In this document: one piece after another, positions 1 to 64,000 of the stretch
How positions within the stretch are numbered: position 1 is the first letter of the stretch
How the letters are laid out: each line of letters begins with the position of its first letter
Assembly (NCBI RefSeq): GCF_020386975.1
Contig: NZ_JABFNK010000005.1
Coordinates: forward strand, 868,001 to 932,000
Origin: Thermococcus bergensis
GTDB lineage: Archaea > Methanobacteriota_B > Thermococci > Thermococcales > Thermococcaceae
Reading direction: 5' to 3'
Length of the DNA stretch: 64,000 nucleotides
Position numbers and translations under genes: made by a program
Notes under the pieces: model-generated
Databases searched by the model: none
What the model saw: only the letters and a program-made list of their open reading frames with translations
Told to the model about the DNA's origin: nothing

Positions 1-480
1 CTGGGTGTATCCGGACTCCAAGTAGGTGTCTCCTTCTTCAGGATATCCGTCAGCATAGGCGCTCCAAGCCCTGTTTAAGTGCCTTTCGGCCTTGCTGAAG
101 CTTGTCATGACTTCTCCGTAGAACTTGATTCCCTTTATCCTGATGGGCTGGGCCTTTTCTGCAAATGTTTCCAGTGTCTCCAAGATTTTGCCAAGTCTTT
201 CTCTAGCCTTTTCGAGGTCAGTTTCTTTTTCTTTCATTACTTTTTCAATCTCTGTAAGTGCGTTTTCTAAGACCCTCTTGAGCTCTGCTTCTCCCCCTTC
301 TCCTTTAGCCACGTTTCTGTGAAGCTCTTCCTTCTCTCCCTGTCTCCTAAGGACTATTCCAGCGCCCATGATGACTAAGGCGCCACCAACTACTGGCCAG
401 AGTGGTGGATTTCTAGCGGAAGCTATAGCCCCTGTGATTAAACCGGCTGTAAGCATAACATTTCCAATTAGCTTTTTCAT
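1..480 (-). CDS. Membrane-anchored coiled-coil protein, partial (runs off window start)
   Basis: An ATG at 480 opens a frame that stays open for 160 codons to the first base of the window, so the C-terminus is missing. The N-terminus (MKKLIGNVMLTAGLITGAI) and residues 28-45 are hydrophobic, which suggests two short membrane segments or a signal anchor. Residues 48-110 are rich in E, K and L and look like a coiled coil. I do not recognise the family. It starts 10 nt after the stop of the OPT transporter gene on the same strand, so the two are probably co-transcribed, and the IS in that gene may be polar on it. Confidence 0.7.
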   Translation of the reverse strand, partial: MKKLIGNVMLTAGLITGAIASARNPPLWPVVGGALVIMGAGIVLRRQGEKEELHRNVAKGEGGEAELKRVLENALTEIEKVMKEKETDLEKARERLGKILETLETFAEKAQPIRIKGIKFYGEVMTSFSKAERHLNRAWSAYADGYPEEGDTYLESGYTQ

Positions 481-1839
481 GTTCATCACCTCATGGTTGC
501 AGTACTCCGGCAACGGTGAGCACTGCGAAGAGCAAGGTCATGGCAGCTTCTCCAACCATTAGACCAGCGGCAAATGGGAGGACCTTTTCAACGATGAACT
601 CGTAGCCCTTCTTCCTCTTTGCAATCTCGTTCACAACACACCCAATTCCGTAGGGGATAATGTACAGCATTGGTAAGTACATTGAAAGGCCCACGAGAAC
701 ACCAAGCCCTGGAACTCCGCTGAGAGAGAGCGCAAAGCCTAAGAGACCTCCAGCGATGAACTTGTCTATAGGTACACTTCCACCGAGCACTGCCTCAACC
801 ATTGACTTGAGGGCCATTGCCTGTGGTGCTGGGACCTTCTCGTTTCCAATTCCGTAGGCGTTCCATATAAGGCCAACAACTGTTAGAGCGATTATTGGGC
901 CAAGCCAGGCGGTTAAGAGCTCAACTTTCTGCTGTCTTGATGGGATAGCTCCGACCATGTGACCTGTCTTGAGGTCTTGCATCATATCTGCGGCACCAGA
1001 GATAGCAACACCAACGGTTGCACCCATAAGTATCGTAAGCGGCACGTTCTTGTTGGTGAGGTAGAGGAGTATCATGACTGAGACCAAGGAAAGACCTGAT
1101 ACTGGGCTCCAGTCGGTCATTCCGGTAGACATTGCCACGAGAAGTGAGGCTATGAATATCCAGGCGACACCGATGAGGGCCGTGAGGAGGCTTCTACCCA
1201 ATCCAAGGCCTCCGAGCTTGTATGCTGTCACGAGGAGCAGGAGGAATGCGAGGGTTGCTCCACCGATGAGGTAGTATATCGGCAGCTCTTCGTTGTTTCC
1301 GTTGCTGTCCTTTACCTTGCTGGCCTGTGCAAGGCTTTTCATTGCAACTGCAATAACTGGAAGTGATAGTATAAGTCCTGCTATTGAACCACCGAGGAGC
1401 ATACCTATACCAAGAGGCCTTGTCATGTTGCCGTAAACGTAGCTGCTTATAGCCGCTCCTTGAACTTCAGCGGGAAGCCATCCGAGGGCTTTGACCACCG
1501 GAGTTATGATGTAGTAGGAGAGTATACCACCGGCAAGAACTATCAAACCATTTCTTCCAGTGATTAAACCCATACCAAATACCATGAGTGAGAGAGCTAT
1601 AGTTAGGTTAATCCATTCTGGAAGGTGAAGTGCTGAGCCAAGGTCAACGACCTCGGGTATTATGTGGGGCAGTCCAAACAGTGGGAACTGCTGGATGAGA
1701 TAAATTATGGCACTGATAACCATACCAAAGAACAGCAACCTCGCCTTCTCTATACCACTACCAGGGGTTTTGAGGATGGTAGCAACTGCAGTACCTGTTG
1801 GGAACCTGAGCCTGTCTATTTCGATCATCTGCTTTCTGA

Positions 1840-2708
1840 GGGCGTGTTTAGTTTCACCCCCTGTTATTTAAACAGTATTTGACTCTGAGGAGGATTTTCA
1901 GACCATAACACATTACCCCAAGCAGGATTCGGGTTACAGTAGTCTTTTTCAGAAAACAGGGGATCCTACTGCCAAACCACGTTGTAAACGCACCCCAGAA
2001 CCCCTCATGAGGATTCCTACGCCTGTACTCTTCTTCAGAAAACACTCTGTCTCTCTTCTTACTACCAAAACCACCTGGAGCGTTCTTAGTTTTCTTAACA
2101 ATCGGCCGATAACCCTTTTCCACCACAGTGTTCAGAACTTTCTTTGAATCATAAGCCCCATCAGCATAAAAATTCCCAGAACCCCCCGGCAGGAGTTCAA
2201 TCAGCTCGTTCTCAGAAGTTGTGATCTTCACAGCAACCGGATACAGTAAACCCGGCAGGATTCTCGTTATTGCCTGAACTTCTATCCTGCCCTTTTTTTA
2301 TTTGTAATAATGGTTGAGTCTGCTTGAGTGCTGGCGTAGGGTAATTTCTGGAGTTTTTTCAGGAGGTGGTTTGTCAGTTCTTCGAGGTTCAGCTTTTTCT
2401 CCCAGTTGTGGAGGGTTGAGTAGTGAATGTTTGCTCCGAAGAATTTTCTGCCGTAGTGCTGGGCGTCTCTGAGGGGTAGGTTGTAGTATTGTTTAAAGAG
2501 GAGTATTGCCAGTATTGTTTTTACTGGAAATTTTTTGGATTTTGGCAGGTTCTTCAGCTTTCCTTCTGATTCGAAGTCTGCTAAAACGTCAAGAATTGCG
2601 AATGCCACGCTTTCAGGGTCTTTGAGTCTGTGATCCCATCTGGGGATCACGACAACCACCCGAAAGAATTCAGCAAAAACCCTAATAAAGGTTACTATAA
2701 ACACGCCC
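1840..2708 (-). mobile_element. IS4-like insertion sequence, copy 1 (in OPT gene)
   Basis: An 869-bp element bounded by 11-bp perfect terminal inverted repeats (GGGCGTGTTTA). It is flanked by the direct repeat GCTTTCTGA (1831-1839 and 2709-2717), a 9-bp target duplication, which fixes the ends. The same element recurs at 38640, 45385 and 49477, also at exactly 869 bp. It differs from copies 3 and 4 at only a few bases that I noticed. Transcription of its transposase runs on the minus strand, the same direction as the disrupted transporter gene. Confidence 0.95.
1854..2704 (-). CDS. IS4-like DDE transposase, copy 1 (two frames, -1 shift)
   Basis: The transposase is encoded in two overlapping frames: orfA (2282-2704) and orfB (in frame upstream of its first ATG, ending at 1854). 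They join if the ribosome slips -1, or RNA polymerase adds one A, at the A7 run complementary to 2293-2299 (reading AAA AAA AGG). The fusion would be about 283 residues. Catalytic candidates are D in STQADST (orfA end), D in FYADGAYDS, and E in the Y-(2)-R-(3)-E arrangement YRRRNPHE, which is the IS4-type signature. This copy has R where copies 2-4 have H in that motif (YRHRNPHE). The GTG start lies inside the terminal repeat, so the true start is uncertain. Confidence 0.85.
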
Positions 2709-3120
2709 GCTTTCTGAGTGGGATTATAAAGGTTATACCCAGAATTGCTCCAGCGGCTGTTGCTAGGAAGAAGTACAGTGTGTTTATCTCTTGGTGAAGG
2801 CCCATGATGTAGAGTGCTGGTATTGTGAAAATGACACCTGAGACGGAGATGTTCACTGCTGAAGCGACGGTTTGGACTATGTTGTTCTCAACGACTGTAC
2901 CCTTCTTGAGTAGTCCCCTAAGAATGCCCCAACCAACGATTGCCGCTATTGCAGAGCCTCCAGAGGTGAAACCCATGATCATTCCAGCGTAGGTAAAGCT
3001 TGCGGCCATAAATGCTCCCCAGAGAACACCTAAGATTACAGCGGCGGGAGTCACTTCTCTATAGTTTTCTTTTCCCTTTGTAACACTTTGTCCGACGTAT
3101 TTTTCCATTTTTCAACCCCC

Positions 3121-3136
3121 TGTACATTTTTGTACA
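3121..3136. promoter_or_regulatory. Inverted repeat TGTACA-N4-TGTACA at the OPT promoter (candidate operator)
   Basis: Two TGTACA hexamers separated by TTTT form a 16-bp symmetric site. On the minus strand a TATA-like box (TATATA, 3149-3154) lies upstream, so transcription of the OPT gene should begin about 25 nt downstream, inside this repeat, and the GGGGG ribosome site and ATG (3108) follow. A repeat at the start site is a usual place for an archaeal repressor to act. The regulator is unknown. Single TGTACA words also occur near the adh start (51.7 kb), where I see no second arm. Confidence 0.5.
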
Positions 3137-3154
3137 TATGGTCTGGTCTATATA

Positions 3155-3423
3155 CTTGGGATACAAAAGCGAGACATTCTGTCTTTTTTGCACATATAAA
3201 GTTTTCCCGCCCGACTTTATCCGCTAATGGGGATTGTAAACCAGTAAAACTTATAAAAAAGCAGTTATGTTGCTTTTTTATCATAGAGCATATAAAAAGC
3301 ACAAGGGATAAGAAAGAAATTCATGAATGTATATTTATATATCGTGGATGCTCGAAAATTATCGCGATTTGGAAAAAATTTCTAAATAATTCAAAAAATT
3401 CCGAAATTATTGGAAGAACTCCC
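3155..3423. other. Non-coding AT-rich stretch between the OPT promoter and a convergent-side small gene
   Basis: Together with the operator region this leaves about 315 bp without a gene. It is AT-rich, with several TATA-like words (for example around 3250) and A/T homopolymers. I see no RNA gene, no box C/D motifs and no convincing ORF; the plus-strand open frame here has neither a ribosome site nor protein-like composition. Confidence 0.4.
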
Positions 3424-3630
3424 TTAAAGAGAGCTAAACTTTTGAAGGAATATTTTTAAATCGGTTTTAAATGGCTCCCGGGAGCTCTTTATTTCCTCTT
3501 CTACTAGCTGGATAAAAGAGGCCTCGTCTTGGACTTTTGAGCCTATTTCCTCAACTTTTCTCTTTAGTTCTTCGTAGTATTCAATGTATGGCCTCGCCTC
3601 AAAGAGGGCTCTCTCTATTTTTTCCTTCAT
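3424..3630 (-). CDS. Small charged protein downstream of PrsW-like protease
   Basis: A 68-residue, strongly charged, probably helical protein (EELKRKVEEIGSKVQDEA in the middle). Its start lies 4 nt after the stop of the PrsW-like gene, with a GGAGGTGAAGGC ribosome site, so it is very likely translated in the same operon. I do not recognise a family. The short length and lack of hydrophobic segments suggest a small cytoplasmic partner protein, but that is inference. Confidence 0.65.
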   Translation of the reverse strand: MKEKIERALFEARPYIEYYEELKRKVEEIGSKVQDEASFIQLVEEEIKSSREPFKTDLKIFLQKFSSL

Positions 3631-3634
3631 GCCT

Positions 3635-4333
3635 TCACCTCCTAACGAACCAGTACCACCATGCTTTCTCTAAATCTTCTCTCTGCCCGAGCATTATGAA
3701 GTACCTAATAAGGGCTATGTTGATAAAAATCAGCAGTATCGTGAAGATGTAGTACGAGGGGATTGCGAGGCTTAGGAATGCGAAATAGTCCCACAGAAAG
3801 TGAAGCAGTATCGCGAGGACAAAATAGCTTGTGATGCTTTGGACTTTTCCCTCTGCCTTTAAGCCATACCCAACACCAACTATTGCGCTCCAGGTGGCGT
3901 GAGCGAAAGGTGTTAAGAAAGCCCTCACTATAGTGGTGCCGACTCCAAAGCCAATCCCGTACAGGAAGTTTTCCGTAGCCGCAAATCCCAGCCCGGCTGT
4001 AACACCATAAACCACACCGTCCATTATCCCGTCCATTTGACCTGCCTTAAATGGAAGCCTGATTGCTAGAGCCTTTGCTGGTTCTTCCACAATGCCGGCC
4101 ACAAGTGCCATATAAAATGCAGTCGCTGGTAAAATGGCGTATCCAAACTCCCCCTGTACCAAAAAGGCCTCCAAGAGCATTGCAACACCAACAGACAGGG
4201 TGCTTCCTAAGATGAATGTTGCTATAACATAGCGCTTGGGTTCGGGTTCGTATTTATCCGCATGATAGAAATACCAGAGCAATGCTAAGGCTGGCGCGTA
4301 CGCGAAGAATATTATAGCACTTAATACATCCAT
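3635..4333 (-). CDS. PrsW-like intramembrane metalloprotease
   Basis: A 232-residue polytopic membrane protein with the marks of the PrsW family: an EE-containing motif in IVEEPAKALAIR (about residue 85), a second acidic motif ATENFLYG, a histidine motif in FAHATWSAIVGVGYG and a final H/D motif LLHFLWDYFAF. These conserved E and H residues are thought to hold a metal in the membrane. In bacteria PrsW cleaves an anti-sigma factor; the archaeal substrate is not known. It starts at the ATG at 4333 and is followed after 4 nt by a small charged protein that may share its job. Confidence 0.8.
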   Translation of the reverse strand: MDVLSAIIFFAYAPALALLWYFYHADKYEPEPKRYVIATFILGSTLSVGVAMLLEAFLVQGEFGYAILPATAFYMALVAGIVEEPAKALAIRLPFKAGQMDGIMDGVVYGVTAGLGFAATENFLYGIGFGVGTTIVRAFLTPFAHATWSAIVGVGYGLKAEGKVQSITSYFVLAILLHFLWDYFAFLSLAIPSYYIFTILLIFINIALIRYFIMLGQREDLEKAWWYWFVRR

Positions 4334-4379
4334 ATAATCACCAAAGGAATTTGGTTCTTTTTGATTTTAATCCTTGCGG

Positions 4380-5057
4380 TCAAATTCTTTGGAGTGCTTT
4401 AACTAGGTCTCCAAGTTTTCCAAAGTCCAGGAGTTCTTTGTCCAGGGGGACAAGAACCTTAAAGTTGAAAAGATTGACATCTCTAAGAAAGGGAGAAACA
4501 ATTTCCCTGAGAATATCGTTTCCATATGCCCACGGAGAAAAAGCTGGGAGCACTATTAGAGGCTCACCCACTAAAAATATCGGAACTTTTATCAATGCTC
4601 CAACTTCATCCCTAAGTCTTATTGCAGGGTGTTCATGTCCTATTATGAACTTCTCCCCCTCAACAAGCTTGTGGCCGTGAACTATTTTCCACTTCCCGAT
4701 TTCAAGCTCATCAACGACCTCTACACCAAGTTCCCTAATCCAATTTATCCCTACATCATGGTTGCCCCTTACAACAACTATTTCCTCCACAAGAGGAATT
4801 ACCTCCTCAAAAAACGCCTTGAGCTCAAGTTTTTCTCGCTTGAGGGGAATGAACGAATGCTTGAGGTCGCCGTTTATTATCAATCGTTTTGGTCGTTGTT
4901 CCTTGAGAAGGGCAGCAACGGAGGTTACCATTTGCCTGAAGGCTTTTGGAAGATAAATTCCTTCTTTTGCCATGCTCTCCTCGTATCCAATGTGCAGGTC
5001 AGCTATTATTATTGAGTTTCCGATCTTAACAGCCTTCTGAGGAAGGAGCTCATGCAT
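4380..5057 (-). CDS. ICC-like metallophosphoesterase
   Basis: A 225-residue calcineurin-type metallophosphoesterase. The motifs are in order: DLHIGYE (residue 20), GDLKHSF (about 63), RGNHD (about 97), HGHK (about 128) and GHEHP (about 140), giving the two-metal site. The size and spacing fit the archaeal ICC-like group (COG1407). The substrate is not known; cyclic nucleotides or nucleic acid ends are possible. It is transcribed toward the PrsW-like gene and shares a short intergenic promoter region with the divergent gene at 5156. Confidence 0.8.
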   Translation of the reverse strand: MHELLPQKAVKIGNSIIIADLHIGYEESMAKEGIYLPKAFRQMVTSVAALLKEQRPKRLIINGDLKHSFIPLKREKLELKAFFEEVIPLVEEIVVVRGNHDVGINWIRELGVEVVDELEIGKWKIVHGHKLVEGEKFIIGHEHPAIRLRDEVGALIKVPIFLVGEPLIVLPAFSPWAYGNDILREIVSPFLRDVNLFNFKVLVPLDKELLDFGKLGDLVKALQRI

Positions 5058-5155
5058 GGTTGGGGTTACTCCCCAGTATTTTTAAACATATTGAATTTTG
5101 TTAGGCTAACCGAAAAATATTTAAGTCTGAATTGGGAGCTAAAGCTGGTGGTATT

Positions 5156-5434
5156 ATGGCTTATATAGGATTCGCAAAGACTGATCTAGCTCCTTATGAG
5201 ACCTATGACAGAATACTAAAAGAACTGGAGAAAAGAGGTTTTAAGATAAAGTTTTCCAAGCATCACTGGGCTGGAGATATGCCCTTTGGCCTTGTTATAG
5301 TCGAAAGTGACAAAGGCAACATAGCAGTAAGGTGGGCACTTGGAAAGGCCTTTGAACTCAAAATTGAGGAGGTAAGCGATGAAGACCTCAATGAATTCAT
5401 CGATGACACACTTGAGTATATAAACGGGGATTAG
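5156..5434 (+). CDS. Conserved Thermococcales protein of unknown function
   Basis: A 92-residue protein starting MAYIGFAKTDLAPYETYDRI. I chose the ATG at 5156 because GGTGGT sits 6-7 nt before it; a TTG 24 nt upstream lacks a site. It has a mixed alpha/beta look and an acidic C-terminus (EDLNEFIDDTLEYINGD). No membrane segment or cysteine motif is visible and I do not recognise the family. A TATA-like AAAATATTTAAG lies upstream at about 5115. Its stop overlaps the stop of the convergent HAD gene by 4 nt. Confidence 0.7.
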   Translation: MAYIGFAKTDLAPYETYDRILKELEKRGFKIKFSKHHWAGDMPFGLVIVESDKGNIAVRWALGKAFELKIEEVSDEDLNEFIDDTLEYINGD

Positions 5435-6099
5435 CCTCTCTCCTGTTTTATCCGCTCTATCACATCAAAGAGGCTCCAGAGGTCTTGAATGACATGAAGG
5501 TGCGGGATCTGGTCTAAAATTTCTTTGGTGACGTATTTTGCCGTCGGGGGGAAATAGTACCAGACGTACTCTGTGTTCTTGTCTCCTCTTCCTATAAAAC
5601 GCCACGGCTTGTCGTCAACCCACACAAAAATCTCGTCCCCGTACTTTTCCCTCACAAGCTGGAATGCCTCGCAGATGGTCATATCCCTCCCGAAAACTAT
5701 TACATCATCAAAAAGCTCGTAAAATCCCCCTATTCTCAGCCGGCGCTCTTTCATCCCATCCAAAAAATCCTCTGCAGAGAAGGATATCACAATGTGGCCC
5801 TCTTCTTTAAGCTTTTTCAGAAGCTCTTTGGAGTCGTCAATGGGTTTCGTAAGCTTTGCTCTCTCTTCAAACCACGTGCGGGCGAACTTAGTCTTAAAAA
5901 ACCTCGGCTGTTTTATTTTACCAGTATGGTTTCCAAATTTGGGCCGTTCAAAGTAGAGCTCCATCTTTGTGAGAATTTTAGCAAATGCTCCTTTGAATGG
6001 AAGCCATGGAAAGTGCTTCTCTAATGCTCTCCTGAATGCTTCCTCTATTACCGAGTAGCTGTCTACAAGCGTTCCATCAAAGTCAAAGGCTATTATCAT
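5431..6099 (-). CDS. HAD-superfamily hydrolase
   Basis: A 222-residue HAD phosphatase-like protein. The nucleophile motif I is DFDGTLVDS at the N-terminus, motif II is ISFSAEDF (about residue 113), and the acidic motif IV is WVDDKP (about 168). I start it at the ATG at 6099, which has GGAGGG 8-9 nt upstream, rather than the ATG 15 nt earlier. Substrate specificity cannot be read from the sequence. It is divergent from the glycine decarboxylase genes and convergent with 5156-5434. Confidence 0.8.
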   Translation of the reverse strand: MIIAFDFDGTLVDSYSVIEEAFRRALEKHFPWLPFKGAFAKILTKMELYFERPKFGNHTGKIKQPRFFKTKFARTWFEERAKLTKPIDDSKELLKKLKEEGHIVISFSAEDFLDGMKERRLRIGGFYELFDDVIVFGRDMTICEAFQLVREKYGDEIFVWVDDKPWRFIGRGDKNTEYVWYYFPPTAKYVTKEILDQIPHLHVIQDLWSLFDVIERIKQERG

Positions 6100-6225
6100 T
6101 ATTAAACCCTCCATTACTCTGCCACTAGCTCAATGAACGCTACTCCCTTTAAGTTTTGTCCTCCACAAAGCATATATTTTAGTGAGGCGAAATGTTTAGA
6201 CGATAATCTCAAAAAGGTGATGTCT

Positions 6226-7581
6226 ATGGGTAAGCACTACCTTCCAAACTTGGCACATAAGGAGGAGATGCTCAAGGAGATTGGCTTTAATAACATTGAA
6301 GACCTCTTCTCTGATGTTCCAAAAGGCTTTGTCAAGGAGTTTAACCTTCCAGAAGGCAAGAGCGAATACGAAGTCTTCCTTGAGATGAACGAGATCCTCA
6401 GCAAAAACAAGACCGTTCTTGAGATGCCGACTTTTCTCGGTGCTGGGGCTTACTTCCATTACGTTCCAGCCCACGTTAAGTACCTCATAGAGAGGAGTGA
6501 GTTCTTAACCGCTTATACCCCCTACCAGGCGGAGATAAGCCAGGGAATGCTGCAGGCGCTTTTCGAGTACCAGAGCTTGATAGGGGAGCTTGTGGGGTTG
6601 GAGATTGTAAACTCCTCAATGTACGATTGGGGAACTGCACTTGGCGAAGCAGCAAGAATGGCGGCAAGGGTTAAGAAAAAGAACAAATTCGTTGTTCCAA
6701 AGCACATCCATCCAGAAAGAGACAGGGTTCTCAGAACTTTTGTGGAAGGGGCGGACATTAAGATAGAATACGTAAACTGGAACGAAAAGGGCCAGGTTGA
6801 TATTGAGGACTTAAAAGAGAAGGCAAAAGATGCTGCTGGAGTCTACGTTGAGCTCCCCAACTTCTTCGGAATAATCGAAGAACAGATAAAGGAAATTGGG
6901 GAGATTGCCCACGAAAACGGTGCTCTGTTTGTAGTGGGTGTAGACCCGACGATTCTGGGCATAGTAGAGGCACCGGGCAACTTAGGAGCTGACGCTGTGA
7001 TCGGTGAGGCATCTTTCCTTGGAAGTGCCCTGAACTTCGGGGGTCCGAGGGCGGGAATATTCGCTACCAGAAATGAAACTGCCCTCGTAAGACAGATGCC
7101 TGGAAGAATTATCGGAATGACAAAAGATGCAGAAGGCAAAAGGGCTTTTGTCATGACACTTCAAACAAGAGAGCAGCACATAAGGAGAGCAAAGGCAACA
7201 TCAAACATCTGTTCAAATGAAGCTCTTGTAGCAGTTGCAGCAGCAATCCACCTAGCTTCCCTCGGGCCAAAAGGCCTCCAGAAGCTTGGAGAAGTAATAT
7301 TGAAGAACACTGCATATTTCAAGAAGAGGCTGAATGAAGTTGCTGAGATACCATTTGATGCAGTTAACTTCAAGGATGTCCCGGCTACGTTTGAAATCCC
7401 ATATCCAGTCATTCACGAGAGGCTCCTTGAGAAGGGAATACACGGGGGTTTCTATCTAAAGCCGCACTTCCCGGAGCTCGGCGAGACTGCTTTGCTTGCA
7501 GTAACTGAAACAACAAGGAAAGAGTGGATCGATGTACTCATAGAGAATGTTAGAGAGATAATAAACGAGGCAGAGCTGTGA
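6226..7581 (+). CDS. gcvPA: Glycine dehydrogenase (decarboxylating) subunit 1
   Basis: N-terminal-half subunit of the split P-protein of the glycine cleavage system, about 451 residues from the ATG at 6226 ([20 protein letters not shown]), which has GGTG 6 nt upstream; an in-frame ATG at 6220 abuts that site. The PLP-enzyme fold shows in the [17 protein letters not shown]-like passage and in [22 protein letters not shown]. With subunit 2 it decarboxylates glycine and passes the aminomethyl group to lipoylated H protein. The next gene starts 10 nt after its stop, so the two are cotranscribed. H and T proteins are not in this window. Confidence 0.93.
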
Positions 7582-7591
7582 GGTGGTAAAG

Positions 7592-9091
7592 ATGTTCAGA
7601 CAGGCTAAATGGGATGAGCCCTTAATTTTTGAACTCTCAAGACCCGGAAGAATTGGTTTTACCCTCCCGGAACCAATTGAAGACGTTGACGTTCAAATCC
7701 CTGAGGGGCTAAGAAGGAAAAGCCTTGAGCTTCCGGAGCTTAGTGAGCCGGAGGTCGTTAAGCACTACACAAGGTTAAGCGAGATGAACTACGGTGTTGA
7801 TTCCGGCATATACCCACTCGGTTCCTGTACTATGAAATACAACCCCAAGATAAATGAGGAATTTGCAAACCACCCGAAAGTTGCCTTTATCCACCCCTAC
7901 CAGGATGAAAGAACAGTCCAAGGTGCCCTGCAGATAATGTGGGAGCTTGAGCAGTGGCTCAAAGAGATTACCGGAATGGATCGCTTCACTCTTCAACCGG
8001 CTGCTGGTGCCAACGGTGAGTTTACGGGAGTTATGATAATGAGAGCTTACCACCTTGACAGGGGAGAAACGCAAAGAAACGAAATAATAGTGCCTGACTC
8101 AGCCCACGGTACGAATCCTGCTTCAGCGGCGATGGCGGGCTTCAAGGTCGTAGAGATTCCTTCAAACGAACAGGGTACGGTCGACTTGGAGGCTTTGGAG
8201 AATGCCGTAAGCGAGAGGACGGCAGGAATAATGCTCACAAATCCCAACACCCTGGGAATCTTTGAAGAGGACATTCTGGAGATAGCGAATATAGTACACA
8301 AGGCTGGAGGACTGCTCTATTATGACGGTGCAAACTTAAACGGAATTCTCGGCAAGGTAAGGCCCGGAGACATGGGCTTTGACATCGTCCACATAAACCT
8401 TCACAAGACGTTCTCAACACCCCACGGAGGCGGTGGTCCGGGAGCAGGGCCTGTCGGTGTAAAGAAGCACCTTGTTGACTATTTACCCGTCCCACTGGTG
8501 GAATTCGATGGGGAAAAGTACTACCTGAACTACGACCTGCCAAAGAGCATTGGAAAGGTTAAGGAGTTCTATGGAAACTTCAATGTGCTCGTTAGGGCTC
8601 TCACGTACCTCAAGATTATGGGAAGGGACGGACTGAAAGAAGTTGCGGAGATAGCTGTTTTAAATGCCAACTACCTTACACAAAAGCTAAAGGGCACGAA
8701 AGGATATGAACTGCCACACAAGGAGCTCAGAAAGCACGAGGTTGTGTTCTCAGCAGAACCAATGAAGAAGGAAACTGGCGTGAAGGCTCTGGACGTTGCC
8801 AAGAGACTGCTCGACTTTGGACTGCACGCCCCGACTATTTACTTCCCGCTCATAGTGCATGAGGCATTGATGATTGAGCCAACGGAAACTGTCACCAAAG
8901 AAGAGATTGATGCCTACGTCGAAGCACTCAAGAAAATAAGCGAGGAAGCATACACCAACCCTGAAATCGTCAAGAGTGCCCCACACAACACGGCAGTTAG
9001 GAGAGTTGATGATGTGCTCGCAGCTAAAAAGCCAATTATAACGTGGAGAATGTACAAAGAGCTCAGGGAAAAGGGAGAGATCGACTACTGA
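7592..9091 (+). CDS. gcvPB: Glycine dehydrogenase (decarboxylating) subunit 2
   Basis: C-terminal-half subunit of the split P-protein, 499 residues from the ATG at 7592 (GAGGTGGT lies 4 nt before it). The PLP-binding lysine is the K of [17 protein letters not shown], followed by the conserved glycine loop. [13 protein letters not shown] and [15 protein letters not shown] are also diagnostic of the family. It is coupled to gcvPA (10 nt spacing). A T-rich stretch (9095-9115) after the stop could terminate transcription. Confidence 0.95.
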
Positions 9092-9603
9092 GTTTCCTTT
9101 TTTCTTCTCCTTTTCCAAAAACAATATAAACCTTTTTTAGCTCTCTTCTTTGGGGGTTCTATGGAAGTTGAAAAGCTAATCAAAAAAGCCGAGGAGCTCA
9201 GTCAAAAGTATGGAATACCTTACTACGAAGTGAGAATAGCTAAAATAAGCGCGACTCATATTGAAATGCAGAATTCTCACTTTGAAGACATTTCTTCGAA
9301 TGTGGAGATCGGGATTGGTGTTAGGGCCTTTGACGGTTCTTGGGGCTTCTCATCTGCAAATGACCCAAGAAGGGCAGAAAAGGCACTTGAAACTGCAATG
9401 AAGATTGCAAAAGTCACAAGGGGCAACTCAAAAATTTACATCGGAGACCCGGTCAAGGATGATGCTGAAATAAAGGTTAAAAAGCCGTTTTCTGATGTAG
9501 ATTTAGAAGAGAAAACTGCCATCCTCAAAGAGATAGATTCCCTGCTGATGGGAAAAAACCTGCCCAACCGGGAGATAACCTATGGAGATGGAATAAAGGA
9601 GCA

Positions 9604-10535
9604 ACCCTAGTTCCCACCACCTGTGAAGTTGTATAATCTGTCCAGATTCACGGCCAGAATCGCCCCTAAAATCCTGACAGCTAACCCCCTCAAACTAACA
9701 CTCCTGCTCGGCCTCAGAAGAAACTCAGAAAACTTCGAAAACAAAGTCTCAATCCTCCTGCGAAAGTCAGACAAGTACTTGTAAAACTTCTTCTCCTCCA
9801 GATTACTAACCTGATTCTCCCGCTTCACCGGCGTGTAAACAACGCCAAACTTCAGGAATTCCTCCTGAAGTTCTCTACTAACGTAACCCTTATCCAAAAA
9901 CAGAAAACAGCCAGAAAACTCCTCAACAATCACCCAGAACTTTTCCCTGACAACACTCACATCATGCTTATTCGCCGGATCAACGGACAGCAAAGCCAGC
10001 AAATTTCCATCAGAGTAACAGGTCAGCTTGTACCCATAGTAAAACTTTTTTTAGAGGGAACAAACCCAACTGCGGGCTTTTCAGAGATGACTTCTGAAGA
10101 ACCCTCCTTATCCTTCCTGTTTTTTCTGGCCAACTCCTTGGTCTGAATGGGCTTTGAGTCCAGTATTCTAACGTATTCTCTGGCGTGTTTTTTGAATAAT
10201 TCTTCCTGCGCTAGGAGCAGGAGTTTTTCGTGCCTGTTCAAGCGTTCTGTTAGTTTGTTGTACCTGATTTTGGGGAACAGCTTCATTTCTTCGATTAGGA
10301 CTCTGTAAGCGTGCTTGTAAACTCCGTTAAAGTGCAAGTGTGCTAGTATTGCGAAGGTTATTAGGTCGTAGAGGCTGATTATTTCCCTGTGAGTGTTTTT
10401 CGGGTAGTGTTTGCTGATTATCGGATAGATTTCGGATTTTATGATCAGGATTTCCTGCTGAAAGTTCATAACAACCACCAATCAACCAAAAGACTTAAGT
10501 GCTTATAACTCTAACGATCTAATGGGAACTAGGGT
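9604..10535 (-). mobile_element. IS982-family insertion sequence in tldD
   Basis: A 932-bp element with 13-bp terminal inverted repeats (ACCCTAGTTCCCA at the left, its complement at the right). It is flanked by the direct repeat GAGCA (9599-9603 and 10536-10540). Length and transposase type resemble ISPfu3-like elements of Pyrococcus, from memory. The orfB stop codon lies within the left terminal repeat. It is inserted against the direction of tldD transcription. Confidence 0.93.
9607..10469 (-). CDS. IS982-family DDE transposase (two frames, -1 shift)
   Basis: orfA starts at the ATG at 10469 (GGTGGTTGTT upstream; MNFQQEILIIKSEIYPIISK) and stops at 10023. The rest of the protein is in the -1 frame, continuing KKFYYGYKLTCYSDGNLLAL and ending at 9607. 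The frames meet at an A7 run followed by G (complement of 10046-10052). The fusion is about 287 residues, the usual IS982 size. Acidic residues expected for DDE are in RILDSKPI, FLDKGYVS and RRRIETLFSKF. The split can be programmed shifting, RNA polymerase slippage, decay, or a homopolymer undercall. Confidence 0.85.
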
Positions 10536-11444
10536 GAGCAGTTTTATTTTAACTCCATTGGGAGTGAAATCAGAACTGTGGTTCCAAAAATTCGCCTGAG
10601 CTTTTCTGTCACTGCAAAAAAAGGCAATGATATGCAGACCTACTGGAAGGTCTTTGGAGGTACTGTGGGGTGGGAAATTATCGAGGGTGTGGATTTTGAA
10701 TACTGGACTTCCTTTGTAAAAAGAAAAGCCAGAGAGCTTTTGGACGCATCCCTACCGCCATCAGGAGAGTTTGACGTAATAGTTGACCCCGAGCTTGCGG
10801 GAGTTTTCATCCACGAAGCCCTTGGGCATGCGGCAGAGGGAGATGCCGTTAAAAACGGGGAGAGCATACTTGAAGGGAAGCTTGGAGAGGAGATAGCCGT
10901 GGAAGATCTCACGGTTGTCGATGACCCCACTTTGCCGGGGAAGTTCGGCTCTTATATCTACGACGATGAGGGGATTAAGGCGAGAAAAGTAGAAATCATA
11001 AAAGACGGGATTTTGAAAGAGTACCTCCTCGACAGAGAGACTGCGGCTTTCTTTGGACTTGAGCCTAACGGGCATGGAAGGGCTCAAAGCTATAATTATC
11101 AACCCCTAGTTAGGATGAGCAACACCTACATAGAGCCGAGGGACTGGAGCTTTGAGGAGATGCTTGAAGAAGTCAAAAACGGCCTCTACCTTATAGGAGA
11201 CAAAGGCGGACAGGTGGACATAGCAAACGGCACCTTTATGTTTGGAGCAAAGGAGGGATATATAATCGAGAACGGGGAAATAAAGACACCCATAAGAGAT
11301 GTGGCACTTTCGGGCAAGATTCTGGATGTCCTCAAGAACATAAGAGCTATCGGGAATGACCTCAAAATCGAGTTCCCGGGCTACTGCGGAAAAGGACAGT
11401 GGGTGTCTGTTGACGATGGGGGGCCCCACATTTTAACGAGGGCT

Positions 11445-11760
11445 TTAGTCGGAGGGCTCCTCTGAACCCCAGATTTTTATCCATATTTTGTTCCAGCTCT
11501 TCCATCCGTCTTCTCCAAATACCACTATGTAAACATAATAGCTCTGACTTTTTCTTTTTTCAAGCCTCGCCCTTCAGGGCGGGGAGGAGGTCAGGTTCTT
11601 TACCATTGAACTCTCCGTATCCTGGATGGGTAAGGGGACACGGGACTAAAGATTCCGAAAAAGGACTTTGAGAGATAGTAGAGGGTGTATTTGTCCCTAA
11701 ACATCCGCTCAGGATAACAACAAGAGCTACAAGTAATGGAAGAGTTCTCAATTTCTTCAC
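11445..11760 (-). pseudogene. Lipoprotein gene remnant disrupted by an IS605-type end
   Basis: On the minus strand a GTG at 11760 opens a lipoprotein signal (KKLRTLPLLVALVVILSGC, lipobox LSGC), followed by a T/S-rich linker. After about 35 codons the sequence changes to IS200/IS605 end sequence and the frame stops at 11560. Beyond that, the minus strand resumes protein-like coding (SYYVYIVVFGEDGWKSWNKI...) up to a TAA at 11445 that overlaps the tldD end. I infer that these are the two ends of one small secreted protein. A TATA-like box (TTATATAT, about 11783) supports a former promoter. Confidence 0.6.
11560..11660 (-). mobile_element. Solo IS200/IS605 right end (omega-RNA-like scaffold), no tnpA or tnpB
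   Basis: The minus strand reads AAGAACCTGACCTCCTCCCC followed by the hairpin GCCCTGAAGGGC and GAGGCTTG. This resembles the 3' end of tnpB plus the right end of IS200/IS605 elements of Thermococcales, as I remember them, the region that also gives the 3' part of TnpB omega RNA. No tnpA or tnpB is present, so it is a decayed or internally deleted copy inside the lipoprotein gene. The upstream boundary (about 11660) is approximate. Confidence 0.6.
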
Positions 11761-11844
11761 CTGATTATAATTTCGATTATTGATATATAACTCTTTTACC
11801 AAAAACCTTTAATTCCCTTCGGCTTATGAGAAGCGGGAGAAAAG

Positions 11845-13146
11845 ATGATAGACGAGTTAGTTAAAATCCTAAACCGCGAGAACGTTGAGTGGGAGATTTA
11901 CTGGGAAATCGGCAGAGGGAGCTCGTTTAAAATCGAGAAGTGTGAGCTGGAGAGAGCCCAAAGGAAATACCATTCTGGTATTGGTCTTAGGGTGGGATAC
12001 AACGGAAAACAGGGTTTTTCCTATATCACAGGACTAACTCACTCAAAAGAAGAGCTTGAAAAGTTTGTTAAAAAGACCATAAAACTTGCAAAGGTCGGAG
12101 AGGTAAAGTTTTACGGATTCCCCGAAAAAAAGCCTGTCAAAAAGGTTAGTGGAATTTACGATAAGCGGATAGCGGAGCTGGAGTTTGAGGAAGCTTTGGA
12201 ACTTGGAAGAGAGATCTCCAGAAAAGAGAGTGAGCTGAGAGAAAAATACGGGGGAAGCTACACCTTTTCCGGAAGGCTGGCTTTTGGGGTGGCAAGAGAC
12301 GGCATAGCGAACTCAAACGGGATCGAGATGGAAGAGGAAGGCACAGCAATGAGCTTTAGCGTTTACATAGTTAGGAAAGACGAAAAAGTTGGAACGGGGG
12401 ACTACTACAAAGCCTCAAGAACTATGATGGACTTCGAAAGAGAGCTTGAGAAAGGGCTCGAAAAGGCTATGCAGGAGGTTGAGCTAAGCTACAACGCAAA
12501 ACCGCTGGAGCCTTTTGATGGAGAACTCGTTCTAGAGCCGCACTCAGTTGCATCTCTCGTCGGGCTGTTTATTTCAAACCTAAAGGGAGACAACGTATAC
12601 CACAAAAGGAGCAGATTTAACAAACTGGGCGAAAGCGTTGCAAGTGAAGCGTTTACGCTCATCGATGATGCCACGCTGGAAGGCAAAATCGCGAGCTACT
12701 CTTTCGATGGCGAAGGAAATCCCTCTCAAAGGACGGTTTTAGTTGAGAATGGAGTACTAAAGAACTTTCTTCTTGACGAGATGTATGCTCGTCTTCTTGA
12801 AATGGAGGGCACGGGAAATGCCGTGAGAGACTTTAGGACCCCTCCCCACATAGGGACAAGCAACATAATCGTGGAGGGAGAGGAAGAGAACCTTGAGGAT
12901 TTTGAAGGGGTTATAATAAAGAAAGTCTTTGGTGAGCACACTGCAAACCCAATAAGCGGGGACTTTTCACTAACGGTTGAGCTTGGCTATGTGGTCAAAA
13001 ACGGTGAGGTCATTCCATTCAAGGACAACATGTTTGTGGGGAACGTTTTTGAGTTCATGAACTCCATAACGGCTGTAGGAAAGAAGAAGGAAGAGCTCGG
13101 GGCGTTTATATCTCCCAGGGTGCTCGGTGTGGGAAAGATTGTTTGA
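11845..13146 (+). CDS. tldE: TldE/PmbA-family protein
   Basis: A 433-residue TldE/PmbA homologue, the partner of TldD that lacks the HEXXXH site: at the equivalent place it has EPHSVASLVGLF. Domain hallmarks are the N-terminal region (residues 20-60, RAQRKYHSGIGLRVGY) and the C-terminal strand region (EHTANPISGDFSLTVELGYV). The ATG at 11845 follows GCGGGAGAAAAG. In other organisms the TldD/TldE pair degrades unfolded peptides and matures peptide toxins and antibiotics. Here the catalytic partner is interrupted, so TldE is probably orphaned. Confidence 0.9.
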   Translation: MIDELVKILNRENVEWEIYWEIGRGSSFKIEKCELERAQRKYHSGIGLRVGYNGKQGFSYITGLTHSKEELEKFVKKTIKLAKVGEVKFYGFPEKKPVKKVSGIYDKRIAELEFEEALELGREISRKESELREKYGGSYTFSGRLAFGVARDGIANSNGIEMEEEGTAMSFSVYIVRKDEKVGTGDYYKASRTMMDFERELEKGLEKAMQEVELSYNAKPLEPFDGELVLEPHSVASLVGLFISNLKGDNVYHKRSRFNKLGESVASEAFTLIDDATLEGKIASYSFDGEGNPSQRTVLVENGVLKNFLLDEMYARLLEMEGTGNAVRDFRTPPHIGTSNIIVEGEEENLEDFEGVIIKKVFGEHTANPISGDFSLTVELGYVVKNGEVIPFKDNMFVGNVFEFMNSITAVGKKKEELGAFISPRVLGVGKIV

Positions 13147-13193
13147 AGAAAGGTTTAAGTTGTTCTGCGTCTTAATTTTTATTTGGTGATAGC

Positions 13194-13556
13194 ATGAGAG
13201 TTCTGGAAGAAAAGCCCGTAAAGATTAAAGTAGTTAGAACTAAGAGGGGAGCGATTCTCCACATGATAGAAATCTCAAAGAACCATTTCTTCCTTGAACA
13301 GAATCCGCTTAAGGATTCAAAGTACGGTGTAGCTTATAGGAAAATAAAGAACAAGTTCCCCGAATTCTATATGTTCTGGGAGATCAAGAACAACCGATAC
13401 ACAGGAAGACTTTTGGTAGGTTCTTTCCTTGAAAAAGAAGAAATAGACGAATTCATTACGCTGGTCGCTCAGACAGATGAGTTCAAGAAATTTGAGCACA
13501 TACTCGAAGAAATCGAGGAGGAAGAAGGGGAGAAAGAGGAAGAGACAGCTACCTAG
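13194..13556 (+). CDS. Conserved hypothetical protein with acidic tail
   Basis: A 120-residue protein (MRVLEEKPVKIKVVRTKRGA) with a compact alpha/beta region (1-100) and a very acidic C-terminal tail rich in E. The ATG has GGTG 5-8 nt upstream. I do not recognise the family; it reads like a soluble Thermococcales-specific protein. A TATA-like box lies after tldE (AATTTTTATTTGG, about 13172-13184). The stop overlaps that of the convergent methyltransferase by 8 nt. Confidence 0.65.
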   Translation: MRVLEEKPVKIKVVRTKRGAILHMIEISKNHFFLEQNPLKDSKYGVAYRKIKNKFPEFYMFWEIKNNRYTGRLLVGSFLEKEEIDEFITLVAQTDEFKKFEHILEEIEEEEGEKEEETAT

Positions 13557-14298
13557 CTGGCTTCCTTCCCACGATAATAACATAACCGGTATAAGGGCTT
13601 TCAAAAATCTTCATTGATTCCCAGGCATTTTTCAACCCCTTTAGCCCTTCTTTTCTAAGTATCTTCAGGAATATTTTCAGCTCTCCTATGATGCCAACCT
13701 CTTTCCTCATCTCTTTCATCCACTCGGGAATTAGGTGGGATTTATCAATCACGATAACATCCATAAGCCCGGCTTTTTCAAAAATCCTCCTCCACCCCTC
13801 GATGGTTTCCGGCTCTTCTCCCTCAATTTCTTTGAGTTTTAGCTTCAGCGTTTCGGGAGTATCCTCTTTCCAGGCAACGTCGTGTATCCCCACATAGCCA
13901 TTTGGCTTAACTACGCGAACAATTTCTCTTAATGCAACCTCCTTGTTAAGGAGACAGAGCGTGCACTCCGATATGACAACATCAAAAGTGTTGTCTGGAA
14001 AGGGCAATTTATGAGCATCGGCTAAGATGAAAGTAGTTTTACCTTCCAATCCTCTCATTTTTGCTTTATTCTTTGCTTTCTCTATCATCAGAGGAGAAGC
14101 ATCAACCCCTACGACTTCACAACCAAAGGTTTCCGCTAAAAAGCACGCAGTTTCGCCAGTGCCACATGCCACATCCAGAACTTTGGATTTTTCATTAATG
14201 CCGCAGAGTTCTGCTAGCTCTCTCGTAATTTCCAATCCGCCGGGATGGAGGACTTCAATACCCAAGTTTTCTTCCTCTAAAATTTCTTCCAGGTTCAT
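13549..14298 (-). CDS. Class I SAM-dependent methyltransferase
   Basis: A 249-residue UbiE-like Rossmann methyltransferase. Motif I is VLDVACGTGETACFLAE (about residues 40-56), the acidic ribose-binding residue is in VVGVDAS, and ILADAHKLPFPDNTFDVV covers motifs II-III. The substrate is unknown. There is no ribosome site before the ATG at 14298. A TATA box (TGTATAAACT, about 14328-14336) would place the transcript start only a few nt upstream, so the mRNA is probably nearly leaderless. Confidence 0.85.
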   Translation of the reverse strand: MNLEEILEEENLGIEVLHPGGLEITRELAELCGINEKSKVLDVACGTGETACFLAETFGCEVVGVDASPLMIEKAKNKAKMRGLEGKTTFILADAHKLPFPDNTFDVVISECTLCLLNKEVALREIVRVVKPNGYVGIHDVAWKEDTPETLKLKLKEIEGEEPETIEGWRRIFEKAGLMDVIVIDKSHLIPEWMKEMRKEVGIIGELKIFLKILRKEGLKGLKNAWESMKIFESPYTGYVIIVGRKPAR

Positions 14299-14341
14299 GA
14301 CTCATCAAAAAGGATATGGCACAAAAGTTTATACATTTAGC

Positions 14342-14397
14342 GGCTCAGGGTTTGACCATCATCACAGTTCAGATACCCTAGAGTTCTTCATCGCCTA
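14342..14397 (-). ncRNA. C/D box small RNA (2'-O-methylation guide)
   Basis: The minus strand has all four boxes in order with canonical spacing: C (GCGATGA, 14388-14394), 15 nt, D' (CTGA, 14369-14372), 3 nt, C' (GTGATGA, 14359-14365), 10 nt, D (CTGA, 14345-14348). The ends can pair (GGC with GCC). A TATA box (TTTTATAAAG, about 14416-14425) is centred about 25 nt upstream of the 5' end. Both guide regions (AGAACTCTAGGGTAT before D', TGGTCAAACC before D) should direct methylation at the base paired to the fifth position upstream of each box. I could not assign the rRNA or tRNA targets by eye. Confidence 0.88.
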
Positions 14398-14464
14398 TCT
14401 AAATTTGAGAAGCGCTTTATAAAAATTATTGGAGGGGTCGAGAGATTAAAACAAAAGGGAAAAA

Positions 14465-16761
<2,297 letters not shown>

Positions 16762-16806
16762 GATGAACACCTCCGCACATACGTTCAAGTTTGGCTATCT
16801 ACTTTT

Positions 16807-16835
16807 GTTCAAAACCAGAGGTATTTATAAAAATA
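16807..16835 (-). promoter_or_regulatory. sudBA promoter: TATA box with a GTTnnnAAC (SurR-type) site
   Basis: On the minus strand a TATA element (TATTTTTATAAATA, 16822-16835) is followed by GTTTTGAAC (16807-16815), which fits the core GTTnnnAAC known for the sulfur-response regulator SurR of Thermococcales. It lies between the TATA box and the transcript start, where binding would repress. SurR control of electron-transfer genes is established in P. furiosus; that it acts at this promoter is inference from one core match. Confidence 0.5.
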
Positions 16836-16936
16836 TTGTAAACCAAAAGTTGAGAAGTGGGCTAAAAAAGATGAAAGTCTAAGATGAGAGAAGCTCACAA
16901 AAAAGGTCAATAGAAACAGAAAGAAGCAAAAACAAG

Positions 16937-17698
16937 CTACCTCTTTCTAACAAAGGTTATATAGCCCGTATGGGCCAGCATGGTTGTTCTTGGCCTTATA
17001 CACTCCTCTTTAACTTCCTGCTCTCTCACAAGGCACTCAATTGTTTTTGGTCTCGTAAAGTAGTCTTTGTACTCTCTCAACTTTCTGTACAGTCTGTCAA
17101 CCTGATTTATACACGGGGTGTATGCAACAAAAAATCCCCCAGGTTTTAGGGCTTTTATTGCATGTTCCACAACGTTTTCTGGCTGTGGAAGGTCTAAGAT
17201 AATGTGATCCACGTTCTCCTCATCAATCCCTTCATATATGTTCTTCAGCTTTATTTCAACCCTATCATCAAAGCCGGCCCATTCGATATTTCTCCATGCG
17301 AGCTTTGCAAAATCTTCTCTAACTTCGTAGGCGATTATCTTGCCTTGAGAGCCAACAATATTGGCTAAAAAAAGCGTTAATGCCCCGCTTCCTACCCCGG
17401 CTTCGATTATAACATCCCCTGGTGAGATTCCAGCAAATGCCACTATCTGGGCAGCGTCCTTTGGGTGGATTATCTGAGGGCCTCTCTTCATCTTGTCGAT
17501 ATAGTCTATTATTCTCGGCTTGAGAACCCTGAATTGATACCCTTTATGGGACTCCACAATGGTTCCAAACTCTTTCTCTAAAAGCTCATTTAGATTTATT
17601 TTGCCTAGGTCTGTGTGAAACTCTCCTTCTTTTATCGTTATGAGATATCTCTTCCCTCTAGGATCGAGCAGCACAACTTTGTCTCCCTGTTTTATCAT
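16937..17698 (-). CDS. trmI: tRNA (adenine-N1)-methyltransferase TrmI
   Basis: A 253-residue TrmI (m1A57/58 tRNA methyltransferase). The N-terminal beta domain (MIKQGDKVVLLDPRGKRYLI) is followed by the Rossmann domain with IIEAGVGSGALTLFLA (motif I), AYEVREDFAKLA (motif II) and the catalytic-region motif ILDLPQPENVVEHA. I start it at the ATG at 17698, which follows GGTG by 8 nt, as in related proteins, rather than three codons upstream. It lies 13 nt after the DUF257 gene and is probably cotranscribed. Confidence 0.92.
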   Translation of the reverse strand: MIKQGDKVVLLDPRGKRYLITIKEGEFHTDLGKINLNELLEKEFGTIVESHKGYQFRVLKPRIIDYIDKMKRGPQIIHPKDAAQIVAFAGISPGDVIIEAGVGSGALTLFLANIVGSQGKIIAYEVREDFAKLAWRNIEWAGFDDRVEIKLKNIYEGIDEENVDHIILDLPQPENVVEHAIKALKPGGFFVAYTPCINQVDRLYRKLREYKDYFTRPKTIECLVREQEVKEECIRPRTTMLAHTGYITFVRKR

Positions 17699-17711
17699 TT
17701 TAATCACCGGA

Positions 17712-18329
17712 CTAATCCTCTATTTCAAGCTTGTAAAGATTTCCCTCTTTTTGGATTTTTATCAGTTTGCTTGCCATTTCCCTCAAGATGGCAATTTGCT
17801 GTTTGTTCAGGATATCTCTGTTCACAAAGTAAATTGAAGTCCAGTCTTCAAACGGAAGCACACTTCTTGTAAACAGAATTGCTCTCAGGGCATTATCTCC
17901 CCCAAAGTAAATATACTGAGAGATGCCGAAGGTTATTGAGTACTCAACTTTTGCTGAATGAGAAGAAAGCTTCATCAGAGCGTCATAATAGCTTTTCATG
18001 AACTCAGAAATTTCGTACGTGAGGGGGATTTCTTCAACTATGGAGGCATAGCTTGTTCTCCCGGGCCCTATTCTTATTGCCTTTATCCTCTTTGTGGACT
18101 CCATAACTTCTTTGTATTTTTGGGGAGAGCTTTTTCTCAGATAATCCCTAAACAACAAATCTCCTACCCCAAAAAAGTCGTCTATCAAGATATCATGACT
18201 GGAAAATGAAGGTATAATTTCTCCCCATACCAAATCTCCGAGGGGATACAAGGAAGGGTATTCCACGAGAATGAAATCGCCAAGTGTGGAGTGTTTTTTT
18301 AAAAACTCAGCAAGTGAACCGACCTCCAT
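17712..18329 (-). CDS. DUF257 family protein
   Basis: A 205-residue protein resembling the DUF257 family, which is largely confined to Thermococcales (KaiC/RecA-like fold without a clear Walker A motif). Visible features are a buried beta-rich N-terminal part (GDFILVEYPSLYPLGDLVWG) and IRIGPGRTSYA in the middle. The function is unknown. It is upstream of trmI in the same direction and divergent from srp19; the short gap between them holds both promoters. Confidence 0.75.
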   Translation of the reverse strand: MEVGSLAEFLKKHSTLGDFILVEYPSLYPLGDLVWGEIIPSFSSHDILIDDFFGVGDLLFRDYLRKSSPQKYKEVMESTKRIKAIRIGPGRTSYASIVEEIPLTYEISEFMKSYYDALMKLSSHSAKVEYSITFGISQYIYFGGDNALRAILFTRSVLPFEDWTSIYFVNRDILNKQQIAILREMASKLIKIQKEGNLYKLEIED

Positions 18330-18385
18330 ACTCTCACCAAAGGATTTTTAACACCAGGGCTTTTAAACTTTTGTAGGTGTTCAAA

Positions 18386-18694
18386 ATGGGCAAGTTCGTA
18401 ATATGGGCAAACGAAATAGATGCCAGAATTTCGAGAAAATATGGCAGGGAAGTTCCGAAAAATCTTGCAGTGGAAAGGCCAAATATAGACGAAATAATAG
18501 ATGCGGCCAAAAGTCTTGGGATTACGGTTATCGAGGTAAATAGAGACGCTCTTAATCCAAGGCTTGCAGGAGTAGACGAAGAGTTAAGAACTAAAGGTAG
18601 GGTTATAGTCGAAAGCAAGCATGGAAAATCGAAAACTCTAAAACTAATAGCCCAAAAGGTTAGAGAATTTAGGAAAGCACGCAAGAAAAAATAA
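18386..18694 (+). CDS. srp19: Signal recognition particle 19 kDa protein
   Basis: A 102-residue SRP19 that binds the 7S RNA tip helices and lets SRP54 assemble. Recognised from MGKFVIWANEIDARISRKYG, the RPNIDEIIDAAKSLG helix, and the basic ESKHGKSKTLKLIAQKV. The ATG at 18386 gives the conserved N-terminus; an earlier ATG at 18377 is three codons upstream. The C-terminus is lysine-rich, as in homologues. Confidence 0.95.
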   Translation: MGKFVIWANEIDARISRKYGREVPKNLAVERPNIDEIIDAAKSLGITVIEVNRDALNPRLAGVDEELRTKGRVIVESKHGKSKTLKLIAQKVREFRKARKKK

Positions 18695-18700
18695 TGGCCT

Positions 18701-18940
18701 TTACTCTTCTGTTTCTACAACTATTGCAGTTGTTGTGTCAATTACGCCGTCTATGTTGTGTATATCGTGGAGGATTTTTCTTGTAAGTTCTCCCAAGTCT
18801 GAAGCATTAATCTCCACTATTGCATCGTACGGGCCAGTGACAGCATCGGCTTTTAAAACTCCTGGAATTGCTTTTATTTCTTCTATTACCTTCTCAACTT
18901 TCCCAATCTCGACTGTTAACAAAATGTATGCCCTAACCAT
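18701..18940 (-). CDS. Stand-alone Lrp/AsnC ligand-binding (RAM) domain protein
   Basis: A 79-residue protein that is only the regulatory domain of Lrp/AsnC regulators, without the helix-turn-helix (MVRAYILLTVEIGKVEKVIE; GVLKADAVTGPYDAIVEI). Such proteins form ring-shaped oligomers that bind amino acids. A role in modulating full-length Lrp proteins or in metabolite sensing is plausible but not shown. It is convergent with srp19 (6 nt gap). Confidence 0.85.
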   Translation of the reverse strand: MVRAYILLTVEIGKVEKVIEEIKAIPGVLKADAVTGPYDAIVEINASDLGELTRKILHDIHNIDGVIDTTTAIVVETEE

Positions 18941-19184
18941 TTACATCACCAGATTTTGTTGTCATTCTTTGTTAGAGACGTTCTATAATTTAAGGTTTTC
19001 GCATTTATTTTTAGCACACTCGGCAAGAATTGTTTCGTGGTTGGGTGCAAAAACATTGCTAAATAGAAAGAAACAACCAAGTTATATTGTGTTGTTTGCT
19101 GCACAATAAGTATCATGGGCGTAGAAAAATTTATTAGAACTCTATGATAGAGATATCAATGACCTACTTTGTGGAGGGAAGTAG

Positions 19185-19268
19185 ATGAAAAAGCAACTAG
19201 CAACCATATTAGTCTTGGGTGTTTTGATTTTTGCCGTAGTGGCAAGTGGCTGTATCGGTGAATTCTGA
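19185..19268 (+). pseudogene. Truncated lipoprotein gene (signal peptide only)
   Basis: An ATG at 19185, with a strong GGAGGG ribosome site 8 nt before it, opens a typical lipoprotein leader: KKQ, a long hydrophobic core and the lipobox ASGC. The frame then ends after only 27 residues (ending IGEF). The sequence beyond about 19259 is the minus-strand coding sequence of another gene, so the body of the lipoprotein is missing. I read it as one side of a deletion or rearrangement junction. Confidence 0.6.
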
Positions 19269-19545
19269 ACACGTTCCACTTTCGCATATGTCTAAGTCTT
19301 TCATCCAGAGTTCTTCCCGAAAGCTCATACACCCTTTCAAAGGTCCTCTTAAGAAATTCTTCGAGGTTTTCTTCGTTAACAAGCTTTGGAAGAGGGTTCC
19401 TCGCTTCTCTTGGGAGTTCTTTGTTGAATTTTCTTATAAGAACACTCACGTGCTCTATTTTCTCAACTTTTTTGGAAAAATATGCATCCAGCATAAAGCG
19501 TTTTCCCTTTACCTCGAAAACGATATATGGCACCTCAATCTTCAT
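19259..19545 (-). pseudogene. Truncated gene of unknown function abutting the lipoprotein fragment
   Basis: A minus-strand frame from the ATG at 19545 (MKIEVPYIVFEVKGKRFMLDAYFSKKVEKIE; written in two parts in homology searches) codes a charged, protein-like sequence for about 95 residues, up to KWNVFRI. It then runs into the antisense of the lipoprotein leader and stops at 19156. The C-terminus is therefore lost. I do not recognise the family. It is divergent from the Hel308 gene. Confidence 0.55.
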
Positions 19546-19604
19546 GAGAGACAATATCTCAAAAAGCTATATAAACGCTTTTCTCTTATGTGAACTGATG
19601 GGCT

Positions 19605-21779
19605 ATGAGGGTGGAGGAGCTTAAATCACTTGGAGTCGATGAGAGAGTTATAAGGCTGATACGCGAGAGAGGTATAGAGGAACTGTATCCTCCTCAAGCG
19701 GAGGCTTTAAAGAGTGGTGTGCTTAACGGGAAAAACCTGATTTTGGCCATTCCTACAGCCTCTGGAAAGACCCTTGTTGCGGAAACAGTGATGATAAACA
19801 AGATTCTCCGCGAGGGAGGAAAGGCCGTATACCTTGTCCCCTTAAAGGCACTTGCCGAGGAAAAGTATAAGGAGTTCAAGTTCTGGGAACGGATTGGGCT
19901 TAAGATAGCGGTAACAACCGGAGATTACGACAGCACCGAGGAGTGGCTTGGGAGATATGACATCATAATCGCGACATCAGAAAAATTCGACTCTCTGCTC
20001 CGTCACAAGTCTCCTTGGATAAAGGACGTCAAGCTTATAATCGCAGATGAAGTTCACCTTCTCGGCTCATATGACAGAGGGGCTACCTTGGAGATGATTC
20101 TAGCCCATTTAAGGGATAAAGCCCAGATTTTAGGACTGAGTGCAACAATTGGAAATGCTGAAGAGCTTGCGGAGTGGTTAAACGCGGAGTTAGTGGTGAG
20201 TGAATGGCGCCCCGTAAGCCTGAAGAGGGGCATCTTTCATCACGGGCAGATTTTCTGGGAGGACGGGAGTATTGAAAAATTCCCGAGTCAGTGGGACTCT
20301 CTCGTTATTGACGCTTTAAAAAAAGACAAACAGGTGCTTGTCTTTGTCAATACACGAAGGAGTGCCGAAAAAGAAGCCCTTCTATTGGGGGGAAAAGTTC
20401 AGAGATTTTTAACCAAACCCGAAGAGAGGAGATTAAAGCAGATAGCGGATGAACTTGAGAGCACTCCAACCAACGAGAAGCTTAAAGAAGCCCTAAAGAA
20501 AGGAGCAGCTTTCCATCATGCAGGCTTGGGAAGGGAAGAGCGCTCTATTGTGGAAGAGGCCTTTAGAGAAGGTCTCATAAAGGTAATCGCTGCTACCCCG
20601 ACCCTATCTGCTGGCGTAAACCTCCCCGCGTACCGTGTCATAATACGGGACACAAAGCGCTATTCTGACTTCGGATGGAGAGACATTCCTGTTGTGGAAA
20701 TACAGCAGATGATGGGTAGGGCAGGGAGGCCAAAATACGACAGGGAAGGCCAAGCAATAATAATTGCGGGGACTGAAAAGCCAGAGAACTTGATGAAAAA
20801 GTATGTCTTTGGCAAACCGGAGAAGCTCTTCTCTATGCTCTCAAATGAAGCGTCGTTTAGGAGTCAGGTTCTTGCCTTAATAACCAACTTTGGAGTTAGG
20901 AGCTTTAGAGAGCTCGTGGAATTCTTGGAGAGGACTTTCTACTATCACCAGCGAAAGAACCTTGAGGCCCTTGAAGGAAAGGCCAAAGATATAGTTTACT
21001 TCCTGCTTGAAAACGAGTTTATTGACATCGACTTAAACGACCAGTTTATGCCGCTTCCATTTGGGATAAGGACTTCCCAGCTGTATCTTGACCCGCTAAC
21101 AGCTAAAAAGTTCAAAGACGCCTTTGAGAAGCTCGAAGAAACCCCAAATGCTCTTGGCATTTTCCACCTTCTGGCTTCAACTCCGGATATGGCATCCCTA
21201 AGGGTAAGGCGCAAAGAACAGGAAGACATTCTCGACTATGCCTACGAGATGGAGGGTTATCTCTACCAGAACATTCCGTACTGGGAGGATTACAAGTTTG
21301 AAAAGTTCCTTGGGGAAGTGAAAACAGCGAAATTGCTCCTTGACTGGATTAACGAAGTTCCAGAAGCGAAGATATTAGAAACTTACGACATTGACACCGG
21401 TGATTTATACAGAATACTTGAGCTGGCGGACTGGCTTATGTACTCCCTAATTGAACTATACAAGCTTTCCAGCCCTAAAAAAGAGGTTCTCGACTTCCTA
21501 AAGCAGCTTCACTTGAGACTCAAATATGGAGTTAGAGAGGAGCTTCTTGAACTCACGAGCCTTCCAATGATAGGCAGAAAGAGGGCAAGAGCCCTTTACA
21601 ATGCCGGCTTTAAGACAGTAGAAGACATCGTAAAAGCAAAGCCCAGTGAACTGCTAAGGGTAGAGGGAATCGGAGTCGGAATTTTGGAAAAGTTATACCA
21701 GCACTTCGGAGTGGAGCTCCCGAAGATTAAAGAGAAGAAAAAAGTGAAAAAAGGGACGCTGGATGACTTTTTCAAATGA
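19605..21779 (+). CDS. hel308: Hel308/Hjm ATP-dependent DNA helicase
   Basis: A 724-residue Ski2-like superfamily 2 helicase. Motif I is PTASGKT (residues 50-56), motif II is DEVH, motif III GLSATIGN, motif IV-V FVNTRRS and ATPTLSAGVNLPA, and motif VI QQMMGRAGRP. The C-terminal helix-hairpin-helix region (LTSLPMIGRKRARALYNAG; RVEGIGVGI) and basic tail (KEKKKVKKGTLDDFFK) fit Hel308. It acts at stalled forks, and the tail resembles a PCNA-interacting end (TLDDFFK). The UPF0200 gene begins 42 nt after its stop. Confidence 0.95.
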   Translation: MRVEELKSLGVDERVIRLIRERGIEELYPPQAEALKSGVLNGKNLILAIPTASGKTLVAETVMINKILREGGKAVYLVPLKALAEEKYKEFKFWERIGLKIAVTTGDYDSTEEWLGRYDIIIATSEKFDSLLRHKSPWIKDVKLIIADEVHLLGSYDRGATLEMILAHLRDKAQILGLSATIGNAEELAEWLNAELVVSEWRPVSLKRGIFHHGQIFWEDGSIEKFPSQWDSLVIDALKKDKQVLVFVNTRRSAEKEALLLGGKVQRFLTKPEERRLKQIADELESTPTNEKLKEALKKGAAFHHAGLGREERSIVEEAFREGLIKVIAATPTLSAGVNLPAYRVIIRDTKRYSDFGWRDIPVVEIQQMMGRAGRPKYDREGQAIIIAGTEKPENLMKKYVFGKPEKLFSMLSNEASFRSQVLALITNFGVRSFRELVEFLERTFYYHQRKNLEALEGKAKDIVYFLLENEFIDIDLNDQFMPLPFGIRTSQLYLDPLTAKKFKDAFEKLEETPNALGIFHLLASTPDMASLRVRRKEQEDILDYAYEMEGYLYQNIPYWEDYKFEKFLGEVKTAKLLLDWINEVPEAKILETYDIDTGDLYRILELADWLMYSLIELYKLSSPKKEVLDFLKQLHLRLKYGVREELLELTSLPMIGRKRARALYNAGFKTVEDIVKAKPSELLRVEGIGVGILEKLYQHFGVELPKIKEKKKVKKGTLDDFFK

Positions 21780-21820
21780 GCAACTTTTTTAAATCAATCC
21801 GCTTTAGGTGGGTGTGGGCA

Positions 21821-22393
21821 ATGATAATCTGTATAGTAGGAATGCCAGGTTCTGGGAAAGGTCAAATAGTGAAAATTTTTGGAAATTACGGAGTTCCTCA
21901 CGTTTCTATGGGTGATGTTGTGAGGGAGGAAGCCGACAAAAGGGGAATTCCAAGAACTCCCGAAGGAATGAACAGTGTGAGCATCCAGCTTAGACAGGAG
22001 CTTGGGGACAACGCTGTGGCAAAATTGACGATTCCAAAGATAAAAGAACTACTGAAGAACCACAAGGCAGTTATAATTGACGGAGTAAGGTCTTTGGATG
22101 AAATTCAGACCTTTAAAGATGCGTTTCCAGATGAAAAGATAATCATAATAGCCGTGCACTCTTCGCCAAGAAAAAGATTCGAGAGGCTTAGCAGAAGGGG
22201 AAGAAGCGATGATCCAAAAACATGGAGTGATTTCGAAGCTAGGGACTGGAAGGAGCTCAAGTTTGGAATTGGAAGCGTTATAGCTTTAGCGGACTACCTG
22301 ATAGTCAACGAGAACCACATAGAGGAATACCAAAAAGAAATAGAGAAACTCGCGGAGAAGCTTGGATTAAAAGAGAGCGAAGCTACCTCTTGA
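21821..22393 (+). CDS. UPF0200-family nucleotide kinase-like protein
   Basis: A 190-residue P-loop protein with [20 protein letters not shown] at the N-terminus (Walker A GMPGSGKG), a lid-like region [17 protein letters not shown], and IIDGVRS (Walker B region). It resembles the archaeal UPF0200 kinases; the substrate has not been assigned. The ATG at 21821 follows GGTGGGTGTGGGCA. Its end overlaps the stop of the convergent polymerase gene by 11 nt. Confidence 0.85.
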
Positions 22394-25300
22394 GCCACGC
22401 ATCCAGTCCGGTTTGCTTCGAGCTCTGATATCTCAAATCCTCTTTTCTATATCCAAATGCTTCGAGAATCCTAAGTACTGCCGGCAAAACTTGGTTTTCG
22501 ATGTAGTAGTTCGGATCGTACTTGTGCTTTGCGGGGTCGTATTCTGTAAGCAAAACCACTCTGTCGCTAATCTTTCCTCCACCTTTAAGAACGATGTAGC
22601 TTATTATTGTGCCCGGCTTTACCTTGATTCCCTTTGCGGCGAGCCGTTTAGCTATCGCTACATGGGGACCAATAGCTTTGTAATCCTTTAAATCCCGGGT
22701 AATCTGCTCATGGATAACGAGCTTTTCAAGCGGAACCTCGTATTTTGCTATCTTCTCCACAACGTCCTTCACAATCTTAACTGCCTTCTCAATACTTCCT
22801 TCTCTAAGTATCGCCTCCAAAACCTTTGCCTGGGTCTCTTTGGCTATCTCGCTCCAGTCCCTCCTCACAACTTCCAGACCTCTTGTCGTTATCCTACCTT
22901 CTTCATCTATAACCGCGTAGCGCTTTTTCGTGACAAAGAACCCTCTCAGGTAAAAGCCCTCGTACTCAAGTTCAAGCAGGCCCGGGAGTTTGGAGTTTAT
23001 GTACTTGAGGAATTCTTTAGCCTTCTGTTTAATAACATCCGGCTTTTCTCCAGGTATTGTTGCATAGAATCCGTCAGTATTGTGTACCAGGATGTTGTTT
23101 GCAAAGAACCTATGCGTCTCTTCGACTTCAATGTCATAAACGTAGCCCTCGTATGGTATCTCTTCGACTTTTTTCACATGCACAAGATCAAAGCCAAAAT
23201 CTATGGTATTCCTTTTTACCCTCGCTGATTTTAAATGTTCTAAAAGTCTCTTCTGCTTTCTCTCGATTAAAAAGCCTATCCTTTCAGCAAAACGCCACTT
23301 ATTTTTGATCCTTAGATGCTTTGAGTAGGTTCCAGTAGAAACACCATTGTAGCGATTTGGAGTAGTCTCAGCAAATATTGAATTTGAAATTCCAACAATC
23401 CACAGAAGCTTCCTTACTTCCCTTAGAAAGTCAGCATCAATGTTTGTTAGCCTAATCTCTGGAACTCCCTTCCTGATAGTTACAGTACCATCAGCTGAAA
23501 ACAGTCCTCGTAGAAATGCCTCTATGTAAGTAACCGGAAGCTCATACATGAACTCTGGAATTTTTCGTCTTCCTTTTTCGTCCTTAAAGTGCCTTTTCAT
23601 AAACCTTACAAGGCTCTTTGCTAATATGTTGAAGTCTCCCCTCTCGTTTTTTGGGTAATAGTTTGAGATTACTCCATAAGTTTTTAGGGGTTCCAGAAGT
23701 TTTTGCTTTATCTCTTCTGCATCTTTGCCTGTTGAAAGTCCAAGATAATACTCTGCCCAATGAGAGTTTCCACCCCAGTTTCCATCTCCTACAATCAATC
23801 CTACGAGCTCCCAGAATTTTACCGCTATTTCGTTAGTTTTGGTATTCTCATTCTTTAACGGTGCATTTGGGCATATGAGCGATTTTACTGCTTTGCCTAA
23901 TTCAAAAGGCTTTACTTCCTTTAGTCTTTCCCCGATTTTTTTGGCAGTTTTCTTTTTTGACGTGTTTAGATAGCCTATGAGAGAATGATCCTCAGTAACA
24001 TCTATATACCAGCTGTTGGTCAGCCAGATGCGGAACATTCTTTTATTCGCTCTGTGCCTCATCACGTAGGGAACAGGCTTCCAGACAAGCTTTCCGTCAT
24101 CGTCCAGAGTTAGTGCTTCAACACCTTCGAGAATGCAGTATTCTTTTTCGCCAATGCTGTAGTCCACCTTAGAGAAAAGATCCTTTATTTTCACAAATTT
24201 AATCTTTCCGTTTTGCCTTATTATGATCTCACTTTCTCCTGAGACACTGTCTGCATAAAGAACCTTAAACCCGAATTTTTCCTCTATTTCTCTTATCGTC
24301 ATCTCTATGTAGTGTCTCCCCCATGCGGTAACACTTTCGGCACATTCCTTCGAATACCATCTAGCCTTAGGATACCCCATATAGCCGTAATAGCTGTTGT
24401 GAGCGTACAGCAAGCCAAAACCAACGAGGAAGTTCTCGTTATCTTCGACGCTTAGGTCATAGACGTATCCCTCATACTCTTTCTCTTCAACACTCTTAAC
24501 CTTGTCAAGAACCACATCCCCATAGATGAAAAACTCCAAGAGTTTGGCTTTCTCCCTGTCGAGTTTTCCCTCCTCAGTGAGCTCTTTAAACTTCTCGAAC
24601 GTCATGTTCTTTTGGAATTTTCTCCCAAACACTTCTTCGAGAACCTCTTTGGGGATTAAGTTTGAGTAGTATGTATTCTTCTCCCTAGAGGTTTGCAGAA
24701 ACTGCAGGTCTTCGTTTATGTAGACCCTATAAACCCCACTGTCAAAGCCAATCTTCACGGATGAGATTCCCAACGAGTTCAGCAAGAACACAAGTTGGTT
24801 TGCGAGGAGTTCACTCTTTGTTGAGAGCCTAAACCGTTTTGATGGATGAACGTCTCCGTCCCCTTCAAAATATGTCTCCAGAAATGCCCAGCGCACGGAT
24901 TTGGGAGAGTTGAATATGATCGCGGGAATTCTCTTGTTTTCCGCTAACGCTCCGCAGAGACACTTCATAACTAAATATGCCATCTTCTTAGGTATATCCA
25001 CGCAGTTTTTGCCAATCCTAACTCCACCAAAGAATTTCTCCGCAACCGTTTTCATTTTTTCGATGACACGTGGGTCTTCGTTGTACAGCTTTACTGAGTA
25101 GCTAACACCGCCGGTTTTGTTTCTTTGTGCGCCAGCATAACCTTCGCTAACATAATACCCGAGGAGCCTTCCAAAGTCTTCATTGACCTTGAGGATGCAG
25201 TTCATTCTAAAACCGTTGAGAGTTCCAATCTTCCATTCTTCTAACTCTCTTTGCGGGAAGTATGGTATAAACTCCTTAATGTCGTTGAACATAACCAGAT

Positions 25301-27491
25301 ACTCCCTTTTGTTTCCGTTGTATTTGACTCTCTCTGCAAGTCTCTCGTAAAGCTGTTTGTATCTCTTTAGCCCTTCCCAGTTAATAACCTCGTATCCCCG
25401 AGGCAATATCCTTACAAGACCAAGCTTTTCAAGATGGAACAGATAACGGTTAAACGTTCTTATCCTTTTGTTCTCTTCCCCAAAAATCCACCTTAGGGTT
25501 CTAAGCATCCCTTTAAAGAAGTTCTTTCTTCCCCTGACTGGAACTGTCATAACGATGTCGGCTGTTTCCTTGTCGGGAAGACTTGATATTAATTCGGGAA
25601 TGTTAAGAATAGTTTCCTTTTCATCGAGCTTAATCTTCTTTGGCACCACAATTAGGTCGCCTTTCCTTATCTCGTCTCCAGAAACTTCCATTATTTCTCC
25701 ATTTCTAACCGTAAACAGGCTGTGACTGGCAGTTATGTTAATTTTTCTGCCAGAACTAAGCTGAATCTCATAAGCTTTCCCTTTGTACTTATGTCTTATG
25801 AGTGCCTTCACCTTTTTAACTTCACTTTCTTTGCTTTTTCTGTTAAATGAGAACGCATAAAGGTTGTCCACTTCGAGGACTTCGGTATTATCCACTCTCT
25901 TAACTCTATCTCTCTGCTTTTCTATATGAGAGTCTATAAACTCGCCAATTTTTACAAATTTGACTTCCCTATCTTCTATTATTGGTAACCACTCGTTGGG
26001 TAGAATGCTGTTTGCAAGCAATTTAACTGCCCTTTGTCTATAATCGAGCATTTTCTTTTCGATTGGATCAATTGTAGCTTTCATCTTCTTTTTTATCTCT
26101 TGCCTCATATTGATTAGGTCACCAAGTATGGAGGGAATAAACCCCGGAAAGTCCTTGCAGAACTTATATCCCACTATTGGGGCAACGTCGTAATTTTTAC
26201 ACCCCTCCTTTTCCAGAGTATCGGGGGATATATTATGCGTGACTATTATAGATGGATACAGGCTGCGGAAGTCGAGGTAAACGATGTTCTCCCATAAGCC
26301 TCTTTCCGGTTCCTTTACATATCCTCCGAGGTAAGTTGTTCTCAGACGCCTGCGGTATTCCTCATCACTGGGTTTGTTCGGTGCTAGTTCGTTTCTCTGA
26401 TATGCTACCCTTAGCAGGTACCACTCCACAAGGTTGCCCGTGCTTGACCTCGAGACATCCCATACGCTCTGGCCTATCAGCTTTGCCAGCTCGGCCTCCA
26501 TGGGGAAGAACTCTTTTCCAAGCTCATATGTTGCCTTAGCATCCTCCATCGAGTACTGGGCAAGTTTTTTCATGCTTTCCTCTGTTTCCCAGATAGCGGC
26601 AATTTCCTCTGCCTCCAGTTTGCTTTTGGTTTTTCCTAAAACAGCTTCATAAACCGCCTCAAGCGTATACGTTGGGAGGTTTATTGTCCTTCTCACGACA
26701 GGGAAAAGGTCAAAGTGTATTCTACCCTTAATTTCCACGGCAAAGCTATCTCCCATCCTCTGAATTTTAGGTTCGGGGTGTTCTTTATCCCTACCCAAAA
26801 TGAGGCGAATTCCCAGCTTTTCTGCCCGTTTTATAAGATAGGGAAGATCAAAATTGTCTCCGTTATATGTGATTATCACGTCCGGGTCTTTTTCTTTGAC
26901 AATCTGAATAAAGCGCTTTATCATTTCCCTCTCGCTGGATACAACCTCAACATAAGGCAGATCAATGTTCTTCCATGTAATTACCCTTGCCTCTTCCTCA
27001 TCGGCATAACTAATCATTATTATCTCGCCCTTTCCGAACTCATCCCCCTCATGATAGAACGTTTCAATGTCAAAGGCAAGGAGCTTGAGCTCCTCCTCCC
27101 CTTCCATGGGAATCAGACCCTTGTCTATGAGATAACGCTTGGCGAAGGGTATATCATATTCGTAAATATCAACCACAGCTGGATGTTCCCTTATTTTGTC
27201 CCTCATAGCTGGAACGTCTTGGGGATGCTCAAAAATAAGCTTCCATACCTCAACTTCCCTTCCCAAAAATTTCTTTCTAACCTTTTCTGCGTCGAGCACC
27301 CTCACGGTTTTTCCGTGCCTCTCGCCTCTTATGGACTTTATTTCTTCAATAGCAGAGTCATCTTTGAGAAGAGCATAGATATAGGGCTGAAAGTGGGGGT
27401 CGAGTTCTATTTTAAACTCCCCATTCTCCTTCTTAAAAATTCGGATTATTGGTTTACCGTCCTTTGTTATGTAGTCAGTGTCCAATATCAC
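22383..27491 (-). CDS. polB: Family B DNA polymerase containing two inteins
   Basis: Encodes a 1702-residue precursor; after removal of the inteins the polymerase is 774 residues, as in T. litoralis. The start is a GTG at 27491 ([17 protein letters not shown]) preceded by GGTGAG. Exonuclease motifs are [20 protein letters not shown] and [10 protein letters not shown]; polymerase motifs are [10 protein letters not shown] (A), [14 protein letters not shown] (B, split by intein 1) and YAD/TDGFYA (C, split by intein 2). The final [14 protein letters not shown] is a PCNA-binding tail. It replicates and proofreads DNA. The gene is divergent from the methylase at 27573. Confidence 0.97.
23079..24248 (-). 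other. Intein 2 of DNA polymerase (390 residues, with LAGLIDADG-type endonuclease)
   Basis: Inserted in polymerase motif C between the first Asp (LYAD) and TDGFYA, so it separates the catalytic YxDTD. It begins with Ser ([14 protein letters not shown]), has the block B motif VTEDHSLIG and the DOD motifs [10 protein letters not shown] and [10 protein letters not shown], and ends NNILVHN with Thr as +1. The position and length match I-TliI/PI-TliI of T. litoralis. Unspliced precursor would have no active site. Confidence 0.95.
24396..26009 (-). other. Intein 1 of DNA polymerase (538 residues, with LAGLIDADG-type endonuclease)
   Basis: Inserted in polymerase motif B between LLAN and SYYGYMGYP. 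It begins with Ser ([15 protein letters not shown]) and ends ...GLLYAHN, with Ser as the +1 residue, so all splicing residues are present. Block B-like ITASHSLF is seen. The endonuclease has the two DOD motifs [10 protein letters not shown] and [10 protein letters not shown]. Position and length match the first intein of the T. litoralis polymerase (PI-TliII). Splicing is autocatalytic after translation. Confidence 0.95.
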
Positions 27492-27572
27492 AGTTCTCAC
27501 CAGATATAAACTAAGGCTCAGATTAAATAAAAGTTCCGCCAAATTTTTAAACCCCCGTCCAAATCGAAAATC

Positions 27573-28925
27573 ATGGAGTTGTTTTACAGGATAACCCTTC
27601 ACGAACTCATTGCAGATGTGCTGACCCTCATAGAGGAGCGTGAGCTTTCATCAAAAAACGCTCTGGAAAGAGTATTCAATAGAGTTAGCGGAAAGGACAG
27701 AGAAAGAGCGAGAGGTTTAGCTCACGCTTACGTTTTTGAAATTGAGAAATGGAGGAAAAAAATAGATTTCATTGCAAATTCCGTCCTCAAAGGAACCAAG
27801 ATTGGAGACCTTGAGCTGTATCTTGCCAACCTCCTGAGGATTGGCATATTTGAGATGAAGTTCAAGGGAGTTGCTCCCGCGATAGCCACCGACTCAGTGG
27901 TCAGGGTGGTAAAAGAAAAATACGATTTGAACAGGGCAAAGTTTGTAAACGCAGTTCTCAGAGAGGCAGAAAAGTTTAATCTGGATAGAGCTCTAAAAAA
28001 ACTCAAAGAAAAGGATAGGATAGAATACTTAAGCGTGAAATTCTCACATCCCAGGTGGTACGTGGAATACGTCATAGACCTTTTGGGGTATGAAAACGCG
28101 GTACGTCTTTTGCTGAGCAACAACAAGCCCCAGAGGTATTACGTGAGGGTAAATCCCCTTAAAACAGATATCGACTCGCTTGCCGAATACCTGGAAGAAC
28201 ACAACGTCAGGGTAGCAAAGACACCGGTTGATGACGTTCTGAAAATTCTTGAGTACAAAACCCCGATAACCCACCTCGACTGGTACAAAGAGGGGTATTT
28301 TGTAATTCAAGACCTCGCAAGTGCCTACGTTGCCCACGTTCTTTCCCCAGAAAAGGGAGAGAGAATCCTTGATTTAGCCGCAGCTCCCGGGAGCAAAACC
28401 TTCCACGTGGCTCATTTGATGGAAAACACCGGAGAGATAGTAGCCGTTGATTATTCTCTCGAGAGATTGAAGAAAATGGAGGCAAAAATGAAGCTCTTGG
28501 GGGTTAGGAACGTCAGGCTTGTGCACGCTGATGGGATGAAGTTCAAAGACAAAGAGGAGTTTGACAGGATAATACTCGATGCCCCCTGCTCTTCTTCCGG
28601 AACCTACAGACAATTCCCGGAAGTTAAATGGCGTTTCGATGAAAACAAGATAAAAAAGGTCATTCAGGTTCAAAAAGCCATGTTGAGAAATGCCTATAGA
28701 AACCTAAGGAAAGATGGAGAAATGACGTATTCGACATGTTCAATAAGGGTCGATGAAAACGAGGAGAACATAAAATACGCAATAAGTAGAGTGGGCTTTG
28801 AGCTTATCAACTACCCCTTTGAGTGGGGAGAAAGGGGATTCACTGAGATTGGAGATAAGGTTTTCAGGTCTTTTACACACTTACACGACTGCAATAGTTT
28901 CTTCATTGCAAAACTGAAAAAATAA
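27573..28925 (+). CDS. RsmB/NSUN-type RNA cytosine-C5 methyltransferase
   Basis: A 450-residue protein with a NusB-like RNA-binding domain (about residues 8-140) followed by a Rossmann m5C methylase domain. Motif I region is [19 protein letters not shown]. The catalytic cysteines are in DAPCSSSGT (motif IV) and TYSTCSIR (motif VI). The target, rRNA or tRNA, cannot be told from sequence. It is divergent from polB, sharing an 81-bp promoter region with a TATA-like AAATTTTTAAAC. Confidence 0.88.
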
Positions 28926-28927
28926 AA

Positions 28928-29938
28928 TCAACCCATACTTTCTTCGAGGACACCAACTGCGTCTCTCACATAGAAGTACGCTTTTCTCAGGTTTATGAAC
29001 ACTTTTATGCTGTTTAAGTTCCGGAATATTGGGCCGTTTTCCTCTGCTTTTGCATAGTACTGTTCTGCAAGGGTCTTGTGAAACAGTGCAAGCTCTAAGG
29101 TCTCATTATCTAGTTCTCCAGCCTCAGGACTACTGTACAATAAGTTAAACCTTTCAGTAGCTTTTTGGTATTGTCTGTAGTAAAAGAAATTCCAGATAAC
29201 GTAGTTAAAGGACTTCTGAACAGCTTCAGGCTTTTCTTCTTTCTTTTTTGAATATTCCAAGTTATCCACAATTAGTTCCTTAAGAAATGCTTTCCATTCT
29301 GGGCCTCCATATCTAACACTGTACTCGAAGGTAAGTCCGCTAGCCATAACACGACCGCTACCGAAGGAGTATATAATTGTGCTGGGCTTACTGTAATCTG
29401 GTGTCGAGCCATCTCCCTGTACGGTTATTATCTCCGCCCCGGTGGGGACGTTAATTAAGTACCCGTGGCTTGAGTATGTGCTGTACAGCCAAGTCCCATT
29501 TTTCACCATATATTCATAGTTTGAGTAGCTGTTAACTATTTCAACTCCCGCGGGTAGTGGAGTAGTCCAGCGACCTCCATGCCATCCCCAGTTTGCAGCA
29601 TGAATTTGAAGAACCTTGCCTGCTTTTACAAACTCCTCAAGCTTTGGCATTTGAGGCCCAAGATCATTATAGAAGACTTGATTCTGATCGCTTGTAATTA
29701 GTATCATGTCATAGGTATTTATTAAGTCAGAAGCAGCTAAGGAACTCAATTGTGAAGCAGTCATCACATCATAAGAAACTCCAAGTTCAGTCAATATTTG
29801 TTCGTTTGCGTTGGAATTCCAAGCGTCTACATTTTTTAGTATGAGTACTTTCTTTCCTGTAACTCCTTGGGCTGCAGAAAAGCTAAGGCTACTCAAAACA
29901 AACAAAAAAATGGTTATAAATCCCAAAACTTTTTTCAT
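28928..29938 (-). CDS. Secreted protein with amidotransferase-like (ThuA-type) domain
   Basis: A 336-residue exported protein. The start at the ATG at 29938 follows GGAGGTATTATGCA and gives a clear signal peptide (MKKVLGFITIFLFVLSSLSF, cleavage probably after SAA). The mature part begins GKKVLILKNVDAWNSNANEQ and resembles class I glutamine-amidotransferase-like or ThuA-like folds (nucleotide-free Rossmann, VLQIHAANWGWHGG). A helical region follows (residues 235-330). I cannot give a function; no catalytic Cys is visible where one would be in an amidotransferase. Confidence 0.65.
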   Translation of the reverse strand: MKKVLGFITIFLFVLSSLSFSAAQGVTGKKVLILKNVDAWNSNANEQILTELGVSYDVMTASQLSSLAASDLINTYDMILITSDQNQVFYNDLGPQMPKLEEFVKAGKVLQIHAANWGWHGGRWTTPLPAGVEIVNSYSNYEYMVKNGTWLYSTYSSHGYLINVPTGAEIITVQGDGSTPDYSKPSTIIYSFGSGRVMASGLTFEYSVRYGGPEWKAFLKELIVDNLEYSKKKEEKPEAVQKSFNYVIWNFFYYRQYQKATERFNLLYSSPEAGELDNETLELALFHKTLAEQYYAKAEENGPIFRNLNSIKVFINLRKAYFYVRDAVGVLEESMG

Positions 29939-30047
29939 TGCATAATACCTCCAACTTATTATTATGTATTTGAGCAAATACTATATAGGTAATTACTCGT
30001 TACCTTCTAAGAACATGGAGAAAATTCTTAAAAAAGAAGAGTTTTGA

Positions 30048-30665
30048 TTAATGCAGAGGTTTCCTCTTTACGGGCCCGTTGGGGTACTCTTCTTCAAAAA
30101 TCTCCGCTGTAAAACGATAAACCTCCGTATCCTCATCTAACCAGCAGTCAGGAGGAAGGCCTGCTTTCCAGCATGTTTCGCTCAAGAACTCCTCTTCATC
30201 CCATCCCCATTCAATAGGAACCTGAGGAAGCAAAAGCCCGCTGTAGATGCCCTTTTTAATGATAAGCCCATCTCTTCCGACCTTTATTTTTTTGGGTCTT
30301 TCATGAGGCGGCCCCTCTACGGGCTCCGGAGGAGTTAGAACACTGACCTCTATCGTTAGATTGTCAAGTTCATCAAGCGTCACAGGAGGAAAGCGTGGGT
30401 CATCAACGGCTGCGTATATAGCTGCTTTTATAGTGGCTTTAACTAGAGGGTAGAGTGGATAGGGAAAGCCTATGCACCCACGTAATGCCTGCGTGGGAGG
30501 AGCATCAGCCCTGTTGAGGGTTACAAAGACACCCATTTTTTCCCAAAGCTCGGGAGGAGTGTCCTTAGGAGGCTCTATTTCCTTACCGGACTTTAAATAT
30601 TCTTCTATAGCCTTTCTGGCAAGCCTCACTAGAAATTCTCCCCACTCATCTTTTATCTTATACAT
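30048..30665 (-). CDS. AMMECR1-domain protein
   Basis: A 205-residue AMMECR1 family member, recognised from the invariant ALRGCIGF (about residue 60) and the surrounding AAVDDPRFPPVT and EVSVLTPP strings. The family is conserved in archaea, bacteria and man, and has no firmly known activity. The ATG at 30665 follows GGTGAGAGAT. It stands alone on the minus strand between two promoters. Confidence 0.93.
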   Translation of the reverse strand: MYKIKDEWGEFLVRLARKAIEEYLKSGKEIEPPKDTPPELWEKMGVFVTLNRADAPPTQALRGCIGFPYPLYPLVKATIKAAIYAAVDDPRFPPVTLDELDNLTIEVSVLTPPEPVEGPPHERPKKIKVGRDGLIIKKGIYSGLLLPQVPIEWGWDEEEFLSETCWKAGLPPDCWLDEDTEVYRFTAEIFEEEYPNGPVKRKPLH

Positions 30666-30761
30666 ATCTCTCACCAATACTCCTTTGTTCGTTGGACAAA
30701 ATAAGGCTTTCCACCGTTAAGCTTAAAAAATCGTCGATTCTAATTTAGCCAGGTGTCGAAA

Positions 30762-31073
30762 GTGGGAGTGATTATTGAGTTCGTTATCGTTCCGCTTGGG
30801 GAGTTAAGCCTCAGCAGATACGTTGCTCATGTAGTAAAGCTTTTAGAGGAGAAGGGAGTAAAATATCAATTGACTCCTATGGGCACAATCATTGAAGTCC
30901 CAACTCTCAAAGAGGGCTTGAAGATAGTTGAAGAAGCCCACGAGGCAATGTTTGCACTTGGTGCGAAAAGAGTCTCGACAACGATAAGGATTGACGACAG
31001 AAGGGACAAGGATCGAACAATGGAGGCTAAGGTAAAATCAGTTTTTGAGAAAGTCCGGGGGGATAAAGATTAA
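30762..31073 (+). CDS. MTH1187/UPF0045-family thiamine-binding-like protein
   Basis: A 103-residue ferredoxin-fold protein of the MTH1187 family ([40 protein letters not shown]). Members bind thiamine-related ligands in bacteria; in archaea the role is open. I chose the GTG at 30762 (AGGTG about 6 nt upstream) over the GTG nine bases earlier, which overlaps that site. It is the first gene of a tight three-gene block with 31069 and 32177. Confidence 0.85.
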
Positions 31074-32208
31074 AGTATTGGTGCTTGCCATCGATAGAGA
31101 TGATGATTTTGGAAAAAAAGCTGGGGTTAGGGGACCTGTTATTGGAAGGGATGCATGCATAGATGCCGCTCTGAAACTTAGCCTTGCCGATCCTGAAGAC
31201 AGCGATGCCAACGTTTTATATGCTGCGGTAAAATTATACGACGAGCTCAAAGAGAGGGGAGAATTTGAGGATGTTGAGGTGGCCCTTATCACGGGGCATC
31301 CCGATGTGGGAATTAAGAGTGACTTAGAACTGCAGAGACAGCTGGAAGAGGTTCTTAAGCGTTTTCCCGCAGATGGAGTTATACCGGTTACAGATGGGGC
31401 AGAAGATGAGCAGATATTTCCCATGATAACTTCAAGGCTCCCGATAATAAGCACACGGAGAGTCGTTGTCAAGCAAAGCGAGGGCATTGAGACAACGTAT
31501 TATATCCTGTATCGTTATCTAAAGGAGATTTTGAGTGATCCGGAGGCGGCAAAGATTTTCTTCGGGCTTCCTGGAATGATATTGCTCATCTATGGCGTTG
31601 CTAAGTTGCTTTCTATAAAATACCCACAGAGTGTTACAATAATTTCCTCGACCGTTACGGGGTTAATCCTTTTCATAGTAGGTGGGTATTTCTTTGCAAA
31701 GGCTTTCCGGATAAAAGAAATCTTAGGACATTCTCTGACCAAAGGGTTTATACAGCTTATTTCCACCATAGCAGCGCTTTTTGTACTCTTTGCTGGAGCG
31801 GTAAATGCTTATCTTAACCTTGAGAGCATAGCACTTCAGTTAACCGGCAGATACCCAGGAACGGAACTCTTGGGGGTGGTTATATTTCTAAATGCTATAA
31901 GCACACCATTTGTCATTGCACTGGGCGTTTTAATGACAGGTAAGATTGTTCATTCTTACCTGAGAAAGGATTACCATATTTGGTATTACATAAGCGGCAT
32001 TTTGCTGTTGCCGGCATTGTGGATAACAATTGACGTTACTACACTCTATGCCCTCTCAATAGTATCCTTCTATTCAATCGAATTCCTGAAGAAAGGACTC
32101 ATAGCGATTGCTGACATAGCCGTCGCAACCCTTGTTGGAATGTATCTAAGAGATAAAGTAAGAGGATGGGAGAAAATTGAAACTGAAAGAAGCACTTCAG
32201 GAATATGA
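31069..32208 (+). CDS. DUF373-family membrane protein (possible ATT start)
   Basis: A membrane protein of about 379 residues. The N-terminal soluble domain ([50 protein letters not shown]) is typical of DUF373, followed from about residue 170 by six or more hydrophobic segments. Homologues begin with Met at the residue encoded here by ATT (31069), which has GGGGGG six nt upstream. The alternatives are TTG at 31045 or 31078. It overlaps the stop of the preceding gene and is overlapped by the next one. Confidence 0.8.
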
Positions 32209-33241
32209 AAAAAGAAAAGAAGCCATCATGAAACAGAGAGAGGGAATATCAAAAAAATATACGGAAAGCTCTAAGGAGATAGTCTCAAAAATCCTCAGAA
32301 CTCTTGAGAATCTTGAACAAAAGGAGTTACCCAAAAAGATTGACCCTCAGCTGGCAAGGATTGTGGGGGTCGAGAGGGAAAGATACACAACCGCGCTCAG
32401 GAATATGGTGAGAAAGATAGAAAGCATTGAAGACATCGAGAAGGTATTGCCTGAGATTTCCAAGCTCCATGTTGCTCACGGCAGACATTTGCTCCTTGTC
32501 TTTGAGAAGGAAGTTTATGAGATAAACACCCTCTTAAAGGTTCTATCTGATGAATATTCCTCGTACATCAAGGAGATAAACAAAATTGGTATTGAAGACG
32601 TCGAGACCGAAAAACTGCTAAAAGAACTGGAAGGCCTCAAGAATCTCATAAAAGAGGAAGAGCGTTCAAAAGAAGAACTCACAGAACAGTTGAAAAAGCT
32701 CCAGGAACAGATTACGGAACTGGAAAATAAACTGGAGTTTAAAGCTTTCAGAGAAGCTGAAGAAGAGCTTAAGGGAGAGATATCGCAAAAAGAAATTGCC
32801 ATCCGTTCTAAGATTTCCAAGCTTCAGAAGCCAATAAAAAGAATGAGGATGCCAGACGCCACTGCGAGGAAATTTTTGGAGGATTCCGCCTATGCTATCC
32901 ATCATCCCGAGGAGTTTCTCAAGCTACTCGATAGAATTGAGGACAAGCTCGATAAAAAGTATAAGAAAACTGTGGAGTGGGCCAGAACAAGTTTGCTAAG
33001 GGAATCTCAAGAACTTGCCTTAATGAAAGAAAAATTGGCAAAAATCGAGGAGGAGCTCTCAGCCTTTGTAAATGAGGAAGACTCCAAAAAACGAGAAATA
33101 ATGGAGCTAAAGAGAAAACTTAAGGAGAAGGAGGAGAAATTGAAATTACTCAAGAAACAGATGCAGGAGCTGGAAGAAGAGCTTAGAAAAAGCATCTCAA
33201 AACTTGAGCATATTCTTGGAGAAAAAATCGAAATGAGTTAA
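32177..33241 (+). CDS. Long coiled-coil protein
   Basis: A 354-residue protein dominated by heptad-like K/E/L runs (residues 1-60, 140-200 and 275-345), so probably an elongated coiled-coil dimer. No membrane segment or enzyme motif is visible. The TTG start at 32177 has GGATGGGAG upstream and lies 32 nt inside the end of the DUF373 gene, which indicates translational coupling. Such an arrangement suggests a cytoplasmic scaffold for the membrane protein, which is inference. Confidence 0.75.
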   Translation: MKLKEALQEYEKRKEAIMKQREGISKKYTESSKEIVSKILRTLENLEQKELPKKIDPQLARIVGVERERYTTALRNMVRKIESIEDIEKVLPEISKLHVAHGRHLLLVFEKEVYEINTLLKVLSDEYSSYIKEINKIGIEDVETEKLLKELEGLKNLIKEEERSKEELTEQLKKLQEQITELENKLEFKAFREAEEELKGEISQKEIAIRSKISKLQKPIKRMRMPDATARKFLEDSAYAIHHPEEFLKLLDRIEDKLDKKYKKTVEWARTSLLRESQELALMKEKLAKIEEELSAFVNEEDSKKREIMELKRKLKEKEEKLKLLKKQMQELEEELRKSISKLEHILGEKIEMS

Positions 33242-33280
33242 AGTTTTTATATTTTTAGGATTACCTAATTTTGGGTGGTG

Positions 33281-34125
33281 GAAGTGATAAAGATTGACAG
33301 GCTGAGGTTTGGAACAGCCGGAATACCTCTTTCAACTCCAAAACCCTCAACGCTCACAGGCATAGAGCAGGTCAGAAAGCTCGGCTTGGATGCAATGGAA
33401 CTTGAGTTTGTGAGAGGAGTTAATATCACCCCAGAACTTGCTAAAAAAATAAAATACGTTGCCCGAAAGAACGATGTTCTTCTCACGGCACATGCGCCCT
33501 ATTACATAAACCTAAACGCAGCAGAGAAGGCGAAAGTAGAAGCGAGCAAGAAGAGGATAATCCAGAGTGCAGAGCGTTTGCATGATGCCGGGGGCTGGAG
33601 TGTGGTCTTCCACGCAGGTTACTATTTAAAACAAGACCCTTCAAAGGTCTACGAGAAAATTAAGAATGAAAGGATATTGTGAAAGTCCTGCAGGACAAGG
33701 GAATAGACGTGTGGATAAGGCCAGAGCTCACTGGAAAGCCAACACAATTTGGAAACCTTAAGGAGCTAATAAAGCTGAGCCAGGATGTTGAACAAGTTTT
33801 ACCTGCTATAGATTTTGCCCACTGCCACGCGAGACACAATGGAAAGTACAACAGCATTGAAGAGTGGAGGGAGATGCTATCTTTGATTGAAAAGGAACTC
33901 GGCAGGGAGGCTTTGGACAACATGCACATTCATATAAGCGGAATACACTACTCCGAAAAGGGCGAGAAGAACCACTTGAACCTGCAGGAAAGCGATTTGA
34001 AGTGGGAGGATTTGCTGAGAGTTTTGAAGGAATTTAGGGTCAAAGGGGTCGTTATAAGCGAGAGCCCCAACATAGAAGGTGATGCCCTGCTGATGAAGAA
34101 AAAATATGAAGAAATCAGACTCTAG
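33281..34125 (+). pseudogene. Endonuclease IV-like TIM-barrel protein, single-base frameshift
   Basis: Frame 1 (GTG at 33281, IKIDRLRFGTAGIPLSTPKP) and frame 2 (from 33679, VKVLQDKGIDVWIRPE) are the two halves of one AP-endonuclease IV-like protein. Metal-ligand strings are in both: TAHAPYYINL, FHAGYY (frame 1), PELTGKPTQFG, DFAHCHARHNG and HIHISGIHYS (frame 2). One base is missing between about 33663 and 33672; GAAAGG read as GAAAAGG restores KNEKDIVKVLQD and a 281-residue protein. Either a real inactivating deletion or a sequencing undercall of an A-run. Confidence 0.85.
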
Positions 34126-35311
34126 AGAGGAGATTCACAAGGGAGGTTAAAAATGCCTCCACATCCTCCATTTCGTTGTATAGGTGAGGAGAAGCCCGTA
34201 TACCAAAGTGTCCTAAAACTCCTCTGTGGCTGACCTTTATTCCCTCAGCAATCATCTGCTGGTAAATTTCTTCTTCTTTCTCATAGCTTAAGCCGGTTTT
34301 TATTGTGACTATTGCCGAGTTCTCCCAATTTTCGTTGCCAATAATCTCTAGCCCTAAGCTCAGGGCTTCATCCCTGATTTTTCCTGCGAGCTTGGTGTTG
34401 TGCCTCTCGATTTTTTCAATGCCCACATTGTTTATCAGCTCCAGGGCACCCCATAGGGCTGCCGCCAGGAGGTAAGGTGGGCCACTGCCAAAATCGAGTC
34501 TTCTCGCATCTTCTCTTAGCTCGAATTCTCCCCAGGGGTTCTTTTCCGGCAAACCCCACCATGATGACCATTCTCCTATCGGGGGCTTCATGTTTAACAG
34601 TCCGGATAGTGGCGAGGCCTCTTCGATGAGCTCATTGGAGATATACATAACTCCGGAACCAACGGAGGGGTTGAGCAGCCATTTCTCTCCCCCTGCAACA
34701 AAGGCATCAACCCCCTCTTTTTCAGGATAGAGAGTTAAGCTGCCTGCATGCTGAACAGCATCCACTATAAGCCATGCACCATGCTCGTGGGCAACTTTGG
34801 AGATTTCTTTTATGTCCATCCTTTGGCCCGAGATCCACTGGACACTGCTTCCGATCACTGCAAAGGTGTTATCATCCACAGCTTTCTCAACGTCTTCAAT
34901 GAAGTACCATCCATCTCTGTTTTTGACGATCCTAAGCTCCAGACCGTGCTTTTTCGCATAGCTCTTAAGGAGACAGGCGAGTGAGGGAAATTCCATATCA
35001 AAGGAGACGATGTTCATACCCTTTCTCGGCTCCAGCGATGAGAGCAATCTCCTTAGTCCTTCAGTTGTCTGGACTGAGAGAGTTAAATTCTCTTTGCTGG
35101 TATGAAACAGCTTTGCGCCCTCTTTGAGTACTTTCTCCATGATTTCTTTGTCAAGAAAGTCAACTGAATCAACGCCTTCCTTAAAATCCACCAGATAGAC
35201 CAGAAAGTCCATAGTTCTTTTAAGGGCAGTCAACGGCAAAAATCCAGCACTTGCCGTGTTCAGGTAAACCTTAAAATTCTTTAATCCGGGGAAGAGATGT
35301 TTAAGGTTCAT
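34115..35311 (-). CDS. Class V aminotransferase (PLP enzyme)
   Basis: A 398-residue class V PLP enzyme related to cysteine desulfurases and isopenicillin-N-epimerase-like proteins. The PLP lysine is in FVAGGEKWLLNPS; the cofactor Asp/His pair is in WLIVDAVQHAGSL. The usual catalytic Cys loop of SufS is not evident, so it may be a cysteine lyase or an unassigned aminotransferase. The start follows GGTGGAAAC at 35311. It lies 9 nt after the P1 peptidase stop and overlaps the convergent frame-shifted gene by 11 nt. Confidence 0.85.
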   Translation of the reverse strand: MNLKHLFPGLKNFKVYLNTASAGFLPLTALKRTMDFLVYLVDFKEGVDSVDFLDKEIMEKVLKEGAKLFHTSKENLTLSVQTTEGLRRLLSSLEPRKGMNIVSFDMEFPSLACLLKSYAKKHGLELRIVKNRDGWYFIEDVEKAVDDNTFAVIGSSVQWISGQRMDIKEISKVAHEHGAWLIVDAVQHAGSLTLYPEKEGVDAFVAGGEKWLLNPSVGSGVMYISNELIEEASPLSGLLNMKPPIGEWSSWWGLPEKNPWGEFELREDARRLDFGSGPPYLLAAALWGALELINNVGIEKIERHNTKLAGKIRDEALSLGLEIIGNENWENSAIVTIKTGLSYEKEEEIYQQMIAEGIKVSHRGVLGHFGIRASPHLYNEMEDVEAFLTSLVNLLSRV

Positions 35312-35320
35312 GTTTCCACC

Positions 35321-36409
35321 TCAGCTCTTGTATAATCTCCCATATTTTTCCATTATCTTTATGAGCTCATCTCTGGGAAGAGCGTAGCGAATGTGATTGT
35401 CCCTTCCACTCATTGTCTTTGCTTGGAGGAGAGAGTTAATTATCGCTTCCTCGACGGCTTCAGCCGTAGCCTTAAAAAGAGGCGATAAGGTGTCATCTGG
35501 CAGCGCTTCTATGGTCAGCGGCTCTTTTTGGTAGTGTTTTATCCTCTGCGCAGTTGAAAAGGCAAAAACTATGTCACCACTTCCATTGTATGCATAACCT
35601 CCGGTTCTCGCCAGTCCCACGGCACCCCTCTTGGCGACCCTGTACAGCTGTCTTGAAGTTAGGGGAGCATCGGTCGCAACAACCATTATTATGCTTCCCT
35701 TCCCTTCTCCCCCTTTTCCGGGCCAGCCCTTCAGCTCCAGCCCTACGGGAACTCCGGCTATCGTTAGGTCTTCCCTTTTACCAAAATTACTCAAAACCAA
35801 AGCTCCAACGGTGTACTTTCTGCCCTCAATATCCACAACTCTGGAGGAAGAACCAATCCCGCCTTTGAATTCAAAGGCACTCATCCCAGTTCCAGCACCA
35901 ACAGCACCTTCCTCGAAGTCTTCTTTTGCGTTTTTAATTGCTTCAAGCACGTGCTCTCTTTTAACGTGCTTTCCCCTGATGTCATTGAGGTAAGAGTCGT
36001 TGCATTCCATAACTACTGGATTAACAGAACCGGTGGTCACTCCTATGTCCTCATTTTGCTCAAGCATGTAATCGATAAGGGCATCAGCGGCAGTGCCAAT
36101 GCTCAGAGTGTTGGTTAGTATTATCGGTGTCTCAAGGGTTCCAAGCTCTTGAACCTGAATAAGGCCAACTGGCTTAGCATAACCGTTCATAACGAAGGCA
36201 TTCGCCAGAAGCTTCTCCTTGTAGATGTTTCCATCGTGAGGGATTATAGCAGTTACTCCCGTTCTTACAGGGCCTTTACCGGGAACTAGTTTCCCTTCAC
36301 CCTGAATCAGCGTTACATGGCCGACTTTGACACCTTTAACGTCGCTTATCGAGTTTCTCCTGCCGTGTTCAAAAACTCCAATCCTAATACCAAGTTCGGG
36401 GGCTTTCAT
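35321..36409 (-). CDS. P1/DmpA-family aminopeptidase
   Basis: A 362-residue P1 (DmpA) family peptidase. The Ntn-type self-cleavage and nucleophile site is at GGIGSSSR. Other family strings are GVTAIIPHDGNIY, GAGTGMSAFEFKGG and ATDAPLTSRQLYRVAKRGAV. I use the ATG at 36409 (MKAPELGIRIGVFEHG); an upstream in-frame ATG has no site. These enzymes remove N-terminal residues from peptides or peptide amides. It is the first gene of a two-gene operon with the class V aminotransferase. Confidence 0.9.
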   Translation of the reverse strand: MKAPELGIRIGVFEHGRRNSISDVKGVKVGHVTLIQGEGKLVPGKGPVRTGVTAIIPHDGNIYKEKLLANAFVMNGYAKPVGLIQVQELGTLETPIILTNTLSIGTAADALIDYMLEQNEDIGVTTGSVNPVVMECNDSYLNDIRGKHVKREHVLEAIKNAKEDFEEGAVGAGTGMSAFEFKGGIGSSSRVVDIEGRKYTVGALVLSNFGKREDLTIAGVPVGLELKGWPGKGGEGKGSIIMVVATDAPLTSRQLYRVAKRGAVGLARTGGYAYNGSGDIVFAFSTAQRIKHYQKEPLTIEALPDDTLSPLFKATAEAVEEAIINSLLQAKTMSGRDNHIRYALPRDELIKIMEKYGRLYKS

Positions 36410-36497
36410 GCAATCACCAAAAAGAATCACACTCAAACAATAAAAGCTCTTTCGCAATTGATAAATACTTCAGTGCCAAGTTTTTTGGTGGGTAAAC

Positions 36498-37028
36498 ATG
36501 GCTGACTGGAAAGAGAAACTCGGCCTGGTGCACATATACACAGGAAATGGAAAAGGAAAGACCACTGCGGCCTTAGGATTGGCCTTGAGGATGCTCGGCA
36601 ACGGAGGAAAAGTAATAATGATACAGTTTTTGAAATCTGCCGATGTTTATGGGGAGCAGAAAAAAGCCCCGGAATGTGGAATTGTCGTTGAGTCCTATGG
36701 TTTGCCGAAGTTTGTCCACGGAAAGCCTGAGCCGGAAGATATTGAAGCCGCAAAGAAGGCCTTAAAAAGGGCTGGGGAAGTCGTTAAAAGCGGCGAATGG
36801 GATCTCGTAATTCTGGACGAGATATGTGTGGCTCTGGGATTTGGAATGATAACATTCGACGAAGTTAAGGAGCTCATAAAAGAAAAAGCCCCAAACACTG
36901 AGCTAGTTTTAACAGGCAGATACTGCCCGGAAGAGCTTTACGAATTAGCGGACTATGTGACGGAAATGAGGGAAATAAAGCATCCCTATGCTAAAGGAGT
37001 GGTTGCTAGAAAGGGTGTAGAGTATTAA
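36498..37028 (+). CDS. cobO: ATP:cob(I)alamin adenosyltransferase
   Basis: A 176-residue CobO/BtuR-type adenosyltransferase with P-loop YTGNGKGKTTAALGLALR at residues 15-32 and VILDEICVAL (Walker B-like). It converts cob(I)alamin to adenosylcobalamin, needed by enzymes such as class II ribonucleotide reductase. The ATG follows GGTGGGTAAAC. The next gene begins 90 nt downstream with its own site. Confidence 0.92.
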   Translation: MADWKEKLGLVHIYTGNGKGKTTAALGLALRMLGNGGKVIMIQFLKSADVYGEQKKAPECGIVVESYGLPKFVHGKPEPEDIEAAKKALKRAGEVVKSGEWDLVILDEICVALGFGMITFDEVKELIKEKAPNTELVLTGRYCPEELYELADYVTEMREIKHPYAKGVVARKGVEY

Positions 37029-37118
37029 AAACTACCGAAAAGGTTTTAATAACAAATGTGCAATATATGCGTGAAAGAATTTAGTTACGAATTCTTACTT
37101 AAATCGGAGGTGGTGGAA

Positions 37119-37373
37119 ATGAGCGAGGAGATGATTCAGCAGATTATCCAGGTTCTAAAGGAGCAAGTTATTCAGGATACAATCGTCCCAAGAAATATTA
37201 GGAGAGCCGCTGAACAGGCAATTGAAGCCCTAATGGACACTAGCAAAGACCCAAGTGTGAGAGCTGCGGATGCTATCGCTATTCTTGAGGAGATTAGCGA
37301 GGATCCAAACATGCCAATGCACACAAGAACTATAATCTGGGAAGTTTTGGGTGCTTTAGAGCAGATTAAGTGA
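37119..37373 (+). CDS. UPF0147-family protein
   Basis: An 84-residue helical protein of the UPF0147 family (MSEEMIQQIIQVLKEQVIQD; PRNIRRAAEQAIEALMD). No function is known. The ATG at 37119 follows GGAGGTGGTGGAA. It is convergent with the aldolase gene with one base between the stop codons. Confidence 0.85.
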   Translation: MSEEMIQQIIQVLKEQVIQDTIVPRNIRRAAEQAIEALMDTSKDPSVRAADAIAILEEISEDPNMPMHTRTIIWEVLGALEQIK

Positions 37374-37374
37374 T

Positions 37375-37938
37375 TTATCTGCCTTTTTCTTTTAGATACC
37401 ATAATTTTGCGCTTTCCTCTACTAATTCTGCCTTGTAGTAGGCTTCCCTTAAGCTTCTCCCCACTGTTACTATTCCATGATTTTGAAGGATAACCGCGTC
37501 GTAGTGTTCCAAGTGTTTTGCGGTTTCTTCGGCCAATTCCCAGCTTCCAGCCGGTTTAAACTCAGCTATGGGAATCTTTTTTAGATATATTTCCGCTTCG
37601 GGGGTTATTATTGGCAGCTCTTCATTAAGTAGTGTGGATGCAACTATCGAGTATGGAGGATGCAGGTGGACTATGGCTTTTACATCTTTTCTTCGCTTGT
37701 AGACTTCAACGTGGAGCTTCCATTCTGAAGATGGCCTTATAGAGCTTAGAACATTCCCTTCAAGGTCAATGACGGCTATCTGCCCGTGTGTGAGCTCATC
37801 CATGACGGAGCCAGTTCCCTTTATGAAAACCTTTCCGTTGAAAAGAACGCTTAAATTCCCTCCAAATGCGGCCGTTAACCCTCTTTCGTGGGCGAGTCTT
37901 GAATATCTGATAAGCATCTCCTTGACAACTCTGCTCAT
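37375..37938 (-). CDS. Class II aldolase (fuculose-phosphate aldolase-like)
   Basis: A 187-residue class II aldolase/adducin domain protein. Metal-binding histidines are in AIVHLHPPYS (HxH) and VILQNHGIV; the catalytic acidic residue is in TPEAEIYL. The phosphate-binding N-terminal glycine motif AFGGNLSV is present. The substrate could be fuculose- or ribulose-type sugar phosphates. It overlaps the upstream zinc-ribbon gene by 4 nt (ATGA). Confidence 0.85.
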   Translation of the reverse strand: MSRVVKEMLIRYSRLAHERGLTAAFGGNLSVLFNGKVFIKGTGSVMDELTHGQIAVIDLEGNVLSSIRPSSEWKLHVEVYKRRKDVKAIVHLHPPYSIVASTLLNEELPIITPEAEIYLKKIPIAEFKPAGSWELAEETAKHLEHYDAVILQNHGIVTVGRSLREAYYKAELVEESAKLWYLKEKGR

Positions 37939-38519
37939 TTTTTCACCACCTTTATCCCAAAACCACAGGAGTTGCAGTAGGCAATATCTTTCTGCCAGAC
38001 GAGTTCTTCAGCCCCGCATATGGGGCAGACCTCAAGCTTGCCGCTTTCTTTCCATGCATCGTAGGTTTTTCCGCTTATCACAAGAACGATATCGTCCTTG
38101 TCCTTCTCAAAGTGTCCCAAAACAGGGGTGCTCTTTAGTTCAAAACTCTCTGCATCTATTATAACCGGCTCTATGCCAATGTTTCCTTCAAATTCAAGCT
38201 CGTTAGCTGGCACTATCTCAACTACGTATGCGTTAAGGGTTCTGTCGTGATACACCATAAGCTCCAGGGCATCGCTTAGGTCTCCAGAAGAAGAGATTAT
38301 ATCCACTGTTATATATCTGGCAGAAGGAATCACGAGAGCGAGAACGTACTTGGAGCGGAATAAAGCGAGTCCTTTTCCCAGACACATCTCTTCAAGACCG
38401 AGAGAGGCCAATATTTTTCGGATGGTCTCTCCGTCTGGCAGTTTCTTTTCCTGCAGTATTTGATCTTTAATTTTTTCCGCAAGAGGCATTGCGAGCATTA
38501 TTGGTTCGTAGATTATCAT
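37935..38519 (-). CDS. Conserved protein with C-terminal zinc ribbon
   Basis: A 194-residue protein of unknown family. The last 40 residues form a zinc ribbon (CPICGAEELVW ... CNSCGFGI). The N-terminal 150 residues look alpha/beta (ALVIPSARYITVDIISS). The ATG at 38519 is preferred over an ATG four codons upstream because GGTGAGGGCA precedes it. It is coupled to the aldolase gene by a 4-nt overlap. IS copy 2 lies about 120 bp upstream of its start, in the putative promoter-proximal region. Confidence 0.65.
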   Translation of the reverse strand: MIIYEPIMLAMPLAEKIKDQILQEKKLPDGETIRKILASLGLEEMCLGKGLALFRSKYVLALVIPSARYITVDIISSSGDLSDALELMVYHDRTLNAYVVEIVPANELEFEGNIGIEPVIIDAESFELKSTPVLGHFEKDKDDIVLVISGKTYDAWKESGKLEVCPICGAEELVWQKDIAYCNSCGFGIKVVKK

Positions 38520-38639
38520 TGCCCTCACCACAGAAAAGTAGCAACTTGGGCTTTTAGGGTTTGCTATGAACGGAGTGTGTAAATTGCAAAGTGGAGTAAA
38601 GATCTCATGTGTGGCTTTTATAGTCCTTACTCCTGAAAT

Positions 38640-39508
38640 GGGCGTGTTTATAGTAACCTTTATTAGGGTTTTTGCCGAATTCTTTCAGGTGGTTGCCGTG
38701 ATCCCCAGATGGGATCACAGACTCAAAGACCCTGAAAGCGTGGCATTCACAATTCTTGACGTTTTAGCAGACTTCGAATCAGAAGGAAAGCTGAAGAACC
38801 TGCCAAAATCCAAAAAATTTCCAGTAAAAACAATACTGGCAATACTCCTCTTTAAACAATACTACAACCTACCCCTCAGAGACGCCCAGCACTACGGCAG
38901 AAAATTCTTCGGAGCAAACATTCACTACTCAACCCTCCACAACTGGGAGAAAAAGCTGAACCTCGAAGAACTGACAAACCACCTCCTGAAAAAACTCCAG
39001 AAATTACCCTACGCCAGCACTCAAGCAGACTCAACCATTATCACAAATAAAAAAAGGGCAGGATAGAAGTTCAGGCAATAACGAGAATCCTGCCGGGTTT
39101 ACTGTATCCGGTTGCTGTGAGGATCACAACTTCTGAGAACGAGCTGATTGAACTCCTGCCGGAGGGTTCTGGGAATTTTTATGCTGATGGGGCTTATGAT
39201 TCAAAGAAAGTTCTGAACACTGTGGTGGAAAAGGGTTATCGGCCGATTGTTAAGAAAACTAAGAACCCTCCAGGTGGTTTTGGTAGTAAGAGGAGAGATA
39301 GAGTGTTTTCTGAAGAAGAGTACAGGCATAGGAATCCTCATGAGGGGTTCTGGGGTGCGTTTACAACGTGGTTTGGCAGTAGGATCCCCTGTTTTCTGAA
39401 AAAGACTACTGTAACCCGAATCCTGCTTGGGGTAATGTGTTATGGTCTGAAAATCCTCCTCAGAGTCAAATACTGTTTAAATAACAGGGGGTGAAACTAA
39501 ACACGCCC
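38640..39508 (+). mobile_element. IS4-like insertion sequence, copy 2
   Basis: An 869-bp copy of the element at 1840, with the same 11-bp terminal repeats. It is flanked by the 10-bp direct repeat CTCCTGAAAT (38630-38639 and 39509-39518). It is the most diverged of the four copies (several changes in both orfs, for example ELLPEGSG and KNPPGGFG). It lies in an intergenic site between the zinc-ribbon gene and a small membrane protein. Confidence 0.95.
38644..39494 (+). CDS. IS4-like DDE transposase, copy 2 (two frames, -1 shift)
   Basis: orfA ends at 39066 and orfB continues in the -1 frame to 39494, meeting at A7 (39049-39055) followed by GGG. In spite of point changes elsewhere the A7 run is intact, which argues against random decay. 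The candidate DDE residues are all kept ([20 protein letters not shown]). A longer open frame begins upstream at 38566, outside the element, and is not thought to be a real start. Confidence 0.85.
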
Positions 39509-39648
39509 CTCCTGAAATCAATCCAATACATCATTTAGCGAAAAAAGCAAGCTGATGGGTGGTATCCAAGGACTGTTAATAAATTATAAATTCTCACAAT
39601 ACGAAAAAATTTTAATATTTTATTGCGTATTTCTCTTGGTGGTTTTTG

Positions 39649-39879
39649 ATGCCTGAGGAGGTTAGTGAAAAGGTTGTTAGTAAGCAAGAAGAGACGGAGA
39701 GGTTCGGGGAAAGTCCCAAGAAAGGTGTATCAATTACAGAGAAAACGGGGCTGACTTTTAAGGACGGTTTTAAATTTGGTCTTGGATTTTTTACAGCAGG
39801 GCTGGTATTTTACATAATCATGCTCGGTATCACCATGGTGATACTGACCATATTTTGGGCAAAGGCAATGGGAGTCTGA
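39649..39879 (+). CDS. Small single-pass membrane protein
   Basis: A 76-residue protein from the ATG at 39649 (GGTGGTTTTTG upstream). Residues 1-40 are charged and soluble (PEEVSEKVVSKQEETERFG), and residues 45-72 form one long hydrophobic segment (GLGFFTAGLVFYIIMLGITM), so it is probably tail-anchored. A TATA-like TTTTAATATTT lies at about 39609. No family is recognised. Confidence 0.65.
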   Translation: MPEEVSEKVVSKQEETERFGESPKKGVSITEKTGLTFKDGFKFGLGFFTAGLVFYIIMLGITMVILTIFWAKAMGV

Positions 39880-40040
39880 GGTTTCAATAGTTTCACAACA
39901 TGCTTGTTTGAACCCCCTAGATGTTACTGCTGATCGGAACTCCTCAAAAATGGGGACAGAAAATAACACCCATTAAAGAGATGTAACAAGGTATCAATAA
40001 TCTCGGTTTTCCTTTCAGAAGTGGCTTAGAGAATTAGCGA

Positions 40041-40128
40041 TGGTGCGGGGGCGGGGATTTGAACCCCGGAACCCCTACGGGAGTGGATCTTGAGTCCACC
40101 GCCTTTGACCAGGCTCGGCAACCCCCGC
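40041..40128 (-). tRNA. tRNA-Leu (CAA)
   Basis: The minus strand folds to a full cloverleaf: acceptor GCGGGGG/CCCCCGC, anticodon loop CTCAAGA (anticodon CAA), a long variable arm (CTCCCGTAGGGG, class II tRNA) and TTCAAAT in the T loop. CCA is encoded (40041-40043). There is no intron. A TATA-like TTTTTAAAAC is about 40 nt upstream (around 40165-40174). Confidence 0.95.
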
Positions 40129-40227
40129 GCGTGGGGCTTCATTTCTCTATACACCAACTCAGTTTTAAAAATCTTGTGGTCTCAAATCTTGATTATAACC
40201 TCCATCACCTGATGTCTCACAAGAGTT

Positions 40228-40272
40228 ACAAGTTATAACTTACAAGTGATAAGTTATAAGTTTAGAAGTTTA
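40228..40272. repeat. AT-rich tandem/palindromic repeat AAGTTATAAnTT
   Basis: Two 14-bp units, ACAAGTTATAACTT (40228-40241) and ACAAGTGATAAGTT (40242-40255, 12 of 14 the same), are followed by a partial third (ATAAGTTTAGAAGTTTAG). The first contains the palindrome AAGTTATAACTT. It lies between the 3' end of rpiA and the tRNA-Leu promoter. Function unknown. Confidence 0.6.
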
Positions 40273-40286
40273 GGGATAAAAAAGCA

Positions 40287-40970
40287 TCATCTCTCCATTT
40301 TCTTAACGCCGTCTTTTGTGCCAACAAGAACTATGTCTGCTATGTCTGCGAAGATGCCGTTTTCAACAACTCCCGGAATGTTGTTCAGCTCGATTTCCAT
40401 GTCGAGTGGATCTTCAATTCTTTCAAATTTTGCATCGAGGATGAAGTTGCCGTTGTCGGTTATCACTGGGCCATCTTTTTTAACGCCCATCCTCAGCTCG
40501 GCTGTTGCGTTGAAGACTTCAAGTTCCTCTTTAATGGCCCTCCATGCCGCAGGGATGACTTCTATGGGGACTGGCATTTTCTGACCGAGATATTCCACAA
40601 GCTTGCTCTCATCAACGAGCACTATAAACGTTCCGGCCCTGTATTCGATGATCTTTTCCATCGTTAATGCCGCGCCTCTTCCCTTAATGAGATTAAGGTG
40701 AGGATCAACCTCGTCTGCACCGTCTACGGCTAAATCAATGGCATCAACTTCATCTAAGCTAACGACGGGAACTCCGCTCTCAAGGGCCAAAAGGCGTGAT
40801 TGGTATGAAGTGGGGATGCCGTAAACATCTTCGAGCTCCCCTGTCATGAGCTTCTTTCCCAGCATTTGGATGAAGTAAGCTGTTGTGGAACCCGTACCTA
40901 ACCCGATTATCATGTCATCGTCGATATACTTCAAAGCTTCCTTAGCCACCATTTTTTTCAGCTCTTCCAT
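40287..40970 (-). CDS. rpiA: Ribose-5-phosphate isomerase A
   Basis: A 227-residue RpiA that interconverts ribose 5-phosphate and ribulose 5-phosphate. Family strings are IGLGTGSTTAYFIQMLG (phosphate loop), DLAVDGADEVDPHLNLIKGRGAA (written in part: AVDGADEVD) with the catalytic Asp/Glu region, and DGNFILDAKF-like DNGNFILDAKF. It starts 3 nt after the stop of the small membrane protein at 40974 and is the last gene of the psmB block. Confidence 0.93.
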   Translation of the reverse strand: MEELKKMVAKEALKYIDDDMIIGLGTGSTTAYFIQMLGKKLMTGELEDVYGIPTSYQSRLLALESGVPVVSLDEVDAIDLAVDGADEVDPHLNLIKGRGAALTMEKIIEYRAGTFIVLVDESKLVEYLGQKMPVPIEVIPAAWRAIKEELEVFNATAELRMGVKKDGPVITDNGNFILDAKFERIEDPLDMEIELNNIPGVVENGIFADIADIVLVGTKDGVKKMER

Positions 40971-40973
40971 ACC

Positions 40974-41297
40974 TCATCCCTTCGTTATGTTGTAGAGGAG
41001 GGACTGATTTGAATAAAACGTCGGTTCGGGCTGTAAGATGAGATTGTAGCTGAAGATTGTGAAGTACAGCCAGAACAGGAAGAATCCCCAGAACCCTTTT
41101 CTCAGCAGAACCCTCTCATTCTTTAACTCGTCAGGAAGGTCTTTAACGAGAGCGATAACTATCTTCGGTGATAGCAGATAGACCAGCAGGCCTACAATGT
41201 AGCCCGCTTGAACCTGGGTTGACAGGACTCCACTCACTATCCCTGCTATCGTTCCGATTGCGTAAAATATGAGCGACATCTTGTTCTCAGCATTCAC
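40974..41297 (-). CDS. Small polytopic membrane protein (EMC6-like?)
   Basis: A 107-residue protein with three hydrophobic segments (residues about 8-27, 31-48 and 68-88). The layout and the IGTIAGIVSGVLSTQ opening resemble small archaeal proteins related to EMC6/Rab5ip, but I hold this assignment loosely. It lies between the threonine-synthase-like gene and rpiA on the same strand. Confidence 0.6.
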   Translation of the reverse strand: MNAENKMSLIFYAIGTIAGIVSGVLSTQVQAGYIVGLLVYLLSPKIVIALVKDLPDELKNERVLLRKGFWGFFLFWLYFTIFSYNLILQPEPTFYSNQSLLYNITKG

Positions 41298-41346
41298 TCT
41301 CTATCACCTAAAACTTAGTTTAGGGATTCATTTAAAATACTTTCCA

Positions 41347-42678
41347 TCACTCTTCAAAGTTCTCAAGCAACCGTTCTCCTTTTTCAGTAAGTTTGTAATA
41401 AACCCTTCTTCCCTTCTTGCGTGCCTCTTCTATCAAGCCAAGGGCCTCAAGCTCTTTTATATGCTGGTACACTGCTTGATACTTCATTGGCTTCTCCAGA
41501 TTCTCCCAGATTTCGTAGCCATACATGGACTTTTCTCTCAGGAGCTTTAGGATTTCAAGCTTTGTGCCACCGACTGAAAAGCGCTCTCTCTCCTCCGCGT
41601 AGTAGCTTTTTAATCCCGAGCCCGTAATTATCAAAGCGACCCTGTCTCCTTTTTCAAGATAACCGCTTTCACGGAGCTTTATTAGGGCTGGAATAACAAC
41701 AGCTGAAGAATACTCAGCGAAGACGCCCTCTTTGGCAAGGGCTTTTTCTCCGAAGTCAAGCTCATCTTCACTCACAACCACAGCGGTTCCGTTGCTTTCT
41801 TTAATGGCTCTTATCGCGAGTTCTTTGTTTACCGGGTCTTTTACGTACAGCCCAAGGGCTTTGGTGAACTCTCTCTTGCCTTCTATCCCCAATATTTCGG
41901 CCGCTATTGGGGAGCAGTTTTCAGTTTGGACTGCAATTAGTTTGGGGAGTTCTTCGATAGCACCGATTTCCAGAAGTTCCCTAAAGCCCTTGTAGATGCT
42001 GTAGATGTTGCTTCCACTTCCCGTTGGCACGATCACGTGGGTTGGGTTTATCTCCTCCCAGAGCTCGAATGCAAGGGTTTTTTGCCCCTCAAGCCCAATA
42101 ATGTTGTTTTCGGGAGTTATGTCGTAGAGTCCATTTAATCGGGAGAGCTCTTTAGTGTATTCTATGCACTCATCAACGCTGTCTCCATAGCGGATTATCT
42201 TGGCACCAAAGGCTATCATCTGAATTAGCTTTCCTTTGTCGACTTTTTTGGGAACAACAACAAATGCTTCTTTATTAGCTCTAGCGGCATATGCCGCTAA
42301 AGACGCTGCCGCGTTGCCATCGCTGGCTACTATGAACCCATTGCTTGCATAGGGCAAGCCATAAGAAACTCCTACCGTGGCAAGCCTATCTCTGAATGAG
42401 CCCGTGGGGTTCCTTGTTTCGTCTTTAATAAAAACATCCAGGCCGAGCTCTTCGCTGATTTTTGCCTTGACTAAAGGTGTCCCACCTTCTTTCAGGGAAA
42501 TTATTCTGGGCACGTTGGGGAGAAGTTCTCTGTACCTCCACACGCCTTTCTCTCTATTTTTCCATTTTTGGGGGTCTACCTTAGAATAGTCATACGGTAT
42601 TTCAAGGAAAGCCCCACATGAGCATCTCGGTGGTATTATCTGCTGATACTCCCTTCCACATTTGGGACACTCTACCAT
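41347..42678 (-). CDS. Threonine synthase-like PLP enzyme fused to a winged-helix domain
   Basis: A 443-residue protein. An N-terminal zinc-ribbon (CPKCGREYQQIIPPRCSCG) is followed by a PLP fold-type II domain; PLP lysine region NPTGSFRDRLA has R where K is often seen (the normal motif is SFKDR), an oddity noted below. The glycine-rich phosphate loop is VPTGSGSN. From about residue 372 there is a PadR-like winged helix (GTKLEILKLLREKSMYGYEI; KELEALGLIEEARKKGRRVY). The ATG at 42678 follows GGTGGGTAGTG. It may be threonine synthase or a ligand-sensing regulator. Confidence 0.8.
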   Translation of the reverse strand: MVECPKCGREYQQIIPPRCSCGAFLEIPYDYSKVDPQKWKNREKGVWRYRELLPNVPRIISLKEGGTPLVKAKISEELGLDVFIKDETRNPTGSFRDRLATVGVSYGLPYASNGFIVASDGNAAASLAAYAARANKEAFVVVPKKVDKGKLIQMIAFGAKIIRYGDSVDECIEYTKELSRLNGLYDITPENNIIGLEGQKTLAFELWEEINPTHVIVPTGSGSNIYSIYKGFRELLEIGAIEELPKLIAVQTENCSPIAAEILGIEGKREFTKALGLYVKDPVNKELAIRAIKESNGTAVVVSEDELDFGEKALAKEGVFAEYSSAVVIPALIKLRESGYLEKGDRVALIITGSGLKSYYAEERERFSVGGTKLEILKLLREKSMYGYEIWENLEKPMKYQAVYQHIKELEALGLIEEARKKGRRVYYKLTEKGERLLENFEE

Positions 42679-42706
42679 CACTACCCACCAAAAAATTAGA
42701 AAAAGG

Positions 42707-44662
42707 CTACTTGAGCCTGATGGCGTCGAGATTGTTTGGAGCTCTTGTGGAGATACCGAACTTCTTGTTGATGCTTGAGGCAAGGTCAAGGCACTTCTGG
42801 GGCTCTCCGTGAACTGTTATTACTCTTTCCGGTCTCGGCTTTACCTTTGCTATGTAGCTCATCAGCTCCCTTCTATCGGCGTGACCTGAGAATCCATCTA
42901 TTGTGTGGATCTCCATGTTTACCTGAACAACTTCTGTCTTTCCGCCCTCTCCTATCATGGGTATCTCTCTTAGGCCTCTCTGAACCTGTCTACCCAAAGT
43001 TCCCTCTGCCTGGTAGCTTACGAATATGATAGAGTTCCTTGGATCTGAGGCAAGGTTCTTAAAGTACTCTACGCTGGGTCCTCCAACCAGCATACCGGAG
43101 GAGGCTATAATTATCGCGGGTTCTTCGCTCTCTATTATGTCCTTTCTTTCGTTTGCATTTGCGACGGGTTTGAATATCTCATTTAAGAATGGGTTGTAGC
43201 CCTCATGGAATATCTGATCTCTGAGGCTCTTGCTCAAATACTCTGGATATGCGGTGTGAATTGCAGTTGCTTCCCATATCATACCGTCCAAGTATATTGG
43301 AACCTCCAACCCTCCTACTCTAGCGTACTCCTCGAGGACTAGCATTATTTCCTGAGCTCTTCCAACTGCCATTGCGGGGATAAGGACCTTTCCTTTGCGC
43401 TTGATAGTCTGAAGAATAACCTCAATAAGCCTCTTTTCTGCCTCTTCTCTCGGTAGCTGGTAATCTCTGCTTCCTCCATAGGTTGATTCCATTATCAAAG
43501 TTTCAAGTCTTGGGAACCTTGCATTTGCTGGCTCAAAGAGTCTCGTTGGAAGGAACTTAAAGTCTCCTGTGACGGCAATGTTGTGGAGTCCATTTCCAAC
43601 GTGGAGGTGAACTATTGAGGAGCCAAGGATGTGGCCTGCATTGTGCAGGGTAAGCCTCAAGTCTGGTGAGATATCTCTAACCTCCCCGTAGTCGAGAGTT
43701 ATTGTGTGCTTAACGACTTCTTTTATGTCTTTCATTCTGTAAAGCGGGTCAGCACCGTTACTCTGCTGTATCTCAATGAAGTCTTTCTGAAGGAGAACCA
43801 TTAAGTCTCTTGTAGGCGGAGTTGTGTAGATAGGGCCGTCGAACAGGTTGTATCTGAAGAGGTAGGGTAGTAAACCGGAGTGGTCAAGGTGTGCGTGGGT
43901 AATTATTATCGCATCCAGAAGCCCCTCTTTAAGGACGTAGGTAAATTCTGGGGCATCAAAGTGGGGGAACCCCTTCTTGGGATCATTTAAAGCCGCGACG
44001 TTTACACCAAAGTCAACCAGCACAAAGCTCTCATTTGTTTGGAGCAGGAGGGCACTTCTTCCAACTTCCCTGAATCCTCCAAGCCCTGTTATCCTTATCC
44101 ATTCGCTTTTGAGCTCCGGCTTTCTGTATATGTTTCTCCCAACTTGTCTCAGGAATTTTCTCCTATCTTTACTCTCGGACTGCAGGATTCCCCTAATAGA
44201 GTATATTGTCTGGGACTGCAGGGGTGGAGTTCTAACAACTTTTGGAGCCCAGTAAACTTTCTGGGTTATCTCCCTAAGGGTCTCCCCATTCTTTCCAATC
44301 ACAAGTCCCGGCTTTTTAGCCTCAATTATTACCTCGCCAACAGAAGGATCAAAACTTATGTTAGTTATTTCCGCCTCTGGCGGAACTATTTGCTTGATTA
44401 GCTCTTCGGCCTTTTCAGGAGGAAGGAGAACATCCGGATCAGGTCTTACACTAATTCTCTTCTTAAGAACCTTTGCAAGGTTTTTTATAAGATCTCCGTC
44501 TTGCATTACAGCTTCAGGGTTTTTCACATAAATAACCAGCTCCGGCCCCTCAAATTCCACTTCGGTTATCTTGGCTTCTTTGGGTACCATCTGACTAATA
44601 ATCTCCCTAATCTCTTTCAGAATTTCATCAACGTTTGTTTCTCTTTTTATCACGTCACTCAC
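42707..44662 (-). CDS. fttA: FttA/aCPSF1 beta-CASP ribonuclease (transcription termination factor)
   Basis: A 651-residue protein with two N-terminal KH-type domains (KPGLVIGKNGETL in the second, about residue 115), a metallo-beta-lactamase domain (THAHLDHSG, HNAGHILGSS, VTGDFKF) and a beta-CASP domain (IMESTYGG, SGMLVGG, GFSGHADRREL, VHGEP). This is the archaeal homologue of CPSF73, which cuts transcripts at their 3' end and ends transcription. It begins 8 nt after the proteasome beta gene, with GGGGTGAGTGACGTG-type overlap of ribosome site and start; the first codon is read as GTG/ATG at 44662. Confidence 0.95.
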   Translation of the reverse strand: MSDVIKRETNVDEILKEIREIISQMVPKEAKITEVEFEGPELVIYVKNPEAVMQDGDLIKNLAKVLKKRISVRPDPDVLLPPEKAEELIKQIVPPEAEITNISFDPSVGEVIIEAKKPGLVIGKNGETLREITQKVYWAPKVVRTPPLQSQTIYSIRGILQSESKDRRKFLRQVGRNIYRKPELKSEWIRITGLGGFREVGRSALLLQTNESFVLVDFGVNVAALNDPKKGFPHFDAPEFTYVLKEGLLDAIIITHAHLDHSGLLPYLFRYNLFDGPIYTTPPTRDLMVLLQKDFIEIQQSNGADPLYRMKDIKEVVKHTITLDYGEVRDISPDLRLTLHNAGHILGSSIVHLHVGNGLHNIAVTGDFKFLPTRLFEPANARFPRLETLIMESTYGGSRDYQLPREEAEKRLIEVILQTIKRKGKVLIPAMAVGRAQEIMLVLEEYARVGGLEVPIYLDGMIWEATAIHTAYPEYLSKSLRDQIFHEGYNPFLNEIFKPVANANERKDIIESEEPAIIIASSGMLVGGPSVEYFKNLASDPRNSIIFVSYQAEGTLGRQVQRGLREIPMIGEGGKTEVVQVNMEIHTIDGFSGHADRRELMSYIAKVKPRPERVITVHGEPQKCLDLASSINKKFGISTRAPNNLDAIRLK

Positions 44663-44670
44663 CCCTAGAA

Positions 44671-45294
44671 TCAGAGCTTCTTGAGGATCTTCTCGACTTC
44701 TTCTTTAGAAAGCTCGCTATACCCGTCTTTTGTAATGACAACAACCATTATTCCATCTCCAGTAAAAACATCTCTTTTTATTGCAGTATTTATAGCTTTT
44801 ACGGCCAGTTTAACGCCTTTTTTAACAGTCATTTTCTCATTGTACTCATTATCTAAAACAGCATATGCAAACTCCATACCAGAACCTGCAGAAACATATT
44901 TGTCCTCGGTAATTCCCCCTGCCATGTCAATTGAATAAAGACTTGGCTTTTCATCATAACCTCCCACTAAAAACCAGCCAAAATAGGGGAAGTATCTTCT
45001 TCCACTTAAGACGTTAGAAGTTAATGTTGCCAGTGCCTTTGTGCTCATCTCCCTGCCGACTCTTGCTCTGTAAAGCTTTGCTTCTGCCCTCAAAAGCCTT
45101 ACAAGGCTTAGTATGTCCCCTACGCTCCCGGCTCCTGCTAGGGCCAAGTGGTCGTCTATCTGGAATATCTTGCTAACTTCTTTGGACAAGACCATGTTGC
45201 CCAGTGAAGCCCTCCTGTCTGCGGCTAATACTACTCCATCCTTACAAACAATGCCTACTGTTGTTGTCCCTTTAATTTTGTCCAAAGCCAACAC
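44671..45294 (-). CDS. psmB: Proteasome beta subunit
   Basis: A 207-residue 20S beta subunit. The short propeptide ends in G9, leaving Thr10 of [20 protein letters not shown] as the N-terminal nucleophile; the K33-equivalent is in [10 protein letters not shown] region and the conserved [17 protein letters not shown] is present. It is the first gene of the block psmB-fttA-thrC-like. IS copy 3 ends 90 bp upstream of its start, close to its promoter (a TATA-like CTTTAAATAC lies at about 45361-45370, between the IS and the gene). Confidence 0.95.
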
Positions 45295-45384
45295 CCCTTT
45301 AAGATATTCGTTTTGCCCGAGAATAGAAACAAATTCTACAGTGGGGGATTGACTGAGGGAGTATTTAAAGTTTTCGCAAAGCGA

Positions 45385-46253
45385 GGGCGTGTTTATAGTA
45401 ACCTTTATTAGGGTTTTTGCTGAATTCTTTCGGGTGGTTGTCGTGATCCCCAGATGGGATCACAGACTCAAAGACCCTGAAAGCGTGGCATTCGCAATTC
45501 TTGACGTTTTAGCAGACTTCGAATCAGAAGGAAAGCTGAAGAACCTGCCAAAATCCAAAAAATTTCCAGTAAAAACAATACTGGCAATACTCCTCTTTAA
45601 ACAATACTACAACCTACCTCTCAGAGACGCCCAGCACTACGGCAGAAAATTCTTCGGAGCAAACATTCACTACTCAACCCTCCACAACTGGGAGAAAAAG
45701 CTGAACCTCGAAGAACTGACAAACCACCTCCTGAAAAAACTCCAGAAATTACCCTACGCCAGCACTCAAGCAGACTCAACCATTATTACAAATAAAAAAA
45801 GGGCAGGATAGAAGTTCAGGCAATAACGAGAATCCTGCCGGGTTTACTGTATCCGGTTGCTGTGAAGATCACAACTTCTGAGAACGAGCTGATTGAACTC
45901 CTGCCGGGGGGTTCTGGGAATTTTTATGCTGATGGGGCTTATGATTCAAAGAAAGTTCTGAACACTGTGGTGGAAAAGGGTTATCGGCCGATTGTTAAGA
46001 AAACTAAGAACGCTCCAGGTGGTTTTGGTAGTAAGAAGAGAGACAGAGTGTTTTCTGAAGAAGAGTACAGGCATAGGAATCCTCATGAGGGGTTCTGGGG
46101 TGCGTTTACAACGTGGTTTGGCAGTAGGATCCCCTGTTTTCTGAAAAAGACTACTGTAACCCGAATCCTGCTTGGGGTAATGTGTTATGGTCTGAAAATC
46201 CTCCTCAGAGTCAAATACTGTTTAAATAACAGGGGGTGAAACTAAACACGCCC
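45385..46253 (+). mobile_element. IS4-like insertion sequence, copy 3
   Basis: An 869-bp copy with 11-bp terminal repeats, flanked by the 10-bp direct repeat CGCAAAGCGA (45375-45384 and 46254-46263). It separates the psmB promoter from the serK gene. It is nearly identical to copy 4, suggesting recent movement. Confidence 0.95.
45389..46239 (+). CDS. IS4-like DDE transposase, copy 3 (two frames, -1 shift)
   Basis: orfA (45389-45811) ends ...[10 protein letters not shown]; the -1 frame continues [20 protein letters not shown] and ends at 46239. The shift site is A7 (45794-45800). The fused product would be about 283 residues with D in QADST, D in YADGAYD and E in YRHRNPHE. Confidence 0.85.
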
Positions 46254-46357
46254 CGCAAAGCGACATGAGTTGCTCCCTTTCAGATGGGCAGCTGAAAGAA
46301 AAGCTTTTTATCCTATGAATTGTTTTACAACAATGTAACCCTAGGAGGTATGATAAA

Positions 46358-47089
46358 ATGGGTGTCGAAAAAGTTCCCAAATACGACATACCGACAAAGA
46401 AGGTTGAATACGTTTTTATTGAGCTGGAAAAGATGAAACCACACGAGCAGCTCGTCCAAAAGGAGCTTGAGGCATTTATTGAAAGCTTAACTGGCTCCGG
46501 TATTTTCTGGAAGCCCATGCTCCTGGCAAAAGTCCCCGGGGAGGACATGTACCTCATCGTTGATGGTCACCACAGATGGGCAGGCCTGCAGAAGCTTGGA
46601 GCAAAGAGGGCTCCCTCTGTAATTCTCGACTACTTCAGCGATGATGTTAAGGTATACACATGGTATCCTGCTTTTAAAGGAGACCTCAACAAGGTTCTGG
46701 AAAGATTAAAGGCAGAGGGATTGGAAATAATTGAGGATGGAGAGGCTGAAGAAAAGGCCGAAAAGGGAGAAATAGCTTTCGCTCTCATTGGTAAAGACAA
46801 GGTCTTTGCTATTCCGGGAGCACTTGACGAACAAAAGAAGGTAAGCAAAGTGCTTGACGAGATGAGTGTTGAGGGAGAGATAGAGCTTATATACTACGGC
46901 CTCAAAGAAGATGCAAAAGAAGATATGGATAAGGGCGAAATTGACTATGTGTTCATTAGAAAAGCACCAAGCAAGGAGGAAGTTATGGAGCTCGTAAAGA
47001 GGGGAGAAGTTTATTCTCCAAAGACAACCAGACACGTTCTTCCATTCAACCCGGACAAAATCGATGTGAAGCTTGAGGAGCTCTTTTAG
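46358..47089 (+). CDS. serK: ADP-dependent free-serine kinase (ParB-like)
   Basis: A 243-residue member of the ParB/Srx superfamily matching SerK of Thermococcus, which phosphorylates free L-serine with ADP as donor to make O-phosphoserine for cysteine synthesis. Recognised from VEYVFIELEKMKPHEQ, the ParB-type motif IVDGHHRWAGLQKLGAKRAP and ILDYFSDDVKVYTWYPAF. The ATG follows AGGAGGTATGATAAA. IS copy 3 ends 105 bp upstream; a TATA-like CTTTTTATCC lies at 46303-46312, so the promoter appears intact. Confidence 0.9.
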   Translation: MGVEKVPKYDIPTKKVEYVFIELEKMKPHEQLVQKELEAFIESLTGSGIFWKPMLLAKVPGEDMYLIVDGHHRWAGLQKLGAKRAPSVILDYFSDDVKVYTWYPAFKGDLNKVLERLKAEGLEIIEDGEAEEKAEKGEIAFALIGKDKVFAIPGALDEQKKVSKVLDEMSVEGEIELIYYGLKEDAKEDMDKGEIDYVFIRKAPSKEEVMELVKRGEVYSPKTTRHVLPFNPDKIDVKLEELF

Positions 47090-47231
47090 TCCTATTCTGC
47101 CTTTTTTATTTTGATTGATCATCTAAGTTTTTTCGAGCATGTAGCAGACTCTCGGGATAAGTTTAAACCCGCTTAAGAAAATTTTAGAGTTGAGCAACAA
47201 AAATCCAAAAATCAACACGTGAGGGATAACC

Positions 47232-47897
47232 ATGATAAAGGCATTAATATTTGACGTTGATGAAACTCTTGTCTATTATGAAGGCTATGATGGGCTGGAA
47301 TGGTTCGAAAAATGGGGAAAGAAAGAAATAAAAAAGCTTGGGATTACCCTTGAGTTTGAAACCTACAAAAAGATGGTAAAGGGAGAACTACCGCGAAGCT
47401 GGGTTGAGAGGCTTGGAGTTGATCATGTAGAATTCTGGAAAGCGATAGATAAAGCAAAGCTCGAGTACAGAAAATGGGCCGCAGAGAGAGGACTAATAAA
47501 AGCCTTTCCCGACGTTGATGTTTTAAAGGATTTCAAACAAATGGGATTAAAAATGGCAGCTGTTAGCAATGCTTCTCAGGAGTGTACGGAGTTTGTGCTG
47601 GAGCTTTTTGATTTGAAGAAATACTTTGACATTATCCTTGGAAAGGACTACAGATATCTGGATGGTGCTAAACCGAATCCCTATCTCATCGAAAAAGCCC
47701 TTAAGGCACTTGGTGTCCTTCCAAGTGAAGCTTTGGTTGTGGGAGATTCTGCATCGGATATCTTGGCAGCTCACCGGGCTGGTGTTAAAGCCGTTCAAGT
47801 GATGAGGTTCGGGGAAATAGAGGGGGCAGATTATTACGTGAAAGATTTGAACGAGCTTGTGCAACTGGTGCGCTCGCTAGTAGGTAAGGATTTATAA
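47232..47897 (+). CDS. HAD-superfamily hydrolase
   Basis: A 221-residue HAD phosphatase-like protein: DVDETLVYY (motif I), AAVSNAS (motif II), K in GAKPNPYLI (motif III) and VVGDSASDI (motif IV). The substrate is unknown. GTGAGGGATAACC precedes the ATG. Its stop codon (47895-47897) lies inside the TATA box of the H/ACA RNA. Confidence 0.87.
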   Translation: MIKALIFDVDETLVYYEGYDGLEWFEKWGKKEIKKLGITLEFETYKKMVKGELPRSWVERLGVDHVEFWKAIDKAKLEYRKWAAERGLIKAFPDVDVLKDFKQMGLKMAAVSNASQECTEFVLELFDLKKYFDIILGKDYRYLDGAKPNPYLIEKALKALGVLPSEALVVGDSASDILAAHRAGVKAVQVMRFGEIEGADYYVKDLNELVQLVRSLVGKDL

Positions 47898-47898
47898 A
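47891..47898 (+). promoter_or_regulatory. TATA box of the H/ACA RNA
   Basis: TTTATAAA overlaps the stop codon of the HAD gene and is centred about 25 nt before the first paired base of the RNA (47919), the standard archaeal spacing. Confidence 0.75.
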
Positions 47899-47918
47899 TG
47901 AACTGCCTAACTTATAAT

Positions 47919-48137
47919 GCCCCTGCGCGAGGACCCACCCAATCAATGAAGGTGGGGGCGATGCGGGGGCAACAGCTCGGCCATAGCGAGGTCCCCACGG
48001 GAGGGCCTTCCGCGTTACGGAGCGCAATGACCGTGGGTAACCCTGGCCGAGTACACTCTTCTGGCCCGCCTGGGTTAAGCCGCTTGAGATTGCCTTACGG
48101 CTTCAATGAGAGCGGTCGTTACGGGCGGGCCACATTT
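47919..48137 (+). ncRNA. Three-hairpin H/ACA guide RNA
   Basis: A GC-rich island of about 219 nt that folds into three consecutive hairpins, each followed by ACA. Hairpin 1: GCCCCTGC (47919-47926) with GCGGGGGC (47963-47970), ACA at 47972-47974. Hairpin 2: CTCGGCCA (47976-47983) with TGGCCGAG (48044-48051), ACA at 48053-48055. Hairpin 3: GGCCCGCC (48063-48070) with GGCGGGCC (48124-48131), ACA at 48132-48134. Each has an internal loop between lower and upper stems (the pseudouridylation pocket), and hairpins 2 and 3 have a GA/GA kink-turn-like motif above it (CTTGAGATTG with CAATGAGAG). A T-rich stretch follows. Targets not assigned. Confidence 0.85.
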
Positions 48138-49204
48138 TCTTGGAAAATTTCTAATGGTCTGGATATGGAGATTAGTTCTTCTACAGCTAATGCTAGCTCT
48201 TCTGGGGTTTTAGGATAATATGTACCGATTTCATAGTTTCTTTTAAGACTAGTGGTAAGCAAATTTGCGGAGGACTCTATACTTGGCCCTTGATAATTTG
48301 CGGTAATTTTGGAATGCAAATTTTGATAATACCGGCACTCAACATCGAGGGGAGTGGTTTTTGATATTCTCTTTATCACATCTCTGTTCTTTTGGGTGTT
48401 CCTGACAACAAGAGTTACTTTAGATAAGTCTTCATTGATACTGCCTATAACCCTTATTAACTTCTCAACAGTACCGTTTATCCATGGAGAGACTATTACT
48501 GGCTCTTTCGCATCATAAAGAACATCAGCAATCCCAGCATAGATTGTGTAATCGCCAGGCATTGTTCGAATTATATCAGAAGACTCAACACGATCTCTAA
48601 CTACTTCCTTTCCCTCTTTTGTTAGTTTTACTTCACTACCTTTCTTGTCTATTAACCCTAAGTCCAAGGAGAGGGGTATAAAAAGAGAACTTACAACAAA
48701 TTTATTGTACGGTTTTGCAATGTTCCCCTTCTTAAGAATCCCCAATTGATAAAGTATCGATGTCCAGTGTTTCATCTCTCCTCCTAGTTCCGAAGATATA
48801 ACTCGCATACTTACTGAGCCTTTGTAATCAATGTATTTTAGAAAAACTATCAATGGATACCATTTTTTGAAAACCAATCTTAAAATATCCTCTCGATTTT
48901 CTCGATTGTTCTCTATGTTATTCAATAAATTCTGACCATACGAGCTTAGTTTATATCCCCTTCCGGAACTTTTGACCAAAATCCCCAGATGCCATAATAG
49001 TCTAGCGAAGTAATAACCTTCCCTTCCAGTCTTAGCAAATGGATGTTGGCTGTTTTTCTTAAAAAAATAGTCCATTTCACTAGTGCTCAAAACCTTCTTT
49101 GAGTCAATGAAACCAAGAAGTTTCAAAAAGGTGTCTACATCGAACCATGCGATTCCATAGCTGGAAAAATAAACTTTAGCTGCATAATAAAGTCTACCTA
49201 TCAT
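48119..49204 (-). CDS. Winged-helix / PLD-type (HKD) protein of unknown function
   Basis: A 361-residue protein. The first 230 residues contain one or more winged-helix-like regions (KTGREGYYFARLLWHLGILV; WTSILYQLGILKKGN; KLTKEGKEVVRDRV). The last 130 residues look like a single phospholipase D-type domain: VIVSPWIN, a LHSKI (HxK) motif, then SSANLLTTSLKRNYEIG (N...E). Proteins of this kind cut or bind nucleic acid, and many are linked to mobile or defence loci, but no partner gene is present here. It is AT-richer than its neighbours. Its stop lies inside hairpin 3 of the convergent H/ACA RNA. Confidence 0.7.
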   Translation of the reverse strand: MIGRLYYAAKVYFSSYGIAWFDVDTFLKLLGFIDSKKVLSTSEMDYFFKKNSQHPFAKTGREGYYFARLLWHLGILVKSSGRGYKLSSYGQNLLNNIENNRENREDILRLVFKKWYPLIVFLKYIDYKGSVSMRVISSELGGEMKHWTSILYQLGILKKGNIAKPYNKFVVSSLFIPLSLDLGLIDKKGSEVKLTKEGKEVVRDRVESSDIIRTMPGDYTIYAGIADVLYDAKEPVIVSPWINGTVEKLIRVIGSINEDLSKVTLVVRNTQKNRDVIKRISKTTPLDVECRYYQNLHSKITANYQGPSIESSANLLTTSLKRNYEIGTYYPKTPEELALAVEELISISRPLEIFQENVARP

Positions 49205-49255
49205 AAGGCATCATCAGAGAATTAGGAGCTTTTCACAGAAATCTTTTTTGGTGGT

Positions 49256-49333
49256 TGGTGGGCCCGCGGGGATTCGAACCCCGGACCTCCACCGTGTCAG
49301 GGTGGCGTCATAACCAGTCTAGACCACGGGCCC
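49256..49333 (-). tRNA. tRNA-Val (GAC)
   Basis: The minus strand gives a cloverleaf with acceptor GGGCCCG/CGGGCCC, anticodon stem CCACC/GGTGG and loop CTGACAC (anticodon GAC), TTCGAAT in the T loop, and encoded CCA (49256-49258). It lies 13 nt downstream of tRNA-Ala in the same direction, so both are likely one transcript. Confidence 0.95.
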
Positions 49334-49346
49334 GCCCAAAGTGTTG

Positions 49347-49424
<78 letters not shown>

Positions 49425-49476
49425 ACGCCCAATCCAATAAGGGTTGAAGGCTATTTATAAATCTTTCGGTTAGAAG

Positions 49477-50345
49477 GGGCGTGTTTAGTTTCACCCCCTG
49501 TTATTTAAACAGTATTTGACTCTGAGGAGGATTTTCAGACCATAACACATTACCCCAAGCAGGATTCGGGTTACAGTAGTCTTTTTCAGAAAACAGGGGA
49601 TCCTACTGCCAAACCACGTTGTAAACGCACCCCAGAACCCCTCATGAGGATTCCTATGCCTGTACTCTTCTTCAGAAAACACTCTGTCTCTCTTCTTACT
49701 ACCAAAACCACCTGGAGCGTTCTTAGTTTTCTTAACAATCGGCCGATAACCCTTTTCCACCACAGTGTTCAGAACTTTCTTTGAATCATAAGCCCCATCA
49801 GCATAAAAATTCCCAGAACCCCCCGGCAGGAGTTCAATCAGCTCGTTCTCAGAAGTTGTGATCTTCACAGCAACCGGATACAGTAAACCCGGCAGGATTC
49901 TCGTTATTGCCTGAACTTCTATCCTGCCCTTTTTTTATTTGTAATAATGGTTGAGTCTGCTTGAGTGCTGGCGTAGGGTAATTTCTGGAGTTTTTTCAGG
50001 AGGTGGTTTGTCAGTTCTTCGAGGTTCAGCTTTTTCTCCCAGTTGTGGAGGGTTGAGTAGTGAATGTTTGCTCCGAAGAATTTTCTGCCGTAGTGCTGGG
50101 CGTCTCTGAGAGGTAGGTTGTAGTATTGTTTAAAGAGGAGTATTGCCAGTATTGTTTTTACTGGAAATTTTTTGGATTTTGGCAGGTTCTTCAGCTTTCC
50201 TTCTGATTCGAAGTCTGCTAAAACGTCAAGAATTGCGAATGCCACGCTTTCAGGGTCTTTGAGTCTGTGATCCCATCTGGGGATCACGACAACCACCCGA
50301 AAGAATTCAGCAAAAACCCTAATAAAGGTTACTATAAACACGCCC
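49477..50345 (-). mobile_element. IS4-like insertion sequence, copy 4
   Basis: An 869-bp copy with 11-bp terminal repeats and the 10-bp duplication CGGTTAGAAG (49467-49476 and 50346-50355). It sits just upstream of the tRNA-Ala/Val promoter, in a small frame that reads across the site when the IS is removed (see the remnant at 50356). Orientation opposite to copy 3. Confidence 0.95.
49491..50341 (-). CDS. IS4-like DDE transposase, copy 4 (two frames, -1 shift)
   Basis: orfA (49919-50341) and orfB (to 49491) meet at A7 (complement of 49930-49936). The sequence is nearly identical to copy 3. The open frame of orfA can be traced upstream to 50452 outside the element, but this is the interrupted host frame, not a transposase start. 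Confidence 0.85.
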
Positions 50346-50355
50346 CGGTTAGAAG

Positions 50356-50490
50356 GGAATACTACGGGGGCCCCTTTAGCACTACCTTTTGAAGCCATTA
50401 TGCCAGAGAAGAGCTTAATCTTCTCACGTCTGACACAGATAGTATCAATCACTGGAATAAGCTCTCTATTACCCCAAATAAAAAAGTGAA
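50356..50490 (-). pseudogene. Short gene remnant cut by IS copy 4
   Basis: Minus-strand coding-like sequence reads WGNRELIPVIDTICVRREKI, then KLFSGIMASKGSAKGAPVVF and PSNR. Removing the IS and one target copy continues it to KIYK and a stop just before the tRNA-Ala promoter. There is no clear start: the frame runs back into the 3' end of the alcohol dehydrogenase gene. I do not recognise a family. It may be the end of a lost gene or a chance frame. Confidence 0.35.
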
Positions 50491-50507
50491 TAAGACAAAA
50501 CAGAATT

Positions 50508-51728
50508 TCACTTGCTCATTGGATACAGTGAATCTCTGTAAATAGCTGCAATGGTCTCTCTAGTTGCGTCAATTGGGGCAAGTGAGAGCAACAGGCCAAG
50601 GCCTGGGGTTGTCATGGCTAATTCGGTGAGCTTGTCGATGTCGTCCTCTGTGAATCCAACATCAGTGAGCTTCTGAGTGATTCCGATGCTGAAAAGCCAC
50701 TCCTCGACTTTCCTTGCGACGTACTCAGCTTCGCCTGGAACTCCCTTGGCATCTGGAACGAGTGGTCTATAGACCTCAGCGAGCACTCTAGCCGTGGCGG
50801 GGTATATGTGCTTAATGACCGCGGGCAAGAGCATCGCGAGACCGAGTCCGTGTGGGAGGTCTGGCTTCACGGCACTGAGTGGGTGTTCGAGGGCGTGGGT
50901 GAAGTGGAGCATACCGTTGTCGAAGGATATACCCGCTATTGCGGAGGCATATAGTAGGTAGTACCTGGCTGAGAGGTTGTTGGGGTCAGCTATGGCCTTC
51001 GGGAGGTAGTCGAATATCAGCCTAGCAGTCTCTTGGGCGAGGAGTATGGAGTAGGGATTTGTGACCTTGGTGGTCGCGGCCTCGGTTATGTGGTTGAGCG
51101 CGTCAATGGTCACATAACGGGTCTGGTCGGCTGGGAGCTTGGTTGTGAGAGCCGGGTCGTCGATTGCGTAGAGTGGGTAGATGCAGTCAAAAGCTATTGC
51201 TGGCTTGTACTCTTTCTCTGGAATTGATGCCACTGCAAATCTGTCTACCTCGGTTCCCGTTCCGTGGGTGGTGTTAATTGCTATGATGGGCTTGGCCTTC
51301 ATTGCAAAGAACTTTCCTTCATAGAGCTCTCTCGCGTTCTTGTCTGTGTACTCCAGCAGAATGGCGACGCTCTTGGCTGTGTCGATTGGGCTTCCACCAC
51401 CGATACCAATAACAGCCTGAGCTCCGAACTCCTTGCCTAGCTCTGTGGCCTCGTCAACCATATCAACGGTCGGGTTTGGGCCGACCTTGTCGTAGTGAAC
51501 ATATTCGATACCGTATTCCTCAAGGGCGGGCTTGACGACATCCCAAGCACCGCACTTCTTGTATCCGCTCTTTCCGGTGACAAGGATGACCCTAGTTATG
51601 CCACGGTTTTCCTTAAGGTCTTTGGCTATGTCATAGAACTTGTTAATGGCGCCAACGCCAAAATAGTCTATGGTTCTGCAGCGAAGTTCAAACACCTGGT
51701 TTATGGGGATTTGAGACTCCCACAACAT
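50508..51728 (-). CDS. adh: Iron-containing alcohol dehydrogenase
   Basis: A 406-residue group III (iron-type) alcohol dehydrogenase, the same length as the Thermococcus ES-1/T. hydrothermalis enzymes. NAD(P)-binding GIGGGSPIDTAK is at about residue 100, the metal-binding Asp/His residues are in DALNHITEA, FTHALEHPLSAV and LPHGLGLAM. It reduces aldehydes formed in fermentation, using NADPH. The ATG at 51728 follows GGAGGGATGTACA. A symmetrical AT box (AATTATATATAATT, about 51742-51755) upstream probably holds the TATA element. Confidence 0.93.
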   Translation of the reverse strand: MLWESQIPINQVFELRCRTIDYFGVGAINKFYDIAKDLKENRGITRVILVTGKSGYKKCGAWDVVKPALEEYGIEYVHYDKVGPNPTVDMVDEATELGKEFGAQAVIGIGGGSPIDTAKSVAILLEYTDKNARELYEGKFFAMKAKPIIAINTTHGTGTEVDRFAVASIPEKEYKPAIAFDCIYPLYAIDDPALTTKLPADQTRYVTIDALNHITEAATTKVTNPYSILLAQETARLIFDYLPKAIADPNNLSARYYLLYASAIAGISFDNGMLHFTHALEHPLSAVKPDLPHGLGLAMLLPAVIKHIYPATARVLAEVYRPLVPDAKGVPGEAEYVARKVEEWLFSIGITQKLTDVGFTEDDIDKLTELAMTTPGLGLLLSLAPIDATRETIAAIYRDSLYPMSK

Positions 51729-51908
51729 TGTACATCCCTCCAAATTATATATAATTTGTGCGGAATATAAGCATTTCTTGAACATAACATGTACAACCAA
51801 TGGTTTTTGACACACTCCTGAATAAAGAAGCACAAAGAAGCTTTTGTATTTGTCAACGAAAACTACAAACTCCTAAATAGGGGTCAATGGGCTAAAAAAT
51901 TAAAAGGA

Positions 51909-53591
51909 TCATTTGCCCCCTTTCATTCTTTCCTGGAGCTGATACAGTTCGGCTATCCTTTGTACAGTGTCGGCATCTTCCGGACCTTTGTCCTCTCTCA
52001 ACGCAACAAATCTCGGGAACCTCAGTGCAAAACCGCTCTCGTACTTGGGGCTCTTTTGAATCTCCTGGTAGGTTACTTCTATAACCACTTTGGGCTCTAT
52101 CTCCACGAACTTCCCATGCTCTTTCTTTATAAGAGGTTTAAGCATCTTGGTGAACTCTATTAGGTCTTCATCTGTGAACCCGCTCCCGACCTTACCAACT
52201 GGGACAAAGTCCCCCCTTACGGGGTCGTATGCGCCTAAAAGGAACGAGCTTAGAACTCCGCTTCTTCTTCCCTCTCCCCATTCTGCACCTATAATGACCA
52301 AATCGAGGTTTTCCATCGTTGGTTTGATCTTCAGCCACTTCTTACCCCTGTTACCAGGCTCGTAAACTGAGTCAAGCCTTTTTGCCATTAGCCCTTCATG
52401 ACCAAGCTCAAGGGCCCTTTGATAGAACTCCTCAGCCTCTTCTGGATTCTTTGTTATTAAATTCTCGGCGACTTTTATCCACTCGTTCGTCTCTACAATG
52501 CTTTCTAGGGTTTTCCTCCTCTCTATGAGCTGAACGTCTATCATGCTTTCGCCGTCAATGTAAAGAACGTCGAAAAGGTTGAGCTCGAGGGGTATTTTTT
52601 CAATCATCTCTTCTATGTTGTACTTCCTTCTAAACCTCCTCAGCACATACTGGAATGGCCTTGGCCTTCCTCCTTCCCCAACGGCGACAAGTTCACCCTC
52701 TACAATGACTTTCTCCGGCTTTAGGGCATTTTTAACTCTCTCCACAACCTCGGGAATCGACTTTGTAACGTTTTCAAGGCGTCTTGAGTAAATTACAACT
52801 TTGTCCCCATCTTTGTGCACCTGAACTCTCGCACCGTCATATTTAATCTCAAACTCCGCTTCCCCGCCCATTTCTATTAATGCCTCTCTAACGTTGGCTG
52901 CCATCTGGGCGAGCATTGGCTTAATTGGCTTTCCGACTTGGATTTTTACTTTCGAAAGCCCCTCGTCTCCCTCAAGCTTTGCTACCTTAGCCACGAATCC
53001 GAAGTCGCTCGTAAGCATGTAAGCCCTCTCAACAAGCTCGACCTTTACCCTAAACGCCTCTGCTATTGCATCCCTCAGCAGCCCCTCTGCAACTCCCGTT
53101 CTCATAGTCCCCAGTATTGTCCTTGCCAGATACTTTCCTTCCTCCGGAGAAGCATCCATGAAGAGATTGGCGAGGTACTTCAGCTTTCTATCTTGGCTTC
53201 CTTCGCCGGTGGTTTCGGCAACTTTAACCAGAGTGCTGTAAACCCTTTTTATTGTAAGAGGCTGAGAGAAAAAGCTTTTTTGCTTCCTCTTTTGGAGAGC
53301 AAGGGCAACGCTCTCTCCCAAATCTCCAGTATCTTTTACAGAATTTTCTATCTCATCGCTGTTTACTCCAGTGGCCATAGAAACAGCCCTTATCAGTAGC
53401 TTCTCGCCCACGCCGAGCTCTCTCTCGTCCCAATCCGGAAAGACCTTTCCGAGGATTAAATAGGGAACAATCTCCAACAGCTCTGGATCCTCAACTTTCT
53501 TTAAAAAGTCCGCCACAAATTTTGTCTTGAGGGTCTTTAAAGTTGTTTTCTCAAGTCTTTTATACAGCTCAACCAGTTCTTTGTATAGCAT
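51909..53591 (-). CDS. lig: ATP-dependent DNA ligase
   Basis: A 560-residue archaeal DNA ligase I-type enzyme. The N-terminal DNA-binding domain is followed by the adenylation site [15 protein letters not shown] (Lys of KYDGAR), [21 protein letters not shown], and motif [19 protein letters not shown] with KWLKIKP. The start is the ATG at 53591 ([19 protein letters not shown]). It joins Okazaki fragments and repair nicks. It follows the pantoate kinase and a small membrane protein on the same strand. Confidence 0.96.
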
Positions 53592-53633
53592 CCACACCAC
53601 CACGTTGAAGTACCCCATAAAAGAATAAAAAGA

Positions 53634-53864
53634 TTAGTCTCTCTGCACTAGTCTGAATTTTAAGAACTCAAAAAATACAGTCGCTGCAAAACCTCCCGCG
53701 AATACCAGGAAAGGTGAGTACCCACTTTTTTCAAAGGCAAACAAAAATGCAAATCCTCCAGCAAACCCCGACGCAATAATTCCGATTGCTCGCTGGTTGC
53801 TTTTGTTAAAGTATATTGTTAGAAGGATGAATAAAACTGAGAGAGCAAGATACAGGGGGTTCAT
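53634..53864 (-). CDS. Small membrane protein between pantoate kinase and ligase
   Basis: A 76-residue protein with two or three hydrophobic segments (NPLYLALSVLFILLTIYF; IIASGFAGGFAFLFAF; FAGGFAATVFFEFL). The ATG at 53864 follows GGTGGAGGGAGAAAG and overlaps the pantoate kinase stop by 4 nt. No family is recognised. Confidence 0.7.
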   Translation of the reverse strand: MNPLYLALSVLFILLTIYFNKSNQRAIGIIASGFAGGFAFLFAFEKSGYSPFLVFAGGFAATVFFEFLKFRLVQRD

Positions 53865-54775
53865 CTTTCTCCCTCCACCCATCTTTCAACGCTGGGCCTC
53901 TGGGTGTAAACCTCGCATATGTGGTAATCGTCTATGGAAAGTTCGTCCATGATGGATTTTACTTTCTCTATTTCCTCTTCCCTCAAAAGGGCAAACAGGC
54001 TCTTGCCCAGCATGACCATTGAGGACGGCAACTTAAGTGCTTTATCAAGTTCTCTAGCAATTTCCAAAAGCTCACCTGAGAGCAAACCCGTACGTTCAGA
54101 AAACGCCCTCGCTTCCTTCATCAAAACTTCAACTTTAGGGTTGGAGAGAAGTGCATTAATGGCTTTTTCTCCTTCCTTCTCGATTAGGCGAATCACATCG
54201 CTGTCGAGCACTTCTTTTGTAGATAACCTTCCCATAGGCACTGCCAGAACTTTGTATCCCTCAAAAAAGATGTTATCCACTACTCCAATTCCGGGGGCTC
54301 CGGGTTTTATTCTAACTTCTATCCCTCCATGGATTTGGGCTATAACGTCTCCCAGCCCACCTTTGTGGAGAACCTCATATTTATGTGCCGTTTGAGCAGC
54401 CTGAAGAAAGGTTTTCTCTTTGAAGGCAAACGCCAGAGAGAGAGCAGTTCCGAGGGCTCCACCGGCACTGTTCCCAAAACCGTGACCATTTGGAAAGTCG
54501 AAATATTGCCAGATTTCAAGCTCCCCTTCAAAATCCTTCGGGAGGATGTCATAAGCAACGGAGTAGCTGATAACTGCATCTTCTTTTTTAACGGGCTCTC
54601 CATTAAACGCTATGTGTATGTGCCTTTCCAAGCCCTCTTCCAAGCTTATAAAGACGTTGGTTCCCTTGCTTAAATTTATGCCGGCCCCAAGTGAACCAGC
54701 CAAAAGAGGCTCTTCATTGAACCTGGGGACAAAAAAAGCCGTGATGTGTGCTGGAACAAAAGCCCTTATCAACAT
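53861..54775 (-). CDS. Pantoate kinase
   Basis: A 304-residue GHMP-family kinase matching the archaeal pantoate kinase, which with phosphopantothenate synthetase replaces the bacterial route to 4'-phosphopantothenate for coenzyme A. The ATP-binding motif is FPNGHGFGNSAGGALGTALS; the N-terminus is MLIRAFVPAHITAFFVPRFN. The ATG at 54775 follows GGAGGTGAGAG. Coupled to the next small gene by overlap. Confidence 0.9.
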   Translation of the reverse strand: MLIRAFVPAHITAFFVPRFNEEPLLAGSLGAGINLSKGTNVFISLEEGLERHIHIAFNGEPVKKEDAVISYSVAYDILPKDFEGELEIWQYFDFPNGHGFGNSAGGALGTALSLAFAFKEKTFLQAAQTAHKYEVLHKGGLGDVIAQIHGGIEVRIKPGAPGIGVVDNIFFEGYKVLAVPMGRLSTKEVLDSDVIRLIEKEGEKAINALLSNPKVEVLMKEARAFSERTGLLSGELLEIARELDKALKLPSSMVMLGKSLFALLREEEIEKVKSIMDELSIDDYHICEVYTQRPSVERWVEGER

Positions 54776-54870
54776 GCTCTCACCTCCTAGAAAAGTCGAT
54801 ATTTGGATTTTTAAACATAAGCCTCTATGCCTAATGATACTAACATGAACAGTAAAAAGAAAGAGAAAAA

Positions 54871-56529
54871 TCACTCTTCAACAACATACACTGGCACTTT
54901 TCCGTGTGGGATACCTGCTTTCTTGCCGTACCACTCGCTGAGGACGTACCAGGCGCCAACGAGCAGCACTATGCCGAGCGGCAGGAGGACTGCCCAGCTC
55001 CTGACTCCGAGACCGAAGAGTATGTAGAGCACTGCACCGATTACCGCGACCGTGACGGCGTAGGGTATCTGGGTCGTAACGTGGTCTATGTGGTCTGAAC
55101 CAGAGAACATTGAGCTCATGATCGTTGTGTCGCTTATCGGGGAGCAGTGGTCTCCGAAGATGGAGCCGGTGAAGGCAGCTCCGATGGTGGCGAAGACTAT
55201 CTCGTTGACCTGTCCGTTTGTGAAGGCAAGGCTCATCTGGACACCGAGGGGTACCATTATGGCGAAGGTTCCCCAGCTGGTTCCGGTTGTGAAGGCCACG
55301 AACATGGCCGCGAGGAACATTATGAGGGGCATCCACGGGCCGAGGTCAGCACCGGAGCTGGTGGCGAGGTTTATCACATAGGAGCCAGTTCCCACGGTGT
55401 CGGCTGCATTGCCAAGGCTCCACGCAAGGACCAAAACTGTGTTGGCGAAGATCATCTGCTTCATTCCCCTGATTACCGTCTCCTCCCATTCTTCCAAGGT
55501 CATTCTCTTCCTTCCAAGAAGCATTATGCTGGCGACCACCACCATAACAAACGATCCCCAGAGCAGGGCCGTTGCGGCATCCGCCTCGCGGAAGGAGTCA
55601 ACGAAGCTGTAGCTGATGAAGTTCACGCCGAAGGGGTTCTCAAGCTCTGTCCACCATCCGAGGTCTTGATCGTATGCTGCCAAGTTTGCAGCACCTGTGT
55701 ACCAGAGACCTAGCAGAGACACTACAACGAGGGCAAGAACCGGTATGACGAAGTCCCACGGGCTACCGCCCTCTTTGGGTGCGCCAATGTCTGTCTCGGT
55801 GGTCATGAGCGGCTTTGCTCCGTCGCGAAGGACTTTGCCGGTCGTCCTGGCGCGGTACTCAGCGTGGAGCATCGGGCCGTAGTGCCTGTGGGTGTATGCC
55901 ACTATGAACACGAGTATTATCGCCAGAATCGAGTAGAACCTGAAGGGAATGCTTGAGAGCCAGGCATCGTATGAATTGTATGATATATTGAACGCATCAA
56001 AACCTCTCCCTATCATCGCCAGCTCATAGCCAATCCACGTTGAGATTAAAGCCAGCCCGGCGACCGGTGCGGCCGTTGAATCGTCGATGTACGCCAGCAT
56101 TTCCCTTGAAACCCTTGTCCTGTCCGTTACAGGGCGCATCGTGTTTCCGACTATAATGGTGTTGGTATAGTCATCGAAGAACACCAGGACACCCATGAGC
56201 CACCCAAGGACGGAGGCTCCTCTACTCGTTCTTACCCTCTTGGATAGGGCTTTTGCCAGTGCATGCACTCCACCGGACTTGTAGATGAGGCCAACACCAG
56301 CTCCAATGAGGAAGTCGAATATGAGTATCCTGGCGTTCCAGTCATCGGTAACGCTGCCCACTATCCATTCTAGGCTCTGGGTGGTTCCGGTTATCGGGTT
56401 CCAGCCAGAGATCATTACCCCACCAATCCATATACCCGAAAACAACGCTAGTATAACTCTTTTAGACCATATCGCCAATCCAATTGCTACCAATGGGGGG
56501 AGCAAAGACAACACCCCAAAGTCTGACAC
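54871..56529 (-). CDS. NhaC-family Na+/H+ antiporter
   Basis: A 552-residue polytopic membrane protein (about 12 hydrophobic segments). NhaC-type conserved strings include FFDDYTNTIIVGNTMRP, DDSTAAPVAGLALISTW, TGTSWGTFAIMVPLG and IFGDHCSPISDTTIMS. It probably exchanges Na+ for H+. The start is the GTG at 56529 with GGAGGTG nine bases before it. It is not tightly linked to the pantoate kinase gene (95 nt gap). Confidence 0.92.
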   Translation of the reverse strand: MSDFGVLSLLPPLVAIGLAIWSKRVILALFSGIWIGGVMISGWNPITGTTQSLEWIVGSVTDDWNARILIFDFLIGAGVGLIYKSGGVHALAKALSKRVRTSRGASVLGWLMGVLVFFDDYTNTIIVGNTMRPVTDRTRVSREMLAYIDDSTAAPVAGLALISTWIGYELAMIGRGFDAFNISYNSYDAWLSSIPFRFYSILAIILVFIVAYTHRHYGPMLHAEYRARTTGKVLRDGAKPLMTTETDIGAPKEGGSPWDFVIPVLALVVVSLLGLWYTGAANLAAYDQDLGWWTELENPFGVNFISYSFVDSFREADAATALLWGSFVMVVVASIMLLGRKRMTLEEWEETVIRGMKQMIFANTVLVLAWSLGNAADTVGTGSYVINLATSSGADLGPWMPLIMFLAAMFVAFTTGTSWGTFAIMVPLGVQMSLAFTNGQVNEIVFATIGAAFTGSIFGDHCSPISDTTIMSSMFSGSDHIDHVTTQIPYAVTVAVIGAVLYILFGLGVRSWAVLLPLGIVLLVGAWYVLSEWYGKKAGIPHGKVPVYVVEE

Positions 56530-56578
56530 AGCTTACACCTCCGTACATATTTTTCTTGAGCCCAAATTTTTCGACTTC

Positions 56579-56667
56579 TTTATAAATTTTTCGCAAATAT
56601 TGTTGCGTTTTTGATAATATTCGAATTTTTTTATATAGCCACTAAAATTTGTCGAAATATTTTCGAA
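56579..56667 (-). promoter_or_regulatory. NhaC promoter region with TCGAA palindromes
   Basis: A TATA-like TTTATAAA (56579-56586) lies 50 nt upstream of the GTG. Further upstream are TTCGAA (56620-56625) and the inverted repeat CGAAA-TAT-TTTCG (56653-56665). The 286 bp between NhaC and the glycosylase hold nothing else I can identify. The repeats could be operator sites or simply AT-rich promoter sequence. Confidence 0.4.
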
Positions 56668-56815
56668 TCAATATGATGTAGATTTCTGTTCTTTGTTGTA
56701 TTCTAATGGTGTGCTGTGTTTAACATTATGCATTATTGCTCTTTGAGAAATCACGTGAAGAATATTAGGTTGGAGAACATCAAAGCAAAAAAGATTTCGA
56801 AGTAAGATTGCAAAA

Positions 56816-57403
56816 TTAAGATAGCTCTTTCAGCATCTCTTTCAGCTTTTTAAAATCTTTTTCCAGTTCCTCTCTAAGCTGGGGCCTATAGAGAGCAACA
56901 GCCGGATGATACATCGGCATTATGATGATCTTCCCGAAAAGTGTCTTCGCTTCAAATGTTTTTCCATGTATTTTGCTTATTGGCTCCGACTCAAATCCAA
57001 ACTTTTTAAGAATATAGGCCATTGAGTGCCTTCCCAAAGGGACTATAACTTTCGGCCGGATTACATCAATCTGCTTATCCAAGTACGGAGAGCAGGCCTT
57101 GATTTCCTCTTCCGTTGGGTCCCTGTTGTTGGGAGGCCGGCACTTTACAATGTTGGTAATGTACACTTCTTCTCTTGTTAGTCCGATACCCTCTAAAAGC
57201 TCGTCAAGGACTTTCCCTGCCCTTCCGACAAAGGGCAGGCCCTTTTGATCTTCCCAATAACCCGGGGCTTCTCCAACGAACATTATTTTGGCATCGTAGC
57301 TTCCCGAGCCGGGGACTGCGTTTGTCCTTAATTCTCCCAACGGACACTTTTTACACGTCTTTATTTTCTCTTCGAGCTTTTTCATGACTTCATTTTTTTT
57401 CAT
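56816..57403 (-). CDS. udg: Uracil-DNA glycosylase, family 4 (iron-sulfur)
   Basis: A 195-residue family 4 UDG. The motif 1 region is FVGEAPGYWEDQKGLPFVG, motif 2 is MYHPAVALY, and four cysteines for the [4Fe-4S] cluster are in KTCKKCPLGE, VKCRPPNNRD and KACSPYL. It excises uracil formed by cytosine deamination, a frequent event at high temperature. The ATG at 57403 overlaps the upstream gene by 14 nt, so translation is coupled. Confidence 0.94.
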   Translation of the reverse strand: MKKNEVMKKLEEKIKTCKKCPLGELRTNAVPGSGSYDAKIMFVGEAPGYWEDQKGLPFVGRAGKVLDELLEGIGLTREEVYITNIVKCRPPNNRDPTEEEIKACSPYLDKQIDVIRPKVIVPLGRHSMAYILKKFGFESEPISKIHGKTFEAKTLFGKIIIMPMYHPAVALYRPQLREELEKDFKKLKEMLKELS

Positions 57404-57758
57404 GATTAACACCCAGTCTTTCTTGGGATAAATAAGCTGTTAGGAGCTCTTTCCAGGCTGTATAGTACCCCTTTTCATAGTCGTCCCTAAACTCATGCTG
57501 AAGTATGTTCTCAAAATGTTCGAGGAGTTTTTTGGCCTTTTCATTGTCTGGGTTTCTTATAAGCTGAACTATCAGTGCATCGGTATCATTGTCACTCAAT
57601 GCGGATAAAAAGCCGTTTATAGCCTTGCTGTATCCCCTACCCCACTCATCATCTCCTACTATCTTCTCAAGCTTGTCCAGATGAGCTTTCGCCTTGGAGT
57701 AGTCTCCCCTCATAAGCGCTCTGAGAAACATTTCCATTCTCATCTCTCTTGCTGGCAT
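57390..57758 (-). CDS. Helical protein of unknown function, coupled to udg
   Basis: A 122-residue mostly helical, soluble protein (MPAREMRMEMFLRALMRGDY; KYSKAINGFLSAL-like repeats). The ATG at 57758 follows GGTGGTGAAGA. I do not recognise the family. Its overlap with udg suggests co-expression, which does not by itself prove a repair function. Confidence 0.7.
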   Translation of the reverse strand: MPAREMRMEMFLRALMRGDYSKAKAHLDKLEKIVGDDEWGRGYSKAINGFLSALSDNDTDALIVQLIRNPDNEKAKKLLEHFENILQHEFRDDYEKGYYTAWKELLTAYLSQERLGVNHEKK

Positions 57759-57970
57759 TCTTCACCACCATTCTATTTGAGATTCTTTGGTGTTTTTAAC
57801 CGTTTCCGAGAAATCGCACATGTGAGGGAATATCCATAAATACTCTGCGGTATAGATAATAGTAGTGGCCATAATTCAGAACTTTTTGGAATACCTATGA
57901 AAGTAAATCTTCATATTTACGCAAAAGTTTTTATACTTCATATTTGTAAAAACGTGTAGAGGTGATTAGA

Positions 57971-60900
57971 ATGGAAGAGATAACAGAGGGAGTACCGAGT
58001 GGGGAGAGAGAATTTGGTGAGCTTACTAAAAGGGTTCGCGATCTCATCGAATACCCCGAAATAAGTGAGGAGGAATTTCACGAGCTCCTTACAAAAGCCA
58101 GCAAAGGTTACGGTGGACCTCTCCCCCATAGAACCTGGTCTCTCTGCCCCGAGACTAGAAAAGTTGTCCCCGCTGTGGTCTGGGAAAAGGATGGGAAAGT
58201 GTGGATAACAAAGAAATGTCCTGAAGGTATGATAACTGATGTTTATTATGAAGATGCTGAGATGTACAAGCGTTTTGAGGAGTGGAGGTATGACTTTAAG
58301 ATAAAGAGCTACAACGTTGAGAACACCGGTGTAAACTGTCCCTTTGATTGTGGTCTCTGTCCAAGGCACCGCTCTCATACTAACTTGCTCAACATAGTTC
58401 TGACAAATAGATGTAATTTGAGCTGCTGGTACTGCTTCCCAGGATATGAAGAGGCACTATTCAAGTTTGGTGGTGAAGTTAAGCTTGCAAAATTCGAAGA
58501 GATTGCAAAGATGTTTTCCTTTGAACATACAGTGCAGATAGGGGGATTTAGGGGAGAGTATTCAACTCCCGAGAACCTATATGTTTTAACTTACAATAAT
58601 GGAAAGGCCGAATGGACAAGAGTCACAAAATTCCTCAGAAGAAAACACTCGGGAGAAATAATGGTCATAAAGACGAGAACTGGAAGGGAAATAAGAACGA
58701 CGCCAGAGCATAAGTTCTTTATATATGAAAACGGAAAGATAGTAAAAAAGAGGGCTGATGAACTTAACGTCGAAGATGAGCTAATACTACTATGGAATCT
58801 TGAAACTGATGAGAGGGAAGAATTTGAAATAAACCTCTTAGAAGCTTTTAGATCATTACCAGAAGAAGAAAAGGAAAAAATATATGTCAGAGGGATATCA
58901 ACGCTGGATCTTTTGCCGCTCAAAGAGGAATACGGAGATATAATTTATCACTGGAAGAAGAGTGATTCTATGCCTCTTTCGGCATTCTATAAATTGGGGA
59001 TAACTGAAGGAGAGTTTAGACTCGGCAGGGATGCCACAAGTAATGAGCTTCCTTCTAAACTCAGAATAACCCCTGAATTTGCAAAGTTGATAGGATATTT
59101 TGTCTCGGATGGTAATTATAGCAACAAGGATTTGAGAATAACTGTTGGGCATAAGGATGTCGAGAAAGAAATAATTTCAATACTCAACTTCCTCAACCTT
59201 CCGTACAGCATATTGGAATGGGAAGGAAAAGCTAAGCAGATAGTTGTAGGTAGTAGGTTAATGCGGCTTGTCTTCAAGTATGTACTGGGAATCCCTGAAG
59301 GAGCACCCAATAAGAGGTTACCCAAGAATTTCCTGAACTTCCCGGTTGAAGCAAAGATAGCTCTACTTAGTGGACTCTTTAATGGAGACGGATATGTAGT
59401 AAGAGGAGACAAAGTTCTGCATATGGGATATGCAAGTGTTTCTAAAGGGCTTATTAGGGACATGCTATACTTGCTGGCCTCCTTAGGGATATTCGCGAGG
59501 GTTTACATGGTTCCAAAAGAGAAAATGAATGGGGCAAACCACGACCTCTACAAGATATATATAGCGGGAACCGACCTTGTAAAACTTGTCGAAATGCTTG
59601 ATCTGAGAGAAGGGCATCGTAAAAAGTTAAATAACATAGGAGACAGAAAGCCCTCCAAAGTCAAGAAGGTTTCAGACTTTTACATTGACACAATTAGCGA
59701 GATAAAGGTTGAAAACTACGAGGGATACGTATATGACCTTGAGGTTGAGAATGAGAGCCATTCATTTGTAGCATCTGATGGAATTCTAGTAAGCAATTGT
59801 TTCTTCTATGCCAAGGAGGGTCAGCCAATCTATGAGCCCACTCTCGAGCAGATACGCATAATGCTCCGCAACGCAAAGAAGGAAGAGCCCATTGGTGCCA
59901 ATGCCGTCCAGTTCACCGGAGGAGAGCCAACACTAAGAGATGACATTGTAGAGATCGTAAAGATTGCAAAGGAAGAAGGCTACGACCACGTCCAGCTTAA
60001 CACGGACGGCATAAGGTTTGCCTTTGAGCCTGAGCTTGTAAAGAAGATTAGAGAAGCAGGTGTCAATACCTTATACTTGAGCTACGATGGAATGACCCCA
60101 AAAACAAACTGGAAGAACCACTGGGAGATTCCATTGATTTTCGAAAACGTAAGAAAAGCCGGCGGGCCGGGAATTGTTCTCGTGCCCACAACCATAAGGA
60201 ACGTAAACGACCACGAACTCGGTGCCATAATCAACTTCGGTCTCAACCACCTTGACATAGTTAGAGGAGTCAACTTCCAGCCGATTTCCCTCGTGGGGAG
60301 AGTTCCAAAGAAGGAAAGACAGCGCTTTAGGATTACCATTCCCGGAGCAATAAAGAAGATAGAGGAACAGACAAACGGGGCAATAGCAAAAGAAGACTGG
60401 TATCCAATACCAACTGCTGGACACATTGCGAGGTTCTTCGAGGCTTTTGCAGGTAAGAGATACTACATGACATCACACTTCGGCTGTGGGGCTGCAACTT
60501 ATGTCTTCCTTGATGAGGACAGGGTAATCCCAATTTCGAGATTCCTTGATGTGGAAGGCTTTGTGGAGTTCCTCGAAAGCAAGGTTGAGGGGATAGAAAA
60601 ATGGAAGACCCTTGGAAAGCTTCAGAAGCTCAAGCTTGGTGCGGAGATATTCCTCAAGTTTAAGAGCTTTTACGATGAAAAGTATGCGCCAAAGAGCTTT
60701 GATGTGCTAAAGATAATGAGAGAAGCATTCGCTCATGGAACTTACGAGGCACTTGGTCAGTTCCACTACAAGACGCTCTTCCTTGGAATGATGCACTTCA
60801 TGGACGAGTACAACTACGATGTTGAGAGAGTTGAGCGCTGTGTAATCCACTACGCCCTGCCCGATGGAAGAATTGTGCCCTTCTGTACCTTCAATGTAAT

Positions 60901-61087
60901 ACCAGAGCTCTATAGGGACAAGGTTCAAGCTCAGTTCAGCTACAGCTGGGAAGAATGGAAAGCCCTCCACCCAGACTGGGAGTACAGTAAAGACAAGTAC
61001 GTAAGAACCAGGGAGTTCATTGAAAAGATGAAGCAAAGCGAGCTGTATAAGAAGACCTACATCGACATAAAGAACTACTTCGGGTGA
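57971..61087 (+). CDS. Radical SAM protein, tetraether lipid synthase (Tes)-like, with intein
   Basis: A 1038-residue precursor; without the intein (58433-59797) 583 residues remain. The spliced protein has an N-terminal metal-site-like region (WSLCPETRKVV ... KKCPEG), CPFDCGLCPRH, the radical SAM motif CNLSCWYC (CX3CX2C) and QFTGGEPTLRDD (SAM-binding), and C-terminal cysteines (HFGCGAA; FCTFNVIPE). This arrangement resembles MJ0619/Tes, which joins two archaeol tails into GDGT membrane-spanning lipid, so that is the likely role; another radical SAM function is possible. The ATG at 57971 follows GAGGTGATTAGA. It overlaps the next small gene. Confidence 0.8.
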   Translation: MEEITEGVPSGEREFGELTKRVRDLIEYPEISEEEFHELLTKASKGYGGPLPHRTWSLCPETRKVVPAVVWEKDGKVWITKKCPEGMITDVYYEDAEMYKRFEEWRYDFKIKSYNVENTGVNCPFDCGLCPRHRSHTNLLNIVLTNRCNLSCWYCFPGYEEALFKFGGEVKLAKFEEIAKMFSFEHTVQIGGFRGEYSTPENLYVLTYNNGKAEWTRVTKFLRRKHSGEIMVIKTRTGREIRTTPEHKFFIYENGKIVKKRADELNVEDELILLWNLETDEREEFEINLLEAFRSLPEEEKEKIYVRGISTLDLLPLKEEYGDIIYHWKKSDSMPLSAFYKLGITEGEFRLGRDATSNELPSKLRITPEFAKLIGYFVSDGNYSNKDLRITVGHKDVEKEIISILNFLNLPYSILEWEGKAKQIVVGSRLMRLVFKYVLGIPEGAPNKRLPKNFLNFPVEAKIALLSGLFNGDGYVVRGDKVLHMGYASVSKGLIRDMLYLLASLGIFARVYMVPKEKMNGANHDLYKIYIAGTDLVKLVEMLDLREGHRKKLNNIGDRKPSKVKKVSDFYIDTISEIKVENYEGYVYDLEVENESHSFVASDGILVSNCFFYAKEGQPIYEPTLEQIRIMLRNAKKEEPIGANAVQFTGGEPTLRDDIVEIVKIAKEEGYDHVQLNTDGIRFAFEPELVKKIREAGVNTLYLSYDGMTPKTNWKNHWEIPLIFENVRKAGGPGIVLVPTTIRNVNDHELGAIINFGLNHLDIVRGVNFQPISLVGRVPKKERQRFRITIPGAIKKIEEQTNGAIAKEDWYPIPTAGHIARFFEAFAGKRYYMTSHFGCGAATYVFLDEDRVIPISRFLDVEGFVEFLESKVEGIEKWKTLGKLQKLKLGAEIFLKFKSFYDEKYAPKSFDVLKIMREAFAHGTYEALGQFHYKTLFLGMMHFMDEYNYDVERVERCVIHYALPDGRIVPFCTFNVIPELYRDKVQAQFSYSWEEWKALHPDWEYSKDKYVRTREFIEKMKQSELYKKTYIDIKNYFG
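58433..59797 (+). other. Intein in the radical SAM CX3CX2C motif (455 residues)
   Basis: The extein would read CNLSCWY followed by CFFYAKEG. The inserted part begins CFPGYEEALFKFGGEVKLAK and ends GYVYDLEVENESHSF, then VASDGILVSN; Cys is the +1 residue. Splice blocks are RTTPEHKFF (block B) and the VYDLEVE...ILVSN (F/G). DOD endonuclease motifs are LIGYFVSDGN and LLSGLFNGDGY. The +1 Cys becomes the third ligand of the [4Fe-4S] cluster after splicing, so the enzyme can assemble its cluster only after splicing. Confidence 0.92.
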
Positions 61088-61092
61088 TTGCA

Positions 61093-61365
61093 ATGATGAG
61101 GTTAGATATAAAATTCGGCAAAATAACTCCCGATGAAGCGAGGGAGATGCAGTACAAGCTTTCACTCGATGCAGCTGTCTATAGGGTCTTCCTCAACGGG
61201 TACTCCAAGTACGGGTATGTGGTATTCGATAACTCCAAACTTCCAAAAGAAAAGCTCTTGGAGATGCTTAAGCCCTTTGAGCCGGAAGTCATTAGCGAAA
61301 AGGAGCTAACCCTTCAAGAGCTTGTTGAAAACAGCTTGAGCCGGAAGAATATAATTTCAGCGTAA
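61093..61365 (+). CDS. Small protein coupled to the Tes-like gene
   Basis: A 90-residue soluble protein (MMRLDIKFGKITPDEAREMQ, then YKLSLDAAVYRVFLNGYSKY). The start follows GGGTGATTGCA at 61093, overlapping or abutting the stop of the radical SAM gene, so it is made with it. The family is not recognised; a small partner or regulator of the radical SAM enzyme is a guess. Confidence 0.7.
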   Translation: MMRLDIKFGKITPDEAREMQYKLSLDAAVYRVFLNGYSKYGYVVFDNSKLPKEKLLEMLKPFEPEVISEKELTLQELVENSLSRKNIISA

Positions 61366-61389
61366 TCTCTCTTTTTAAAATTTAAAAAG

Positions 61390-62871
61390 CTAGAGGAGCT
61401 TTATTTTTATTTTTCCTGCAATGTCGGGTTCTTCAAGTTTAAACGAAACTATGCCGCTGAAAGAAGATAAGTCAACGATGTTTCTGCCTCTTTTTATCCC
61501 GATGGACTCTTCACAAGCCCTCTCGGGAGGAAGGGAAAGGTCGTACTCATATACGGTCAATTTATTGTCCTTGCTTGAGTTTACTATCAGCTTTGGTTCC
61601 CCGTACCCATCGAGGGGTACGCCTCCAAAGGCTTTTGCTCCAAAGAGCTCACCTACTTTTGCCAGAGCGGCAGTTTTGAGGGAGATACTAAGAGCTGGAG
61701 GCTTTCTATGGATTACATCTTCGTCGAGAACAACGATATCCTTGTTGCCGGTATCAAATGGCGTAGCCTCTAAAGCCCCCGTGTTAGGGGTGGTGTTTGT
61801 TCCGAGGAGTATCTTTCCGAAGGCTTTCTCTATGCTCGTTATTCTCGCACCGAAAGCTCCCACAACCTTAACCATTGGAGGGGCTACATAAAGGAGCAGG
61901 GAAGGAGCGTTTATGGTGTTTGTAAATTCTGCCATAACCCTACTTCCCTCATTCATTGGCCTGTAGATCGCATCATGATGGGCATTGTAAGCTATCAGTA
62001 TCCCTCCCCCCATTGGGAGAGCGTTTGTTCTCATAGGGGTATAGAAGCTTGGAAAGTCCAGCAACCTAAAGAATGTCATCTCCTCACCGTTAAGGGGATT
62101 GCCCACAAACATTCCTCCCCTCACAAAGGCAAAAACCCTGTTGTATGCACTCTCCATGTCACCCAGAACTGGCCTCACGGGAGGATTTCCGTCTACAGAA
62201 CTCACAGCTACTGGAAAAGCTTCCCATTTTCTTGTAATTAGATCAAATGCATGCAGCTCTCTCACTCCCCAATCAAAGTTCTTTCCAACTCCGAAGAAGA
62301 CGGTGTCATGTACAAGAGTCCCCTTAAGACTTGGATTTTCATTGAGAAGCTCTGCCTCCCCCGTTTTCCTGTCAAGTTCGTATATGCCGAGGTGTGCATG
62401 CCCATCTTCCCTTGCTATAAGGAGCTTGTCCTCATAGGGGTCGTAGATTATATCGCTCACTTCTCCCGCCCAATCTGTTTTGTGGTGGATAGAGTCTTTC
62501 CACAGAAGCCTTACTTCGTCGTTTTCTGTATCGTATTCGTGAACGTGAGAGTATTTGTTGACAAAACTTATTGTCGATTTCTCGTTCTTTCCTTCATAGA
62601 CTGCCGGGGCATGAACCCAGCCCCCAAAGTAAATAAACTCATCAACAGTCTCAACCGCATTGTAGGTGTCTCCTCCCGAAGTTGGTCCTTCACCAACGAG
62701 GTCAAACTCGTACACCTTCTTTGAGTCTTCCCGTATAAAATGCGCCTGAGCCTCAAATGCCACCGTGAAGTACAAAACGCCGTTGTGATACCTCAAACCA
62801 AATATTCCACCACTTCCCCATTCGGGACCATAACGAGGTGGAAACCTGTTTAGATGTTTTAGGATTCTCAC
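61390..62871 (-). CDS. DUF2139-family beta-propeller-like protein
   Basis: A 493-residue protein with repeats rich in G, W, Y and D (DTYNAVETVDEFIYFGGWVH; HEYDTENDEVRLLWKDS), like a beta-propeller, and matching the Thermococcales DUF2139 family. The start is the GTG at 62871 (VRILKHLNRFPPRYGPEWG), with GGTG 7 nt before; the upstream ATG at 62883 overlaps that site. Function unknown. It is divergent from ppcA. Confidence 0.82.
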   Translation of the reverse strand: MRILKHLNRFPPRYGPEWGSGGIFGLRYHNGVLYFTVAFEAQAHFIREDSKKVYEFDLVGEGPTSGGDTYNAVETVDEFIYFGGWVHAPAVYEGKNEKSTISFVNKYSHVHEYDTENDEVRLLWKDSIHHKTDWAGEVSDIIYDPYEDKLLIAREDGHAHLGIYELDRKTGEAELLNENPSLKGTLVHDTVFFGVGKNFDWGVRELHAFDLITRKWEAFPVAVSSVDGNPPVRPVLGDMESAYNRVFAFVRGGMFVGNPLNGEEMTFFRLLDFPSFYTPMRTNALPMGGGILIAYNAHHDAIYRPMNEGSRVMAEFTNTINAPSLLLYVAPPMVKVVGAFGARITSIEKAFGKILLGTNTTPNTGALEATPFDTGNKDIVVLDEDVIHRKPPALSISLKTAALAKVGELFGAKAFGGVPLDGYGEPKLIVNSSKDNKLTVYEYDLSLPPERACEESIGIKRGRNIVDLSSFSGIVSFKLEEPDIAGKIKIKLL

Positions 62872-63016
62872 GAATATCACCATTAAAAGTTGTATCTCTA
62901 AGATTTAAAACATTGTGCAACTCAGGAGAACCCCATCTACCATCTTTTGCCATTTTTTCAAAAAATTTGTCAAAAAACTTAAATTTTGTGCATTCTTCAT
63001 GGAAATGGTGAGCAAA

Positions 63017-64000
63017 ATGATACCAAGAACTATGAGTACTCAGCATCCCGACAATGTATTCATACCTTTTTTTGCTCATGAGGCTGCCCTTGGAGGAGAG
63101 GATGAAGTGGTTGAAGCGTTCTATGCTTTCAGCGTTCTTGGAGTAGACGAGCAGATGTGGGATTTCGAAGGAAAGGAGGTTGACGAATTCGTTGTAAAGA
63201 AATTACTGGAAAAATATGGAAGCTTTTTCAGAAAAAGAAAGCTTGGCAAGGACTTTAGGATCACACCCCGTGTGCCAAATCCAAGTGTGGAGAAAGCAGA
63301 GGCAAAGCTTTTGCTTGAAACGCTTGAAAGTATTCCCAGATCCGCCGACTATGCAAAGTTATTTTACGGAGAGGAAATCGCTCCAATTTTTGAAGTTATA
63401 TTACCCATGACAACTTCTTCTGAAGAAATCGAAAGGGTGTACGAGCTTTACAGAAGGTATATCATAGGAAAGCAGTACAAAAGGGTGTACGACGTTAAAA
63501 TCTACGAGTGGATTGGAGAATTTTATCCAGAAGAGATAAACATAATTCCCTTATTCGAGACAAAAGAAGCCATTCTGAACTCCCACGAAATCCTGGAGGA
63601 ATATCTAACCGGAAAAAACTTTGAGTACCAGAGGGTATTTTTGGCCAGAAGCGACCCTGCAATGAACTATGGTCTCATAAGTGCGGTAATGTATGACAAA
63701 TATGCTTTATTCAAACTCCAAGAACTTGAAGAAGAACTAAGCATCCCCATATATCCAATAATCGGTGTCGGTGGAGTCCCTTTTAGGGGACATTTCACAC
63801 CCAAGAATGTTGATGCAGTAATGGAAGAATATCCCAGCGCCCAGACCTTTACTGTCCAAAGCTCATTTAAATATGATAATGAGCCTAAAGAAGTTATCAA
63901 AGCTATTGAAAAGGTAAAAGGTACAAAAAGAAAAGAAACGCCAGCAATTGATGAGAGAATATTTGGGATACTCGACAAATATGAAGAAGAATACACCAAG
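63017..64000 (+). CDS. ppcA: Archaeal-type phosphoenolpyruvate carboxylase, partial (runs off window end)
   Basis: An open frame of 328 codons from the ATG at 63017 (MIPRTMSTQHPDNVFIPFFA, GGTGAGCAAA before the ATG) to the end of the window, with no stop. Recognised as the short archaeal PEPC from STQHPDN, FEVILPMTTSSEE, FLARSDPAMNYG and GVGGVPFRGHFTP. It carboxylates PEP to oxaloacetate for anaplerosis. About 150 C-terminal residues are expected beyond the window. Confidence 0.95.
   Translation, partial: MIPRTMSTQHPDNVFIPFFAHEAALGGEDEVVEAFYAFSVLGVDEQMWDFEGKEVDEFVVKKLLEKYGSFFRKRKLGKDFRITPRVPNPSVEKAEAKLLLETLESIPRSADYAKLFYGEEIAPIFEVILPMTTSSEEIERVYELYRRYIIGKQYKRVYDVKIYEWIGEFYPEEINIIPLFETKEAILNSHEILEEYLTGKNFEYQRVFLARSDPAMNYGLISAVMYDKYALFKLQELEEELSIPIYPIIGVGGVPFRGHFTPKNVDAVMEEYPSAQTFTVQSSFKYDNEPKEVIKAIEKVKGTKRKETPAIDERIFGILDKYEEEYTK

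Follow-up and report, generated by a model that had tools for sequence, protein, structure and literature searches.

A winged-helix/PLD gene at an RNA-gene locus of Thermococcus that may encode a stand-alone nuclease

Introduction

PLD nucleases serve in many defence systems, including DISARM, Dpd and pAgo (PMC9142583, PMC12458937, PMC11442185). In DISARM and Dpd, the PLD proteins DrmC and DpdK belong to multi-gene systems, with DrmA and DrmB or with the Dpd cluster; DrmC mostly carries a 4-helix bundle where the present protein has winged helices (PMC12458937). AgaP, the PLD-family nuclease of pAgo-PLD (APAP) immunity in haloarchaea, is encoded in an operon with Argonaute (PMC11442185). The type IIS enzyme BfiI/BmrI, part of a restriction-modification system, joins a single PLD domain to a B3-like DNA-binding domain, and such single-motif enzymes (BfiI, Nuc) form one active site from two subunits, without metal and through a phospho-histidine intermediate (PMC4081073). 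Fusions of a winged helix to a PLD domain have also been proposed as type IV restriction enzymes; the bacterial proteins Aba4572I and CbaI, which combine both domains in one chain and do not need a partner, are proposed to be 6mA-dependent (PMC11037411).

Here we describe a gene in a 64,000-nucleotide stretch of the Thermococcus bergensis genome (the window) that can be compared with each of these systems; its nearest known counterparts are BfiI, the proposed PLD-wH type IV enzymes and DrmC/DpdK. Its predicted catalytic residues H297/K299/N314/E325 correspond to H105/K107/N125/E136 of BfiI, with an N-to-E distance of 11 in both (PMC4081073). In BfiI the PLD domain comes first, whereas here the winged helices do. 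Like Aba4572I and CbaI, the protein carries winged helix and PLD domain in one chain, the winged-helix part being read from weak profile matches and secondary structure. Those fusions are named with the PLD domain before the winged helix, and two of them have HxDx4K and HxEx4K (PMC11037411), whereas the protein described here begins with tandem winged helices and has HxK. It may work as BfiI does and resembles the winged-helix/PLD fusions, and is distinguished by its domain order, by having its winged helices in tandem and by a range that appears to be archaeal.

The defence PLD models that score best against the archaeal family are those of DrmC and DpdK, and AgaP is a precedent for a PLD-family nuclease in archaeal immunity. 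We nevertheless exclude membership of DISARM, Dpd and APAP, because the defining features examined are missing. Neither a DrmA helicase nor DrmB (DUF1998/MZB) was found at the locus, and the only MZB protein of the genome is a single 906-aa frame on another contig. The NCBIfam DpdK equivalog model, with a cut-off of 100 bits, gave 18.1 bits. There is no Argonaute operon here; the genome has no Piwi match, and one of the 13 genomes of the genus has one.

Results

The gene and its neighbours

The gene is an open reading frame of 361 codons on the minus strand (48119..49204), opposite a plus strand full of stops, and has orthologues of 56-93% identity. The ATG at 49204 is shared with the closest relative only; the remaining orthologues probably start at a GTG or TTG a few codons upstream of that position. 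An earlier note, made from the sequence of the window, had remarked that the frame is AT-richer than its surroundings. Its G+C content is indeed 36.8%, the lowest of any 1086-bp stretch in the window, which as a whole has 44.4%. Because orthologues from five other genomes are likewise AT-rich relative to their own loci, we consider the low G+C content to be old and a property of the gene.

The frame lies between RNA genes, as the note had also observed. The HgcG H/ACA RNA gene (47865..48139, plus strand) is convergent, lies downstream and overlaps the last 21 bp of the frame. On the other side, tRNA-Val (49256-49333, minus strand) lies 51 bp upstream on the same strand, with tRNA-Ala (49347-49424, minus strand) beyond it. 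SerK (free serine kinase) and an iron-dependent alcohol dehydrogenase are ordinary neighbours, and a HAD hydrolase and a DNA ligase, identified by sequence reading, are also near. The alcohol dehydrogenase gene (50508-51833), between an insertion sequence (IS) and the ligase gene, has no counterpart there in syntenic relatives. Farther along the window (57962-61087), a radical SAM protein is split by an intein with a LAGLIDADG domain (about residues 181-612), and its relatives in four genomes (G006, G007, G010 and G008) align across the intein site without an intein.

The reported IS next to the gene is present, and an identical copy of it flanks the gene on the opposite side. Both are 870 bp long; copy 1 (45385..46254, plus strand) has its own 9-bp target duplication, GCAAAGCGA, and copy 2 (49476..50345, minus strand) is inverted and has its own, CGGTTAGAA. 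Both are missing from relatives that have the winged-helix/PLD gene. Identical copies with separate, intact duplications that are absent from relatives do not form a composite transposon and are uninformative on the origin of the gene: they are independent, recent, later insertions unrelated to it. The earlier note had read the IS as a sign of mobility, a reading that these data do not bear out, and an IS carrying the gene is ruled out. The RNA-gene flanks, taken in the same sense, also fail as such a sign, as the gene is fixed at the HgcG-tRNA locus across the genus. Recent arrival by tRNA integration is ruled out as well: four other genomes of the genus have the gene at this site (in one of them it is divided between contigs), and three further genomes have remnants of it.

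Distribution of the family

We surveyed 94 genomes of the taxonomic family, including 13 of the genus of the window. Eight of the 94 gave matches, and the gene is intact or near intact in six. It lies between HgcG and tRNA-Val in G000, G006, G007 and G010; in G011 its ends are on separate contigs, one by tRNA-Val and one by HgcG. At the same site, all that remains is a broken N-terminal remnant in G008 and G004 and a C-terminal remnant in G009, and the gene was not found in the complete, single-contig genomes G002 and G012. Three further genomes (G001, G003, G005) are too incomplete to score for presence or absence. The gene is thus lost or decayed in five of the nine near-complete genomes of the genus. 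Since intact, decayed and absent states occur at one site, the genus probably had the gene from early on, inherited it and lost it several times, and the gene is probably dispensable. This patchy distribution in the order agrees with the idea of an uncharacterised accessory gene and speaks against universal presence with a housekeeping pattern, which the note had named as grounds for abandoning that idea.

G017, from another genus of the taxonomic family, carries a homologue elsewhere, beside a DNA polymerase gene. That polymerase frame (L014, 4887-9470) is longer than usual at 1527 aa and probably holds an intein. A profile built from these sequences recovered full-length or near full-length relatives in genomes whose inferred phylum is Thermoproteota: G369, G250, and four members of one genus (G310, G149, G204 and, found later, G603). 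Two further matches there are incomplete: G385 has a fragment and G599 a broken copy. A named genome collection gave a single match, a Thermococci MAG corresponding to G011, and no homologue was found in the viral contigs, phages and plasmids searched. The gene thus belongs to an archaeal protein family without a name, present in Thermococcales and scattered Thermoproteota, with winged helices followed by one PLD domain. We left out of this family PLD-only matches in other archaeal phyla that have other N-termini (L028-L034, L058-L060). Those at L028-L034 represent a second archaeal family, present in another phylum in 7 of 23 genomes. Its proteins are about 420 aa long, have an N-terminus that looks secreted and a hydrophobic segment, and end in a PLD domain (HSK...SSANLT...E).

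Domains and catalytic residues

The secondary structure of an AlphaFold model places a winged helix at about residues 23-99 (48908..49138, minus strand), where relatives match CARF-assoc_HTH and DUF7226, one family member exceeding the DUF7226 cut-off across the region. This block has helices at 23-35, 41-51 and 62-72 and strands at 76-78 and 83-86; its pLDDT of 53-80 is the best of the model, and W71-H72, within WHLG, is family-wide. A second winged-helix region, with inferred boundaries, extends over about residues 116-205 (48590..48859, minus strand) and is HTH_45/Sso10a-like at its end (HTH_45, residues 173-204, E 0.005; Sso10a 1r7j, E 0.012). Overall, weak profile matches to HTH_45, CARF-associated HTH and Sso10a mark the N-terminal 205 residues as winged helix.

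Profile matches assign about residues 206-348 (48161..48589, minus strand) to a PLD-like catalytic domain. The window protein alone matches PLD profiles weakly (PLDc_2, E 0.15; DrmC, E 1.2e-4), and the signal is stronger in the family. PLDc_2 reaches 5.6e-7, over the curated cut-off in one member and under it in the others, and DrmC models match 11 of 12 members (best 5.9e-9; NCBIfam DrmC 2.4e-9), which places the family in the PLD superfamily by profile. The best PLD match in the PDB, a weak one, is the PLD3 exonuclease. AlphaFold models of the window protein and of homologue L018 have low confidence (pLDDT 45 and 49); their secondary structure fits a winged helix followed by alternating helix and strand, and a PDB fold search with them gave no match at E<=0.001.

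In an alignment of 12 archaeal homologues (24-93% identity), invariance is confined to P240, L296, H297, S312, A313 and N314, and K299, E325 and G327 come close to it. At about 25-30% identity the family keeps almost only the PLD core, L-H-x-K, S-A-N and E-x-G. The predicted catalytic HxK, H297-S-K299 (48308..48316, minus strand), has H in 12/12 members and K in 11/12, with N in G250. S312-A313-N314 (48263..48271, minus strand) is invariant in all 12, and E325 of NYEIG (48230..48232, minus strand) is E in all 11 members that reach it. Relative to the canonical HxK(x)4D(x)6GSxN, the protein keeps HxK, SxN and the H-to-N spacing of 17, and a downstream E is present; in the window protein the D is Y and the G is S, and in most members these positions hold Y, C, S or another residue and S or T, respectively. 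The winged-helix parts and single HxK/N...E domain proposed in the earlier note are both backed by family profiles, and the lack of a PLD fold that would have told against its proposal is not what the sequence indicates. The conservation of the PLD catalytic core in an otherwise divergent family makes it probable that the protein is an active nuclease rather than a TrmB-like regulator.

Selection and allele exchange

For the whole gene we estimate a dN/dS of 0.12-0.16; the PLD part has 0.06-0.12, and the ligase and SerK genes have about 0.01-0.04. The gene is thus under purifying selection and functional, evolving faster than its neighbours; its dN relative to DNA ligase ranges from about 1.2-fold (G006) to about 8-fold (G010). 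Between G000 and G006, dS is 0.22 for the gene and 0.71-0.91 for three neighbours, and nucleotide identity to G006 is unusually high over HgcG, the frame and the tRNAs (47823-49426). The uneven dN and the low dS are what one would expect if an accessory gene were exchanged. The low dS, together with the rise in identity over this tract, suggests from these few genomes that alleles may be exchanged between lineages, anchored in the conserved RNA genes, and recently so for the G006 tract.

Genomic context

As the note had anticipated, there is no visible partner: the loci read across genera differ, and none of their genes is conserved beside the winged-helix/PLD gene. We noticed no methyltransferase, as would accompany a BfiI-like type II system, among the immediate neighbours (SerK, HAD, HgcG, tRNAs, IS, Fe-ADH, ligase). 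No known defence system adjoins the gene at the window locus, in G017 or in the Thermoproteales relatives. Two single loci provide what defence-like context there is. They give weak support. A CRISPR-like array with 12 repeats (L045, 11326-12083) is found about 1.2 kb away from the G250 homologue, which has the HxN motif, and the G369 homologue is surrounded by PIN/MazE-type and HEPN/nucleotidyltransferase pairs of the toxin-antitoxin type.

Discussion

We propose, with a probability of about one half, that the gene encodes a stand-alone, dimeric, metal-independent winged-helix/PLD DNA nuclease whose most likely use is restriction-like defence. The parts of this proposal differ in strength. 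The conserved residues argue strongly for nuclease chemistry; defence against foreign DNA is the leading role on circumstantial grounds, and we infer the fold, dimerisation, DNA as substrate and defence as purpose. Catalytic residues of the BfiI type, joined to domains of a DNA-binding type, make the BfiI/Nuc scheme the best reading here. The N-terminal winged helices would aim the PLD phosphodiesterase at DNA by recognising a particular sequence, structure or modification mark. The single HxK...N...E motifs of two subunits would combine into one metal-independent active site, in which one histidine would attack the phosphodiester to give a phospho-histidine intermediate, as in Nuc and BfiI. 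Likely targets would be viruses, plasmids or transformed DNA, in a restriction-like manner. Foreign DNA is suggested as the target because the gene is patchy and its alleles appear to be exchanged, because DISARM, Dpd and pAgo employ PLD nucleases, and because PLD-wH fusions have been proposed as type IV enzymes. Several points tell against a nuclease in defence. No known defence system adjoins the gene at the loci read, no methyltransferase was noticed beside it, and the viral contigs, phages and plasmids searched hold no homologue. Both structure models are poor, the fold search gave no match at its threshold, and the defence-like context comes from two single loci. In addition, the aspartate of the HKD motif is not kept, and the motif of one homologue is HxN.

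That HxN homologue (G250) and the winged-helix DNA-binding domains would suit a transcription regulator of PLD fold, with winged helices on a promoter and a PLD-like domain that binds a ligand, as in TrmB, whose effector domains have PLD-like folds. We regard a regulator as unlikely, however: conservation in the family is highest at H, K, S-A-N and E, residues that a catalytically dead ligand-binding domain would have no need to retain; no TrmB Pfam family matches (E limits of 1 for the window protein and 0.1 for the family); and no target operon is conserved nearby at loci that differ between genera. A literature search on TrmB, PLD and Pyrococcus returned nothing. A similarly low probability attaches to a house nuclease for DNA repair, recombination or RNA processing. 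Purifying selection, the fixed chromosomal locus and the adjoining tRNA and HgcG genes in the genus are what such an enzyme might be expected to show, but the repeated loss within the genus and absence from most of the taxonomic family are not, and the G017 and Thermoproteota copies lie away from tRNA or HgcG genes (the tRNA scan covered loci outside Thermoproteota). Repeated decay could instead mark a nuclease toxin or the remnant of a selfish element that gives the host no benefit and is either maintained through addiction or on its way to being lost. AgaP, the PLD protein of haloarchaea, is toxic when its Argonaute is missing (PMC11442185). This last explanation seems improbable to us, as no antitoxin gene is conserved adjacent in the loci read and purifying selection is concentrated in the catalytic domain.

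A more specific version of the defence nuclease that we favour can be put forward tentatively. The protein could be a single-gene innate immune nuclease of archaea, in which tandem winged helices sense foreign DNA by a modification, a sequence or an end and switch on the metal-independent PLD site. It would represent a family of Thermococcales and Thermoproteota that is unnamed in the defence catalogues used.

Defence beyond CRISPR is poorly mapped in hyperthermophilic archaea. If our proposal is true, a nuclease that needs neither a second gene nor a metal could be tested with little effort and might find use as a heat-stable enzyme. Sister genomes of the genus, in which the gene is intact, decayed or absent at one locus, provide a natural comparison that is ready to use.
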